Shown one piece after another: positions 1-64,000 of a DNA stretch of 64,000 nt; the first letter of the stretch is position 1, and every line of letters starts with the position of its first letter. A program made the position numbers and the translations under genes. The stretch is from Brachionus manjavacas (lineage: Eukaryota > Rotifera > Eurotatoria > Ploima > Brachionidae), in assembly GCA_019054805.1 (NCBI GenBank), contig JAHQIY010000001.1:6834501-6898500 (forward strand), in the 5' to 3' direction. The notes beneath the pieces are model-generated. The model saw nothing but the letters and a program-made list of their open reading frames with translations. It was not told the DNA's origin and did no database searches.

Positions 1-170
1 TAATCAAGCGCAAGTTTTTTTGGACAGTACCCATTCTTGTTCTTAGTGATGATCTCCTCCCGTTGAACAAAGTTAAGAACAACCTTCTTGCGTTTTGCAA
101 TCGTAGTATCAATAATTTTTTTACTAGCGTTCTTGCGAGGCTTAGGGACTTGATACATAAGTCTTGTCAT
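1..170 (-). CDS. Partial CENP-B/Tigger-like helix-turn-helix N-terminus
   Basis: An ATG at 170 on the minus strand opens a frame that leaves the window at base 1 after 56 codons. The peptide starts with a basic Pro/Lys stretch and continues into KRKKVVLNFVQREEI, then Lys/Asn-rich residues and KKLALD. This resembles the first helices of the CENP-B/pogo (Tigger) DNA-binding domain, whose pattern is basic residues, a V-L-hydrophobic strand, an E-rich helix, a G, then a K-LA helix. Codon use is less A+T-rich than the surroundings. It is probably the start of a Tigger/pogo transposase or a domesticated relative. The match is by eye, and the rest lies outside the window. Confidence 0.4.
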   Translation of the reverse strand, partial: MTRLMYQVPKPRKNASKKIIDTTIAKRKKVVLNFVQREEIITKNKNGYCPKKLALD

Positions 171-477
171 TTTTAATGCGAAAAACAGAATGACTCACAT
201 CGTTTATGTTTATGTATTAAGGTTTAACAGGAAGAAATACGGAAGTAATGCTGTTCTAATTAGCTCAAAGCCTAAAAAGAAGGAAGCGAAAAAGCTCAAG
301 GTAAAAAATCAAAAAGTGCTGTTCCGAAAATTGATTCCGGATAATCGGGCAATCCGAAAAAAAAAAATCCGAATAACCGGTTATTGACTGTATCAGCAAT
401 AATAACAGAATCTTTTGCCTAATTTTCTCTTAGACTTAACCCAAAAAGATATGTTAAAGTCTTCTAAAATATTTTAA

Positions 478-1327
478 AGTATATTTTAAACAATAAAGTT
501 AAGAATTTGGTCAGATCCTCACTTTTAAAAATAATAATAATAAAGAGCTACAGCAAGCGAGCTTGCGGAGATAGCTTACTCGGAAGCCATTTTTGATAGC
601 TAATTGCACAAAAATCGAGAGATAAATTAAGGAACTACAATAAAAGTAACAGAGACGAAGCTTCGATACAAGACGAATACGAGAGATTATACAGATTGAT
701 GAGTTAAGTAGATTTAAAGTTATTCAAAAAAATTTGTCATTAATAATAAATTAATAAAAAATAAATTAAATAATTGTTTCAAAGTAAAAAAAACTAACAA
801 GAGATGAGTAACTTCATATAAGGAACAATTGATTAAGAAAAAAGAATTTATAGAGACATTACATTTGATTATAGAGAACATTACGGGTTAGGAAAAGATA
901 AATAGAAAAAATTTACAGAAAGAATAGCTACAATTTTAAATAAAGATAGAAAATTTCGAATAAATAGATACAAGATTGTATATAGAGATATGTGAGATGT
1001 CAACCAGTTATAAAGTACAAACCGTCTTGCAGGCATCGTAGCGGTTCTTGAACTGGTTAACCGAGGTCGATTCAGTAACTCGGAGGGGCAAGGCGTTCCA
1101 CTCATTGATGTCTCTGTTGGTGAAGAAGTTAGCTCGCTGTAGACATTTGGTCATGACTTGGTCAGAAAGTCTTTTCCTGTGTCCCCTAATATTGCCGGCT
1201 GGTCCTAATTGCGAGAGAGAGTTACATTGTTCCATAGGTTTCACCCAGCCTACAGCGTTGACACCGCGAATTTTAACAGCTGGATCATGTCTCCTCTTAC
1301 ACGGCGCTCCTGAAGTGTCGTGAATTT
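478..1327 (-). mobile_element. 5'-truncated non-LTR retrotransposon 3' fragment (family A)
   Basis: Minus-strand reading from about 1318 to 1008 gives the C-terminal end of a LINE reverse-transcriptase ORF. It shows LQERRVRGD, then GPAGNIRGHRKRLS, NFFTNRDINEWNALP and a final FKNRYD block; RxGD-IQ, RGH...L, FF-NR---WN-LP and FK--LD are typical of many LINE C-termini. One or more frame breaks lie between 1240 and 1320. The 3' end (about 523-600) has a CCGCAAGCTCGCTTGC stem followed by an AAT/TTA trinucleotide tail. A 16-bp direct repeat, ttctaaaatattttaa, occurs at 462-477 and 1328-1343 and may be the target-site duplication, although about 45 bp separate the left copy from the tail. The same 3' module recurs at 49.2 kb. 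Confidence 0.75.
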
Positions 1328-1409
1328 TTCTAAAATATTTTAAGTAAACTAAAAACTAAAGCTAATTGAATAAAAAATCAAAATTTTAAAAATATAAATA
1401 ATTGAAACG

Positions 1410-1629
1410 ATGCCACCCAAAAGATCAAATAGACGGAACACAATTCCATCTTTAAATGCTCTTCCGGCTTCAGTCTCTCAAAACTCGATGTCAAGAAGAT
1501 CAAATGGTCCAACTCAAACTCAAATTCAACCTCAAAGTCCGCCGAATAGTTCTCAAATTAGCAATGACTTGAATCAAACTCAATCGAGCCAGGTTTCGAC
1601 TCAAACAACTTATAAAATAACCGATGTAG
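1410..1629 (+). CDS. Possible first exon of an unknown Ser/Gln-rich protein
   Basis: An ATG at 1410 opens 73 codons of a low-complexity N-terminus (MPPKRSNRRN, then Ser/Gln/Pro/Thr-rich) ending at a fair donor, G|GTATTT, at 1630. No certain second exon was found. It sits between a LINE insertion and the hAT relic at 2.7-4.1 kb and could be that transposase's disordered N-terminal exon, but nothing links them except position and strand. The function is not recognised. Confidence 0.3.
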
Positions 1630-2689
1630 GTATTTACATTTTCCTTTTTATAATATTGCTAATAAGGGACTCGAAAATGAGCTATGACTGAGTGAGATTT
1701 AGCATTTTTTAATTTAGTTAATAAAAAAACATTAGACGAATTTGAAATAAATAACTTGAAGTTTTTATCTGAGTAAAAAAAACTTTTTAAATCTTTACTT
1801 TATTGTATAATGTGTTATTGCTTGTTAGCTATTTAATTTTTCATTCAAGAAATTTATGATAAATAATTAATAGATAAATAATTAATTAATTCAGTTACAA
1901 GAGGTTAAAAGTTGCCAACCATTAGCAAAATAATATAATTTATATATTTGTATTACTAACTAAAACAAGTAATATTGATTCTATTGGTCAGAATTTGAAA
2001 TTAACCCACAATTGCGGAAATATAAATTCTACAATAAAATTGTAAAATCTATATAAATGGCTAATTTTTTATATCTTTCTTTTTAGTTTTTTAGTTCGAT
2101 GTGTATTTAATATACTCAAATAATAGCAAGATCAGGAAAATTTATTAAATATTTAGATCTATATTTTTGTTTTAAAACTATCAATTTATAAAAGTTGATA
2201 CCAGTCAAACTTTTAAATTTAATCACTTAGTATTATATCTAATTTTATATAGTTTTTTCGAATATTTGATTGAATAAAAAGTCTTAATTTTACTCAAAAT
2301 ACTTTTGAAAAATAAATTTATATTCTTTTTATGTATTCACTGTTAGTCTCTCAAAAATTTTAATTTTTTAATAGTAAAGGGAAAAAGACAGTAAATCATT
2401 ATAGATTATTTTAATTTTCGAAAAATTTGAGAAATTTACTGATTTAATTTTGAATAAGAATTGTTTTAACATAATTTTTATTGAAATTTACTAGCCTTTT
2501 ACACTTTCCACTAATCTTAACACTTAAAATTAAATAAATTCTAATAAATTACTTTAATATATTTGAATGCTCTAGATTCTTCAAAAATAAAGCAAAATTC
2601 TATAGTTTTGTAAATATTGTTTATAATTTACTTTTACTTTCAAATTTATATAAATTAAGATAAAGCGAGAATAAACTTATCCAAGACGG

Positions 2690-4114
2690 CTTAAACGGTA
2701 TTTTTGAAAAAAAGGATTTTAAAATCGAAGAAAAGTTAGCAAAATACTCGCCAATTCTTCATTTCTTTGATTCACAAACAGAATTCGATGTACGACCGAA
2801 AGTTTCCATTCCGTTTAAGTTTGTTAAACGGAATGTGTGTTTAATGTGGACGGTCATACAAAGCCAAATTATTCAAAATAGTGATTCAGTTACAGTTGGA
2901 AATGCTGTTGAAATTCAAGCTGAAATAGCAAATGAAAATTCAAATTTGTTTAAAGCTGAACAAACAGAGTCGGACGAAAATGTTTATGAAGAAAATTCTG
3001 ATCCGATCAATTTCGTAAATATTCAAATAGAAACTAACTCAGTTCCAAGATATTCCTGTGCTGCTCATAAAATTAATCTAGCAGTACGCTCTTCTATCGT
3101 GAAATGTAAAAACTTTAGTAAAATTCTTGTTAAACTATCTAAATATGCCTGCTCTTTAAAAAATCTAATTTAAATTCTGTAGATTTCATAACCAAAAAAT
3201 GTAAATTGAGATGCGAAAATGGTACCAGATGGTCATCTTCGTACTTAATGTTAGAATCTTTTTATAAGGCTTATGAAAAACACGCATTTAACGAACATAA
3301 TCCTTGTCCGATTCCTAAAGAAGTAATTATTTCTTTCTTACGAGTTTTGTACCCACTTTTTCGATTTTGACTCAAAAAACTGACTGGACAATAGGGGATT
3401 TAATTCATGCCCTCATTATTGTAATTCATGGAACACTTGAAAACATGAATGAGCAAGGTGAGATGAACAAACTAGTAGAGCAACTAAGAGAACAATTAAA
3501 AAAAAGACTTGAATTTGAGCTTGATTCTAGAATTTATCTCACCGCTGCTTTATTAAATACTTCAAAGTTAGAGCTATGGTTTTCAGAAGTAAATGGAGTT
3601 GAGTATAAAAAAAAAGCAACTGATAGTTTTGCTGAGACTGTTTACTTTTTGTTAGAAGAAACAAAAGAGTCAAACGAGAGTCAACCTCGTACTTCAAGAA
3701 TCAGCCTAATCCAGCTCCTTATCAGCCTAGTGATAATGCAGCCTTAAGAAATCTACTTAAGTCAAAATCTTATCAGACGCCTCAAGATTCAGTAAAAACC
3801 AGTTTCATGAAATTCGATTGGAGTGTCTTACTTATTTAAAATTTATTGACGATGTAACAAACAATCAAAAATCAACTCAGTTATTTTGGAGCGAATAAAG
3901 TAATAAATTCCCATATTTAACGAAAGTAGCAATTATAGTGTTTTCGATTCCTACGTCTAGCGCATTTATAGAAAGATTCTTTATTATATGTGGCTTGGCT
4001 TCAGATAAACACTCAATGAATATGATTCCGGATACACCAATAGAAAATGTCATGATGAGAGTGAATATTGATTTGATAGAATTCCGTTCTAAAATTACAA
4101 AAAATCAAGATTAA
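2690..4114 (+). pseudogene. hAT-family transposase relic
   Basis: Broken plus-strand frames together trace a hAT transposase. 2835-3173 carries the SCAAHKINLAVRS motif (the hAT C-x2-H block at the insertion domain). After a frame change, 3175-3370 gives RWSSSYLMLESFYKAYE, typical of the helical region. 3367-3747 is a helical acidic segment. 3915-4114 gives FPYLTKVAIIVFSIPTSSAFIERFF, the hATC dimerisation signature (FP-L---A---L-IP-SSA--ER-F). At least three frameshifts or stops separate these pieces, so it is inactive. The N-terminal BED finger and the first catalytic Asp were not located. Nearby at 4190-4312 is a dense ACGTGT cluster that may be the element's subterminal repeats. Confidence 0.8.
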
Positions 4115-4189
4115 AAACTTTATTTAGATTTATCTTTTACTTTTACAAATTTTTTTTTTAAATGGTTACTGAAGTAAAGTGACTGGCAA

Positions 4190-4312
4190 AAACACGTGAA
4201 ATACCGTGTATTAGTGTACGTCTACGTGTACAATATCCGAAAATTCAACATGTCCAGGTAGGGATACGTGTACGTGTACCGAACACGTCGATTTTTCGTG
4301 TCGGATTGTATG
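4190..4312. repeat. ACGTGT-motif cluster downstream of the hAT relic
   Basis: About 120 bp much richer in G+C than its surroundings contains roughly eight ACGTGT/ACACGT-type hexamers on both strands (for example aacacgtg, gtgtacgt, tacgtgtacgtgtacc, aacacgtcg, cgtgtcgg). hAT elements commonly carry short subterminal motifs bound by the BED finger, so this is read as the 3' subterminal region of the relic just upstream. The matching 5' cluster was not found. Confidence 0.45.
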
Positions 4313-5002
4313 GCTACGGCAAGCATGCTTACAAGGCAGTTATCTATGGTAGCTGGATGCGTTAAAATTTAGTTACATATACAAAGTTAACAATTGCTTT
4401 CTTTTTCATTATAAAACTTTAATTTACTTTTCATTCGTCACAGATAAGGAAATAAAAAAGTAAAAATTCCGTTAAATATAATCAAAAAATTTATTTCAAT
4501 TTTAAAGACGCCCAATTCAATATTTTTTAATAATATAATGAAATTTAAAAATAAATTTCTTCAATTTCATTTTTAATAGCTTTATTTGAAATTTTAATTC
4601 TTTTTTTATTGATTTAAAAATGTTAAAATTAAATTTTAATTAATTGATTTTTAAAAATTTTGATTCAAAAATAATTGGCAGGAACCAAAAACCATCTTTT
4701 CTGACAAAAGATAAAATGCTGAAAAATCGTTAGAAATTTATCATTAATGGTTTGAGAATAAAAAAGTTATTAAAATGACAGAAAATAAACTTAGATAAAA
4801 AAAAGCTTGCCAATTCTTTAAGTTTAAAATATGCTTAAATGATTAATAAAAATAAATATCAAAGCTAATTTAAAAATAATCTCTCGGAAATTTTTTAAAT
4901 TTATTCATAATAGTTGGCTTGTATGTCCATTATGAAAGACTAATCCTTGATTAAGTTTATATAAGACTTTAAAAAACAATTCGTGGCCTAACTTGGATCG
5001 AC

Positions 5003-5010
5003 TATAAATA
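5003..5010 (+). promoter_or_regulatory. TATA box of CBM14 gene A
   Basis: TATAAATA lies 55-62 bp before the ATG at 5065, in a block conserved exactly in the 16.1 kb copy. A TATA box at similar distance precedes all six CBM14 genes of the window. Confidence 0.7.
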
Positions 5011-5064
5011 TTCTCCACTTCTTTATCCTAATCACAAACTAGTGTAAAACAAAGAAGCTAAAAA

Positions 5065-5463
5065 ATGAGCCAAAAAGTCACTGTCTTTATCGTTTTGTTG
5101 AGCATTGCTCAACTCTCACTTCAACAAAATTGGAATGCACCTGTTTTTGCTCAGCCTGCGCCTGCCGCAGCTCCATCGGCCTCCGGACCTTATCCGATTC
5201 AACAACCAACCATTACAAACACTGGCGAGACCATAATGGAAAATCTCTTGGCTGGTCTACCATTCAATTGTGTGGGTCTTCCAACTGGTCATCACAGAGA
5301 CAGCAAATATTGCAATATTTTCCATGCTTGTGTCTATGGTCAACAAAGAAAAACCTATTTGTGTCCATTCGTAGGGGAACATACTTATTTCGATGAAGTG
5401 ACAAGACGATGCGAATTTGTCAGAAACAACCCAAGTGTATGTGCTTCAAGCATTTTCTATTAA
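5065..5463 (+). CDS. Secreted CBM14 (peritrophin-A-like) chitin-binding protein, copy A
   Basis: Single-exon gene for a 132-residue secreted protein. Residues 1-20 form a signal peptide. Residues 21-41 are Pro/Ala-rich. Residues 42-68 are a conserved lead-in found in all six paralogs here (Y-P-I-Q-Q-P-T-I-T-N...G-E-T-I...E-N). Residues 69-126 are a CBM14/chitin-binding type-2 domain with six cysteines at 69, 83, 89, 100, 116 and 126, plus the family's FHAC and CPFVG blocks. CBM14 domains bind chitin in peritrophic matrix and cuticle; a single domain with no enzyme suggests a structural or coating role. TATA box at 5003. The copy at 16175 differs by one residue (Ala34 to Val). The ATG is chosen because it begins the signal peptide. 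Confidence 0.93.
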   Translation: MSQKVTVFIVLLSIAQLSLQQNWNAPVFAQPAPAAAPSASGPYPIQQPTITNTGETIMENLLAGLPFNCVGLPTGHHRDSKYCNIFHACVYGQQRKTYLCPFVGEHTYFDEVTRRCEFVRNNPSVCASSIFY

Positions 5464-5565
5464 TTATCTTCCTTGTTTAAATCTAATTTAATTTTATTTT
5501 TTTGATTTTCACTATTCTTTAGAAGAAATAAATTTTAAGAAAAATATCAATTTAATTTATAGAAA

Positions 5566-6745
5566 TTACTTTTGGAAAACTGCTTGAATTTTGAAATTAT
5601 AGATTTCTTACGAACTTCAATATAAAATTATGTTCTTAGTTTTTTAAATAAATGATTTATTTGCTAATAAAAGACTTAATAATATTCTAACTAAGTTAGA
5701 AATATTGTGAATATTATTAAGAAAAAAAGTGAGTTACTTTTTTTAAGAATAATATTTTTCTTAATTTCTTTTTTTTAATTCTAATCTTTTCCTCAAAATT
5801 AATTTTTTACTCTCAATTTTCAATTAGAAGGAAATTTTTTTAAGAATAAACATACTTATGTTTTAGATTTTTTTCCTAAAATGTCAAAATTTTGAATTAA
5901 AATTCATATTTCTTTAGAGTATAACAAACTCAACAGTTAATACTTACTTTTGTAGTTATATCTTAAACAAAAGTAAATTGTGTTTATAATTTAATTTTTT
6001 ACAAGAGAACATTTTTTGTAATTTGAATTTTTACTGATTTATTTTATTTTATCGTCTTATTCATTACAATTCCTATAAAAAGCTATTTAGAGCTTCAATT
6101 TTGATTATTATTTGAATGATTTATTTTATTATCATGTTGCATTCCTTGAAGCTTCATAATTCGAAACAAGACTTTGACTCTGGCAATAAATATCACCTCG
6201 CCTTTGTTAAATTAAAATCCTGTCGTTTTTATAATTTTACATTGCGGTAAAAATCATGTTTTTTAATTGAATTCATCATTTCCGCTTGAGTTTCCCTGGA
6301 AAAAATCAAAAGTAATTTTTCTGAATAGTGTATTTGATGCTGCTAAACTTTGGCCCAAAAGATTACAACTAATCCATATTTCAGACAACCAGGTTATACA
6401 TTTGGCATTAGCTAGGTGATTTAAAATTTACATAGCGATTAAAGATTTTTCTTCATTTATAAACCAATTATTCCATCTTTCGTGATATTTATATTTTATA
6501 CATTTAATGTGACAGAAATTATTTTAAAAAAATTTTAAAATTTTGAAAACATATTAAAAAGAGAGTCAAAAATATTAAATTAATTAAACTTTAAGATGAT
6601 GTTTTAATGATCATAAAAGTTAAATATTCTGAAGCAGAAATGCCTGAAAGCATTTTTTTTTTTTGCTTTAAAAATACAAAATTACCATAGCGAGGCTACA
6701 TATGGTCTTGTTGAACAGATTTTTGATGAGATTTTTAATATGATT
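5566..6745. other. A+T-rich intergenic stretch
   Basis: No supported gene or repeat seen between CBM14 gene A and the duplicated block that carries the LU gene. Oligo-A/T runs and short chance frames only. Confidence 0.5.
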
Positions 6746-7352
6746 ATCATTATCTAGTATGAAAGTTGCTTTTAAAATATAATTTGATTAAAAAATTTAA
6801 TAAATAATTAATTAATAAATGAAAATGCATTTTTTAAATTTTATTCTAATTTAGATTCAAGATTTAAAATCTTATTTAATGCACAAAAATATTTGAAACA
6901 TTCTAAAAAAACAACTTTAGAGATGAAATTAAAAAAAATTTTTAGAAGAAATTAAAAGGAGAGCCAAAAATGCTGTAAAGTTAAGTTTTAAATTATTTGA
7001 TCCATTACAGTTTTCTGTTAAACAAACATGAGTATATATTTGATCACCATATTTGTATTGTCCTGATTGAATGGGATTATTATTAGCTGTAAAGCATCCA
7101 TATTCGGCATAAATATTCCCACTTGTAAGCTTGTAAACGTTTTTCTTTTAACCAAAAATTAATGAAAAATAATCAATTTTTTTTTAATTACAAAACATCC
7201 TCGCGGTTTTATAGCTGGATTAGCTTCATCTGACCCTTCACAGTTAGCTTGAGGGTTCGTATTATCAAAAGAATACCTCAATTCGTTTGATCCACTCAGA
7301 CTAATTGCAAAACCTGTTCTGCATTTTAATGAATAAACACCAAGAAAATTTC
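6745..7352. repeat. Duplicated block with LU gene exons 2-3, copy 1
   Basis: Matches 14000-14639. From about 6838 to 7140 (3' flank and exon 3) the two copies are almost identical, whereas exon 2 (7192-7352 against 14479-14639) carries many replacement changes, and the outer left part (6745-6838) aligns with indels. Confidence 0.85.
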
Positions 7353-9728
7353 CTTAAATAAATATGTAATTATTAAGACATGAAAATCTAAATTTTCTGG
7401 CATTGCGAATTAAAGAAAAAAAACGAGTAAAAATAGACAAAATTTAACTGATTTTGTAAACCTGTCTAATTATATTATAAGTTAATTTGGTGAAAACTTT
7501 TGGACCCTTCAAATATCTCGATACCTGTAAAATAAAAGTATGTAAACCCCGTTTTATTCTTGTAGATTTTTTTTTAAGCTCTATCTAGTTATGAATTGTG
7601 CGACTCCGGAAATTTCTGAGCTGATTAGAAATCGGTCTCAAAAGGGTAATTAGTTAGAAAACTTGAATTTTAGTCAAATTAGTAATTTGAATAACGTTGA
7701 TTTAAGCATGAATTAGCTTCATTTTAGCTTTTTGGTTTTCAAACATGACCATGATCATAAATCTCCCCCAAATTCTCTAATTTTTTCACACAATTAACCT
7801 TTGAAAACAATTTGAGATTAAATTAGCTTATAAAAGTCTATTTTTGAAAAAATGTAATTGCATTACATAAAAGGAAAATAATTTTGAAAGAAAAAAGACA
7901 CCATATAAAATAAAATAAAATTTTTCAAATTTGAATTTTTTTTTAACAATTAAAAAATGACAAGGAATTATAAATCAAAAGTTAAAATTTAACTGTTATA
8001 ATGAATATAATTGCAATTCATGTTAATTTATGTACAAAATCTATAGACTTAAATTATTTTTGATTATTTATCTAAGTTATTTTAAATTTAAATCGAATTT
8101 AAATTTTTCAAAAACTAACATAATATTTGGATCAGCCAAATTTATTCTTTGTAAAACACTTTAAAAATTCTAAGAACTTATTGTTTGAGGAAAATTTAAC
8201 TGTGGAGGCTGCTCCAATCTTATGCAACTACTTAATCTTTTACACCGAAATTGGTCCTATTTTTTATAAACTGAAAGGGGTTTACATACATCCCGTACTA
8301 CAGAAACATTTTGAAATATTTTCCTCCTCAGCAGGGTTTGAACCTTTGACTCTCTGAACCTTTGTATGATTTACATATAAACCATTTAGTTATACGGAAA
8401 AATTCTAGTAAGGAGACTAAATTTTTATCAGCTGATATTTTTTTGTAAAGTGAGTATTAGATCTAAGCGTTATTACGAATTTTCATTCAAACCTTTCAAA
8501 AATTACAAAATTAAAAGTGTTTTTTATTAATTTACAGAATCGGGACCTGAAAAAAGCAAACCCTACATTTTTCACTCAAATACACACCCGGTCGCAATTC
8601 AAAAATAGATGTCCAGTAGAGCTCGTTAATATCTCAAAAAAATCGTCTTTTTAAACTCTTTTTAATGGAAGGTAGCTCTTGGTTTATTTATTTTATAAAA
8701 AACCGAAAATCGCCAAAAAAACACTTTTTTAGTAAATACCTGGTACTAGCTCTCGAGGCAAAGCCAAAAAAAAAGAATTTCAAATTTTTTTACTATTAGT
8801 TTGCACGAAGTGAATCATGACACCACTCAAAAAATAACTAAGTTTTATAAACAAAAAAAAAGAAATTAAAAAATTGAAATTTAACTCAATAAACCAATTC
8901 TATGTTTACATAACTTTTTACTTTTTTACAGTTAAATAATGACATTCATATTTTTTGTTTAGTTTTAATTTAAAATTTCACAAAAATTAATTGAGCTAGA
9001 GCAAAAACTAAGCAAGAATTCAGATTCTACGTATTCGATTTAACCGAAAATCATGTTTCGGAAAATTTTGTTAAATGTTCTAGGGGAGTGTTTTGAACTA
9101 AGAAATATTGGATATATTTTTTAACTTTTTCATGAAAAATAAGGATATAAACTGTGAGGGCGTATCTGAGGATTTTTGGGCGTAGAATCTGAAATTAAAA
9201 TAAAATTTTAATAAAATTTTCTTTAATTTTAAATAAATTAATTTCTAATAATTGTCCAAAAATAATCAATTTATTGACAAATATTTCTTTAAATTTTTTC
9301 TTTAAACTGGACTGTTAAATGAAACATTGTTTGTTATGCCTTTTAAAACTTACAGAAAAATCTTTAGTATAAAATCCATATTTTTATTAAGAATTTAAAT
9401 TTTTCTATTGGAAGTTTTGTATGAAATTTCACAATGCCGATCTTACCTGAAAAATCTTTTTTAATTTTAAATAATTGTTATTGTTATTTGTCCCAAAATT
9501 CTCATTTCCTTAGCTTAACTTCTAGAAATTATAGCATAAATTGAATTTCATTGATGCATAGAACGAATAAGCTGATACAATTTACCAAATTTGAAACCCT
9601 TAGAACACAAATTTATGATCATTTATAATTTTTCTTCTGTTTAATTTCCTTAAATTCTCAATGCTAATTATTGTGTTTTACCTGCAAAGGCAAAATAAAT
9701 AAAAACGTAAATTAGATAATTCTTCATT
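6929..9728 (-). CDS. LU/Ly6-like GPI-anchored surface protein, copy A (possible frameshift)
   Basis: Exons on the minus strand: 9728-9682 (uncertain), 7352-7192 and 7144-6929. Exons 2-3 encode a cysteine-rich three-finger (LU) type domain beginning NFLGVYSLKC and ending VCLTENCNGSNN, whose terminal C-N is the LU-fold signature, then a hydrophobic tail (LNFTAFLALLLISS) suited to GPI attachment. Intron 2 is 47 bp, phase 0. Exon 1 aligns with that of copy B (14.7 kb) but has one extra A, so splicing to exon 2 would be out of frame. Intron 1 is about 2.3 kb here against about 50 bp in copy B. Either copy A is losing function, or another first exon is used. LU proteins act in extracellular ligand or receptor binding. 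Confidence 0.65.
8277..8400 (-). mobile_element. tRNA-derived SINE-like sequence
   Basis: On the minus strand TAACTAAATGG (8392-8382) fits the tRNA box A pattern, and GGTTCAAACCC (8344-8334) is a near-perfect box B about 40 bp later, as in internal RNA polymerase III promoters. The sequence does not fold into a clean cloverleaf by eye, so a tRNA-derived SINE head is more likely than a tRNA gene. The downstream body includes the inverted-repeat arm at 8277-8289. Extent is approximate. Confidence 0.45.
9019..9193. repeat. 175-bp segment with 13-bp inverted ends
   Basis: ttcagattctacg at 9019-9031 is exactly complementary to cgtagaatctgaa at 9181-9193. It could be a very small foldback element inside the expanded LU intron; no flanking duplication is obvious. 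Confidence 0.4.
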
Positions 9729-10539
9729 TTATCAAAAAAATCGTTGATATTTGTCTCTGTTTTTGTTTTTAATTAAACGTCTTTACAACATGTAGAACAT
9801 ATTTTATTTTTAATTTAAATTTGACTGAAGAAAACTTAAATTTGCTTCTTTTTATACAAAACTTAGATATAAATTTAAATTCTTTGATGGTAAAGTTAAG
9901 AGCATATCGTATATTGAATTTAGTTCCTTCTTGAGTTTTTTAAATAAGCGCAAATTTCATTTAAAATTATCTATCGGAGTGAAAAATATATTTTCAAATG
10001 GTTCAATTGTTTAAAATAATTTACAAGAAATATTTTTCATATTATTTTTGCTGAGAAAATAGTTTTGATTAATTGCTTTTAAGAATTTAAATGAGACCCT
10101 AAACCCATTTTTTAAGTTATGAAATGCACAAAATATATTAAAATTCAATTATGGTAAATAGTACGAATAAATATTAAAAATAATTTAGAAGCTAAATATG
10201 CAATTAACCTTGAAATCTACAGAGTTATTTAAAAATAGAAAATAATTTATTCAATTAAATAATGCTTCTATAAAAAGCCCGGAATTGCTAACATGACGTA
10301 ATTTTATCAAGCTAACGTAATTTTTGTTTGGTTTACTAATTGTTTAGGTGATAGCAAAAAAAAGGTGAACTTTCGTTATTAAATTTAATGATTTTATACA
10401 AATGTATAATAAAGAATTTCTTATTTTTACATTTTATTGCTAATTTTCTTAATTACCTTAAAACCCAAAATTAAAAAATTCGTGAATTTACGGTAATTTA
10501 ACGGGTGTCCAATAAAGCTTGACCGATATTTTAAATTAA

Positions 10540-11705
10540 AAACCGAAACCAAATGCCTTGAGAAGGCTAGCTATTGAGCACTTTAAGATTGGGAAATCTA
10601 ATAAGAAAATTACTGAAATTTTGGCTTGTAAAGTGTCAGAAAGAACTGTTTCAAGGTGGACAAAGGAATTTAGAGACTTTGGTAAAGTTAAACACAATGT
10701 ATCGCCTGGACGTCCTATTACTGCTTCTAACCATATAAATAGAAACAGAGTTAAACGACTAGTAAAAACCTATTCCCAAAGATTAATTAGTCGGAAACTT
10801 TCAATCCCGCTAGGAACAGTCTCTGGGATTATAAGGCAGTTTAACTTAACTTAAGTAATTAACTGGGAATATTTTTAACTTAGTAAACTTATTATTCTTT
10901 ACTAACAGAAAATCATGTTTCTAAGCGTTTACGATTCACCCAATTTTGGCGTAAAATTAAAAAAAAGTATTCAGGAATCTTCCGGTTATGTTTTCTGATG
11001 AAGAGATTTTCACTATACATGGAGGTTTAAACAAACAAAATATTCGTACCTACGCAATATCTAGAGATGAAGCTGATCAAAATGGCGGTAAATAATTTAC
11101 TTTATTGAGTATTTAGCTGTACGTATAACTTGATTTTTGATTTTAGGAGTGTATGCTGTTTCTAAACATCCTTTATCTGTAATTGTTTGGATGGTTATGA
11201 CCAGGTTTGGCTTAACTAAACCATATTTTATAAAAGATGGTAATAAATTTTTAATAAAATGTTCAATAATATTTTTTAAAATTTCATGATAAGGTGAAAC
11301 AATAGATTCAAATTATTATAAGTTCAGAATTTTACCTTTTGTAAAACGCAAAGGGAATAGATTATGTGGTAACTTTAAATGGGTATTTCAACAAGATGAA
11401 GCGAAACCCCACACAGCGAATATTAGCCAAAGATATTGTCAAAATTATTTACTTCGTTTTATTGGAAAAGATAACTGGCCACCAAATTCTCCTGACTAAA
11501 ATCCGTGTGATTTTTACTTATGGAACGCAATCGTAACTAGAATGGAGAAAAATGTTATTCGACAAGTGAAAATTTCCAAGAAGAGATAAGAAAAGCCGCC
11601 GAGAGAGTTCCCATAAATTAAATTAAAAAAGCAATAGAATCGTTCGATTCTAGACTTCGTAAAGTTGAAAATTGTACTGGCTATTATTGTAACAAATAAT
11701 TTTTC
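10540..11705 (+). pseudogene. Tc1/mariner (IS630-like) transposase relic
   Basis: 10558-10854 encodes a paired-type helix-turn-helix N-terminus (IGKSNKKITEIL, RTVSRWTKEF, then the SPGRP linker and a second HTH). After a gap with frame changes, 10985-11090 gives FSDEEIFTIHG, which holds the first catalytic Asp. 11150-11240 gives VYAVSKHPLSVIVWMVMTR. 11340-11590 gives WVFQQDEAKPHTAN (second Asp) and WPPNSPD followed by a stop, then NPCDFYLWNAI. The TAA at 11498-11500 replaces the leucine of the conserved SPDLNP motif beside the third acidic residue. Two ~60 bp GT...AG gaps (after DQNGG and after FIKDG) look like introns. Terminal repeats were not identified. It is inactive. Confidence 0.85.
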
Positions 11706-11799
11706 AATTACCTTAAAAAAAAAGTTTAACTTAATTAAAACCTCATTTTTCGAATTCAAAATTTTGGAAACACTAGTAACTAATAACACTAAGAATAAA

Positions 11800-13380
11800 T
11801 CAGATCATTTTTTTAACTGGTTTTAAAATAATTTATTTAAAAATATTTTTTTTTACTTTTAATTGATGTTTTAATGCTTTATAATTCAAATTCAAATTTT
11901 TTAGAATTGATATAAAAAAGACAACTTTCAAGTGCAAAATTTAGTAAACTAAGTTAACCAGTGACTAAGATAACATTAAATCTTAAACTTGATTCATTTT
12001 GCTATTTTAAAAGTGTATAATCACCTTCTTTGTCCAAGTATTTTTGAAACAGGATTATTATTTGTAAAGACTGACACTTTTAGTTATAAAATGGTAATGG
12101 AGTGTCCTAAATTTTCAAGAAGAATATTATTCATAGTTTTTTGTGTAAAATTGAGTATTTACTACAATCATACAAAATTTTGGAAAAAAATATCATTCAA
12201 TTCAAAAATATTACATTTTATTCACAAAAACCCCTTTTCTTGAACTTAATATAATTTTAGCGATTTTTGGATGTTTTTGATAATATCTTTTGAACAAAAC
12301 ATCGGAAAAATTTGACCTTGGTGCCATTAGAGAGCTGATAAAATTTTCTTTTCACTGATATATAAAAATATTTGTCAAATCAAGGAAATTAACGTAAAAA
12401 AATCCCTTTTCTTGAAAAATTTAAATTTTCGTATTTTTTTTTTAATTATATGAAAGAATATCTGATTTTCTTTTGAAGAATTTGGTAAATTGTCGTAAAA
12501 TAGAGTTATTTTTTAGTAAAAATTGGCAAAATTAAGGTTAATTTTTTTTATTACAAGCAAACACAGAAAAAAGAAATAAAACATCGGAGGATTATTTAAT
12601 TTTTTTTAAAATTTTTTAGAAGAAGAATTATTAAAAAAAGATTTTTATTCTAATTTTGAAAATTGAATTAATCAAATTTTTCTAATTGATTTTTATTTTT
12701 TGGTTCTTTTCCTTTTTGGTAATTAACAGCTTTTCCCACGACTCTTTAAAAGTCTAATCTTTAGGGACAAATTTTAATAAATAATCTTAAAAATCAAATA
12801 TTTTTTGAAATAATTTTCAAACGAATTCTATTTTGTTCTTGCTACTAATTTCAAGCATCTCACAATGATTTTTGATGTGATGACCAAGTGTCTTATTTGG
12901 AATTATTTTTTTTTTAATTTTCGCTCAATAGCTCTAAGAAGATAATTAGTAAATTATTAGTTGTTTGATACATTTGCATCATTTCGTCCAGTTTCAGTAA
13001 ACGAATTAGGTCGAGATAATTCTGACTTGATACAGAGCGATGTTCCAAAATTTTTAAAAAAGGATTGTTGTAATTTTTTTTTCTTCACTTACCTAGAAAA
13101 TCCCAGAATTTATTTTCAAAACATTATGGTTTACACAACTAAAACAATTTCCTGTTAAAAACTATTCCCTTCAATGGAAAAATTTTCAGCACAAAAATAA
13201 CTCAACTTAAACAAAAACTGCTCTTCAAAGTTTAAAAAATTTGACTGCATAATTTTTTAAATCTTTTAATAACTGCTCGACTCTGTTTTTTTTCCAAATT
13301 TTTTATTCTTTTAGATAGATTTTAAATTATTTTTTTAATTAAAAGTATTATCAGATTTGCTCAAAATTAATAAAGTCAAA
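11800..13380. other. A+T-rich intergenic stretch
   Basis: No gene supported. Short open frames (for example 11989-12243 and 12961-13158) have the composition of random A+T-rich DNA, no motif and no splice continuation. Confidence 0.5.
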
Positions 13381-13506
13381 GTCAAGTCATTTGAATGATA
13401 TTTGAATTTTTACCGTTCCATGCAGTCGTTCACAAGAATTTTTTGCCACACCATGTAATTATTGCTTTTCCATAATTCAAAGGCAAAGTCTTTGAAATGA
13501 CTTGAC
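13381..13506. repeat. Short inverted-repeat segment
   Basis: gtcaagtcattt (13381-13392) is complementary to aaatgacttgac (13495-13506). Just beyond it lies a ctcgagtcgag palindrome and several gactt/aagtc words. The pattern suggests a MITE-like fragment. Confidence 0.4.
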
Positions 13507-13999
13507 ATCAGAAAAAAAAATCTCGAGTCGAGACAAACGGCTTGACTTTTATGCGACTTTTTTTTCGGACTTTTGAGAAAGTCTGCATTATATTCCGCAT
13601 TTTTTTTAAACAACTTTATTAAAATTTTTCTAATAAATTGTGTAACAAATTAATCAAATTTTTTTCAACACAAAAAATTTGTCTTAACCAGTTTTCGATT
13701 AAATATGTAATGATAATTTTTTTTGGTATTTGGCACAAATTGTATTTTTAAAGAATTTTTTTAAAAAATTTTTTGTTTATGGTGAAAAGTTTTTTATATT
13801 CAGTTGATGTGGGGAACAGTTCATCTATCCCTTTTGGTAAAGCACAATTAATATTTTAAATTATCAAATTATAGGGGTTTTGAATAAACTAAAAAAGAAT
13901 TTTTTTGGTACAACGAAAGAACATGCACGAAAGTAAATATACTTTGATTAAGATTATTTTAAATAACTGAAAAAGTTCTGTTTTAATCTTATAAAATTA

Positions 14000-14639
14000 T
14001 TATCATTAGCTAGTTTGAAAGTTGCATTTAAAATGTAAATTGATAAAAAAAATTTAGCAAATAATTAATTAATATTAAACGAAAATACATCTAAAATTTA
14101 AAATTTAATTCATTATTTTAAATTTTATTCTAATTTAGATTCAAGATTTAAAATCTTATTTAATGCACAAAAATATTTGAAACATTCTAAAAAAACAACT
14201 TTAGAGATGAAATTAAAAAAAATTTTTAGAAGAAATTAAAAGGAGAGCCAAAAATGCTGTAAAGTTAAGTTTTAAATTATTTGATCCATTACAGTTTTCT
14301 GTTAAACAAACATGAGTATATATTTGATCACCATAATTGTATTGTCCTGATTGAATGGGATTATTATTGGCTGTAAAGCATCCATATTCGGCATAAATAT
14401 TCCCACTTGAAAGCTTGTAAACGTTTTTCTTTTAACCAAAAATTAATGAAAAATAATCAATTTTTTTTTTTAAATTACAAAGCATCCTCGGGGCTCAATA
14501 GCTGGATTTGTATCCCCTGTACCTGTACAGTCAGGCTGTGGATTTGTATTATCAAACGAATATCTCAATTCTTTTGATCCAGGCTGACTAATTGCAAAGC
14601 CCGTTCTGCATTTTAATGAATAAACACCAAGAAAATTTA
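14000..14639. repeat. Duplicated block with LU gene exons 2-3, copy 2
   Basis: Partner of 6745-7352, same orientation. Near-identity covers exon 3 and the 3' flank; exon 2 is clearly more diverged. Confidence 0.85.
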
Positions 14640-14736
14640 CTTAAAAAACTTAATTAAAGATAATTAAAATAAAAATCCTAATTCTTTTACCCGTTAAAAC
14701 AATATTAAATATACTATAAATTTGATAACTTTTCAT
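14213..14736 (-). CDS. LU/Ly6-like GPI-anchored surface protein, copy B
   Basis: Three minus-strand exons, 14736-14691, 14639-14479 and 14428-14213, join in frame (introns 51 and 50 bp, phases 1 and 0) to a 140-residue protein. Residues 1-23 (MKSYQIYSIFNIVLT onward) act as a signal peptide. The mature part starts LKCRTGFAIS, has cysteines spaced like a three-finger LU domain, includes GCF and EYGCF, and ends CLTENCNGSNN, the C-N close of the LU fold. A hydrophobic C-terminus (FTAFLALLLI) follows, as expected for GPI anchoring. The family includes Ly6/uPAR-like receptors and ligands; no specific partner can be inferred. It is the intact paralog of the gene at 6.9-9.7 kb. Confidence 0.75.
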
Positions 14737-14739
14737 TTT

Positions 14740-15690
14740 ATAGAAAATCGTTAATATTTCTCTTTATTTCTTCTCTTTTATAAAAACAAAGTCTTTTTAA
14801 TTTTTAGAGCATAGTTATATTTAAACTTGTATATTTTTATACAAATTTTCGAAGAGCCAATTTAAAATTGAAAGAAATATTTTTTATTTATCAAAAGAAT
14901 TTTTTTTGTTTATTTATAAAATAAAAACTTTTTTATTGTAAATTTTCGAGTTTTTAATTAAATTTAGTTCCGTCTTGAGTTTTCATAATCATTCTTTATT
15001 TTAGTTTTAATTTTTTTATTAATGAAAAATGCATTTTTTATGGCTCATCAACTTGAAATCAATTCAATTGCTTTGAAAATAGTTGTGATAAATTACTTTA
15101 AAATTTTCAAATGCTTCTTACTAATTTTTTTTAAATGGTGCTATTAATTTGTCCTCTATAATTACGAAATATTAATTTGGGAATCTTAAACTCGGAACAT
15201 GAATTTCCTAAAACACAGAACAAGAAAAGAAAGATAATTGAATAAAGAAAAAAAAACGTTTTAAAAATTTGATAAATTATTTTTTTTAATTTTATAACTT
15301 AATTAAATTAGCTTCCTAAAAAATTATATTTTGGGTTAGTTTAGAATAAACATTTAGAATAAAATTTAAAAAAAAAAGGATTAAAATTTAACATTTTGAA
15401 AATAATTAATGACTAAAAAAAATTGATACCAAAATGAGATTTAAAAATTTCTTGCGCGAGTAAGAATTTTTTACTGTATCTTTCCATTTCTTTTAGGAAC
15501 TAATAAATATTATTGCAAAAAATTACCAAAATTTACAACAGATATTGTTTTAAATTAAAAGATCTTGTAAAAATAAAATCATAATATTTTATTGTTTGAA
15601 AATTTCTAAAAGAACTATCTAAAATAAAAGAACTGTATTTTTCAATTAATTTTAGAAAGTGAATTTGTGACCACAATAATCAAATTTAAT
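14740..15690. other. A+T-rich intergenic stretch
   Basis: Very A+T-rich, with no supported gene or element between LU copy B and the small open exon at 15.7 kb. Confidence 0.5.
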
Positions 15691-15696
15691 ATTCAG

Positions 15697-15806
15697 TTAT
15701 CCCACAAAATTTCTGTCCATTTGCTTCCTCAAAGGATCGTCATCACTTCGGTTCTTCTGCATACGCGTTGAAAACTTCTGCACGACCACCCAAGCATTAA
15801 AACTAA
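15697..15806 (-). CDS. Possible orphan terminal exon
   Basis: On the minus strand a good acceptor (TTTTTCTTGTAG|) is followed by 110 bp that are much richer in G+C than the flanks and read AWVVVQKFSTRMQKNRSDDD, ending ...NFVG and a TAA. Upstream exons were not found within the ~200 bp before CBM14 gene B's duplicated promoter. It may be the last exon of a truncated gene or a transposon scrap. Not recognised. Confidence 0.25.
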
Positions 15807-16112
15807 CTACAAGAAAAAGTATTTTAAAATTTAGTATCATTTAAATCCCGAACATTTGATTGGGAAATATCCAAAAAATATATTAGTTTTTAAAATATTT
15901 GGAATAAACTTTTTTGACCAAAGAAGCTAATTCTAATTTATATATTAAATAAATAGTAAATTAATATATCTAAGCTAATTTTAAAATAATCTCTCTCAAA
16001 TTACTTTACTTTATTCATAATAGTTGGCTTGTATGTCCATTATGAAAGACTAATCCTTGATTAAGTTTATATAAGACTTTAAAAAACAATTCGTGGCCTA
16101 ACTTGGATCGAC

Positions 16113-16120
16113 TATAAATA
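16113..16120 (+). promoter_or_regulatory. TATA box of CBM14 gene B
   Basis: TATAAATA, 55 bp before the ATG at 16175, in the duplicated promoter block. Confidence 0.7.
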
Positions 16121-16174
16121 TTCTCCACTTCTTTATCCTAATCACAAACTAGTGTAAAACAAAGAAGCTAAAAA

Positions 16175-16573
16175 ATGAGCCAAAAAGTCACTGTCTTTAT
16201 CGTTTTGTTGAGCATTGCTCAACTCTCACTTCAACAAAATTGGAATGCACCTGTTTTTGCTCAGCCTGCGCCTGTCGCAGCTCCATCGGCCTCCGGACCT
16301 TATCCGATTCAACAACCAACCATTACAAACACTGGCGAGACCATAATGGAAAATCTCTTGGCTGGTCTACCATTCAATTGTGTGGGTCTTCCAACTGGTC
16401 ATCACAGAGACAGCAAATATTGCAATATTTTCCATGCTTGTGTCTATGGTCAACAAAGAAAAACCTATTTGTGTCCATTCGTAGGGGAACATACTTATTT
16501 CGATGAAGTGACAAGACGATGCGAATTTGTCAGAAACAACCCAAGTGTATGTGCTTCAAGCATTTTCTATTAA
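16175..16573 (+). CDS. Secreted CBM14 (peritrophin-A-like) chitin-binding protein, copy B
   Basis: Single-exon paralog of the gene at 5065 with one amino-acid difference over 132 residues (Val34 in place of Ala, GTC for GCC) and the same signal peptide, lead-in motif and six-cysteine CBM14 domain (residues 69-126). Promoter and 3' flank are also copied, so expression is probably shared. Near-identity of both coding and flanking DNA means a very recent duplication, ongoing gene conversion, or two haplotypes assembled in series. Confidence 0.93.
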   Translation: MSQKVTVFIVLLSIAQLSLQQNWNAPVFAQPAPVAAPSASGPYPIQQPTITNTGETIMENLLAGLPFNCVGLPTGHHRDSKYCNIFHACVYGQQRKTYLCPFVGEHTYFDEVTRRCEFVRNNPSVCASSIFY

Positions 16574-16679
16574 ACATCTTCCTTGTTTAAATCTAATTTA
16601 ATTTTATTTTTTTAATTTTCACTATTCTTTAGAAGAAATAAATTTTAAGAAAAATATTAATTTATTTTAGTTAATAACT

Positions 16680-17780
16680 CTTTGATTCTTCAAAAATTTA
16701 TAATTTGGAAATTGAGCATAAAATACAATCATATCTGATTAGATGCAATTTTTTATCAACAAGCGATCTTTAATAGCTATTACTGATTTGAAAATTTCGT
16801 TACTGAACTTGAAGAAATGGCATCTTATTAATACACATCTTTTTTATCTACTTCTGTATCTTAATTATTATTATTATTATTATTATTTATTTAATTTATT
16901 ATTTCAACGACCCAAACCCAATTTTTTTTTAATAATATCAACTTTTTTTAGCGATTTTGTAAAAAAGCTTTAAAATGTTAAATTTTTCCAACTAATTTTT
17001 AATTTTTTAAGCACAATTAAGCTAAATTTTAAAAATGCATTAAGTTTTTATCTTATTATGAATAAATGAAGTGATATTTGGTCTTTTATGGATAGGATCA
17101 CTTTCATGTTGGTTCACTTTGAAACTAGATTTTGATTTATAAGAACATGCAAGACAACTCCACAAGCTTACTTGCTGTAGCTTTTACTAATAGTCATATA
17201 TATAATACTTAGTTTATTTTTTGGTCCAAATTGGTCCAATTTTGGTATCAATTTTTACTCTTAAAAGCATAATTTTCAGGGAAGTATTTTTATTAAAAAT
17301 TATTTTTTGCCAATTCTCTTGAAAATTTAATCTATATTTTTGTATCAAAAGATATCTCATTCAGATTTAAAGATAAATCTAAAGTAAAATTAAAAAAAAT
17401 ATAAACTTTTTCTAATTCATTTTTTAAGCAATAAAACAAATAAAAAATAAATGCGTGTTTTTATAAAATATCTTTAATTTAGAAAATAATGATATTTAAC
17501 CAGTTTTAGGTTAAAATTCAGTATAGCTTTATAAAAAAATATATTTCTTTTTGAATCTTGCGCGAGTATATATTTTTTTGGCTTAGTACTCAAATTATGG
17601 GCACACAAAATATGAGACAACTTTTAAAATTAAAAAAAGTAGATTAATAATATCATACTAACCTTGATTATATCCACAATCAAGCATTTATATTTATTAT
17701 TTGAATATATCTCTCTAATCCTTGGCCAAATTTTGCAAAAAGTTTACGTAATACTTACATAAACTATTTGCCCATCTCTT
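16680..17780. other. A+T-rich intergenic stretch with a short ATT microsatellite
   Basis: A (ATT)n run lies at about 16862-16888. No gene is supported; the 76-codon frame at 16743 is low-complexity Leu/Tyr from the microsatellite. Confidence 0.5.
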
Positions 17781-17789
17781 TAGAACCAC

Positions 17790-17797
17790 TATAAATA
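17790..17797 (+). promoter_or_regulatory. TATA box of the third CBM14 gene
   Basis: TATAAATA 53 bp before the ATG at 17850, same arrangement as in the duplicated genes. Confidence 0.65.
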
Positions 17798-17849
17798 CGG
17801 TTCATATAATCTAAATTTCATCAACAAAAAAATAAAAACTCAAGTAACA

Positions 17850-18326
17850 ATGTTTAAAACATTCGCTTTAGTAGTATTCTTAATTGGGGCTACAAACAGT
17901 TTGCCAGATCAATACTGGAACCAAGCTCCTCAAAATCAAGATCAAGGAAAGCACTTTTTCTTGAATCAACCAGCACCAATTCCTCTACCTATTCCTGCTC
18001 CCGCTTCAATTGTTGCTCCAGTTCATCCTGTAGCCGTCCAAGCAGGACCATTTCCAATCCAAGCCCCAACTATCACAAATAATGGTGAGACCATAATTGA
18101 AACCTTAGTTGGCGGTGTTCCTTTCAACTGCATTGGGAGACCAACAGGACACTACAGAGACTCACATTTTTGTGATGTTTTCCATGCCTGCGTGTATGGC
18201 CAACAGCGTAAAACCTATGCTTGTCCATTTGTTGGTGAACCTCAATATTTTGATGAAATAACTCGTAAATGTGAATTTGTCCGAAATAATCCTCTGGGCT
18301 GTGCATCAAATGCATTTTATCATTAA
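17850..18326 (+). CDS. Secreted CBM14 chitin-binding protein
   Basis: Single exon, 158 residues. Residues 1-18 are a signal peptide (MFKTFALVVFLIGATNS). Residues 19-66 are Gln/Pro-rich. The shared lead-in (FPIQAPTITNNGETI) is followed by FNC and a CBM14 domain with the same cysteine spacing, FHAC and CPFVG blocks, ending NAFYH. The linker is longer than in the 5.1 and 16.2 kb genes, but the domain is very similar, so it is an older tandem paralog 1.3 kb downstream of copy B. Secreted, chitin-associated role inferred from the domain. Confidence 0.92.
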   Translation: MFKTFALVVFLIGATNSLPDQYWNQAPQNQDQGKHFFLNQPAPIPLPIPAPASIVAPVHPVAVQAGPFPIQAPTITNNGETIIETLVGGVPFNCIGRPTGHYRDSHFCDVFHACVYGQQRKTYACPFVGEPQYFDEITRKCEFVRNNPLGCASNAFYH

Positions 18327-18470
18327 TTTTTTTTGTCTCAATTAAAATCTTATAGCTTGATTTTTTTTCATCTAATAATAAAAATTCAAAAATCAAAACT
18401 TTTTTTTGTTTAGAACAGATTTAAAAAATTTTAATTTTAGTATTATTTTTCAAATTTATTTGAAATTGAA

Positions 18471-19277
18471 ATGGATGGTGAGAGTGCCAAGGAAATAATA
18501 AAAGAAAAGCGTAAAAGCAAAAATAGACGAAGGTCTAGCTTTGCTGATGAGGCATTACGCTTGATTAACATGAGCAGCTACCAAGTGTTAGTGATTTTTT
18601 TACCTTGTTTTTCATTCAAAAAGAATTTTTTTTTTTTAAGTGAAGAAAAAAATCAGCGACAATTATTAGAAATTTTGATCGATTCACAATATGATTTGTA
18701 AGATAAAAAGTTAATAATATTGTTTATCTTAAAATGAACAAAAAAAAGGATTCAAGAACAACTGAACGTGTTAAAGAATCGAATGAATGCGTCGGTAAAA
18801 ATGTCAAATAGATCAGCAAAGATTCTGAGTACTGCCGAGGATGAATACGCAAAACAAATAAGCTTCGTTCGAACAAATCTTTTCGATAAACCAAAAGACT
18901 TTGACATTCTGACAAAAGAACACCAAGAATTCCTAAATGCACATGATATAAATGAGGAGTATTTGAAAAAAATTCTTAAAGACATCAAACACCGCCTGAT
19001 CTTGGTAAAATTTTAGCTTTAAATTAAACCTTGATTTTAGATAAATAAATAATAAATTTAGAAAGATAAAGAAATCGCGAAGGAAAATGAAAAAATGATG
19101 GAAAATCGACAATTTATGTTTTATAATAGTGAAAGTCGAGCCAAACGATTCTCGCGTTCATCAAGGTCGTCTTTTGCCTTTGGTTCTTCTTTCTCAAGCG
19201 GAATTAACTCTCAAAAAGAAAAAAAAGATTTGATTGATATAGCACTCGATTTCTTTTCCACTAATTTTGGAAATTAA
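18471..19277 (+). CDS. Unrecognised four-exon coiled-coil protein
   Basis: Exons 18471-18586, 18641-18697, 18749-19004 and 19062-19277 join in frame (introns 54, 51 and 57 bp; phases 2, 2, 0) to 214 residues. Donors include GTTAGT, GTAAGA and GTAAAA; acceptors TTTAAG, AAAAAG and TTTAG. The N-terminus is Lys/Arg/Ser-rich (KEKRKSKNRRRSSFADEA). The middle is predicted helical and coiled-coil-like with regular Leu/Ile and many Gln/Glu/Lys (EEKNQRQLLEILI, IQEQLNVLKNRM). The C-terminus is Ser/Phe/Arg-rich (RFSRSSRSSFAFGSSFSSG). No signal peptide or membrane segment, so probably cytosolic or nuclear. The RRRSSF and RFSRSS runs could be kinase targets. No family recognised; conserved frame across three introns supports a real gene. 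Confidence 0.7.
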
Positions 19278-19279
19278 AA

Positions 19280-19688
19280 ATTAAAATTTTTTTAAGCATT
19301 TGTATAAAATTTAGAATTTTGATTTTGATTAAATAAAATAAAAGCTTTTTAGTTGTTTTTTTTTGGAAAAAAATCTAAATGCTAAAAATAAATCGACCAC
19401 AAAATTAACTTCAGAACATGCTCAAATTAATTGAGAATTTATCTAATTATCAACACAAAAATTTTCTTCTTAATTTGCCAGAATTTACGTGAAATTACGT
19501 AAATTCCGGTAAATTTTGGTAAAAAGTTAAAATTTTTGGTTATTTTGATCAATTATTAATTATATGACTTGAGTTCATGAAAATTAATCTTAATTAATTT
19601 CATAATTCATTTTTTAACCGTCTTCAAAAATCTTTTTCGAATAACAAAATACAATAATGTTATTAATAGGCTAAAAATCAAACTTACT
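19280..19688. other. A+T-rich intergenic stretch
   Basis: Nothing supported between the coiled-coil gene and the LINE target-site duplication. Confidence 0.5.
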
Positions 19689-19708
19689 AAACAATCTTAG
19701 GAAACTGT

Positions 19709-20074
19709 TTTCACCTCAAGAGATTGCAGCAGCTAGCGGGCCCCAGGAGAGTGGGCTCGACAAACGCAAAGCTCTACCAGAGAGCACAGTCGGCATCGTG
19801 AAGAGGTACAGGTTACGTTGGGCTGGACATGTAAGATGGTATTGAGACAACCGATGGGCAAAGAAAGTGCTTTTCAGTGATCTCGTTGGTGGAAAACAGG
19901 GGCGTGGCAGGCCGAGGCTGGAGTGGATCAACTGCCTCGAAAGTGATTTGTAAAGGGCAGGAATTAAAAAAGGCCAGTGAACAACGTTGGCAATAGATAG
20001 GACCGTGTGGCGCGACGCAATCTCGTTCCTAACTTCGACTTCCAAGAAATAGGACCCTTATTTTTATTATTTTC
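19709..20074 (+). mobile_element. 5'-truncated LINE fragment with perfect 20-bp target-site duplication
   Basis: The insert is flanked by exact copies of aaacaatcttaggaaactgt at 19689-19708 and 20075-20094. It is markedly G+C-rich and on the plus strand reads the extreme C-terminus of a LINE ORF: RYRLRWAGHV, then GKQGRGRPRLEW, a CLESDL block and a final DRTVWRDAISF. LRWAGHV, GRPRLRW and W-D---DR--WR are diagnostic of this type. A few stops (for example in the arginine-rich link) show it is dead. It ends in a TTATTTTTATTATTTT tail. Only about 370 bp of 3' sequence was inserted. Confidence 0.9.
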
Positions 20075-20094
20075 AAACAATCTTAGGAAACTGT

Positions 20095-20880
20095 ACAAGC
20101 TAATTTAAAAAAATATCGTTTAATTTAAATCTGTAATAAAAAATATAAAATACTAAATAAACTCAAGTTTCAGTTTGCAAGTTTGTATTCAGATCGTCTA
20201 TACATAAATTTGTATTTTGAATGAATGGAAAATTAATGTAAAAATTTAAAAAAAAACGCAAACACAGAGAAAGTACAGTTTTAATTGTTTTTATTCAATT
20301 AAATCAATCTACAAATCTTAATTTTTTTAACAACCACTTTTATGTATCAATATTTTTTTTACATTATAGCCTCTTAGAGCAAAAAAATTTTGTTTATCCA
20401 AAGAGGACCATATGGTCCATGTTTAAATTACATTATTTCAAATAAATTCTGGTAAGAACAAAAAATCCTGCCAGTACTATTTCAAAATTTATTTTCTGTC
20501 TTTATGGAATATCAAAAAATTATGAGGTTAAGAGTTAAACATAGCATGTTCCATTATAATGCAATTTTTTTGATATTTTTTTATCTTTATCTAAATTTTT
20601 TTAAAAAAGAAAAAATATTTTTATTTTTATTTCATAACGCCGATCAACTCTTGATATAATTTTGTTATTTTAATGTAAAAAAACATTGATACTTCAATCC
20701 AAATTTCCAATTAAAAAACCTTTCATTAAAATAACCTCAAGTGGTCAGAATGCTTATTCCATCCTTATTTTATTTAGAAGTTATTTCTATCTATTAAATA
20801 TCTAAATAATTCCAAAAATGCGAAATTGAAATCAGTTCGCATTTATTTTTTGTTTGATCATTTTGGTTCTTTGGGAAATG
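20095..20880. other. A+T-rich intergenic stretch
   Basis: No gene or repeat supported. Confidence 0.45.
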
Positions 20881-21384
20881 GACATAATCTCGTAAAAAAA
20901 AAATCTCGAAAGGTAAATATTTCGAAAAGTTAATAAGTCTTTATTCTCGAATGAATAAATAATGTCCAAAAAATTATCTTAAAAATAGTTTCATCAATTA
21001 ATATTTAGTGCTTCAGCATCTCATTAATGAATAAATCAAATCGATTCTTTTCATTTATATTTTTTGTTTGTTTTGGTGACTGTCTTGCTAAAGTTTGACC
21101 ACCTATAACTTGAATTATTACTTCCATTTTACTTTGCTCCAGTCTAAATAAATCAACAATCTTGTTGGTGTCAACGTTATTGTTGGTTCTTTATTATTAA
21201 ATCTAAAAAAAGTTAATTTTCCTGTTAATAGTTTGGACTAATTGTGATTAGATATTTTTGTCGAAATTTTTCAAATAATAATATTCGATGTTTAACTCGT
21301 CAAGATTTTTGACTTTCGAGATTTTATTTTCGACGATTATTCTTTTTTTTAGCTTTTGAGATTTTTACCTTTTGAGATTATGTC
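20881..21384. mobile_element. ~0.5 kb non-autonomous inverted-repeat element (MITE-like)
   Basis: The left end gacataatctcgtaaaa and the right end (reverse complement gacataatctcaaaagg) are inverted copies. Both arms carry direct repeats of an ATCTCGAAAGGTAAA-like word (left: aaatctcgaaaggtaaat, tttcgaaaag; right, complemented: ATCTCAAAAGGTAAAAATC, ATCTCGAAAGTCAAAAATC). There is no coding capacity. Ends and target duplication are not certain. Confidence 0.6.
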
Positions 21385-22200
21385 ACACGTACGGTTCTTT
21401 GACTATATTGAGAAAATCCTTGGACATAATGAGTTGCCATACTTAACACCAGCAGTTTAACTTTAACTTTTAAACAACTCTGATATAAGATAACTAATAT
21501 TAAAACGCTTATCGATCGTGAAGATGAATGGCAACTAAAAATTTACATTTCGATCATCGATCGGATTTTTTAGACATTTAAATTAAATTGTTAAAAATAA
21601 AATAAAAAATTTCAATTAAATTAAAAAAATCACTTCTTCTTAGTCGATCATATGGAAAAATAATTACTTCTAACTCGTTGAGATATAGGCAATTAAAATA
21701 TTTAGAAGTCAATATCCTTTCTGTACTTTTTGTTCTTTTTCTAATTAATTTATTTGGCCCTGTTCCTTTTTGTCCTTTTTCTTAATGGTAATTAAAAAAA
21801 AATTTTAATTAATCAATATTTTAAATATCAATTTTAACTTGATCTCATTGTCTATCCCCGAACTCGTTGCTTTCTTTAAAACTTGATTTTCTTTCTTCAT
21901 AATAAATTAATATATTAATAATTAATATAATAACAATCGAAAATTCAATTTTTTTTAAATTGACACTTTTTGCTCAAAATATATTGACTGTTGTTAAAAA
22001 TTTGTTTTGGCTCTTTATTTTATTATTTATCAGATTTTTAATTTTTAAAATATTGAATCTTTAAGAATTAAGATTGTGATTTTCTTTTCTCTTTTTTTTA
22101 TTAAAAAAATATTTCAAATATTCAAAAAGACAAGATATTGTTTTTATTGTCATAATCGAATAACAATGATCTCATATAAATATAATTCCTCATATAAAGC
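21385..22200. other. A+T-rich stretch before the outer transposon genes
   Basis: No gene supported. The 5' exon of the outer transposase (zinc-ribbon part) and the left terminal repeat were expected here but not recognised; ctccagtct near 21129 is only a weak resemblance to the inner element's terminus. Confidence 0.4.
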
Positions 22201-22205
22201 GTATT

Positions 22206-23940
22206 TTGAGCAAGTATAAAACTGATGATCTTTTTGACTATAATGGTGATAGAAATCCAGAAGAAATAAGAGATATCTACGACGGTCGTCTATATCAAAA
22301 TTTTGTATCAAAAGTTAAGACAAATTTTTTATTAAGAGGTCAGTATTTTACCCTTACGCTTAATTCAGATGGAATAAAATTAAGTGATAAAAGCAATATG
22401 TCCATCTGGCCAGTTATTTTAATTATAAATGAACTTCCATTAGAAACCAGAATTCTTATTGAAAATACGATAATTGCAGGTATGTTCTAAATAAAAAATT
22501 CTTACATAAAACCATAAATTTTTTTTAGGAGTTATTCTGAGTGATGGCACGCCAAACTTAGATATTGTTCTTAAAATTGTCCAAAAACAATTAGTTAATC
22601 TGGAAAACGGAATAAAATTAAATGATTCATATTACACCAAGTTTTTTTTAATAGCAAGTGTTTTTGACAAACCAGCTAGATCTAAAGCAACTAATACGGT
22701 GAGTTCAATCGGATTTTATAGTTGTCTCAGAAGCACTCAAAAGGGAGAAACATTTTATACTCAAAGTAAATACAAACTGTCATTTAATAAATAATATATT
22801 TTCTAATTTTTTTAGGTGGACATTTTCATATTTTTCCATTAATTTAGTTTAATCCTTTTGGTCCACTAAGGAATGAATTAAGCTATGAACATGATCTTTT
22901 TTCAGCCAAAAATAAAAGACTAGCGGTATATGGAATCAAAAAAGAATCTTCATTATCAGATCTAAAATACTTTCATCCAATTTTGAGTGTAAATGTTGAC
23001 AGTATGCATAGTGTTTATCATGGCATAATAAAGGAGTTTTTCAGATATTGGTTTGAGAAGCCATCAGAATTATCAAGTATTCACAAAAAGCAAATTAATG
23101 TGTTGAATAGTAGGCTTATGAGTATTCGCCCTCCTAGTTACGTGCCTTCAGCTCCGCGCCCTTTACACGAATATCATAATTGGAAAGCTCATGAATTCAT
23201 GATTTTTATTTTTTACTATGCGCCAATTATCTTTTATCAAATAATGCCTAATGAGTATTATAATAATTTAATTTGTTTATCTATTATATTCCAGAAGTTA
23301 TTTTCAAAAGTCATTTTAAAAACTGATATTATCATATGTAAAAATTTTGTAGTTTATTTTTAGGTCAAGTTGAAAAACTTTACAGTAAGTCAATTTTTAA
23401 ATCATCGTTTCATGAGCTTCTTCATTTTTCAGATCTTACTTTAGATTTCGGTCCATTAAATGTAACATGTTACTTTCAATATGAAGAAATAAATAGGAAA
23501 ATTATCAATTTAATACATGGCTTTGATTTAGTTTGTGAAGAATTTATCCAAAAATTTTCTATCATACAAATATTCTCTGCCTTAAAAGTCAATTTATTAG
23601 AAGAAAAGTTAAGTAAAGATATTAATGAAAACTTGTTATTTTTTATTTCCAAATATTTTAGTTAAAAATCATTTAATTCGATAGTAAATTGTTCTAATGG
23701 CCTAGAAATTAAAGAACCTTTTAAAGTTTGTGATAATAAATTGATTTCAAATAGAATACGAGCTAAATATGTTTTCATTAATTTAAATGAGGTCGGTTCT
23801 ATCTATTTTAATAAAAGTTTGTATACAACAGTTCAAAAAGAAACAAGATTTAATGATTCAGCAATTAAAAATAAATCAGGAAAATACGGTCTCATTGAAA
23901 ATATTTTTCTTTTAGATAATAATAAAGCAATTTTATTTTG
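22206..23940 (+). pseudogene. TNP2/CACTA-like transposase relic (outer nested copy)
   Basis: Exons 22206-22479, 22529-~22763 and ~22816-23940 parallel the minus-strand transposase at 26-29.5 kb block by block: LTLNSDGIKLSDKSNMSIWP against LINTDGISLSEKSSLCIWP; FDKPARSKATNTVSSIGFYS against FDKPARASVLNVVNSYGYYG (the D-x-PAR...N...G-Y-G block of the TNP2/CACTA-like superfamily); LKYFHPILSVNVDSMHSVY against LKYFHPLLNTNIDGMHSIF; and FHELLHFSDLTLDFGPLN. The intron after IIAG is in the same place as in the inner copy. In-frame stops at 22845-22847 (TAG) and 23663-23665 (TAA) and a frame change near 23360 show it is dead. The zinc-ribbon exon is missing. Family assignment rests on these blocks by eye. 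Confidence 0.75.
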
Positions 23941-24077
23941 AAGGAAATTAATTTTTCTTTCTAACCCTTTTTTTAATAAAGATTTTCCAAATTTTAGGTT
24001 GGATCTTTTTCTGAGCAAAGTAACAGATAATTTTTTTTTGAAGAAGTTGAAAATGTCTCAAAAGTTTTTTTTTATCA

Positions 24078-24096
24078 CCCAGTCGATTGAATTTTC
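24078..24096 (+). repeat. Left terminal inverted repeat of the inner element
   Basis: cccagtcgattgaattttc; matches the complemented right end at about 16 of 19 positions allowing one shift. Preceded by CA. Confidence 0.6.
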
Positions 24097-24478
24097 ATGC
24101 AACGTGTATGTACAGGTTCCAATTACAGACCTGCAACATTTCTGAGAAATTAAGAATTTTTTATCTGTGACATGCTTGGAATTTTTTTAAATTCGAATCT
24201 GTTACATTTCTGTAAAATTTTCAGAACTCATCAAAATATCAATCATTTTTTTTATTGAATAAAAAAATTAAATTTTCAATTGAAAATATTTATTTAAAAG
24301 TAATATTATATATGTTTAATAAAATTTAACTATTTAATGGTACAATTATAAAAAGTATTATTATTATGGTACAATTTAAATTTTAAAAAGAAAACAATAA
24401 AAAACCAACAAATCATCGTATTCCATAACATAATTTGGTATTAACATTCATATTAATTTAGTTAATTTTCATGATTAT

Positions 24479-26040
24479 TCAAGACTCTTCATCTGTAGAA
24501 GTGCAGAACTCTTCTTCTCTGTCACTCGGTTTAATAATTGGCAAACCTTGTAGAGAACTTGGTACTGATCCATTTTTATCTTTGACACTATATCCTATTG
24601 TTTTATTTTCACTCTTTATTGGTTCTATCGAAAAGCCAAGCTTTTTCATTTCTCTCCGAGCTTCACATGCGAGTTGAGAAATAAGCTTTCTAATAATATC
24701 AAATTTAAAGTCAGTATTGATTTTTTTTATATATTCTTTAAAAAAAATTATTAGCTCATTAAAAAATTCTAAATAAAAATTACCATAACAAGCATGAATT
24801 TCATTTGAATATAGTTCAAACATTCTATCCACCGTTGAACCAGCCCATATCACAGGGTCTGTAATCAAATTGCTGATTACTTTGCGAAAGCACTCAGATG
24901 CTGACTTTGAATTCTCAATAAGACTATCAAGCTGAATCTTTAGTTCATTTGAAATTGAAACATTTTTGTAATTGGAAGAAAGAATATGAATATTATTTTT
25001 TTGTTCAGATGAGTAAAAACCAATTTGACATATTTCTTCGAATGAAGAAAATGATTTTAAAAAATTAATACTTAATTCTTTAATCTTGATTAATTTTTTA
25101 TCATCTTTATTATAAAAATTATTTATTAATATATTAAATTTTAATAGATTGATTTAAATAAAAGAATTACCAAATGTGTTTCTCAAAGCCTCAATAGTTG
25201 CTTTCATTTCTTTAAGTTCAATTATTAGATCATGATTTTTGGACTTTTCATTTTTAAGAGCCTCATCTGTTTCTTTCAATCTGGATTCTAGAAATTTATT
25301 TTTCTGTTTCACAATCAATATATCTTGTGATTGATTAGAACTATGTGAATGCTGGTCTTGACAATGATTTTTTTTTATTTTAATAGATTTTAAATCCTCT
25401 AAATTGTATGAACGTAAAACTTTTAATTGTTTTTCACAATCTGATTTTGTACCTATTAGGAAGTAAAGTTAAAAAAACAGTATTAATTTTAAATATCCTA
25501 TAACCTATTAGTTTTACACTAGCTTTTAAAAAACTGCTTCCATATTTGATATCATAAATATTTCCTTCATTGATGTTACTGATGTTATTTATCTTAATTT
25601 TTTTAACGTCAACAATATCAAACATTCTTTCAGTCTCCCATTGGATAAGTGCAAATTTATCAGCAAAATTTGTGTCCGATAATTTTTGGACGGTAATAGA
25701 AGAGCTGACTTGATTTTTACATCCATTTTTAAAATTATTGTCTATTTTTGTTTTCTTTTGAACTAAGCATTAAACATTTTTCACTCTCTTCTATAAAATA
25801 AATTAAAATTAAATTATTTATTTACAAAATAATTTGATTACCTTTTCCCTCAGAGCATAAACTGCTAGAAAGGCTGCGGCTTTTAGCTGAACTTGAGCTA
25901 AGTTCAGATTCTGACAAAAACAGTTTTTTTTTTTCTTTTTTTAAATATTTTTTTTTTCTTGAATTTGTTTTTGACAGAACACTTATAAAATGTTTAAAAA
26001 GGATTTCTTCTTTAATATGTTTCTATGGAATAATTCATAG
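24479..26040 (-). CDS. BEN-like transposon accessory protein (inner copy)
   Basis: Minus-strand exons trace one protein. About 25740-25530 reads FADKFALIQWETERMFDIV then a GNIYDIKYGSSFLKASVKLIG block, an FALV-x-W/G-x-hydrophobic module often seen N-terminal in BEN-domain proteins. 25440-25170 is acidic/Lys-rich coiled coil. 25140-24479 contains a BEN-like helical domain (LIENSKSASECFRKVISNLI, then DRMFELYSNEIHACYGNFY) and ends in an acidic CTSTDEES tail. Small introns separate the exons and the exact start is not settled. BEN domains bind DNA and recruit chromatin regulators. The decayed homolog at 29906-31137 shows the same modules in order. Role in transposition or silencing is inference. 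Confidence 0.6.
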
Positions 26041-26171
26041 ATTTTAACATAAAATTGATAGCTAATAAAACAAAAATATTTTATTAAATATATAAAATCT
26101 ATTGAATTAATAAAAATAAATTTTAGATTAAAAAAATTAAAAAAAAATTGATTATTATTTTTTGATCGTTT

Positions 26172-29100
26172 CTATAAAAATAAATGACTATTTTGAAAAA
26201 AATTTATGAAAGCTAGATACTCGTCAATTTTTACAAATATAATTTTTTCTACATTTTCTAATTTGCTAATTAAATAATTGTTGCCAAGTCTACAAATAAA
26301 TGTTTTTGCCTTAATATCTTGATAATTAATATTATAAAAAGGGTTATGTAATAAAATTATTTCTCTGCAAAATAAATAAATCCGATTTTCGAAATTAACT
26401 ATATTATTTATTAGACTATATCGCTTTGTTACTTTATCAAATATAGCACTATCGCAAAAACGACCATTAAACGAAACATCAGTAAAACATCGATTAGAAA
26501 AATGTACACTTTTAAAACAAATGAAATCTAAAATATCTTGGTCTAGTTCTATTTTATAAATTTGAAAGGTGATTATTTTTAAAATAATAACTTGAACGTC
26601 CCATTTGAACGATTCCATTATGTATTAGATTCTTTTTGTTGTTTGAGGTTTTTAGACCTGCTTTTTCATTAATGAATACACTAAAAGCTGAATTACAATT
26701 TCCTTTGATTACTGGCTTACTAGATATTTCTTGCCAAACGCTGAAAATTTTAATAAACTCTTCGCCAATTAAATTTTTGCCTTTGACAATTCTTGTTATT
26801 TTCCTATTTAGTTCCTCAAATTGGTAACAGTTTGTTGCATTAATCGGACCGAACTGAAGAGTACATTCAACTAGATGCAAGAGTTCATGGAAACCTGACT
26901 TGAGAATTAAAGGATCATACAAAGCTGATAATTGACTAACAAAATCAAATATTACTAATCTTGCTTTGAGTAATTGAGGTTTTGAAATTTTGATGTCAAA
27001 GATTATTTCCAGAAATATAACAAATAATACAAGATTATTTAGATATTCTATTTTCATTATTTTACTAAATACAATCAATGAATAATTTAAAATTAAATTC
27101 ACAAATTCGCTTGCACGCCATAAACGCCAATCATTTATTGATCTAGGTGGACTTTTAAAATGACTTGGTGGTCTTATTTTTGAGAGTCGCTGTTGTATCA
27201 ATACCATCTTATTTTTCAAAGAATATTCTTTATCACATGTAGAATCAAACCAATATGTAAATAAAGATTTGACGACTCCAAGAAAAATTGAATGCATTCC
27301 ATCAATGTTTGTATTCAATAAAGGATGAAAATATTTTAACCCATCGAATGCACAGGGACCTTTAATTCCATTATGTTTGATAGTGTTTTCTAAGCTAAAA
27401 AGCAAGTCACGCTTGTAGCTTAAAGCATCCCGCTTTGGACCATCAGGATTATTTTGAATAAATGGATATGTTTGTTTTGAACTTTCTAAATTTAAATTTT
27501 AGTAAATAGTCTGTAGGACATAATACATAATTCAATAAAAGAAAAAAAAAATTTTTTAATAATTAACAGTTATCAATCTTTAAATTTGTATTCTTTTATG
27601 TTCTTATCTTACCGATATTCTATTGAGACTGGCAAAAAATATTAAAAAAATTGCCTTCTTTTATTATCTACTTAAAGTTTATAAGGTGTATAAATTTTTG
27701 TAACTAATAGTGTAAAATAAATAAAATTTAAAAAAAACAAATTTTTTTTATACAATTAATTTTAAAATTCAAATTTAAATTGATTTCTATATATACTAAT
27801 AAATTTCCTTTTATTTAAAATTTTTTTCTTAAAATTATAAGTTATAAGTTAAATAAATATCTTGTTGAACTTAACGACTTAAAAAAAATTTTATTGAGCA
27901 GATATTAATGAAACAATAATGATTTTGGAATTTTTCTAAAAAATTAGTATCTAATGTATTCACTTACTTTGGTTAATTTTAATTCTCTCGCCTCTTTGCA
28001 AACATTTAATACAACCATAGTAACCATATGAATTAACGACATTTAAGACGGACGCTCTCGCAGGTTTATCAAAAACAGCAGCAATTAAAAAAAACTTGTA
28101 ATAATTATAATTTTCGTTCCCAAAATTGATTCCGCACTCAAGTCTTAACAGTTCTTGATTTATCGAACTTAGCAGATAACTTAGATTAGGATTTCCAAAG
28201 GAAACAATTAAACCTTAAATAAAATTATTTTGAGTCGTCAAAGAAAAAGAGTTTAAAAGAAAAATTAATTAAAAAGTAAAGATGATGTTTTTTTATTATT
28301 TTTTTTTTAAATTTAAATTTCTAGTGAATTTTTCAACCTTCTTTTATTTATTTAAATTTTTCAATTTTTTTTTTAATTTGAAGGGGTATTAGCTCGATAC
28401 AGATAAACTTATAGAAAAAAAATAAAGTTTACCTGCAACAATCACATTTTCAAGACAAAATCGTTTATTCAAGGGGACTTCATTTAGAGTTAAAAAAACT
28501 GGCCAGATACAAAGAGATGACTTTTCAGATAAACTAATTCCATCCGTATTAATTAAAAAAGTAAAGAAGTCTTCACGTTCATTTTTTAAAATATTTTGGT
28601 AAATGTTCCCATCTATGATATCTTCTATAAAATCATTTTCTGATGTGTTATTTTTGTGGTCAAATAAATTATTTGCATTGAAAATGTTTCTTAATTGATC
28701 CTCAATATCTAGTTGATAATCCATTTGTAATCTAAAATATATTTTTTTAAATTCTAAATTAAAATTAGATCAATTTAAATAAAGTTTAATTTCAAATGAT
28801 TCAAATTTTGTAACAAAAGAAAATAAAGTAAAAAAAAAATACATACTTTAGCCCACATATGTTACATTGGTTTCTTAGTCTGTTATTAACATCATTAAAA
28901 ATTTTGTCACAACATTTACATACCCATCGCTTAACAAACTTTGAATTATTTAATTGTACTCCAGTATTCCTAAAACAGTTGTCAAAATTGTTAGGAATGT
29001 TGATGGCTAAACTTCGAGAATTATGAAAAATTTCTAGAAATTCACATAATAGTTTAAAAGAATGTTGAGTTAATCCTGCATTATAATAGAGGATCAAAAG

Positions 29101-29523
29101 AGCTAAATTAAATGTTTGGTCCTCGCTATTTTGATTTGAACAATCCATCTCATATGTTTCATTTGTGTTTCCACAAGTCGAATCTAAACGATTTGTGTGT
29201 AAGGGTGAATCGGAAATCAAAGACTCGTTATCGCTAAACGCTTGATCAAACAAATTCTCTGGGAAAATCTCACTTTTTGGAGAGTCTTTTATTTTTAATG
29301 AACAATTTTTTCTTTTTTTAAGCCTTCTTCTTGATGTTTTAGGCACTTTAACTCCAGATTCTCGTAAATATCGATATTTTCTAAAATAGACCATCTAAAA
29401 TAAATTTAAAAAAAATGCCTCAAAAATATTGATTCAAAATTATAAGGACAAAAAATTATTTTTTCTTACTGAATATAAATTCAAATTTGATTCATCACTT
29501 AAAAAAGATTTAAGTTTACTCAT
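26172..29523 (-). CDS. TNP2/CACTA-like transposase (inner copy)
   Basis: Minus-strand exons 29523-29470, 29394-28847, 28731-28433, ~28216-27970 and ~27490-26172. It begins MSKLKSFLSDESNLN, then a basic stretch, a long acidic linker and a zinc ribbon (WVCKCCDKIF ... CNICGLK). Next comes INTDGISLSEKS...WPV, then FDKPARASVLNVVNSYGYYG followed by CIKC, then LKYFHPLLNTNIDGMHSIF and FHELLHLVECTLQFGP, all typical of animal TNP2-like transposases; the DGMH Asp is a likely catalytic residue. The last ~150 residues lie in a second frame overlapping near 26560-26618, so one frameshift or an unrecognised intron is present. Otherwise largely open, hence younger than the outer copy. Confidence 0.7.
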
Positions 29524-29770
29524 TTTTGCTTACTTCTCTTTTTCAGTATTTGCAGGGAATCTGTTATTTTGTTAATCCTTTTAACTAATTGAATTTTTGA
29601 AAAAAAAGAAGGAGCAAAGATATTCAGTGATTTTTTTGATAAAAAAAGGTGGAGCTTGTTTTTAGATTTCTGAATTGTATAAATTATTGGATATTTTTTT
29701 CAACTCATAAAAATTACAGACAAAAATTTCTGCTACATGTAAGTATCAGTCTGTATTACGCATGAGACAG

Positions 29771-29789
29771 AAAATTTGAATAGACTGGG
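29771..29789 (-). repeat. Right terminal inverted repeat of the inner element
   Basis: aaaatttgaatagactggg, complement of the left end with few changes; followed by CA at 29790-29791. Confidence 0.6.
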
Positions 29790-29905
29790 CAGTTAGATAA
29801 ATATACCTCGTTTCTTTTTACATTTAAAATCAATCATCTTTTTAATTAATATAGATATTTAGATTATACTATTAAATAACTGGAAGTGGAAAAATTTTTA
29901 AAAAA

Positions 29906-31137
29906 TTGATATTAAAAATGAATTTAGTTTTTCGAACAAAAATTCCTATTTCTAAAACACAGTTAAACAAAACTAATTTGGTAAATTGTTCTCAAGAAAA
30001 ATCAATCTTAATTCCTGAAAATATTCAGACTAGTTCTGCTAATACATCCTCAGAGACAAACACATCAAAACAACATCTATTTTTAAAAAGAAATCAAACG
30101 TATAAATTATCGACAAAGAAAAACAAATCCAAGAATGACCAAAAATTAACAACTAATTTTAATTCAATGACAGAGTCAAAATTGGATAATTCTCACAGCA
30201 AACATTTTTTAAAATCAAAAAATCAAATGGCTTTACTTCAAAACAAAAAAAAATTCTTTTTAGTACAATGGCTAATTTATAAAGAGTTTTCTGTTTTAAC
30301 TGAAAATAGCATAGTCGAAGGTTCTCTCGACTTAGATCTCGAATTAGGTGCAGTAACGACTTACAATTTGGAAAAGATGTGCTTAAGGCAGAACTTAAAA
30401 TGATTGACAATGAAATTGAATGTAAAAATCAGCTCAAAATTCTCACCGACTGTGAGATTTGTCCCGATAAAAAAAGAAAATAAAATTCTGAATATGATTT
30501 AAAAGAAATTATCAGTAAAAATATCTCTGAAGAGGATGCTAAAGGAGTTGAACACTATAAAAAGAGGACTGCGGAACTCGAAGCTTTTTTATCCAAAAAA
30601 GACGAACAAATCAATTAACTAAGCAAAAAATTGGAAAAAAATGAAAGAAAATTTCAAGCTTTTATGAATTCATTTGGTTATTTTTTTTGTTTAATAATTA
30701 ATTAATTTTTAATTTATTTATGATGAACAAAATTTCAAAATACGTATCACTTAAATACTTAGAGACTTTTTGGGAATTTAAAAACTCTGGAAAATCTCGA
30801 ATAATTTAATGAAGAAGATGACCAAATGGTTGGAATATTGTCTCCCAGCTATCCAAAAGTCGTAGTTAACAGTAGAATAAAAAACGAAATAACTTTGATG
30901 CTCAAAAATCCAAAACAATCAAGTTCAAGTGCATTTAGAAGATTGATTGGAAATTTAATAACTGAAACAAATCAATTGTCAGCTAGAAATGGAAAATCAA
31001 TGATAGACTTAGGTGAAGAAATTAATGCAGTTTTCGGTATTTTAATATTTAATAATCATTTCCTTTTTAAATTTTTTATCTTTTTATTTAAGATTTTATC
31101 AGTACAAAACGCGAAGATTTTAGTTGTAAATCATTAA
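29906..31137 (+). pseudogene. Decayed BEN-like accessory gene (outer nested copy)
   Basis: Plus-strand frames reproduce the inner BEN-like protein in order: a Ser/Thr/Lys-rich N-terminus (29915-30230), KKFFLVQWLIYKEFSVL (compare DKFALIQWETERMFDIV), then after a frame change VLKAELKMIDNEIECKNQLK (compare FLKASVKLIGTKSDCEKQLK), a coiled coil, and 30826-31040 NPKQSSSSAFRRLIGNLI with GKSMIDLGEEINAVFG (the BEN-like block). Frame breaks near 30365 and stops near 30481 and 30617 mark decay. A last piece at about 31265-31439 (RVHATAQRTAYIPSDVFI..., ending SSSDTDE) resembles the inner protein's acidic tail, but that is weak. Same strand and order as the outer transposase at 22.2-23.9 kb. Confidence 0.65.
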
Positions 31138-31584
31138 TAAGGCAAATATGCAATAGGAGTAGTGAAATGAAGTAAATTATTTAATAAAGTTTAAAATACT
31201 TTATTAATTCTAAAAAGAAATATATGAGGAAAAATCCAATCCCTCCAATAAATAAATATACAATATAAATATGAAATACGCGTGCATGCAACTGCACAGC
31301 GAACCGCGTACATACCCAGTGATGTCTTCATCACAAGTAGGAGAGATGAAAAAAGAAACAACACGTTTAAGTCAATACACCAACATGATACATCAAATTC
31401 GGAGGAACAATCTCTTAGCTCAAGTGACACTGACGAATAAAGTTGTATCAAAAAAGCTATTCTTTGTTTATGTTTGTTAAATTTTCTTTATTTTTTTACT
31501 TTTACCCTTTATATATAATTTTTATACTATTACTTTAAATTCACTTTTGTATCGTCATTTTCAGTTTATTTTATTATAAGTATT

Positions 31585-31629
31585 TTCAGTTTTGTTTGTA
31601 TTTAACCGTTAAATACAAACAAAACTGAA
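31585..31629. repeat. Perfect 45-nt palindrome with 1-nt centre
   Basis: Arms of 22 bp (starting ttcagttttgtttgta, ending complementary) surround a single C at 31607. It is followed by gaactgaa-type short repeats and a second palindrome. Confidence 0.9.
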
Positions 31630-31659
31630 GATTGAAGAACTGAAGAACTGAAGAACTGA

Positions 31660-31690
31660 AGATTTGCCAGTTAGGCTAACTGGCAAATCT
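31660..31690. repeat. Perfect 31-nt palindrome with 1-nt centre
   Basis: Arm agatttgccagttag, centre G at 31675, then its exact complement. It lies 30 bp after the previous palindrome. Confidence 0.9.
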
Positions 31691-31868
31691 AGTCAAAAAT
31701 ATGTTTTTTTCTTTAGTTATAATTAAAAATTTAATTAAACAATTGTAAAAATTTATAAATTATATATTTTTGTTGTAAATTTTAAAATTTTGAAATAAAA
31801 AACTTTTTTATTTTTCTGATCCTAATCAATATTTAAATAAATAATGAAAAATAATTAATATTTTTTCA

Positions 31869-32000
31869 ATGAAATAAAGAAAATTTCAACGATTACTTTA
31901 GATGAAATAAAGTGAATTTCAACGATTACTTTAGATGAAATAAAGTGAATTTCATCGATTATTTTGGATGAAATAAAGTAAATTTCATCGATTTTTAACT
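31869..32000. repeat. Four tandem 33-bp repeats
   Basis: Units start atgaaataaag and contain aatttca(a/t)cgatta, at 31869, 31902, 31935 and 31968, with rising divergence to the right. Further aatttcatcgatta echoes continue to about 32040, followed by gactggg at 32052-32058, the same 7-mer as the inner transposon's right terminus. They may be subterminal repeats of the outer transposon. Confidence 0.8.
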
Positions 32001-34658
32001 CATTAATGATTCATCTATCAATTTTCATCGATTAATCATCGTTTTTTCTGTGACTGGGTATCTAATATAATATTAAACTATTAATAAATTTTTCTCAAAT
32101 TTAAGCTATTTAAAGACGAAAGTTTATTTCAGAATCATTAAATTATTTTTGAATATATATGTTTGAAAATATTTCTTTTTAAAAAAGTTTAAAACTTAAA
32201 ATGAATGTCAGGTTTTTTTTATTTCTGCTTTTGATTAACTATCTGGATTCAACAATGGACATTTTTTATCCTTTTGGAAGCGAAATTGGGGATGATGTAA
32301 TGTTTAAAAATGACGATGAATTTTTGGGTCCATTTGATATAGCCATTGAATTTCCATTTTTTAACAAGAGCTTCTCTTCGCTTTATATCAATACCAACGG
32401 TTTGATTTCTTTTAACAATGGCATAAGGTCCTTTACTCCAATGCCATTTCCACTATATAACGTGATCGGTGTTGCACCGTTTTGGAATGATATTGATACC
32501 AGAAATGGAGGGGATATTTTCTATCGGCCAATTACTGACTTAAACACATTAAATAAAATAGGTTCTGATATAAGAAGCTCATTTAATGCTTTTAACAACT
32601 TCAGGCCATCGTGGGCTTTGATTGTTACATGGTTCCAAGTCGCTCAATTTTCACGATCCAGAAACTTTCCAAACAATACATTTCAGGCATTAATTTCAAC
32701 AAATGGAAGGCATTCGTTTACAATTTTTAACTACCATAAACTAGAATGGTCTAGATCAGAAAATATCGATGAACATGCTCAGGCCGGTTTCAATGCTGGC
32801 AATGGAATCGTCTACTATGCTTTAAATAGATCATTTACGCCTCAAATAAAAAATATTGTATTTGAGTCAAATGTAAACAAACCAGGTAGATGGATATTTA
32901 GAATCGATGACCAGTCGATAGAAGAAGGTGGTTGTAATACTCAAGGTTATATTACTCTTAGTCCTTTTGTGCTCTATTTTATAGGTGGTGAAGAAGTTTT
33001 AGTTACTGGGCCATGTTTTAATATTAGCCAAGATGTGGCCAAAATAAATATTGATTCATATGACGAAATTGAATGTCAAATATTAGACTCAAATAGTTGC
33101 AAATTTAGAACACCTTTATTTAAAAAAATTGGAAGAGTGCCTTTGATTCTAAGATTAAATGATAACCAAACATTTCATGCAAATATTTACTCTAAAGATG
33201 AATCAATACAATCTAAGATAAATGGTCTAAGGTCTTACTTTTTTAAGACAAATGAGTCAAATGAGCAATTGAACTTGGAATGGCACAGTGACAAAAAAAA
33301 TCAGCTTTATGATTTGTATGTTATTAGAATTTTAGAAAACGAAACTATAACAGTAAAATTAATTCAATCCAATCTAGAACAAAATTTTACTTCATTCAAG
33401 TCATCTCTGTTGTTTTTTGACAACTCATTAAACATAATTGAAAATTGTTATTTGGCTATTGGAATTAAACAAACCATTAATCAACGAGTTGAATTAAAAA
33501 ATTATTTATTTATCTACAGTTTTTTTGTTTTAAACAAAAATTTGGTTGAAAACAGAAATCAAAGAATAAGCTTTTTTTTTTGACTCGTATTGTGAAAATT
33601 GGGCCTATAATCAACCAGATCCGACACCATATTTGGAAGGATTACCTCCATGCTGGCCAGCTCTCCCATCAGCTGTCAATGTTCCTGAATCGTTTGGTGA
33701 TTTCATTCAAGATAAAGCATGTAATCCGTCCAGACCGCAAGGATGTCATTCTTTCCATCCTGGTTCCAATGTGTGCTATAGATCCCAGTCAAGTTTCACA
33801 CTTAATTCGTTTACAGGTGGACAACAGTGCTGTTATGACAACCAAAACAATTTATTAGTTGGACCACCGGGTGGCGGTACTCTTGACATGGCGCATACGG
33901 ACGAAAAACCAATATCACACTTTTTTTTGGATGTTGCCCCATATTTTTTCTGCTGCAAATTTTCGGATAATTGCGATAAATATTATGAAAAAAGACCGTC
34001 AGATGATGGTAGTCGTTGGACACCACCTTCTCCTGGAGGCGGGTCAGGTGATCCCCATTACACCACTTTCGATGGAGTAGAATACACATTCAATGGACTT
34101 GGCGAGTACACATTTTTTGAAATAAGTGAAATTAATTTCACTTGTCAAGTAAGATCTTCGACTTTAAAATTGAATAATTCAACCGAATCAGAGGGTACTG
34201 TTTTCAGAGCGATTGCAATTAGAGGAGACTCTAACACAGATTCAATTCAAATAGAGCTCGATTTGGCAAATAATGTTTTGATTTATATAAATGGAATTGT
34301 GGTTGATTTCACAAGTGAATATATAAATTTAAATCAATTGACTCTCAAATTAAATAGTGCAACTGATATTGAGTTAGCATATTAGCAAGGAATAAATTTT
34401 CAGATTTTATTGACACCTAAAAAAAACGCCTTTCTTATTTTTAGTTCTGTTGATTTTAAATTTAAAAACAAAACTCGCGGTTTATTAGGAAATTTTAATG
34501 AAATGCAAAGTGATGATTTTAGATTGCCTGATGGAACTGTTCTCAATTTGAATAAAAATAACGATAGAGACTTATTTGAAAATTTTGGACAAAAATGGTT
34601 AGTAAATAGTGAGTCAAGTGTATTTACTTATCAGCAAGGTTTCCAACACAGTAACTAT

Positions 34659-35874
34659 TATTATTATTATTATTATTATTTATTCATAAAATTACGCCAG
34701 ACTTGGCGATGTTAAAAATAAATTAAATACAAGGATTTTTGTACTGTTAGTTTTCCTATTTTTAATTTACAATTATGTTTAAGAAATTAAAATATTAAAA
34801 TAAATTATTACATAAATACCACAAAAGATTAATTTTAGATTAAATATTCAAATATTGAGATACAAAAAAAAAAAAAAAAAAAAAGATAAAACCTTTTGAA
34901 AAGTCGTATGTAAGTTTTTTTTTCCTTTTTTTTTCTTTTAAATTTTGTTTATCCCTTTGTTATTATTTTTCAGTCACGTATAAAACAAGAACCAAGAACG
35001 CATCGAATTTTATTGAGTTTTGTTTGATTCTATCACTTAAGGACCAGTTTTACATGAGTAAGCTTTAACTATTAATTTTAATTGCTCTTTCCTTTCGTCC
35101 ATATTTTCCAGGCAAAATTTTATAGTTTCACATATTCCATTTTTACTTTTTATCTCGTCTTCTTCCTTGATTTTATTTACTTTTTTAGTTAAAATTTCTT
35201 GAGTAATGAACTCATTCGAGCCAAGAATCTCTCTTAACTCTTGTACAAGTTTATTACCGTTATTTCGATCAGTTTCTTTCGTTCTAAATATTTTTCCAGT
35301 ACACTCATTACCAATTATTCTGGATGCAAAATTCAGTTTTAATTTTTTTATTTTCGAGATAACTGGTTCAATATTTAGTGCATACAGTAGATTGGTCGTA
35401 CGTGATCTTTTGTCGAGGCCAAGCATCTGTTTAATCATAAGACCTTCCATAGTTTGAATCTTACTTTTTTCACATTTACTAATTACGCAATTTTCTAATC
35501 CGTAATATGTGATAGGTCTTACGTATGTTTTGAGTAAGTGTGCTTTTAGCTGTGGGCTCATTTTACTACTATTGAGGTCTAGGTTTTGTTTCAGTAGATA
35601 GAAAGCTCTCCATGTACTTAGTCTCCTCTCTCTTAAGTGCTCTTTACTGTAGCATTTTCCATCAATCCACACCCCGAGATATTTAATTTTTCCAACCCAT
35701 TCTATTTCCTCTCCACAGAGTTCAAGTCTAGCATTATCTTTTTTTGGCCATTAATTCGCATTATCTGAGTTTTAGACGGGTTGAATTTAATTCCAGTTCT
35801 CATTCCAAAGTTTTCACACATTTTTAATACTTTTTCCATTTTTTTAATAGACTCTGTCATTATTAACAGATCAT
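34659..35874 (-). mobile_element. LINE fragment inserted in a coding exon
   Basis: The flanking 10-bp duplication cagtaactat is at 34649-34658 and 35875-35884. The element is minus-strand and 5'-truncated inside the RT domain. 35874-35690 reads DDLLIMTESIKKMEKVLK and the CENFGMRTGIKFNPSKTQ block; 35672-35037 gives the RT C-terminal region (LKAHLLKTYVRPITYYGLE, KSKIQTMEGLMIKQMLGL). The 3' end has a CGCCAAGTCTGGCG stem-loop, then TTTTATGAATAAA and a (TAA)n tail that abuts the left duplication (34659-34681). The 211-codon frame is intact, so the insertion is young. Confidence 0.93.
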
Positions 35875-36130
35875 CAGTAACTATGTTGATCTGAGTTATA
35901 TACCGAAGTTTGCTCAGGATGGAATTATTTTTACCAATTCAAGTTTGGAATATTTGGCTAGAGAAAAATGCGGAGAGAACGTGAAATGTTTGTATGATGT
36001 GAGTGTAACATTGGACATCGAGATTGGAGTTTTAAGTTTAAAATTTGATGACAAATTACAAGTATTTCAACAGGATTTGGCCAATATTAGTCAAGCTTTA
36101 GATAATATTGAAAGTCCAAACAATAAAACA

Positions 36131-36290
36131 GAAGTATCACCGTTAATATCAGAATTACCACAATCTTCGAACAATGAAAAAACATCACCCTCAATATCAG
36201 AATCACCACAATCTTCGAACAATGAAAAAACATCACCCTCAATATCAGAATCACCACAGTCTTCGAACAATGAAAAAACATCACCTTCAA
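36131..36290 (+). repeat. 48-bp coding minisatellite (16-residue Ser/Pro/Asn repeat)
   Basis: Just over three near-identical units encode TSPSISESPQSSNNEK, a likely O-glycosylated stalk of the mucin-like gene. Confidence 0.9.
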
Positions 36291-36461
36291 CTACTGAACA
36301 ATCAAGCATTAAATTTACAACAACGAACATAAATTCACAGAACCGATCAAGCAGAATTGGTTTTGGACAATTCGGAAAGACATTGCTTTCATTGATGAGT
36401 TTTTTATTTTTTTTAAATTCATCTTAAAAATTACTAAATTTTTTATTTAATCATATGATTC

Positions 36462-36537
36462 AAAGAATTATTTCAAACTTTTTAATAAAATTTTGATTTA
36501 AAGAATTATTTCAAACTTTTTAATAAAATTTTGATTT
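36462..36537. repeat. Two tandem 38-bp repeats
   Basis: aaagaattatttcaaactt... occurs at 36462-36499 and again, exactly, at 36500-36537, in the 3' flank of the mucin-like gene. Confidence 0.9.
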
Positions 36538-36539
36538 AA

Positions 36540-37050
36540 AGTTAAATTTTCGTTATTAATGTTTTTTTTAATGGAAATAAAACAAATTTAATCAAATAAG
36601 GTTTTTTTCTAATTATTATTAATATGAAAAAAAATTACTTCATTGCGCTGTTAATTTACTGTTTGTGTACCTGGAAAAAAGTTTGAGTTTGAGATTTTTC
36701 AGTGTTTTAAATAAATATTAGAACTAAATAATGTGGACAAATTCTCCATGTATTTTTCATTTTTATTTTTATAGTTAACTTTAATTTGAAATAAAATTTT
36801 GAATTTATCTTGATTCTTTATTTGCTTTAAACTTTTTAAAAAGGTCTGGTTGAAATTAGATTATAGAATGGCACTGATTCGGGAAGCTTCAACTTATAAT
36901 TTTAGTAATTTTATCTTTTAAACTTTCAGAGGATAATGCCCATTTAATACTATCTTATATAAATATCCACAAATTAGCTTTTTTTAATTTAAGATTATGA
37001 ACAAATTGGAGTCCGTTGAGTTTAAAAAGGAATAACTTTTGGTCAAAGTG
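36540..37050. other. A+T-rich intergenic stretch
   Basis: Nothing supported beyond short chance frames. Confidence 0.45.
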
Positions 37051-37220
37051 GTCAAGCTTAATTTAAAAAGACATTCTAAGACTTTGCGTCGTGAACAGGT
37101 AAAAAACTGTCCATCACTGTTCATTTTTCACAAACTGAGGTGTAAATATATGAAATAGATTACCGGAAGAGGTGGTTAGCGCAAAAACGCTAAACAGCTT
37201 TTAGTCGAACTTTAATTTTA
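37050..37220 (+). mobile_element. Degenerate LINE C-terminal relic
   Basis: Broken frames give RHSKTLRREQVKNC and, in another frame, NRLPEEVVSAKTLNSF, the R-H-K-L-R...WN-LPEEVV-A-T-N-FK block of LINE ORF2 C-termini. Several stops; old. Confidence 0.6.
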
Positions 37221-37384
37221 AAAATTGTAATTTTAAAAATATCGCAAAATCCTAACTATTTGAATTTAATTTTTTTATGATATAAATTATATGTGCTTTC
37301 GAGCATTTCAAAAAGGAAAATAACTAATCTGTTCTACATTGTTTGACTTTCTAGCTTCCTATAATGTGATCTATTGCTTAATCA

Positions 37385-37690
37385 AATCTAGAGCAAATTT
37401 TACTTCATTCAAGTCACCTCTGTTTTATGCTAACTCATCAAATATAATTGAAAATTGTTATTTGGCTATTGGAATTAAAAAAAAAACATTAATTTACAAA
37501 TTGAATTAAAAAATTATTTATTTATCTACATTTTTTTGTGTTAAATAATATTTTTCATATTTTAACGGTGAAAGTTGGGTCTAATATTATTCCCATTACA
37601 CCATTTACGATTGAGTAGAATTCACATGTTTTGAAATTAGTTAAATTAAGTTCACTTTTCAAATAAGATCACCACTTTTCAAAAAAAAAA
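37385..37690 (+). pseudogene. Decayed partial copy of the NIDO-AMOP-VWD gene
   Basis: 37385-37475 closely matches 33365-33473 (caaattttacttcattcaag, aattgaaaattgttatttgg). 37590-37680 matches the start of the VWD exon near 34052-34160 (cccattacaccat..., gagtagaattcacat). The ~550 bp between these regions in the main gene is shrunk to ~110 bp. Indels and stops throughout; non-coding. Confidence 0.75.
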
Positions 37691-37699
37691 ATTATTAAT

Positions 37700-38455
37700 A
37701 ATTATTTTTTATCCAAATAATTAAAATTAAGTTAAAAATTATATTGAAAAAGGAATTTGAGTGAAGTTTCTTTCAAGTTTGATCGCTTCAGTTCGGCTTG
37801 ATATAGCTGTTTTTGAAACACCATTACCTTACTTCCTTAAAATAAATTTAAGTTCAGTCATCAAAGCGTTTTTACTATTTGAAAATGTTTCAGACCAAAA
37901 AAGTGACTCAATAAAAAAATTAATCACTTTTTTTCTCTTCTATTCGAGACAAGAAAAATGATAATAACTGTATAGACTATTTATCTCTTCTTTTAAAAAA
38001 GTTATTAAAATCCAGCTTAATTGGAAAGAACTTCACTCGCCAATAATAGCTTAAAATTTACACTTAAAAATATTAAGACTACTTAAAAGATTGAATATTT
38101 TCATGCTTTAACTTGAACTTCAATTAGAATATATAATTACCAAACAAAAACCTGCCAATTTGGCTAAATATTAATTAAAAGCAAATATATAAAAATTAAA
38201 TACAAGGTCCCTCTGGACTTTGCGCACAAGCTTTTCTTTTTTTAATATCCAAAAATTCTATTTATTTTAGCTATTTGAAAATCCTTTAGATCAACAAGTA
38301 GTCCATCTAATTTTCTCAAGTAATTAAATCCTTAATAAATTTTTCTTTACGTAACTTTTTCAAATTCATTAAATATTTATCCTCGCACTAAACCACATAC
38401 ACCTTATATCGTCTCACCATCTCTAAACCAAAAGATAAGACAATCGGTCTAATTG
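37700..38455. other. A+T-rich intergenic stretch
   Basis: No supported gene; the 66-codon frame at 37761 has no recognisable feature. Confidence 0.45.
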
Positions 38456-38462
38456 AATTGCC

Positions 38463-38469
38463 TATAAAT
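38463..38469 (+). promoter_or_regulatory. TATA box of the long CBM14 gene
   Basis: TATAAAT 45 bp before the ATG at 38508. Confidence 0.6.
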
Positions 38470-38507
38470 TTAGCTCGTTCTCTTAACTAAGCTTTCAAAA
38501 TTCAAAA

Positions 38508-39505
38508 ATGAAAAAAATAGCAAATCTTAGTAAGAACTTTTGGGAAAAGAAGCAAATATCTTGAATTTTTTTTTAATTTAAGCAATTTTAACATTTGTTT
38601 TTGTTTTGGTTCATCCGTCTTTCGAGCAGTACTGGGATAATTTTGATCAATATAGATGGGATCCAAGTTATTTTGACTTTAATTCAAATATTGCTCCATC
38701 ACAGCAACAAAACAATCCAATAATTACGGCAATTAAACAAACAATTAGTTCAACGAATGATGAGAACAATGGCTTGGGTGCATTTATTGGTTCGTACAAA
38801 GAAAATAAGACAGAAACAAAGCCTCAAGCTTCCAAACCGCAAATCCCGCAACCAACTGATCTAAAACCTGAAGCTTCCAAACCCCAATCAACTGAAGGAA
38901 AACCTGCGGATTTACCTTTCTCAAAGCCACAGGATCCCACGCCTGTAAATATAAAACCTATTACTGAAGATCCTCCGAGTAAACCACTGCCTGCTCATAA
39001 TCAAGAGAGTGATAAAGAATTCATCCCGCCAAACTTGGGACTTTTTTATCCAAACTCTCCACTATTTTTTGCCACTAATCATTTTCCTCAATTTCATCCA
39101 TTAATCTTTAATCATCCATTATTTCCATTTCCTATTCATTTGTCGGGGCATTATCAGCATTTAGGTAACGCTCCGATTCAAGTACCGGTTCAACTCCCAG
39201 TGGAATCTCGTCCAGCTCAAAACGGTCCCTTTTCAATTCAACAGCCGACCATCACTCAAAATGGTGAGACTATAGTTGAGAATTTAATCGGAGGTTTGGA
39301 GTTTAATTGTCAAGGCAGAGCAACTGGTCACTTTAGGGATGTTAAGTTTTGTGATGTTTTTCATGCATGTGTGTTTGGCAAGCAAAAAAAAACTTATGCT
39401 TGTCCATTTGTTGGAGAAGCACAGTATTTTGATGACACAACTCGACGCTGTGAATTTGTCAGATATAACCCTCAAGCTTGCGAATTAAATGAGTTTTATA
39501 ATTGA
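38508..39505 (+). CDS. Secreted CBM14 protein with long Pro-rich N-terminal region
   Basis: Exon 1 38508-38529 (MKKIANL plus one base) and exon 2 38583-39505 join across a 53-bp phase-1 intron to give a signal peptide MKKIANLTILTFVFVLV, then about 190 residues rich in Pro/Lys/Gln/Asn (KPQ and KP repeats, then a His/Phe/Pro-rich part), the shared lead-in (FSIQQPTITQNGETI) and a CBM14 domain with six cysteines (FNC, FHAC, CPFVGE, RRCEF). About 314 residues. Starting from the internal Met-like codon at 38606 would lose the signal peptide, so the spliced start is preferred. The KP-rich part may be a flexible or cross-linking spacer. Confidence 0.9.
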
Positions 39506-39509
39506 AATT

Positions 39510-39955
39510 TTTGCGCTTTTCTTTTAACAGATTATTGAATTAAATTCATTTTAAGCATTTTATTATTTAATCTTTTTTTAATTTTACAAAGAAAGTAACT
39601 TTATATAAACATTATCTAATAAATATTAAATAAAATAAATATTTGTTCAAATATTAGAATTTTATATACTAGAATGCCCAGTATGTTATTTTAACTTCTT
39701 TTTTAAATTTGTAATCTCAATAACTTCTGAATGCAATAATACAATCTAATGCTAAAATAATTATTTTTTTTCAAATTTGTCTAAAAAATTTCTTCAACCT
39801 AATTTATCATTGTTAGATAACTTCCATCCGTCTAATCATGGTTTGTTCACAGTACTTAATAGGCCTACCGATGGATGTAAGCTAAGAAAAAAAAATTGAA
39901 TTCAAATAGTTACCCAGTTAAACATTTTATAGAGATTTTTTGTAGTATCTTTAAA
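39510..39955. other. A+T-rich intergenic stretch
   Basis: Nothing supported. Confidence 0.45.
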
Positions 39956-39959
39956 GATT

Positions 39960-40319
39960 CTTTGCTTGAATTCATTTTCAGAAGACAAGATCAAAAAACT
40001 ACAAGCAATTCAGAATACAGCAGTAAGATCTATCCTTAAGTTAAAATATGATACTTCCTCCAACATCGTGCATCATGAAGCTTTTAATAAACTTAAAATA
40101 CTAACAGTCTCGAATCGGCTTTTTGAGTTGAGTGAGAGATATGTTGAGACAGGACTGAGTCATTCTATTCCATTAATTGTAAAACTGGTGGAGGAATACA
40201 AAGAAGGTTTCGAATCGAGATATATTGAATACCCAACTCCATTGTGTAATTGCTACCTTACTATTTCCTCCTTTTTTCCTGAACGATCACAAAAAATATT
40301 TTTTGATCACCAAAAATAA
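39960..40319 (+). mobile_element. LINE ORF2 C-terminal fragment
   Basis: An open frame reads EDKIKKLQAIQNTAVRSILK, then FNKLKILTVSNRLFELSERY, a HSIPLIVKLVEEYKEGF block and an IEYPTPLCNC end. LQ-IQN-A-R-IL and L-IL---NR-FEL are typical of CR1/Jockey-like RT C-termini. 5' truncated near 39960; joined at its 3' end to GATCAC-rich DNA. Confidence 0.75.
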
Positions 40320-40439
40320 TCTTAAAAAAAAATTAAAATTAACTTCAAAAATAGAATTTTTTGCAAATAATTTTAAACTTTCAAATAAGCAAAATTGAAA
40401 AAAAAGTTTTGATATTAAAGTTTTGAGAAAATAATAAAG

Positions 40440-40960
40440 GTTCAGAAGTAGATCAATGTGAGGAACAAGATTTAAGTGAAGAAGAGTCAGTGGAAAAATG
40501 TGAATCTGTTACGGAAGAGACTGGATCGTTAACTGTAAAAGGTAATGTTTGTGATTAGGCCAAAAATTCCAAGCATCAAAATTTGACTCTGTAAAAGAAA
40601 AAGCCGATTTTTTCAAATATCCGGCGTTTGCTAAACAAGTTGTGAGTGAGGAAGCAAAATTGGCTGTAACAAAGTCTTTGTGTAAATTTTCAGACCCGAC
40701 CCCTTGTCCATTATTTGGAGAGTTAATGAAGAATGACAAGGGTGTGAAACTTCATAATAGTAAAAAACATAAATGATTTTTCTATTTTATTTTATTATAT
40801 TGATTATTTACATACTGATCATAAAAAAATTAATTTGATCACAAAAATTTTTTGATTTTGTTTTAATTTTTTTTTTGATCACAAATTTGGTGATCCAAAT
40901 GATCATAAAGTTGTTATGATACCACTGATCACATTTTTGATGATAGACTGATCACAAAGT
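40440..40960 (+). other. Unidentified decayed coding scrap and GATCAC-rich stretch
   Basis: 40560-40776 has a frame reading FDSVKEKADFFKYPAFAKQV, then VTKSLCKFSDPTPCPLFG and a basic end, preceded by acidic Glu/Ser-rich frames with a stop at 40556-40558; it may be a transposon ORF1 scrap. 40780-40965 and 40285-40315 repeat tgatcac/tgatcat words (about eight) of unknown origin. Confidence 0.35.
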
Positions 40961-41300
40961 CGTCATGACTCCTTTTGGGGATGTCATTAATATATATACT
41001 AAATAAAAGAGGACTAATTACTGAGCCTTGAGGAACACCTGCAGTTATTTGATATTCTTCGGTAAAAAATTATTTTCTCATTTAAAAAGGTATGAAATCA
41101 TAGGTTTGCTGTTCAATGAAGCTTTGAACTCTCATTATCTTGTTTCTAAGCTGAAAAGATGCCTGAACTTTTTCAATTAAAACATATTTAGCCAGGTTTG
41201 GAGAGTTCCATGCGAATTCAAGTAGCGCTTTTACAAATGAAGTACAATATTTTAAGTTGTACAGTATTAAGGAAATTTGGTTATAATTCTGCATCTTACA
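40960..41300 (-). mobile_element. LINE reverse-transcriptase fragment
   Basis: Minus strand 41060-40965 reads [20 protein letters not shown] then DIPK, the RT domain 4-5 motif (GVPQGS-LSP-LF-IYINDI). 41294-41082 continues upstream (FVKALLEFAWNSPNLAKYVL, SFQLRNKIMRVQSFIEQ), the usual F-SY-T-VRV-- region. Truncated both sides. Opposite orientation to the fragment at 39.96-40.32 kb. Confidence 0.8.
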
Positions 41301-41811
41301 GAACCAAATTAACTCTGTAAAATATTTATCTAAACTTATCTCAATTTAAACCAAGTTCACAACTCCAAAAAAGGTCCATGTCGCAATTTTTATTTACTTG
41401 GAATTTTTTTATTTCTAATTTCAATTTTTCAAAAGAAAAAGAAATCTATTAAAAAGATTAAAGAAATATATTTATTCAACGTTTGGTAGTTATTTGTCTT
41501 TAATAGGAGAAAAAAATTTCTTTTAATTTCTCAATTAAATTCTTAAATATTTCCGAATAGAAGAAATACTTTCATGACCGAACTATCGTTGAAAAAATCC
41601 GGTACAGTTATTTTTTTCAAAATCTAAGTTTTTATAAAATTTTAAATTGCTTTAATTTTTTAATTAAAACTCTGTTCCTAAATTAAAATTCATTTTTATT
41701 TTTTCTAATTAAAAAAGGCGCTCTTAAATTTCAATCAATTTTGCTAGAAAAATTTGAATTAATCAAAGAATTAATTAAAGTATTTTATTTATTAATCTAA
41801 AAGTTTAAAAA

Positions 41812-42179
41812 ATGAATTCTGAAGATGCTCCAATTTATCAAGACATGGCTACTCCAAACAATATGTGTCCTTCTAAAGCAATAGTTGTTCAACCAATTGG
41901 TATTAATTTGGACACTCAGCCGTGTCCACTTATTTGGTAAATTGTTAATTAATCACTTTAAGAGTATAATTTTTTTTTAGTCCGGTTTGCAAGGCTAACG
42001 TGGTTACCAAAATATCCCATAAAAATGGTTTATGTACATGGCTAATGTGCGTTGTTCTCTGCTTAGTTGGGTGCGATTTTGGCTGTCAATTCATCCCATT
42101 TTGTGTGGACCGTTGCAAAGATTCCCATCATCATTGCCCAAATTGTAATTCTTTTTTGGGAACGAAAAAACCATTTTAA
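41812..42179 (+). CDS. LITAF-domain membrane-associated protein
   Basis: Exons 41812-41936 and 41981-42179 join across a 44-bp phase-2 intron to 107 residues. The N-terminus is a short flexible region. The LITAF domain runs from the CPLICPVCKANVVTK zinc knuckle through a hydrophobic membrane-inserting segment (LCTWLMCVVLCLVGCDFGCQ) to IPFCVDRCKDSHHHCPNC, the second knuckle. LITAF proteins (LITAF/CDIP type) sit on late endosomal and lysosomal membranes and bind one zinc through the paired C-x2-C motifs. No PPxY motif is seen in this copy. Paralogous and convergent with the gene at 44.5-45.0 kb, which has its intron at the same place and phase. Confidence 0.9.
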
Positions 42180-42189
42180 TTTTCAAAAA

Positions 42190-44515
42190 GCTTACAATTA
42201 AATAAATTGATTAATAAATGTTTAATTTAAATCAGTTGTTTTTCTATTTAAATTTAAATTTAAACTATTATAATAATTTATTATAATATTTCAATATAAG
42301 GAGAAAATTATGGTCCATTTAAATCGATCACACAAATTTTTAATAAAATACCACAATTTTATTTAAAAAAAAGAGTTAAAAACTTTTTTTATTTATAACC
42401 ATAAAACTTCTGTATGATCAAGCCGACTGAGTTAAAATTTTTTTAAAGAGTTTAAGCCAATACCACCAAGTTCACGAGCTTAGTGTCCAGTCGTCTTCGA
42501 TGTATTTCATAGAAAATTTTTTATTGATTGTATATTATATAACGTAAGCGAAAAAGATCTAAAAATGACAGTTATTACATATTTCAGTGTCTAAAATAGC
42601 GAAATTCACTAAAGTCGGAAAAATGTCATAAAAATAATTTTTTTAAGATATTTTTATTGCTTTTTGTCTGGTGAGCGAGAAAGTGTTTTACATTTAAGAA
42701 AATTTTGTTATTTTACCAATTTTACGCAAGCATACAAAAATCAGAAATTAAACTATTAAAGTAAAAAAAAGTTTTTGTCAAAATATTTTTAAATATTTTA
42801 ATGTTATTTACTATTTGGACAATAAACTAAATAATTTTGTTTATAACAAGTTGGCCAAAAATCCACAAAAACTGCCTTTTTAAATATTAAAAGGAGCTGT
42901 ATTATCCAAAAAACTAAAAAAAATTCTATAATTTTTGTTCCAAAATTAATTTGTAATCCAAGGAGACAAATTGAAGCTAATGATCAAATGTAAATTTCAA
43001 AATCAAAATTTTTGGTTTTTGACTTAAATTATAAGGTATTTTTTATCAATTTTTAAAAATAAATGACTAAACTTTATTAAACATTATTTGTTTAAACAAT
43101 AATTAGGTAGAAAATTATATGAATTTTTACCTGAAGTAAATTGAATAGTTAATCAATATTTTGAAATCTTACAATAAAAAATTTAACTTAGTTTCGGCTT
43201 AATATAATTTAATTGATATTTAAATATCATTTAAAGCGTTTATTTGAGCCATAATTTGGATACCTAAATGTCGATTTTAAATTTTCTTCAAAGTTTTCTA
43301 GTAAAGATTTTAGAAGAATCGATTAAAAGGTCAAATAGGGAAAAAAAAATTGTTTTTTTATAATTAAAAAAAAAATTTAATTTTTCATTTTTTTATGATT
43401 TTAATCGATTAAATTTTGATCATTTAATTATGATCATGAACTTCAAGTTGCCATCCTAGGACTAGAAATTTTATACTTAGCTTTTGCTTAATAGCGTAAT
43501 TGCTCGATTTTAGTAAAATGTCACTATAGTTTGGTATACGGAAGGCTATTTTAAGGAGTCCTCATCGTACTGCCACGCCCATTACAGAGCGTCAGTTTCA
43601 TTAAAATAAACTGTTATTTGACTTTTTCGTAAAACACCGAAATAATTTGAACTTAAACATTAGTTAGTTAAGTTACTTTTTCTAACAAAAAAAAATCAAG
43701 TCAAAATATTTCTCTTAAAAAATTTTGAAATTTTGCATTATTAAAATATAAAGGAGCGACATTCACCATTGTCGAAAAATGTCATAAAAATAATTTTTTT
43801 AAGATATTTTTATTACTTTTTGTCTGGATGGCGAGATAGTGTTTTTCAGTTAAGAAATTTTTATTATTTTACCAAATTTACCAACGCAAGCATTTTAAAA
43901 AAAGTCAAAATATTTCTCTTAAAAAATTTTGAAATTTTGCATAATTAAAATATAAAGGAGCGACATCGTTCCATAATAAATAAAAATCAATAAATGCTTA
44001 TCAACATATAGAATTTTAGAGAATTTGTAATTTTTTTAATACGATACATTTTTTTATTATAATATATCTAGAAACCTTAATAAAGATTTAATTTCTGAAG
44101 AAATTATGAAAAAATTTAAGTTATGATTTTAGGAATAGAGGGAATCTAATTGAACTGATGCCCAAAACAATATAAGTAGAAAAGCATTCGAATATTTTTA
44201 CTTGTGTGATCAAGAGATCAACACTGAAGTTTTCTAAATTTCAATTCTCGATCACATCAACTTAATTTTTAAAGCTTATAAAAAAAATCCAATTTTAGTA
44301 TTTAACTTATTTTTATATTAATTTAACCTTTCAGAACAATTTAAAGTTTTATTCTAAATTTTTTTAAAACTTAACAATAACAAAAATATCAAAAGTAGAG
44401 TGTGTGGTAGTTAGGGAGACCTAATTTTTATCCGAAGAAATCAAAAGTTGACCTTTGAAAATTTATTTGTCATTTAAAAAATCATTCGAGTTGTAATAAT
44501 AAATAAAATGGTATT
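42190..44515. other. Intergenic stretch with internal direct repeats
   Basis: No gene. 42616-42740 (starting aaaatgtcataaaaataatt) is repeated at 43776-43890. 43699-43762 (aagtcaaaatatttctctta...) is repeated at 43908-43972, ending in ataaaggagcgacat both times. Confidence 0.65.
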
Positions 44516-44520
44516 CAATT

Positions 44521-44954
44521 TTAGATTAAAGATTTTCGACCTAAAAAGGCATTGCAATTTGGGCAGTAATGATGTGAATCTTTGCAAGAGTCCACGCAAA
44601 ACGGTATAAATTGACATCCTAAATCGCATCCAATAAAACAAAGTCCGATACAAATTAACCATGTTCCGCCTCCCGTTTTATAATTTACTCTGGTAATTAC
44701 TTGCGCTTTACATGTAGGGCTAAAAAATTTAAAAAAAAATGTTTATTAAAATATATTTAAACTATATTATAAACGTTAGGCAAAAATTACCATGTAACAT
44801 GAGATGGGTCTTTGCCTAGCATGAGAGCTTGATTTAGCACAGGTTGTATTACAACTGTTGTCTGTGGTGGTTGAGATTGGTAAGCAGGTGGTGGTGGGTA
44901 ATTTGACGATCCAGGGATTACCGGTGTTGGTCCATCTTCAAATTTTTTATCCAT
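44521..44954 (-). CDS. LITAF-domain membrane-associated protein with PPPPAY N-terminus
   Basis: Minus-strand exons 44954-44791 and 44719-44521 join across a 71-bp phase-2 intron to 120 residues. The N-terminus has NYPPPPAYQSQPPQ; a P-P-x-Y motif here is typical of LITAF proteins and recruits WW-domain (Nedd4-like) ligases. The domain starts CPTCKAQVITRV, has a hydrophobic core (TWLICIGLCFIGCDLGCQ) and ends IPFCVDSCKDSHHYCPNCNA. Same intron position and phase as the gene at 41.8 kb. Endosomal membrane trafficking role is from the family. Confidence 0.9.
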
Positions 44955-44959
44955 ATTTT

Positions 44960-46900
44960 TTTTATCGATTTTTTTTCTAAAAAAGCTTTAATTTTTAGCT
45001 TTTGTAAGGAAAATAAAATTTTAAAAGGCTTCCTACCTTATTACAAATGTAAAAAAAATGCTTGAAAAATCAATTCAATCAACAAAATTCAAAAAATTTA
45101 ATTTAAAATTTTGATTTAAAAATAAAATTTTATCCCATTAAATATTAAAACTTTAATTTTGAAATTGTTTCAATCAGAAGATTTTGATTCATATATTTGT
45201 TGAGTTAATATAAAAAAAATATTTGATCTGTTTTCGAATATTTGTCTTGTTTTTCTATATTTTTATAATGTCATGGAAACTTCATGATCTAATTCATTAT
45301 CTTGGATAATTTTATATTTCCTGATTAAAAATTAACGTAAAGATAGAAAAAATTATTTGTCTCTAAGGTGTTTGGAAATTCCTAGCTTTAAATTTTATTA
45401 CTATGATTCGAGTTGCTTTAAAAATTTAGAATTTTTATGAAAATTATTTTAATTCATTTTTACTTTATAAATGCTTTTTTAGAGGTAACTTTTTGCGTTC
45501 AAAAAATATTTTCCTATGACGTAATCTACAATTATTTTTTATTATTAGGTTTAGCTTGAGAACATTTTAAGTATTTCGAAATATTGATTAAATTTTTTTA
45601 CTGTAAGACCACTTATTTAGTTACAGCTTATTCGAATTTTTGCTAATTAAAACAAGAGGAAGATGCAGGTTGAATTTGAAATCCCTAAAATCTGAAAATC
45701 TCAGGATATATGAAATTTAATAATTATAATAATAATACGAGTTCAAATTAAATTATTCTATTATATCTGTAAAAATTAAAAATATTTATACCAAAAACTT
45801 CAACCTTAGTTAAAATTGCTGAAAAGAAAACATCCTAAAGTCTCCGACTATTTTTTTTTGCTAAATTAAAATATTTACTTGTAGACAAAATTGCCTATTT
45901 AAACATGATTAGAAAGAAATTACGGATATATTTTTAAAGTTTTAGGCATCTCAACCCTTAACCAATTTAAATCCATGTAAAAAACGTCATCCAAGTAGCG
46001 TCATTGAAATTTTGAAAATATAAATTTTGAATTTTGAATACGAATTTAAAACATGATTGTTTAATCCTGACTAAAAATAAAAATTTTATATTTATTTAAC
46101 AATTATAGAAAATTATTGTGAAATTACAAAAAATAAAATATTTGGTTCCTAAAATTTTAACACTGTATCGAAATATGATATTTCATTTTATTTTTAATTT
46201 CGATACCACGGTTAAGTTAATTTAATTTAATAAAAAAATTAGTTAAAATATATATAAAATAAAATAAAATAAAGATGACTTGTACTTATTAGCTTTAAAA
46301 ATAAAAGAAAAAAATATTCGTAATTAGATCTGGATTTTCATCTAATTTTGATTATTTATATTTCAAAAGTACGATTTATTTTTCAAGCCTGTTTTAATAA
46401 TAATATGCTAATAAAAATCTTTGTTTAAACTGCTATTTGATGCTTGTAGAGCAAAAATTACATCAAAATTTAAGCGAAATTCAACCATTATTTCCTACAG
46501 ATTATGTAAAATTAAAATGATAAATCTAATTAATAAATAAAAAATTCACAAAAAGCTAAAAATAAAGTAAATTATTAAAATTTTAATTTAAAAAACATTG
46601 ACAATAGCAACCTTAATCGACATATTTTTTATTTCTTTTTATCGATTTTATAAATTTTTCCTTTAATTTTTTCAAATCTTACTTCTTTGAATAAAAAATA
46701 ATAATTTCTTTAATCTTTTGTAAATTATGTAAAATTTTTCGCATTCAAAATAAACGAAAAGCCTTTATAACTTATTTATCTATGCACTCTTAAACAAATT
46801 TTATGAAATTCATAATTTCTATCCACATTAGCTTTAAATTTAAAGAAATTAAAAAATTTTCTTGGCCAATTTTATTGTCAATAAGAATTTTTAAAATGAA
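44960..46900. other. Long A+T-rich intergenic stretch
   Basis: About 1.9 kb with no supported gene, repeat family or motif. Confidence 0.5.
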
Positions 46901-46907
46901 AAAAAAA

Positions 46908-47557
46908 TTAATAATAAAATACATTAGAAGCACAAGCAATAGGGTTTAATCTCGCGAATTCACATTTTCGCGAAGCCTCATCAAAGTAAGTTCTCTCTCC
47001 CACGAACGGACAGGCATAGGATTTTCTCTGTTGACCAAAAACACATGCATGAAATATGTCGCAATATTTTCCATCTCGCCAGTGACCTGTTGGTTTATAA
47101 GTGCAATCAAATGGAACACCACCAATTAGATTTTCAATAATTAGTTCTCCAGTGTTCGTATAGGTTTGCTGCTGAATAATGTAGGGTCTATATTCAGCTG
47201 GTAATTGAACAGGTTGGAAAAAAACTGGTAAAGGCTGATCAGTGAAACCAGTTTGTGGTAAATTAGTGTCCAAATTATCATCAATTGTTTCTGTTTGATC
47301 TTCTGTTCGATCTGCTGTTTGATCTGCTGTTTGATCTGCTGTTTGAGAGTAAAGCTGAGCAAAAGAAGTTGTACTCTGTGAAATCATTTTATCCTGGTCT
47401 TTAGTCGTCCATTCTGGTTTTACTTCATTTCCTGGTTCTTGCTGAATTGATGCAGAACATAAACAGCTGATTACAACCAATAAATATGCTAATGCAAAAT
47501 AATTAATTTTTAATCAAAAAGGAATTAAATCAATTTACCAAACTTATTTAGATTCAT
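46908..47557 (-). CDS. Secreted CBM14 chitin-binding protein with Gln/Thr/Asp repeat
   Basis: Minus-strand exon 1 47557-47539 (MNLNKF plus one base) and exon 2 47488-46908 join across a 50-bp phase-1 intron, giving a signal peptide MNLNKFAYLLVVISCLCSAS. Then comes a charged region with a short tandem repeat of DQTA/DRTE type (QTADQTADQTADRTEDQTE), the shared lead-in (YIIQQQTYTNTGELI) and a six-cysteine CBM14 domain (FDC, FHAC, CPFVGERTYFDEA) ending ASNVFYY. About 199 residues. The intron position matches the gene at 38.5 kb. TATA box at 47606-47613. Confidence 0.9.
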
Positions 47558-47605
47558 CTTTTTTCAAAGTTTTTTTTTTATAATCACTGATAAATTTTAT
47601 ACAGT

Positions 47606-47613
47606 TATTTATA
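47606..47613 (-). promoter_or_regulatory. TATA box of the minus-strand CBM14 gene
   Basis: Reverse complement TATAAATA, 49 bp before the ATG at 47557. Confidence 0.65.
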
Positions 47614-47619
47614 GTCTTG

Positions 47620-48715
47620 ACCTCCGGTTAATTAAGTAGATTAAGAAAAGTAAAAATAGGTCTTATGCCAAATTTTAAAAGGATTTAAGAAAAAATGTGA
47701 TAAGTTCTTGCATAATCATTTAGGATATGTGATCAGGTTTCAATTTTTGAAGGATTATTTTTTGTCGGACGATAATCTTTCAAAAAATTTAAATCTTTTT
47801 TAGAAAAAAAAATTAATTAAATAATAAAAAAAATATGTTAAAGTATTAAGTTTCAATTATTTATTTTTGAAATATTTTTATTTTATTTAGGATTTCATTA
47901 GTCTGTTGTAATTTTTTTTCTTAGTTAGTTGCAGCAGAAATTATAAAAGAATTAGAAAACAAAAATGTGTTGATCAATGACTCGATTAATGAGCTGAAAT
48001 ATTCCCGGTATAATCATAAAGACCATCATACGAGCTAATAAATGGCAATCAAGTACTGACTTCAGATGATTAGTTTTGAAAATCGAATATACTATTTGAT
48101 TTAGTATTTGAATATTTTTTAAATAAAAGGACATTGGCCACCCCGAAATTGAATTTTTTTTAAAGGAAAAACAGATATCATAGAATTAAAATAGACCTAA
48201 AAATACACATGATCACCAAGTTTTGTAATTTTTAAAAATTCCGTTTCTTTGTAAAGTAACAGGCAAAGTTGGACACTTTCAAAAGTATGTTGAACTAGAA
48301 GCCCAATAACTCAGGATCGAAATAACTTTATGATATCGCAGACCCCTCGATAGTTAGCTAAAGAATATAAATTAGTAGTCGATTGGACTTGGTGATATAT
48401 TTAAAAGCTCATACAAATGAAAAACCTAAAAAACCTAAAAAACCCTATTTTAGCACTTCAAGGTTCGGTTTGACCCTGTTTCTACCATACAACCATTTAA
48501 TATAATCAGAAATTCTGAAAGCTCGTAAAAAGCTGTATTAAATCCCAAAATTTCAGCCGTATCCGGTTAGCAATGCAAAAGTCATTATAGTTTAAAGATT
48601 TAAAGACAAATTTAAAATCCACATTAAAGCATCCAAATTATAAAAAAAGTTAAATTTTGTTTTTCAAAATTTTAAAAAATTGACTAAGATTTTCAGATTA
48701 AAATTTATATAATTA
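47620..48715. other. A+T-rich intergenic stretch
   Basis: Nothing supported; a less A+T-rich part around 48260-48500 shows no coding frame. Confidence 0.45.
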
Positions 48716-48720
48716 TCTTT

Positions 48721-49255
48721 TTGATAAAAAGACTAACAATTAAATTCCAAAGTGGCATCAATAAAGTTAATTGGACAAAACTTCCTACTAGACGTAACTC
48801 GATAGCTTCATCAGGGCCAGCTCAAGGAATCAGGGGACATAAGAGAAGACTATCAGGGCAGAACATTAAAAATTGTAGTCAGAGGGAACACTTTTTTATC
48901 AATAGAGCAGTAAATGTGTGGAACAAGCTTCCTGAGGAAGTGATCAATTCGAAATCCATTTTTTAACTATTTATTAGATAATTTCTATATTCTAATAAAT
49001 AGATAAAAAATGGATTTTGTTGGGTGGAGCAGGTCGGTGGAGCAAGTAGGTTGGATAGATGTGTCTAGTACTTATTCTATCGGTTGAGAGCTGGCAGTTG
49101 GACGGAAAGAAACAATTTTTTTCTTCGAAATTTGGATAATTATGAAACTCCTAATATTTTGTCGTGTAAACGGTGTAAATAGCTACCATAGTAGTCTTCC
49201 GTGTAAGACTTCTCCGCAAGTTTCTTGCAGTTGCTAATTATTATTATTATTATTT
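48721..49255 (+). mobile_element. LINE 3' fragment (family A) carrying a foldback
   Basis: Plus-strand frame reads WTKLPTRRNSIASSGPAQGI, RGHKRRLSGQ, HFFINRAVNVWNKLPEEVIN, homologous to the fragment at 1.0-1.24 kb. The frame stops at a 27-bp-arm foldback (48952-49017). Beyond it non-coding 3' sequence ends in tctccgcaagtttcttgcag and an (ATT)n tail, the same 3' module as at 0.54-0.6 kb. Confidence 0.85.
48952..49017. repeat. 27-bp-arm foldback inside the LINE fragment
   Basis: aaatccattttttaacta...(48952-48978) is complementary to 48991-49017 with one mismatch; 12-nt loop. Confidence 0.9.
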
Positions 49256-49259
49256 TCAA

Positions 49260-49840
49260 AAAATTGATAAAAAATACTTTTTTTAAATCATACACTAAAA
49301 AATTTTGATGTGAAATTCACATTTGATCATGAACTTCAATTTGCCGAATTTATATCCTAGTAAGAAATAAGTCTAGAATTTGAATTTGAAAAAAAAATAT
49401 TATTTAATAATTAAGTCTGATGGTTATTCTTGTTCTGCTTATCAATTCCAGTTTGAAAAATTAATTTTTGAACAAATTTTAAACAAGTATTTAATTTTTT
49501 CTTAATTTGAATTTATAAATTGAATTTCAAAATGAATCAAATTTAGGTTTTAAATTTGAAATTTAGCCACTTAGAAATTCAAAAAGAAAATGAAATTTTT
49601 GAATGAATTTTTTTGAATTTAATTTTTTTAAGCCTTTTTTTATCTAAAAGTTAAAATATTTTTCGAAAGCAAGTGCAATTTCAACATTAAAAATAATCTT
49701 AAAGTTCAACAGATCAAACCACACGAGAACAGGTGGCAATCAAACCATTAATTTTCAACTTTTTCTAAATAACTTTGCTACAAAAAATACGTTCAAATAC
49801 TCTTTAGTGGCTTTAAAAAAAGCTATTTGATTTGAAATCT
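49260..49840. other. A+T-rich intergenic stretch
   Basis: Nothing supported between two oppositely oriented LINE fragments. Confidence 0.45.
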
Positions 49841-49842
49841 TT

Positions 49843-50450
49843 TAGTAGTAGTAGTAGTAGTTCTTGCTGCGACACCTAACATGTAGATTGTCTAAGCCCA
49901 TCACCGCCAAATGGCCGTCTAGAGCTGTAGCAGCCGATTCCATTGAACTTATCTAAAGCCATTTTAAAATTAGCGGTTGACTTGGATTTCACCACGTTTT
50001 CTGGCAACCTATTCCAATGCGGAACTACTCTGTTTGAGAAAAATACATGTCTGGCATTTACTACAGCCGCAAAATCGTTTCTAATTTTAGCTGGGAAACT
50101 TTCTCTCTGGACTCTGATGCTATTTCCTCTTAACGCCCCGGCTGGTCCCTTGTTTTCTGATTTATTCACTAGATTCTTGATCAAGCTTACCTTTTCTATT
50201 CCATTCACTAGTTTGTACATTTCAATCAAGTCCCCTCTCACTCTTCTTTCACACAGCTTTGTCAGTCCTAATTTTGTCAGCCTCTTTTCATACGGCATGT
50301 TTCTTACAGACAAAGGTATTTTTGTTGCCCTCTCTTGCACCTTTTCCAACGCATTCACGTCCATTTTCATACTTGAATTCCAAACCTGCACTGCGTAATC
50401 TAGGTAGGGTCTCACCATGGATATATACAATCTAACCCACAGTCTTTCCT
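49843..50450 (-). mobile_element. LINE ORF2 C-terminal fragment with (TAC)n tail
   Basis: Minus-strand frame 50430-49876 (184 codons, uninterrupted): MVRPYLDYAVQVWNS, LEKVQERATKIP, YEKRLTKLGLTKLCERRVRG, DLIEMYKLVNGIE, then the RGN...R, FFSNRVVPHWNRLPENVV and FKMALDKF blocks. RxYLDY--QVWNP and R-RGDLI--YK are diagnostic LINE C-terminal blocks. The 3' end is a (TAC)n run seen as agtagtagt at about 49843-49860. 5' truncated near 50450. Relatively young. Confidence 0.9.
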
Positions 50451-50649
50451 CTCTACTTGTAAACGTTTTTATTAAAATCTTTCAATTTTTGAAACATATT
50501 TTACAATTTTTAATTTTTTTTTTTAAAAAATTATTAAAGAATAAGTCAACTTTAAATTTTCTCTTTTAATTTTATTGACAAAAACATAAAAAAAGGAAAT
50601 TTTACTAATAGAAAAAATGCTTGTTTTGAATTTTTTAATTATTTATTAT

Positions 50650-51138
50650 TTAATGGAAAAATATTTTAGACCGACATGCAGATGGATTTGCTCTCAAAAA
50701 TTCACATTTGTGAGTATAGTCATCAAAATAGGTATATTCACCAACATATGGACATGAATAGGTTTTTTTTTGATGACCAAAAACACATGCGTGAAAAATG
50801 TCACAATAAGTCAAGTCTCTCCAGTGACCAGTTGGGCGAGTCGAGCAGTCGAAATCAATGCCACCGACTAAATTTTCAATAATGCTCTCTCGGGTATTTG
50901 TGATGACATGCTGTTGTATTCTGTAGGGGTTTGAGGGTCGAGTTTGAACAGTGCTAGGGTCATTTTTCGGTGGCTGTTTTGGTGGTAAGTCAATTTTTGA
51001 AGCAATTAATGTCCCCAAACCAGCTAACTGTTTTGAATTTAATTCCCATGGTCGAACTGCTTTGTCATTTCTCCAAAATTGGGCTTCAATAACTAAAATA
51101 AAAGTTCCAAAAACTAAAATAGAAATTTTATGAATCAT
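50650..51138 (-). CDS. Secreted CBM14 chitin-binding protein
   Basis: Single minus-strand exon, 162 residues. Residues 1-19 are a signal peptide (MIHKISILVFGTFILVIEA). A Trp/Lys/Pro-rich linker follows, then the lead-in in variant form (YRIQQHVITNTRESI) and a CBM14 domain (FDC, YCDIFHACVFG, CPYVGEYTYFDD, CEF) ending RSKIFFH. TATATAAA at 51184-51191 lies about 46 bp before the ATG. It is the most diverged of the six paralogs in the lead-in (Arg for the conserved Gly). Confidence 0.92.
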   Translation of the reverse strand: MIHKISILVFGTFILVIEAQFWRNDKAVRPWELNSKQLAGLGTLIASKIDLPPKQPPKNDPSTVQTRPSNPYRIQQHVITNTRESIIENLVGGIDFDCSTRPTGHWRDLTYCDIFHACVFGHQKKTYSCPYVGEYTYFDDYTHKCEFLRANPSACRSKIFFH

Positions 51139-51183
51139 TTTTTAACTTATCAAATGTTGATTAATATTGGGTTAAGATTGTCT

Positions 51184-51191
51184 TTTATATA
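51184..51191 (-). promoter_or_regulatory. TATA box of the CBM14 gene at 50.65-51.14 kb
   Basis: TATATAAA on the minus strand, about 46 bp before the ATG. Confidence 0.6.
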
Positions 51192-51563
51192 GGCTTGATT
51201 TTAATTGAATACAAATAAAGATTAGTTTAACTTAAATAATATCTAGTTTTATAAATTTGTTTGATAAAAATTAATGTTTTGGATTTTTTAAAGTCCTAAA
51301 TTAAGTTAAAACCTTTTGTTCAGTAAACAAAAAATTAATTCGACTACTTTATATAAGAAATAAAAATGCGCAAAAAATTATAAAGCTAAAAAGATGAGCC
51401 TCTTTTGTATTCAAAAATCCTTTATCTGAAAAATTAGAATTATTTTAGAGAATCAAAACGAGATAGATAAAATACTCGGCTCCTTTGGATACTTTACTAT
51501 ATTTTTTTATTTTACTTTTAATAATTTAATAATTTTAAACTATTTTTTTATCGTATTTAGAGA

Positions 51564-53613
51564 TGGTTTAATTTTTTGTGTTTGAATTACAAAATGTATC
51601 CGATGTTGAAATAAAATTGAAAAAGTGCGATATTTCAAATTATTTTTTCAGTTTCAAATAAAAAAATAATTTTAAGTTAATATTGCAAGCATGAAAAACT
51701 TGGTGTTTTTTTATGATTCTGACTTTAGGTTTGTGATATGATGATCCTTAAGATAATACTTGTAGTTTAAAAAACTATCTACGCTCTGTTTTTTATTTTT
51801 ATCAATTGAGTATTTGTTAAAAAGCACCAAACGAAAGTAAGTTATCACTAAAGTCAAAATTTTATAAGATGAAAACAAAGTTTTTCGTGTTTTTGTCAGT
51901 GAGGTAAACTTTGGTTCACCTGTTACTGAAACGATTCTTGTTCTCAGGTTTCATCAACTATTAGTTCACCTAATTTAAAAAAGCTAATGTAATGATAAAA
52001 AAAAGATAGGAAAGATAATTACAAAGAAAATTCAAAGAAAATTAAAAACTATTAACCAATTTTTATATCAGTTTCGAGAATAAGGCATTCTATTAAATTT
52101 TGAGCTTTTTTCAATTTGTTCCCATAATCTAAAAATCTTTCGTCTAATTCTATTTTTGAACAAAAAAATTGGATAAACCAATAGTTCATAAAACCTGAGA
52201 ACAAAATATTTGGGATAATAAGTGAACTATGGTTCACCTAACCGACTAGATCCAGTTTTTTAATGATTGAATATAAAAATCTAATCAAAATGAATTATTT
52301 ATCTATTTTTTTTTCTTTTTATTTATGGTAACACAGCCTAAATGTATTTAATGTAAATTTGGTGACGTAATTTGAAAAACCGAAATATATCAGTCGTTTT
52401 ATTTTCTTTTTAACCCACATATTTTTGTAGACCTTGAAGAGAGGAATCCAAATATATACATGAAATATTTTTAAAAAATTTTTAAACCTTTTTTTTTTAT
52501 TCAAAGTTTTTTTTCGGCTAATTTGGTAGAAATTTTCAAATTAGTAATTAAGTTTGACAATTTTTGATCCGATGACGGAACAAGTTTGAACTGGCCTTAT
52601 TTGCTTATCGTTTTCAGCGGGTCTTAATTAATAGAAACTAATTTTACTAGAGGTTAATGAGATATCACCTCAATACCCAAAAATCCCACCCATTTACCCC
52701 TAAAAATAAAATATTTAACATAATTAGACTGAAAGGACAAAAATGATCACAATGACGTCTTTTTATGAAAAATTTAAAATTTTGTTTCTCCTTTTTTACA
52801 AAAATATTTTGATTTTATTTGATAAAAATATTCATTCTGTATTACCAAAAATCGTCAATATATTATAAAAATGAATCGGAATAAACAAAAAGAAGTTAAA
52901 AAAAAAGTATTCGATGGAAGATCTTGATAACGCAAAAAAAGATGTTTTTGAAAAAAAATTGAACACTACTAAAGCTTCAAATTTATACAACATTCCGAGA
53001 CAGATCTTTATAACTTATCTTTTTATCTAAAAAAAAAATCAAACATAAAAATTTATTTTGAATTCGTTAATAATTCATTTAAATTTTTTTCTAAATAGTT
53101 ATGTTGTAGCGTATATTTAAAAGAATAATAATAAAGAATATTTTAGATATTTATATTTTTAAAAATAACATTTAAAATCCTTTTTTTAATTCTTATTGGG
53201 CTAATTGGGTGAATTCGGTGAATATCCTGAAATAGAGGTTAGTTCTCGGGCTAAATATTTACAAAATCAGGGGTAACTGGGTTAACCTAATTCACCCAAT
53301 ATTAATTTATATTATTAAACTATATTTTTAGTTTTTTCATATGTTTCTAGTCTGAATGAGCATTTGCTCGGGAAAAAATAAATAAATGAACTATTTAAAA
53401 ATGAAAAAAGAATTTTCAATTTTTCGATTTTAAAATAAAAATTTAACTCTTTCTATTTCACTAAAGAGTTTAATTTCAAATATGAACATGCTTGCAATAT
53501 TAACTTAAAATTATTTTTTCATTTGAAACTGAAAAAATAATTTGAAATATCGCACTTTTTCAATTTTTCAACATCGGATACATTTTGTAATTCAAACACA
53601 AAAAATTAAACCA
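51564..53613. mobile_element. ~2 kb element with ~125-bp inverted arms
   Basis: 51564-51693 (starting tggtttaattttttgtgttt) is the inverted copy of 53488-53613, with a 4-bp indel and few changes. The interior has no transposase; it holds repeated ttcacc/ggtgaa words and, near 53353-53395, a LINE-tail-like ctgaatgagcatttgctcgg followed by aaataaat. Read as a non-autonomous DNA transposon or foldback element. No clear target duplication. Confidence 0.7.
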
Positions 53614-53639
53614 GATTTAATTTAATTTTGTTTTAATAT

Positions 53640-53745
53640 GAAGCCTGGCCAGTCCGAACGCGACCAAAATAAGGCTGCCGATTTGGCGCAGCTTATTATC
53701 TACTTGGATAGAAAAAGGACAATTATTATTATTAATTTGGCGGTA
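53640..53745 (+). mobile_element. LINE 3' tip
   Basis: Reads KPGQSERDQNKAADLAQLII then YLDRKR, running into an (ATT)n tail; G+C-rich compared with its surroundings. This is a very short 5'-truncated LINE end. Confidence 0.6.
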
Positions 53746-53749
53746 AGGA

Positions 53750-54430
53750 AACAAGATAATTAATTGAGTTTTTTTTTGAGAAACTGGAATTAAAGAAAAT
53801 GAAATTTTTTTTCAAAAAGAGGAAGAAGTTAATTAGCTTAAAAAATTTTTCTAAATTGGGTTCGTCAGTTAATAAAATTAAATAAAAATATTGAATTTTT
53901 AGATAAAATAAAATTTAAGAATATAAATTTATGTTTAAAATTTTTATCGATAAAAAAAGAAAAAAATACAAATTTATATTTAAATAACTTTCGCTAGCTG
54001 AATAATATTAAGAATGATTGTTTAGAATCTTGTCGCAAAATATCCAGGAAAAAACTGATTTTATTTTCGAATTTTAATCATTAAATTAAAAGTTTTAATT
54101 TCAAAGACATTTCTGATCATCTAATTGAAAATATAATTAAGAGGAATGAGAAATTATATATTAAATTTAATATTTCTCATTCCAATATTTCGTTATATTA
54201 ATAAAATTTATTCATAATTTAAACAGTTCTCCTTTTATCCTTTAATTAAAATTCTAATTATATAGTGAGAAAATTAATAATATTTTAATTAATTAAATTT
54301 TTCTTGGAACCTTTAAATTTTTTAATTTAAATTTTTATCTCTAGATTTAAAACTTTTAAATCAAGAGATTTATGATAAAAATTATTTAAAACTCGCTTAG
54401 ATGTCTATCCAATAGATCTGATTCGACTTT
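53750..54430. other. A+T-rich stretch with a small hairpin
   Basis: No gene. ggaatgagaaat at 54143 and its complement atttctcattcc about 25 bp later form a hairpin around a TATATTAAATTTAATAT core. Confidence 0.5.
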
Positions 54431-54459
54431 AGTTCGTGATTCTCAATCAACAAGAAATT

Positions 54460-55335
54460 GCAATCAGCAGGAACCATGTTCATCAATTCAGTCAGATATA
54501 CTTAAGAATAAATTCAAAAATATTCTCGATTACTATCATTATTCGACCCTATGCTCCACAAGTAGTGAATAAGAAAGAAATTAGAAATCATTATTCCTCA
54601 ATCCATGAAGAAAAGGCTGAACAAAAAGTCACAGATTCTTCATTTTGATAATTTAATACGAAATCGCACATCTAAATGCTGGGAATATTTTTTGTTTAAA
54701 AACTTAAAGAAAAATTCAGAATAGAAAAAAGTCAAAACGGTAAAAAATTGTCAAAAAAAGTTGTTTCATGTTTATTTATGGCTGAAAATGGATTATTTAA
54801 TTTCCTTATTTGGCATAATGATAAGTCAACCAGCAAAATGAATCTTCATTTATCTAATAAACATGGATTTTCTCCAGGGAAATAAAGTGATGAAAATGTA
54901 ACGGACACGGTCTTTTTATTAATGATGTTATTTATCACTGCTAGTCTTCCATTCAGATGTGTTGAAAATAAGAATTTCAAGCTTTTCTAAATCTTTAAAC
55001 TAAATTTTAGAATCCCATCGAGAATAGAATTGTCGGATTTGTTAATTAATTACTATAAAGAACAGAAAACTCGTCGAAATAAGAAATTGGTGAATGTAAA
55101 AAAAATATCAATATTACTTCTGATTGCTGGCATATATTCAGAACTACCCTTTTTTAACCATTACAGCACATTTTCTAAATGAACGATTTTCTAAAAAACC
55201 AAGAAACTGCCTGTCTAGCTGTTCATCATGTTTTGGGTGGTCATTATTCGAAGAATCTTTCAGAAATAATCTCAAATATCTGTTTAATACAACAGACAAT
55301 CCCGTTTTCTTTCTTCAAATTTTATTTTAGCTTAT
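54460..55335 (+). pseudogene. hAT transposase relic, N-terminal part
   Basis: Broken plus-strand frames give a BED-finger end (LIWHNDKSTSKMNLHLSNKH), then FITASLPFRCVENKNFK, RIPSRIELSDLLINYYKEQ and, after a shift, ITSDCWHIFRTT (the hAT D-x-W block with the first catalytic Asp), then LTITAHFLNERF. Order and spacing fit a hAT transposase. At least three frame changes and several stops; truncated before the C-terminal dimerisation region by the LINE tail at 55.4 kb. Not clearly the same family as the 2.7-4.1 kb relic, which covers the other half. Confidence 0.75.
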
Positions 55336-55379
55336 TTTTCTTTGTTTGATTTTTATTCGATCTCATTTAATTTTACATT

Positions 55380-55470
55380 AATTTGATTTTTTTTTTTTTT
55401 TTTTTTTTTTTATATTTTACTCTGAAGGAGCTCTAGCTCGGGAGAAATCAAATAAATAAATAAAATAAAT
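55380..55470 (+). mobile_element. LINE 3' tail module
   Basis: After a long T run, ctgaaggagctctagctcgg is followed by an aaataaat-repeat tail. The inverted copy at 61.0 kb and a variant at 53.35 kb share ctgaa-gagc----gctcgg plus the tail, a conserved 3' stem (gagc...gctc) used for reverse-transcriptase recognition in many LINEs (inference). Confidence 0.6.
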
Positions 55471-55474
55471 AATT

Positions 55475-56980
55475 ACACAAAAAATTAAAAGTTCTTAAAA
55501 GAATTTTTTGTCTTTTACGTTTTTCAGCCTGTTAAATGTTCTTAATTTCTCTTTTACGTTTTTCTCTATAGTTTTTTGCTTTGATTTATCAGTGTATTTT
55601 TTCTTTAGAAAATACTTTCTTTTTTTTTGCCTTAAGGCTCAATGTTTGATTCATTTTTCTTTTAAGTTGTTTATGTTCTTTTATAATACTTCTAATTTTA
55701 AAAAGCTTTAAAAATAATTTTTTTTTCAATTGAATTTTAAAAAAATGCTTTTTGTTTATATCTCAATTTTATAAATATTACATTCATTCTTAAATTTTAT
55801 TTTTGGTGAATTTTTTTATTTATTAATTTAAAAAATTTAAAATTTAAAATTGATTAAAAATTTTAAGTCTCTCAGAGAGTCTGATTTTAACGTATTTAAA
55901 TTAAAAAAAAATCTAAAATAAAGATTATCTTGCTTACTAAATTTTGAATTTTATAAAAAATAATCATTAAAACTCGTTAAAGTAAGAGTTTAAATGCATT
56001 TTATTTTACGAATAAACCCGTTTAGAAACGCCATTTTATTAAAAAGAAAAAATTAAAATTCATCGAATTACTTGATTTGCTTCAAAATTTAATTAGATTC
56101 TTTTAAAATTTTGAATTTAATTGAATTTTAAAAGTTTTGAAAGAAACAAGAACATGGAGCAAAAGATGATTATTTTTTTCTAAAATAAATGGATGGATAA
56201 AACAATTAAGCAGAAAGTGGAGATAATTTCACTGGTTCGATTTTTATATTAATTTATAATAACTTTAAATATAAACTCAAACAACAAAAAATTTATCAAC
56301 AAATTGTCTCACAAGAATTTTAATTAAAAAATGCATTGAAATTGAAGTCTGCCGAACATTATTGACTTAAAATTTATATTTCTGACTACTGCTTATAATT
56401 TAGAGCTCAAAGCCTAAGTCATTTTTAGAAAATTTAATTTACTCAATAGCCAACAAATAAATTAAATTTCCGGAACATTTTCTTATTAATTTAATCCGTA
56501 ATTAAATAATTAGTGGAAAAATCTTAAAAATCAATTTAAATTCGTTGCATAATGATTCTGATTACTTCTAAAATTATTAAAGGTATATATTCAAAATATT
56601 GTTTAATTTCATTTAATTTATTTAAAAAAATACATTCTATTGTTCTCAAAACTAAATAAATATAATTTTAATTTAAAATAAAAAAATAATTATGGATTCA
56701 TAACAAAACAAATTTTGGAAAATTTTTATTAGGAACTGTTACTGATGTAATAAATTAACTGCTTGGAAATTCATTAGAAATTAGACCCCTATTGAAAAAT
56801 GTTGCTAAATTAAAAAATTGAATATTTTTGGTTTTATTTAAAAAAGACCTAAAACTTTTTTTTAATTAAAATTAATCAAATTGCGGGATATTCAATTGCA
56901 AATTAAAAAATACCTTTCAATTTTAAGGCGTGTAAAAAAGTTCTATATAAATGATTGAAAAATATTTCGGAAAAATAAAT
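55475..56980. other. A+T-rich intergenic stretch
   Basis: About 1.5 kb with no supported gene upstream of the metalloprotease; low-complexity Phe/Leu frame at 55508 only. Confidence 0.5.
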
Positions 56981-56987
56981 TAAAACA

Positions 56988-59900
56988 ATGTTTGAAAAAA
57001 TATATTTGATTCTTTTCTTGTCTACAATAAAGCTTGCCAATTGTTTCTATGTAATTGAGAGTAAATTAACCACCGAAATTTTATATTTTTTTAACAATTA
57101 TTGAATAGATTTCGATGAGAAGGAAGGAATTTTGGAAGATTTTCGTATTGAAAATCAGTGGAACGACTTAAATGATTTTCCACAATATTTTGAAATAAAA
57201 GCTAAACACAATGGACAAGATTTTAAAGTTAATTTTAATAGAACGCAATCTGAGCATAGAAAATATCCAAATATCTATGTAATTGATAAAAATGGATATC
57301 CAAAATATTATAGTTTGCAAAAATCTGAAGTAACAAGTTACTTATTATTTTTAAATAGAAAAAATAAAACTAATTTTGTTGTAGGATTTTAAGCATTACG
57401 TCGATTTTGAAGGTAATGCCTATGCAACTTTAATAAAAAGCAATAATTCAAACGATTCGTACAGATTCGTAATTTATAAGCTCGGTTTTAAAACTTAAAA
57501 ATTTGAATAATTTTTAAAAGATTGGAAGAATTTTTTCAAAAACTGAAGTGAACACTACCTTTGATATTTATCCAGTTAAAAAAAAAGAAAATATAAAAAA
57601 ATTCAGTAATTACGCTTAAAATTTTTGTTTATCTTTTTAAAAAAAATTAGGTCTTAAGGATCAATATCATCACGCTATTAAAAAAAGAACCATAGTGGAT
57701 GAAACAAAAACGCACAGCTTTTTGAACACATTAAACAATAAAGATTATATAATTGAAAAAAGTAATTTTTTTACCACAAACTATTTGGGTCTTATTCCAA
57801 AATAATTTTTATTTTAAAGAAAGGAATTTGAAATCGGAAAATTTATTAAGGTTCTATTTTCTTATCAACTACATTTCGAAATTCAAATGTTTTTTTTATT
57901 AGAAAACTTACTAAATCAGGAACAGGTCAGGCATTTGTTTTTAATTTAGAAACAATCATTGTAGCAGACTATTCATTAATTAATGAACACAAAAGAATAA
58001 GTAAATCTGAAGATGATAACGTGGTGTTTAATAACTTAAGAATCTATTTAAGCCATGTAATGCATGCGGTACGATTCTAAAATAAATTAAAACACACTTT
58101 TTTAATTTCTTAATTGAAGGTTGATCAAAAATATCAAAATTCATTTAAAAACGATATTGAAATGAAAATTAATATATTGCTGACTAATTTTGTTTTTGTT
58201 ACAGTAACAAAATCATTTTTTCAAAAAATTCAATTTTTTAGTTTTGATAAAAAGGATCCAGCAGAAGCTCCATGGGTAAATCCATCTTTGGTTGGTGATC
58301 CAAATCATCCCACTTATGAGAACCAAGATGTCATTGTAGCAACACCAACAATTCAGTCATTCAAAAATTATATGGAATCAAAAACTTATCCTTTTGAATA
58401 TGATCATGCAATGGCTCTTTTCAAGTTTTTTGATTATAAAATGTTTTATAAAATTAACTCTCATTTTTGCAGAAAAGATTTATGGGCAGATGGTAGCGAT
58501 ATTCCTGAAAACAGAAAAGGTGTTGCAGGATTTGCATATGTTGCTGGTACATGTGAGAATATAAGGTATTCAGTAACTGAAGAACAAGGTGGCTTTAGTA
58601 GTATTTTTGTAATATTTATTTGACTTTATTTGAAAAATTTAATTCTCAAAAGTTTTTTTTTCTACAGTAGCTAAATATTTTAGCCAAACTTGGAAGGGAT
58701 TAGATAATTTTTTTGAATACTTAAAAATGGAGGAAAAATCATTTTAATTTTTTTTATATTTAAAGTTTAAAGAATCAATGCATAAAAAACTTGGATAAAA
58801 TTCATAGATTAAAGTTTTAGATTTAATCTTTATTTATAAGTCGCTTTGTTAAAATGTGCAATTAAAATAAAAATAATTTTGGTTGAAATCGAAAATGTTT
58901 GATTTTTATAATAAAGAACAAAAAACTTTTTTGTTAATTTTTTTTTTAAGAAACTTTAATAAATAATAAATTTAGACGATTGCACATGAGATTGGTCATA
59001 ATTTGGGATCAATTCACGATGGTGAAACGGGTGCAGAAGCGTGTCCATTAACAGATTATTTTATCATGACTCCAGTGCAAAATTTTGATAAAATTCAGAA
59101 TATGCAGAGATTTTCATTATGTTCTATTTCGCAATTTAAAGCAACTTTAATTCTAAATGGGTAAAAGAGTATTAAAATTTTTCATTTCCATTTTAAAAAT
59201 AGAGTATACTTAAGTGCTACAACCTCGAATTCAGTGTGCATGACAAACTTACCAGTAGACCTTCCAGACGAGTTCCTGAATGCTAATTACTCGCTCACTG
59301 GCCAGTTTTATCCTCTTAACGACCAATGCATAATGGCTTATGGAAACGAAGCATCATTTTGTCATGTAAATTATTTTTGATTAGAAAAAAAAAAATTACA
59401 TTTTAATTTTACTTTTTAGTTTAAATCAAGTGAAATTTGCAGCAAATTGTGGTGCAGAAAATCAAATAATGATGCATTCTGTTGGTCTTCTACTCCCGCA
59501 GCTGAAGGGACAACATGTGGTTCTGGAATGGTAATTTTTTTGTTTTTTTATCTAATAAAATGAAAATTTTTAATAAAAGATTTGTTCTATGGGCATTTGT
59601 GTTAACTCTCCATTTGTTACTGAGTCTGTGTGTCCGTTTGGAGATGACGTAGTTCAAAATGGATCTTTAGGAATAACGTTTCCAACTAATTTTGTCAACT
59701 GTTCGGAATTTATTGAAAATTTAAACCAACAAGGAAAAACTGAAGCATCATTATGTACTAGTACTGTAGGAAATGACAAATGTTGTAGTACATGTCTAAG
59801 TAATTAAAAAAAACAAATAGATTTTCGTAAAAATTAATTTTCAATTTTTAATTTAGAATATAGATATAACAATTGTACGGATAAGTATTCGAATTGTAAT

Positions 59901-60481
59901 GATTTTAAAAGCTCATGTGAACTAGGAAATTTTGCAAGTGGTCCGGTTAAAGAAGAATGTTGTGTGACTTGCGAAAGTACCTAAATAAAAATTTAGCTAA
60001 AAAATAAAAATTAATTGCTTCAAAAAATATAGCAAGACCTATTACTTGTGAGACTAGTGCCGATCTATGCCAAAATGGAGGAACATGTTCAAACACTAAT
60101 TCAGTAACAAATTTAATAGGCTATTCTTGTTTTTGTGCAGTTGGATTTGAAGGCTTTAATTGTGAGAAAAAATCTTTAGTTTCTCAGTCTCAGATAAATA
60201 GCTCAGTATCAGTTACAAATGAACCTTCGTTTTTTGCACAAACATCATTAGCTTCATCACCTACACAAACTTCTCTAGCAACTGAGACTTTATTGTACTC
60301 TACCCAGATATCAGGATCACACTCAGTAAATGTGTCATCAACTATGGTACATCAAAGTTCAATAGTAGCGGCATCAACAATAAATTCAACAATTGAAACA
60401 ACTACTGAAAGTTCATTTTCCATATCAGTCAAAAAATTTCAAAATACAATGGTTTTGATCATCTGTTTCTTGGCTTACTAA
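56988..60481 (+). CDS. Secreted or GPI-anchored ADAM-like zinc metalloprotease with Cys-rich and EGF domains
   Basis: Fourteen exons: 56988-57060, 57109-57329, 57385-57468, 57521-57605, 57651-57761, 57820-57850, 57903-58068, 58120-58608, 58976-59160, 59203-59365, 59420-59530, 59580-59799, 59857-59976, 60033-60481. All junctions keep frame; 835 residues. Signal peptide (MFEKIYLILFLSTIKLANC), a pro-region of ~190 residues, then a reprolysin-type catalytic domain starting FVFNLETIIVADYS, with zinc site TIAHEIGHNLGSIHDG (HExxHxxGxxH) and Met-turn FIMTP. An ADAM/ADAMTS Cys-rich region follows (CSKLWC, PAAEGTTCGSG, CSMGICV), then two small six-Cys ShK-like units (KCCSTC, ECCVTC), an EGF domain (LCQNGGTCSN...CFCAVGFEGFNC), a Ser/Thr stalk and a hydrophobic C-terminus (NTMVLIICFLAY). 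No thrombospondin repeat seen. Confidence 0.9.
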
Positions 60482-60484
60482 TTA

Positions 60485-61000
60485 ATAAACTTAATAAAAC
60501 AATTTAATATTAACCAGATAGTTAGAAAAACTTAAAATATTTATTAAAAGAAATTCATGAATTTAATAAACTATTTTCTAAGACTTTAAACTTTGACTTT
60601 TAGCCAACTCTGGAAAATAAACTAAGATTTTTTTGACAGTTTTCAATTTTTTTTGTTCCAAAACAAAATTTTTAATAGAGGTTGTCGAATTTTAAATTAT
60701 CCTTTAGACTAAATGTTTTTATGACACAAAAGTTAAGTTTGGTTTACTATATGAATAGACAAGCCTTCTAATAATCAATGTATTGGTGGTACAGAAGATG
60801 AATTAGTTGTCACAATTTACAGAGCATGTTTTGCTCAGTCCGAATTAAAGCTTCGGCATTTTAAATATTTTTTCGTGCCAAAAATTACACTGCTCAAAAG
60901 AACATTCTCTTAATTCTCGGGAATAGTCTAAGCTTTTGACAATCTAGAATTATTTGAACTAACAGCGATTTAAATGTATTCTAATACACTTAATTTTTTT
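60485..61000. other. A+T-rich intergenic stretch
   Basis: Nothing supported downstream of the metalloprotease. Confidence 0.45.
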
Positions 61001-61004
61001 TTTT

Positions 61005-61075
61005 ATTTATTTATTTGTATATCTGTACCGAGCTAAGGCTCCTTCAGATTAAAAAATAAAATAAAAAAATATTGA
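61005..61075 (-). mobile_element. LINE 3' tail module (inverted copy)
   Basis: Complemented, it reads CTGAAGGAGCCTTAGCTCGG followed by an AAATAAAT tail, matching 55.42 kb. Confidence 0.6.
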
Positions 61076-61109
61076 AATAGATAAAAATAGGATACATATT
61101 TTTTTTTTT

Positions 61110-61800
61110 TTATTTATTTATAATTTCATAAAACGCCTACTGGCGATATTTAATTGATGTCAAGATTAAAAAAATTAGTTAATTCATATAACCAAGATAG
61201 CATAATTCTAATTGTGTTGCTGATAAGTAGAATATCGTCAGCGTAAAGAATGATATCTACTTTAAGACTTCCAACTTGGACCCCTTGATTTCTTTTTTCG
61301 ATGTCTCCTACTAAGTCCTCTACATAGATAGAAAACAATCGTGGCGACAAGGGTCCACCTTGCTTAACACCTGCACTTGCCTTAAATAACATACTTAGCT
61401 CACCGTTGTTTTCAACTCTCACTTATGAATGTTTGTAGTATTTCATTAGACTTATGATTATATGTGGGGGGATTTTTTTGATTAAGTTAGCCCAAAGATA
61501 ACATCTTACCACCTTGTCAAATGCTTTGGAAGCATCAATTGCACACGCGAAAGTTTTGCGTTTAAAGCATTTGTTTAATAGTAATGTTTCTCTTATTGTG
61601 ACGTTTGCATGAGCGCATGAGCTGTTTCTTTTAAATCCGAACTGCTTAGGGCTATCTATATGATATCGTTCGATTTCAAGTAGCATTACTTTTTCATATA
61701 TTGTCGCTAGAGGGTCTGAAATGGTTATTGGTCTTAAGTTTTTTGGACTCACTAGACTCTTTTTATTTGGTCCTAATACAGTTATATAGCAGCCTTTAAT
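61110..61800 (-). mobile_element. LINE reverse-transcriptase domain fragment
   Basis: Minus-strand frames 61752-61423 (NLRPITISDPLATIYEKVML, PKQFGFKRNSSCAHAN, ACAIDASKAFDKV) and 61422-61150 (KASAGVKQGGPLSPRLFSIY, VDIILYADDILLIS) are the RT palm, with catalytic Asp in DASKAFD and the YADD box. One frame break lies near 61420. After the palm it jumps straight to a 3' stem cgcc-agta-ggcg and TTTTATGAAAT tail (61120-61150, complemented), so the ORF's C-terminal part is deleted. The 3' stem resembles that of the LINE at 34.7 kb. Confidence 0.85.
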
Positions 61801-61804
61801 TTCA

Positions 61805-62200
61805 GTTTTAAAAACAAAAAATCTTAAGAATTAAAATCTTAATTATACATACTTAAATGGCATCTCTTTAAATAATTATTAATGATTCCCTTTATTTTCT
61901 TTAATTAATTTTAAATTTTAAATTTATTAAACTAGAATAAAAAAATACTGAGAATACTGTTTCGCCCCTCAATGAAATTTCGACACTCATATTGATCTTC
62001 AACCTTTACTTAGATTAAATTCTTTTACAAGGTTATTTAATGTACTTGAAATTAATTCAAGTCGCTGTCGAATAAACTAATTCACAATTGTCTACTACAA
62101 AAAAATTTAAATTACTGATATTCAAAATATTAGCAAATGTTTATTTTATTAAAATAAAAATTCTCGAATGAAAGTTGGGTTTTAATAAAAATATAATTTA
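61805..62200. other. A+T-rich 3' flank
   Basis: No feature supported between the LINE fragment and the LRR gene's stop codon. Confidence 0.45.
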
Positions 62201-62209
62201 TAAAAACAA

Positions 62210-64000
62210 TCAATTATACTGAATCTGGTGAAGATTTTTCAAAACAACTTTGCGACTTGTTTCTGATATATTGAGAAAATTTTCAAAAAATTCAATGTCT
62301 GTACAAAATTTAGAGATCTTAAAGAAAACTTTTAGTAAAGTATTTAAAAAAATACTTATTACTTGAATAGTGCATGAATTTTCATATTGATTGTGTTCGA
62401 TTTTGTTTATCATTTTGCTACTCATTTCTTTAGGGATACAAACATCATCACACCGAAAACTATTCGACAATTTATTCATATAATTCTCCAGTTTTAATTT
62501 GAAATGATCGTTTGACTTAAACAATTTAATTTTTAAATATTTTAAACTTTCAATATTGTCAAAGGAATAATCAGAAATCGATTCCCAAATTGAAGCGCAA
62601 TCTTTGAATGCCAAATTCAAATACTCTAACTGAGACTGGTTTACAAAAGATGAAGTACTAAAGTTCTCCAGGCCAACAACTTGAAGTCCCTGAAGGCAAA
62701 TTTTTGACAAATTTGGAATATTTTTCGACTTTACAATTAGAAATTTTAAAAAGTTCAATTCAAGCTTTTGAAAATCCAAAAATATTTCCTCATTAGAAGA
62801 AAGATCTAAAAAACGTAAATTTTTTAGACTATTCAGAAGCCTGTAATCTAAAGCCTGGATTAAATTTTGTCTCAGAGACAAATACTCAAGCTCTTTCAAA
62901 TCACTAAATAAATCCGAATCTAAATTTTTAATGAAATTTTTTTGTAAACTTAAAATTTTCAATTTTTTTAGGCTAGCTAATGAATTCGAATTTAATGTCA
63001 ATTCACATTTTTGATCATCTAAATACAATTCTTCTAAATTTTTCAACAACTTGAAAGCTCCCGATTCTACGGATTTTATTTTGTTCGAGTCCAGTCTTAA
63101 AATTTTGAGCTCATTAAGCTGCAGTGAATTCTCTTCTATAGAATCAATGGAGTGATAGATAATGCTTAATTTTTGCAGTTTGTCCAGATTGTTTAGCTCA
63201 AAATGCGCCATTTTCGATAGGCCAGAAGAACAGAATTCCAATTTTTCAAGGCGATTTAGGCCTTCGAAACCATTTTTGTCTATTTTATCAATTATTATTT
63301 CAAAAGTGAGTCTTTTTAGATTAACAAGTGCTGCAAAATTTGCTCTTTGAACCAGGCTCAGATTGCCGGACTCGAATCTGAGCCATGTTAAGTGCTCAAA
63401 TTTGGAAAATAAACTTTTATCCAAATAGTTCAAATTGTTAAAACCAAATGTTAAAATATCCAGTTTTGGCATGTTGAGAATGGTTTCGAGCCAATCGAAG
63501 CTCTCTGGGTCCATTAGGGCGCATTTTACGTCCACTCTGTTGAGAATGTTATTTTCGCTTGATGACAAGTCGATCACAGAATCGCTTGCCTTGGACAAAA
63601 TAAGTTCATAAATGATAAATATTTTCAGAAAGTCCTTCAAAGAGTAAAAATAAAATTTAAATTCAAAAACTGATTTTTTTATTAGAAAATTTACATCAAA
63701 GTCATCGCATAGATGATTCAGGTCGTGTAGACATATATTTCGGTTTGCTAGATCTCTTAAAAATAAATTAAAATAAAATTATTTATTATTAAAATTATTT
63801 GTAAAAAAATAAGTTAAAAGTTACATTAAATTCTCGATTATTTCACAAGAGATGAATTGATTCAAAACAACTAGGACTCCGAATCTGTTTGACTTGAACA
63901 AATGGCCACGATTGGGATCATTCGGAACGAAAAAACAAAATTTACTTTGAAAAGCTAGATTAATCAAATAATCTGCATAGATAATTTTATCAGCTTGTCG
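62210..64000 (-). CDS. Leucine-rich-repeat protein, 5' end outside the window
   Basis: Minus-strand exons >64000-63825 and 63755-62210, joined in frame across a 69-bp phase-2 intron. The upstream exon gives FCFFVPNDPNRGHLFKSNRF and FISCEIIENL; the second starts IDLANRNICLHDLNHLCDDF, a conserved cysteine-bearing N-cap. About 10-12 LRRs follow with the L-x2-L-x-L-x2-N pattern (LEELYLDD, LKILSLQKNFIKNLDSDLF, LEYLSLRQNLIQALDYRLL, LRFLDLSSN). A C-terminal Cys region (FRCDDVCIPKEM) and a hydrophobic stretch (CTIQVISIFLNTLLKVFF) may be a membrane segment or anchor. LRR surface proteins mediate protein recognition; partner unknown. The first visible Met is not the start, since the frame continues upstream. 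Confidence 0.85.

Follow-up and report, generated by a model that had tools for sequence, protein, structure and literature searches.

Nested TRC-type transposons in a rotifer genome, probably each pairing a Transposase_21-type transposase with a second gene of possible BEN fold

The window analyzed here is a 64,000-nucleotide stretch (C1:6834501-6898500) of a 114-Mb, 61-contig assembly, with a GC content of 26%. Between about 22 and 32 kb it holds two transposase genes and two copies of a second gene, in the order transposase (+), second gene (-), transposase (-), second gene (+). This order, claimed in an earlier note on the same DNA, matches the open frames in the window, and the homology claimed within each pair is confirmed: the transposase exons of the inner and outer elements share 38% identity, and the inner second-gene exon matches its outer counterpart at E 9.4e-5 with 29% identity. 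An Rfam search across window positions 20000-34000 returned zero matches. The features are as follows.

24078..29789, genes on minus strand: inner TRC/CACTA-type element (identical ends in other copies; paralogous empty site)
24078..24091, plus: terminal inverted repeat CCCAGTCGATTGAA, on the gene-3' side (compared across copies)
29776..29789, minus: terminal inverted repeat CCCAGTCTATTCAA, read on the minus strand (compared across copies; right-end pattern search)
24076..24077, no strand: CA, left copy of the 2-bp target-site duplication (copies and empty site)
29790..29791, no strand: CA, right copy of the 2-bp target-site duplication (copies and empty site)
26172..29394, minus: inner transposase gene, predicted from open exon-sized frames, borders approximate
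24479..25769, minus: inner second (BEN-like) gene (open frames, comparison with relatives)
25434-25769, minus: small N-terminal domain of the inner second gene
25154-25468, minus: coiled-coil-like frame of the inner second gene, judged by inspection
24479-25153, minus: C-terminal helical domain of the inner second gene
24736..24783, minus: proposed 48-bp GT-AG intron in the C-terminal domain, predicted, coordinates derived
22170..24077, plus: outer decayed transposase; final coding segment continues from about 29792, past the insert (by eye)
29876..31440, plus: outer decayed second (BEN-like) gene (open frames, homology to the inner gene)
31163..31335, no strand: dispersed repeat of about 173 bp within the outer second gene (genome matches)
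31869..31993, plus: 33-bp subterminal repeat of the outer element, 3.8 copies, unit with GATGAAAT and ATTTCAWC
32052..32058, plus: GACTGGG, probable right end of the outer element (motif search)

The inverted repeats said to bound the minus-strand pair are indeed present, with CCCAGTC from 24078 and GACTGGG at 29783-29789, and each of these motifs occurs twice on the plus strand of the window against 0.35 expected. A right-end pattern was found seven times genome-wide, including the window, and its reversed control not at all. We compared the window by BLAST with ten loci around genome matches. One copy on C12 (L015) retains the second gene, some of the transposase and both ends and has lost 26866-27001 and 27632-29426. 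Both ends are also present in the copies on C10 (L016) and C2 (L017); the left end is missing from two on C23 (L018 and L019). L020 and L021 are remnants, L022 matches the transposase alone, L023 matched over 78 bp and L024 gave no match. No second complete copy of the inner element was found among these ten loci, the C12 copy being partial. Junctions are exact to the base at both ends of L015, L016 and L017 and at the right end of L018, L019 and L021, and both termini of the inner element, like those of three copies, bear CCCAGTC, a terminal repeat that starts with CCC. Target-site duplications are perfect in two of the four two-ended copies (CA/CA in the window, AA/AA in L016) and one base off in the others (CA/TA in L015, TT/TC in L017); a 3-bp duplication was ruled out by the junction comparison. 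The C10, C2 and both C23 copies have in common an internal deletion from 25435 to 28312, so that one deleted variant has multiplied, presumably in trans. The two C23 copies lie about 14 kb apart on opposite strands with identical flanks, and so appear to reflect a local inverted duplication and not two insertions.

The nesting proposed by the earlier note is upheld by an empty site. When the flanks of the inner element are joined with one CA, they align through the junction to L026 on C3 at 323 of 408 positions (79%), making L026 a paralogous empty site; by this alignment, the inner element evidently inserted into the outer transposase at its end, with duplication of the CA. Decay of the outer pair is likewise borne out, with in-frame stops at 23663 (TAA) and 23939 (TGA). 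The dispersed repeat at 31163-31335, which accounts for nearly all of the at least 51 genome matches listed, interrupts the outer second gene. The four genes had been placed correctly, but the locus had been ended at 31440; the outer right end is probably at 32058, in a GACTGGG just past the 33-bp repeat array. The left end and first exon of the outer element were looked for in the window and not found.

The inner transposase comprises frames at 28801-29394, 28389-28769, 27960-28214, 26554-27498 and 26172-26624, and retains the motifs DGMHS and CYQFEELNR. Its proposed TNP2-type affiliation is supported through relatives: L052 (40.8 bits) and L046 (35.9 bits) exceed the 28.6-bit cut-off of the Pfam profile Transposase_21, and a genome-wide search exceeds it at two places. 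In the window, one outer frame matched at E 0.034 and the inner frames gave no match, and a genome search identified the window transposases as homologues of the profile-positive relatives. Taking the catalytic triad D, D, E to lie at the motif positions that we presume for it, the second D (DxMH/DxKH) and the E ((F/Y)ExxN) are present in 10/10 loci, and inspection by eye shows the first D, within a [TS]DG stretch, at eight of the ten, but not in L023 or L048. No relatives of the L052 transposase segment were found in phage records, nor in viral contigs searched with exact peptide patterns.

The second gene encodes a small N-terminal domain, a coiled-coil-like segment and a helical C-terminal domain, and a frame at 25822-26022 may be its start. 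The proposed intron falls at the same position in 8/9 sequences, L048 having no recognizable junction. Members are 17-33% identical to the inner copy. Searches against Pfam gave no meaningful match to any family for the protein, nor for its N-terminal domain. Selective constraint was estimated from nine dN/dS comparisons, in which some exon ends include intron-encoded codons and of which two were saturated in dS and yielded no ratio. The ratio for L050/L052 is 0.23 for the C-terminal exons of the second gene and 0.15 for the transposase, and that for the second genes of the inner element and L051 is 0.34, with a high dS. Close pairs, with few changes, gave 0.31-0.72 for the second gene (n=3) and 1.06 for one transposase segment.

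The BEN identity that the earlier note proposed for this protein is not established: Pfam BEN matches none of the transposon copies scanned, so that the claim has thus far been contradicted by the profile search that the note itself suggested. PF10523 had no match at E up to 10 to any of the eight spliced second-gene members, whereas a control segment that we take to be BEND5 matched at 9.3e-18. Profile-profile comparison of the second protein with the genome's own BEN genes and with the presumed BEND5 segment also gave no match; this null says little because in the control the BEN genes of the genome join BEND3 (95.9%) but the presumed BEND5 segment reaches 0.7%. A sequence search of the PDB with second-gene alignments returned nothing meaningful (lowest E values 0.058 and 0.021; an RNase MRP/P subunit). 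BEN was not named among the best 50 of 264 matches in a viral structure search, an absence not counted as evidence. The archaeal protein UBP, the top Foldseek row at E 1.0, led to nothing, and the L052 exon, modelled from its sequence alone, gave a poor structure (pLDDT 46) that was set aside.

We consider it quite possible, at somewhat less than even probability, that the second gene, although a conserved accessory gene of TRC elements, has as its C-terminal region an unrelated helical DNA-binding or oligomerization domain and not BEN. The missing sequence and profile matches to BEN argue for this, as does the weakness of the structural match; on the other hand, that match, over 58 residues of the predicted second-protein model, is to a BEN domain and is the best obtained, and the profile test likewise misses the presumed BEND5 segment when set against the genome's BEN genes. 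The predicted C-terminal domain may also have two strands followed by helices, behind a putative coiled coil, as described for the BEN-domain proteins BANP, NACC1, BEND3, BEND5/6 and Insensitive; unlike those, the second gene has no Pfam BEN match and is transposon-borne. A BEN domain consists of two N-terminal strands and a bundle of five helices, the last of which binds DNA sequence-specifically. The second gene may encode a DNA-binding helper protein.

Separately, a multi-copy gene above the Pfam BEN cut-off lies at L056:3130-3768, L057:2272-2910 and L058:2527-3162 (copies on C6, C2 and C9). At all three loci, a Tc1-type helix-turn-helix-like frame, recognized by eye, is encoded on the opposite strand about 1.6 kb away. 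This is possibly a second transposon type carrying a BEN gene.

In the outer element, and likewise in the families of L043 and L044, repeat arrays adjoin the end that carries the second gene, and some of them are made of the palindrome-like TTCTTTAAAGA; in the inner element, enrichment is limited to short words (ATTTCTG, four against 0.19 expected). The right boundary GACTGGG recurs in two of three other families (the L043/L049 and L044/L047 pairs, not L045/L023), and a search of ten loci for matching left and right ends in other families gave nothing convincing. In the mechanism that we propose, the transposase would cut at the CCCAGTC ends, and the second protein would oligomerize via its coiled coil and bind the subterminal repeats with its C-terminal domain in a TnpA-like manner, thereby potentially helping to assemble the ends or controlling the element promoter, as with TnpA of En/Spm. 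Deleted copies would be mobilized in trans. It is fairly unlikely, in our estimation, that the second protein instead counters host silencing of the element and has no part in cutting or joining, on the model of VANC, the anti-silencing protein of plant VANDAL elements. Consistent with such a role, the excerpted text of two sources attributes chromatin-related functions to most human BEN proteins (PMC11472053) and says that TnpA reactivates a methylated promoter (PMC1636069); the present results, however, do not separate an anti-silencing from a transposition role.

The two-protein reading draws on the linkage of the genes across the genome. Three second-gene exons and two transposase segments, used as queries at E up to 0.01, yielded at least 56 second-gene loci and at least 44 transposase loci after clustering, with the best-scoring candidates alone being scored. 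At 23 of 44 transposase loci a second-gene match lies no more than 8 kb downstream, on the same strand, against 0.09 expected by chance, a count that favors linked matches because the queries came from linked loci. The spacing is 428-2093 bp in 22 of the 23 pairs and 6669 bp in the outer pair of the window, owing to the nested insert. The second gene is upstream of the transposase in no pair, and just two opposite-strand pairs occur, both made by the nesting in the window. The co-occurrence that the earlier note proposed to check is supported as regards a same-strand second gene behind the transposase at many loci. It is highly improbable that the pairing is accidental, whether of host genes near transposases or of two unrelated mobile genes: 33 of the 56 second-gene loci do have no adjacent transposase match, but order and strand are constant in the 23 pairs, and both genes, or parts of them, lie within identical termini in the window and in the C12 copy, which refutes accident for the inner element.

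Among the unpaired loci (21 transposase, 33 second-gene), four of the second-gene loci are deleted copies of the inner element and one is L051. Two transposase loci, L050 and L052, which had no partner in the first second-gene search, each have one on reading. The open frame of the second gene starts 30 and 80 bases past the end of the transposase frame in L044 and L052; elsewhere the gap is wider or no start was found. A transcript common to both genes, by analogy with clone B4 of SmTRC1, is possible. A second-gene relative with open exons at L051:2180-3412 (C6:4290671) has no transposase frame in the 6 kb read and is a candidate domesticated gene. Another, at C3:8758462-8759001, has a 281-codon open frame without a stop and no transposase match within 8 kb.

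Overall, the linkage of the two genes, the termini, mobility and nesting of the elements, and the conservation and constraint across families are established. The order, strand and sequence of the second gene are kept across many diverged families, and it is therefore likely to be a functional part of the element. On balance, and with the proposed mechanism included, we think it probable that a TRC element, a cut-and-paste transposon of animal CACTA/En-Spm type, has inserted here into an older TRC element, within its transposase gene, and that both carry a Transposase_21-type transposase and, downstream, a second gene of possible BEN fold. Transposition of animal TRCs can thereby be framed as a two-protein model open to testing, and BEN-type chromatin proteins may have a link to transposons. 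Our most far-reaching suggestion, which we regard as improbable, is that a BEN-fold DNA-binding protein is the TRCs' own TnpA counterpart, that stand-alone relatives such as L051 were domesticated, and that part of the animal BEN-solo repertoire could be transposon-derived. In a partial survey of the literature we found no description of a BEN gene in a CACTA/EnSpm-type transposon and none of a second gene kept throughout many families of TRC elements. PMC5704228 was discarded as a precedent, since in its excerpted text BEN domain and CACTA occur in unrelated places, BEN in the reference list alone.

The present elements resemble plant En/Spm, with its TnpD transposase and TnpA, in encoding a second, short protein beside the transposase. 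That protein binds DNA in the case of TnpA; ours has no meaningful Pfam match. Repeats inside the ends are a further shared feature, whereas the terminal repeat is CACTA there and CCCAGTC here. Plant CACTA elements sensu stricto have CACTA/CACTG termini and a 3-bp duplication, and the present ends (CCCAGTC) and 2-bp duplication set our elements apart from them.

The closest known systems are the TRC elements, described as an animal CACTA superfamily that includes SmTRC1 of Schistosoma mansoni and TRCs of Aedes and Tribolium (DeMarco 2006, PMC1636069). As far as the excerpted text of that paper goes, these have in common with ours the Transposase_21 domain, a terminal repeat starting with CCC (CCCAGTCAAC in Aedes), a 2-bp target duplication (a 2-bp repeat at 7/14 SmTRC1 copies) and truncated copies. 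Both SmTRC1 and our elements have two tandem ORFs, which in SmTRC1 clone B4 are on one transcript, the second without an assigned domain. The earlier note had held that such an accessory gene is not a standard description; for Schistosoma, an animal TRC with a second ORF in tandem was already in print, while no BEN-like identity is reported in the literature surveyed, including the excerpted text of PMC1636069. That text reports conservation in animal CACTA-type elements for the transposase domain alone, with none detectable outside Transposase_21 in the SmTRC1 proteins, including the second ORF PrA/PrA2. Thus, TRC elements and the tandem second ORF are already known, and the aspect that appears new is cross-family conservation: compared by description only, the second ORF of SmTRC1 is reported as not detectably conserved, whereas the gene found here, possibly BEN-like, is retained in many families.
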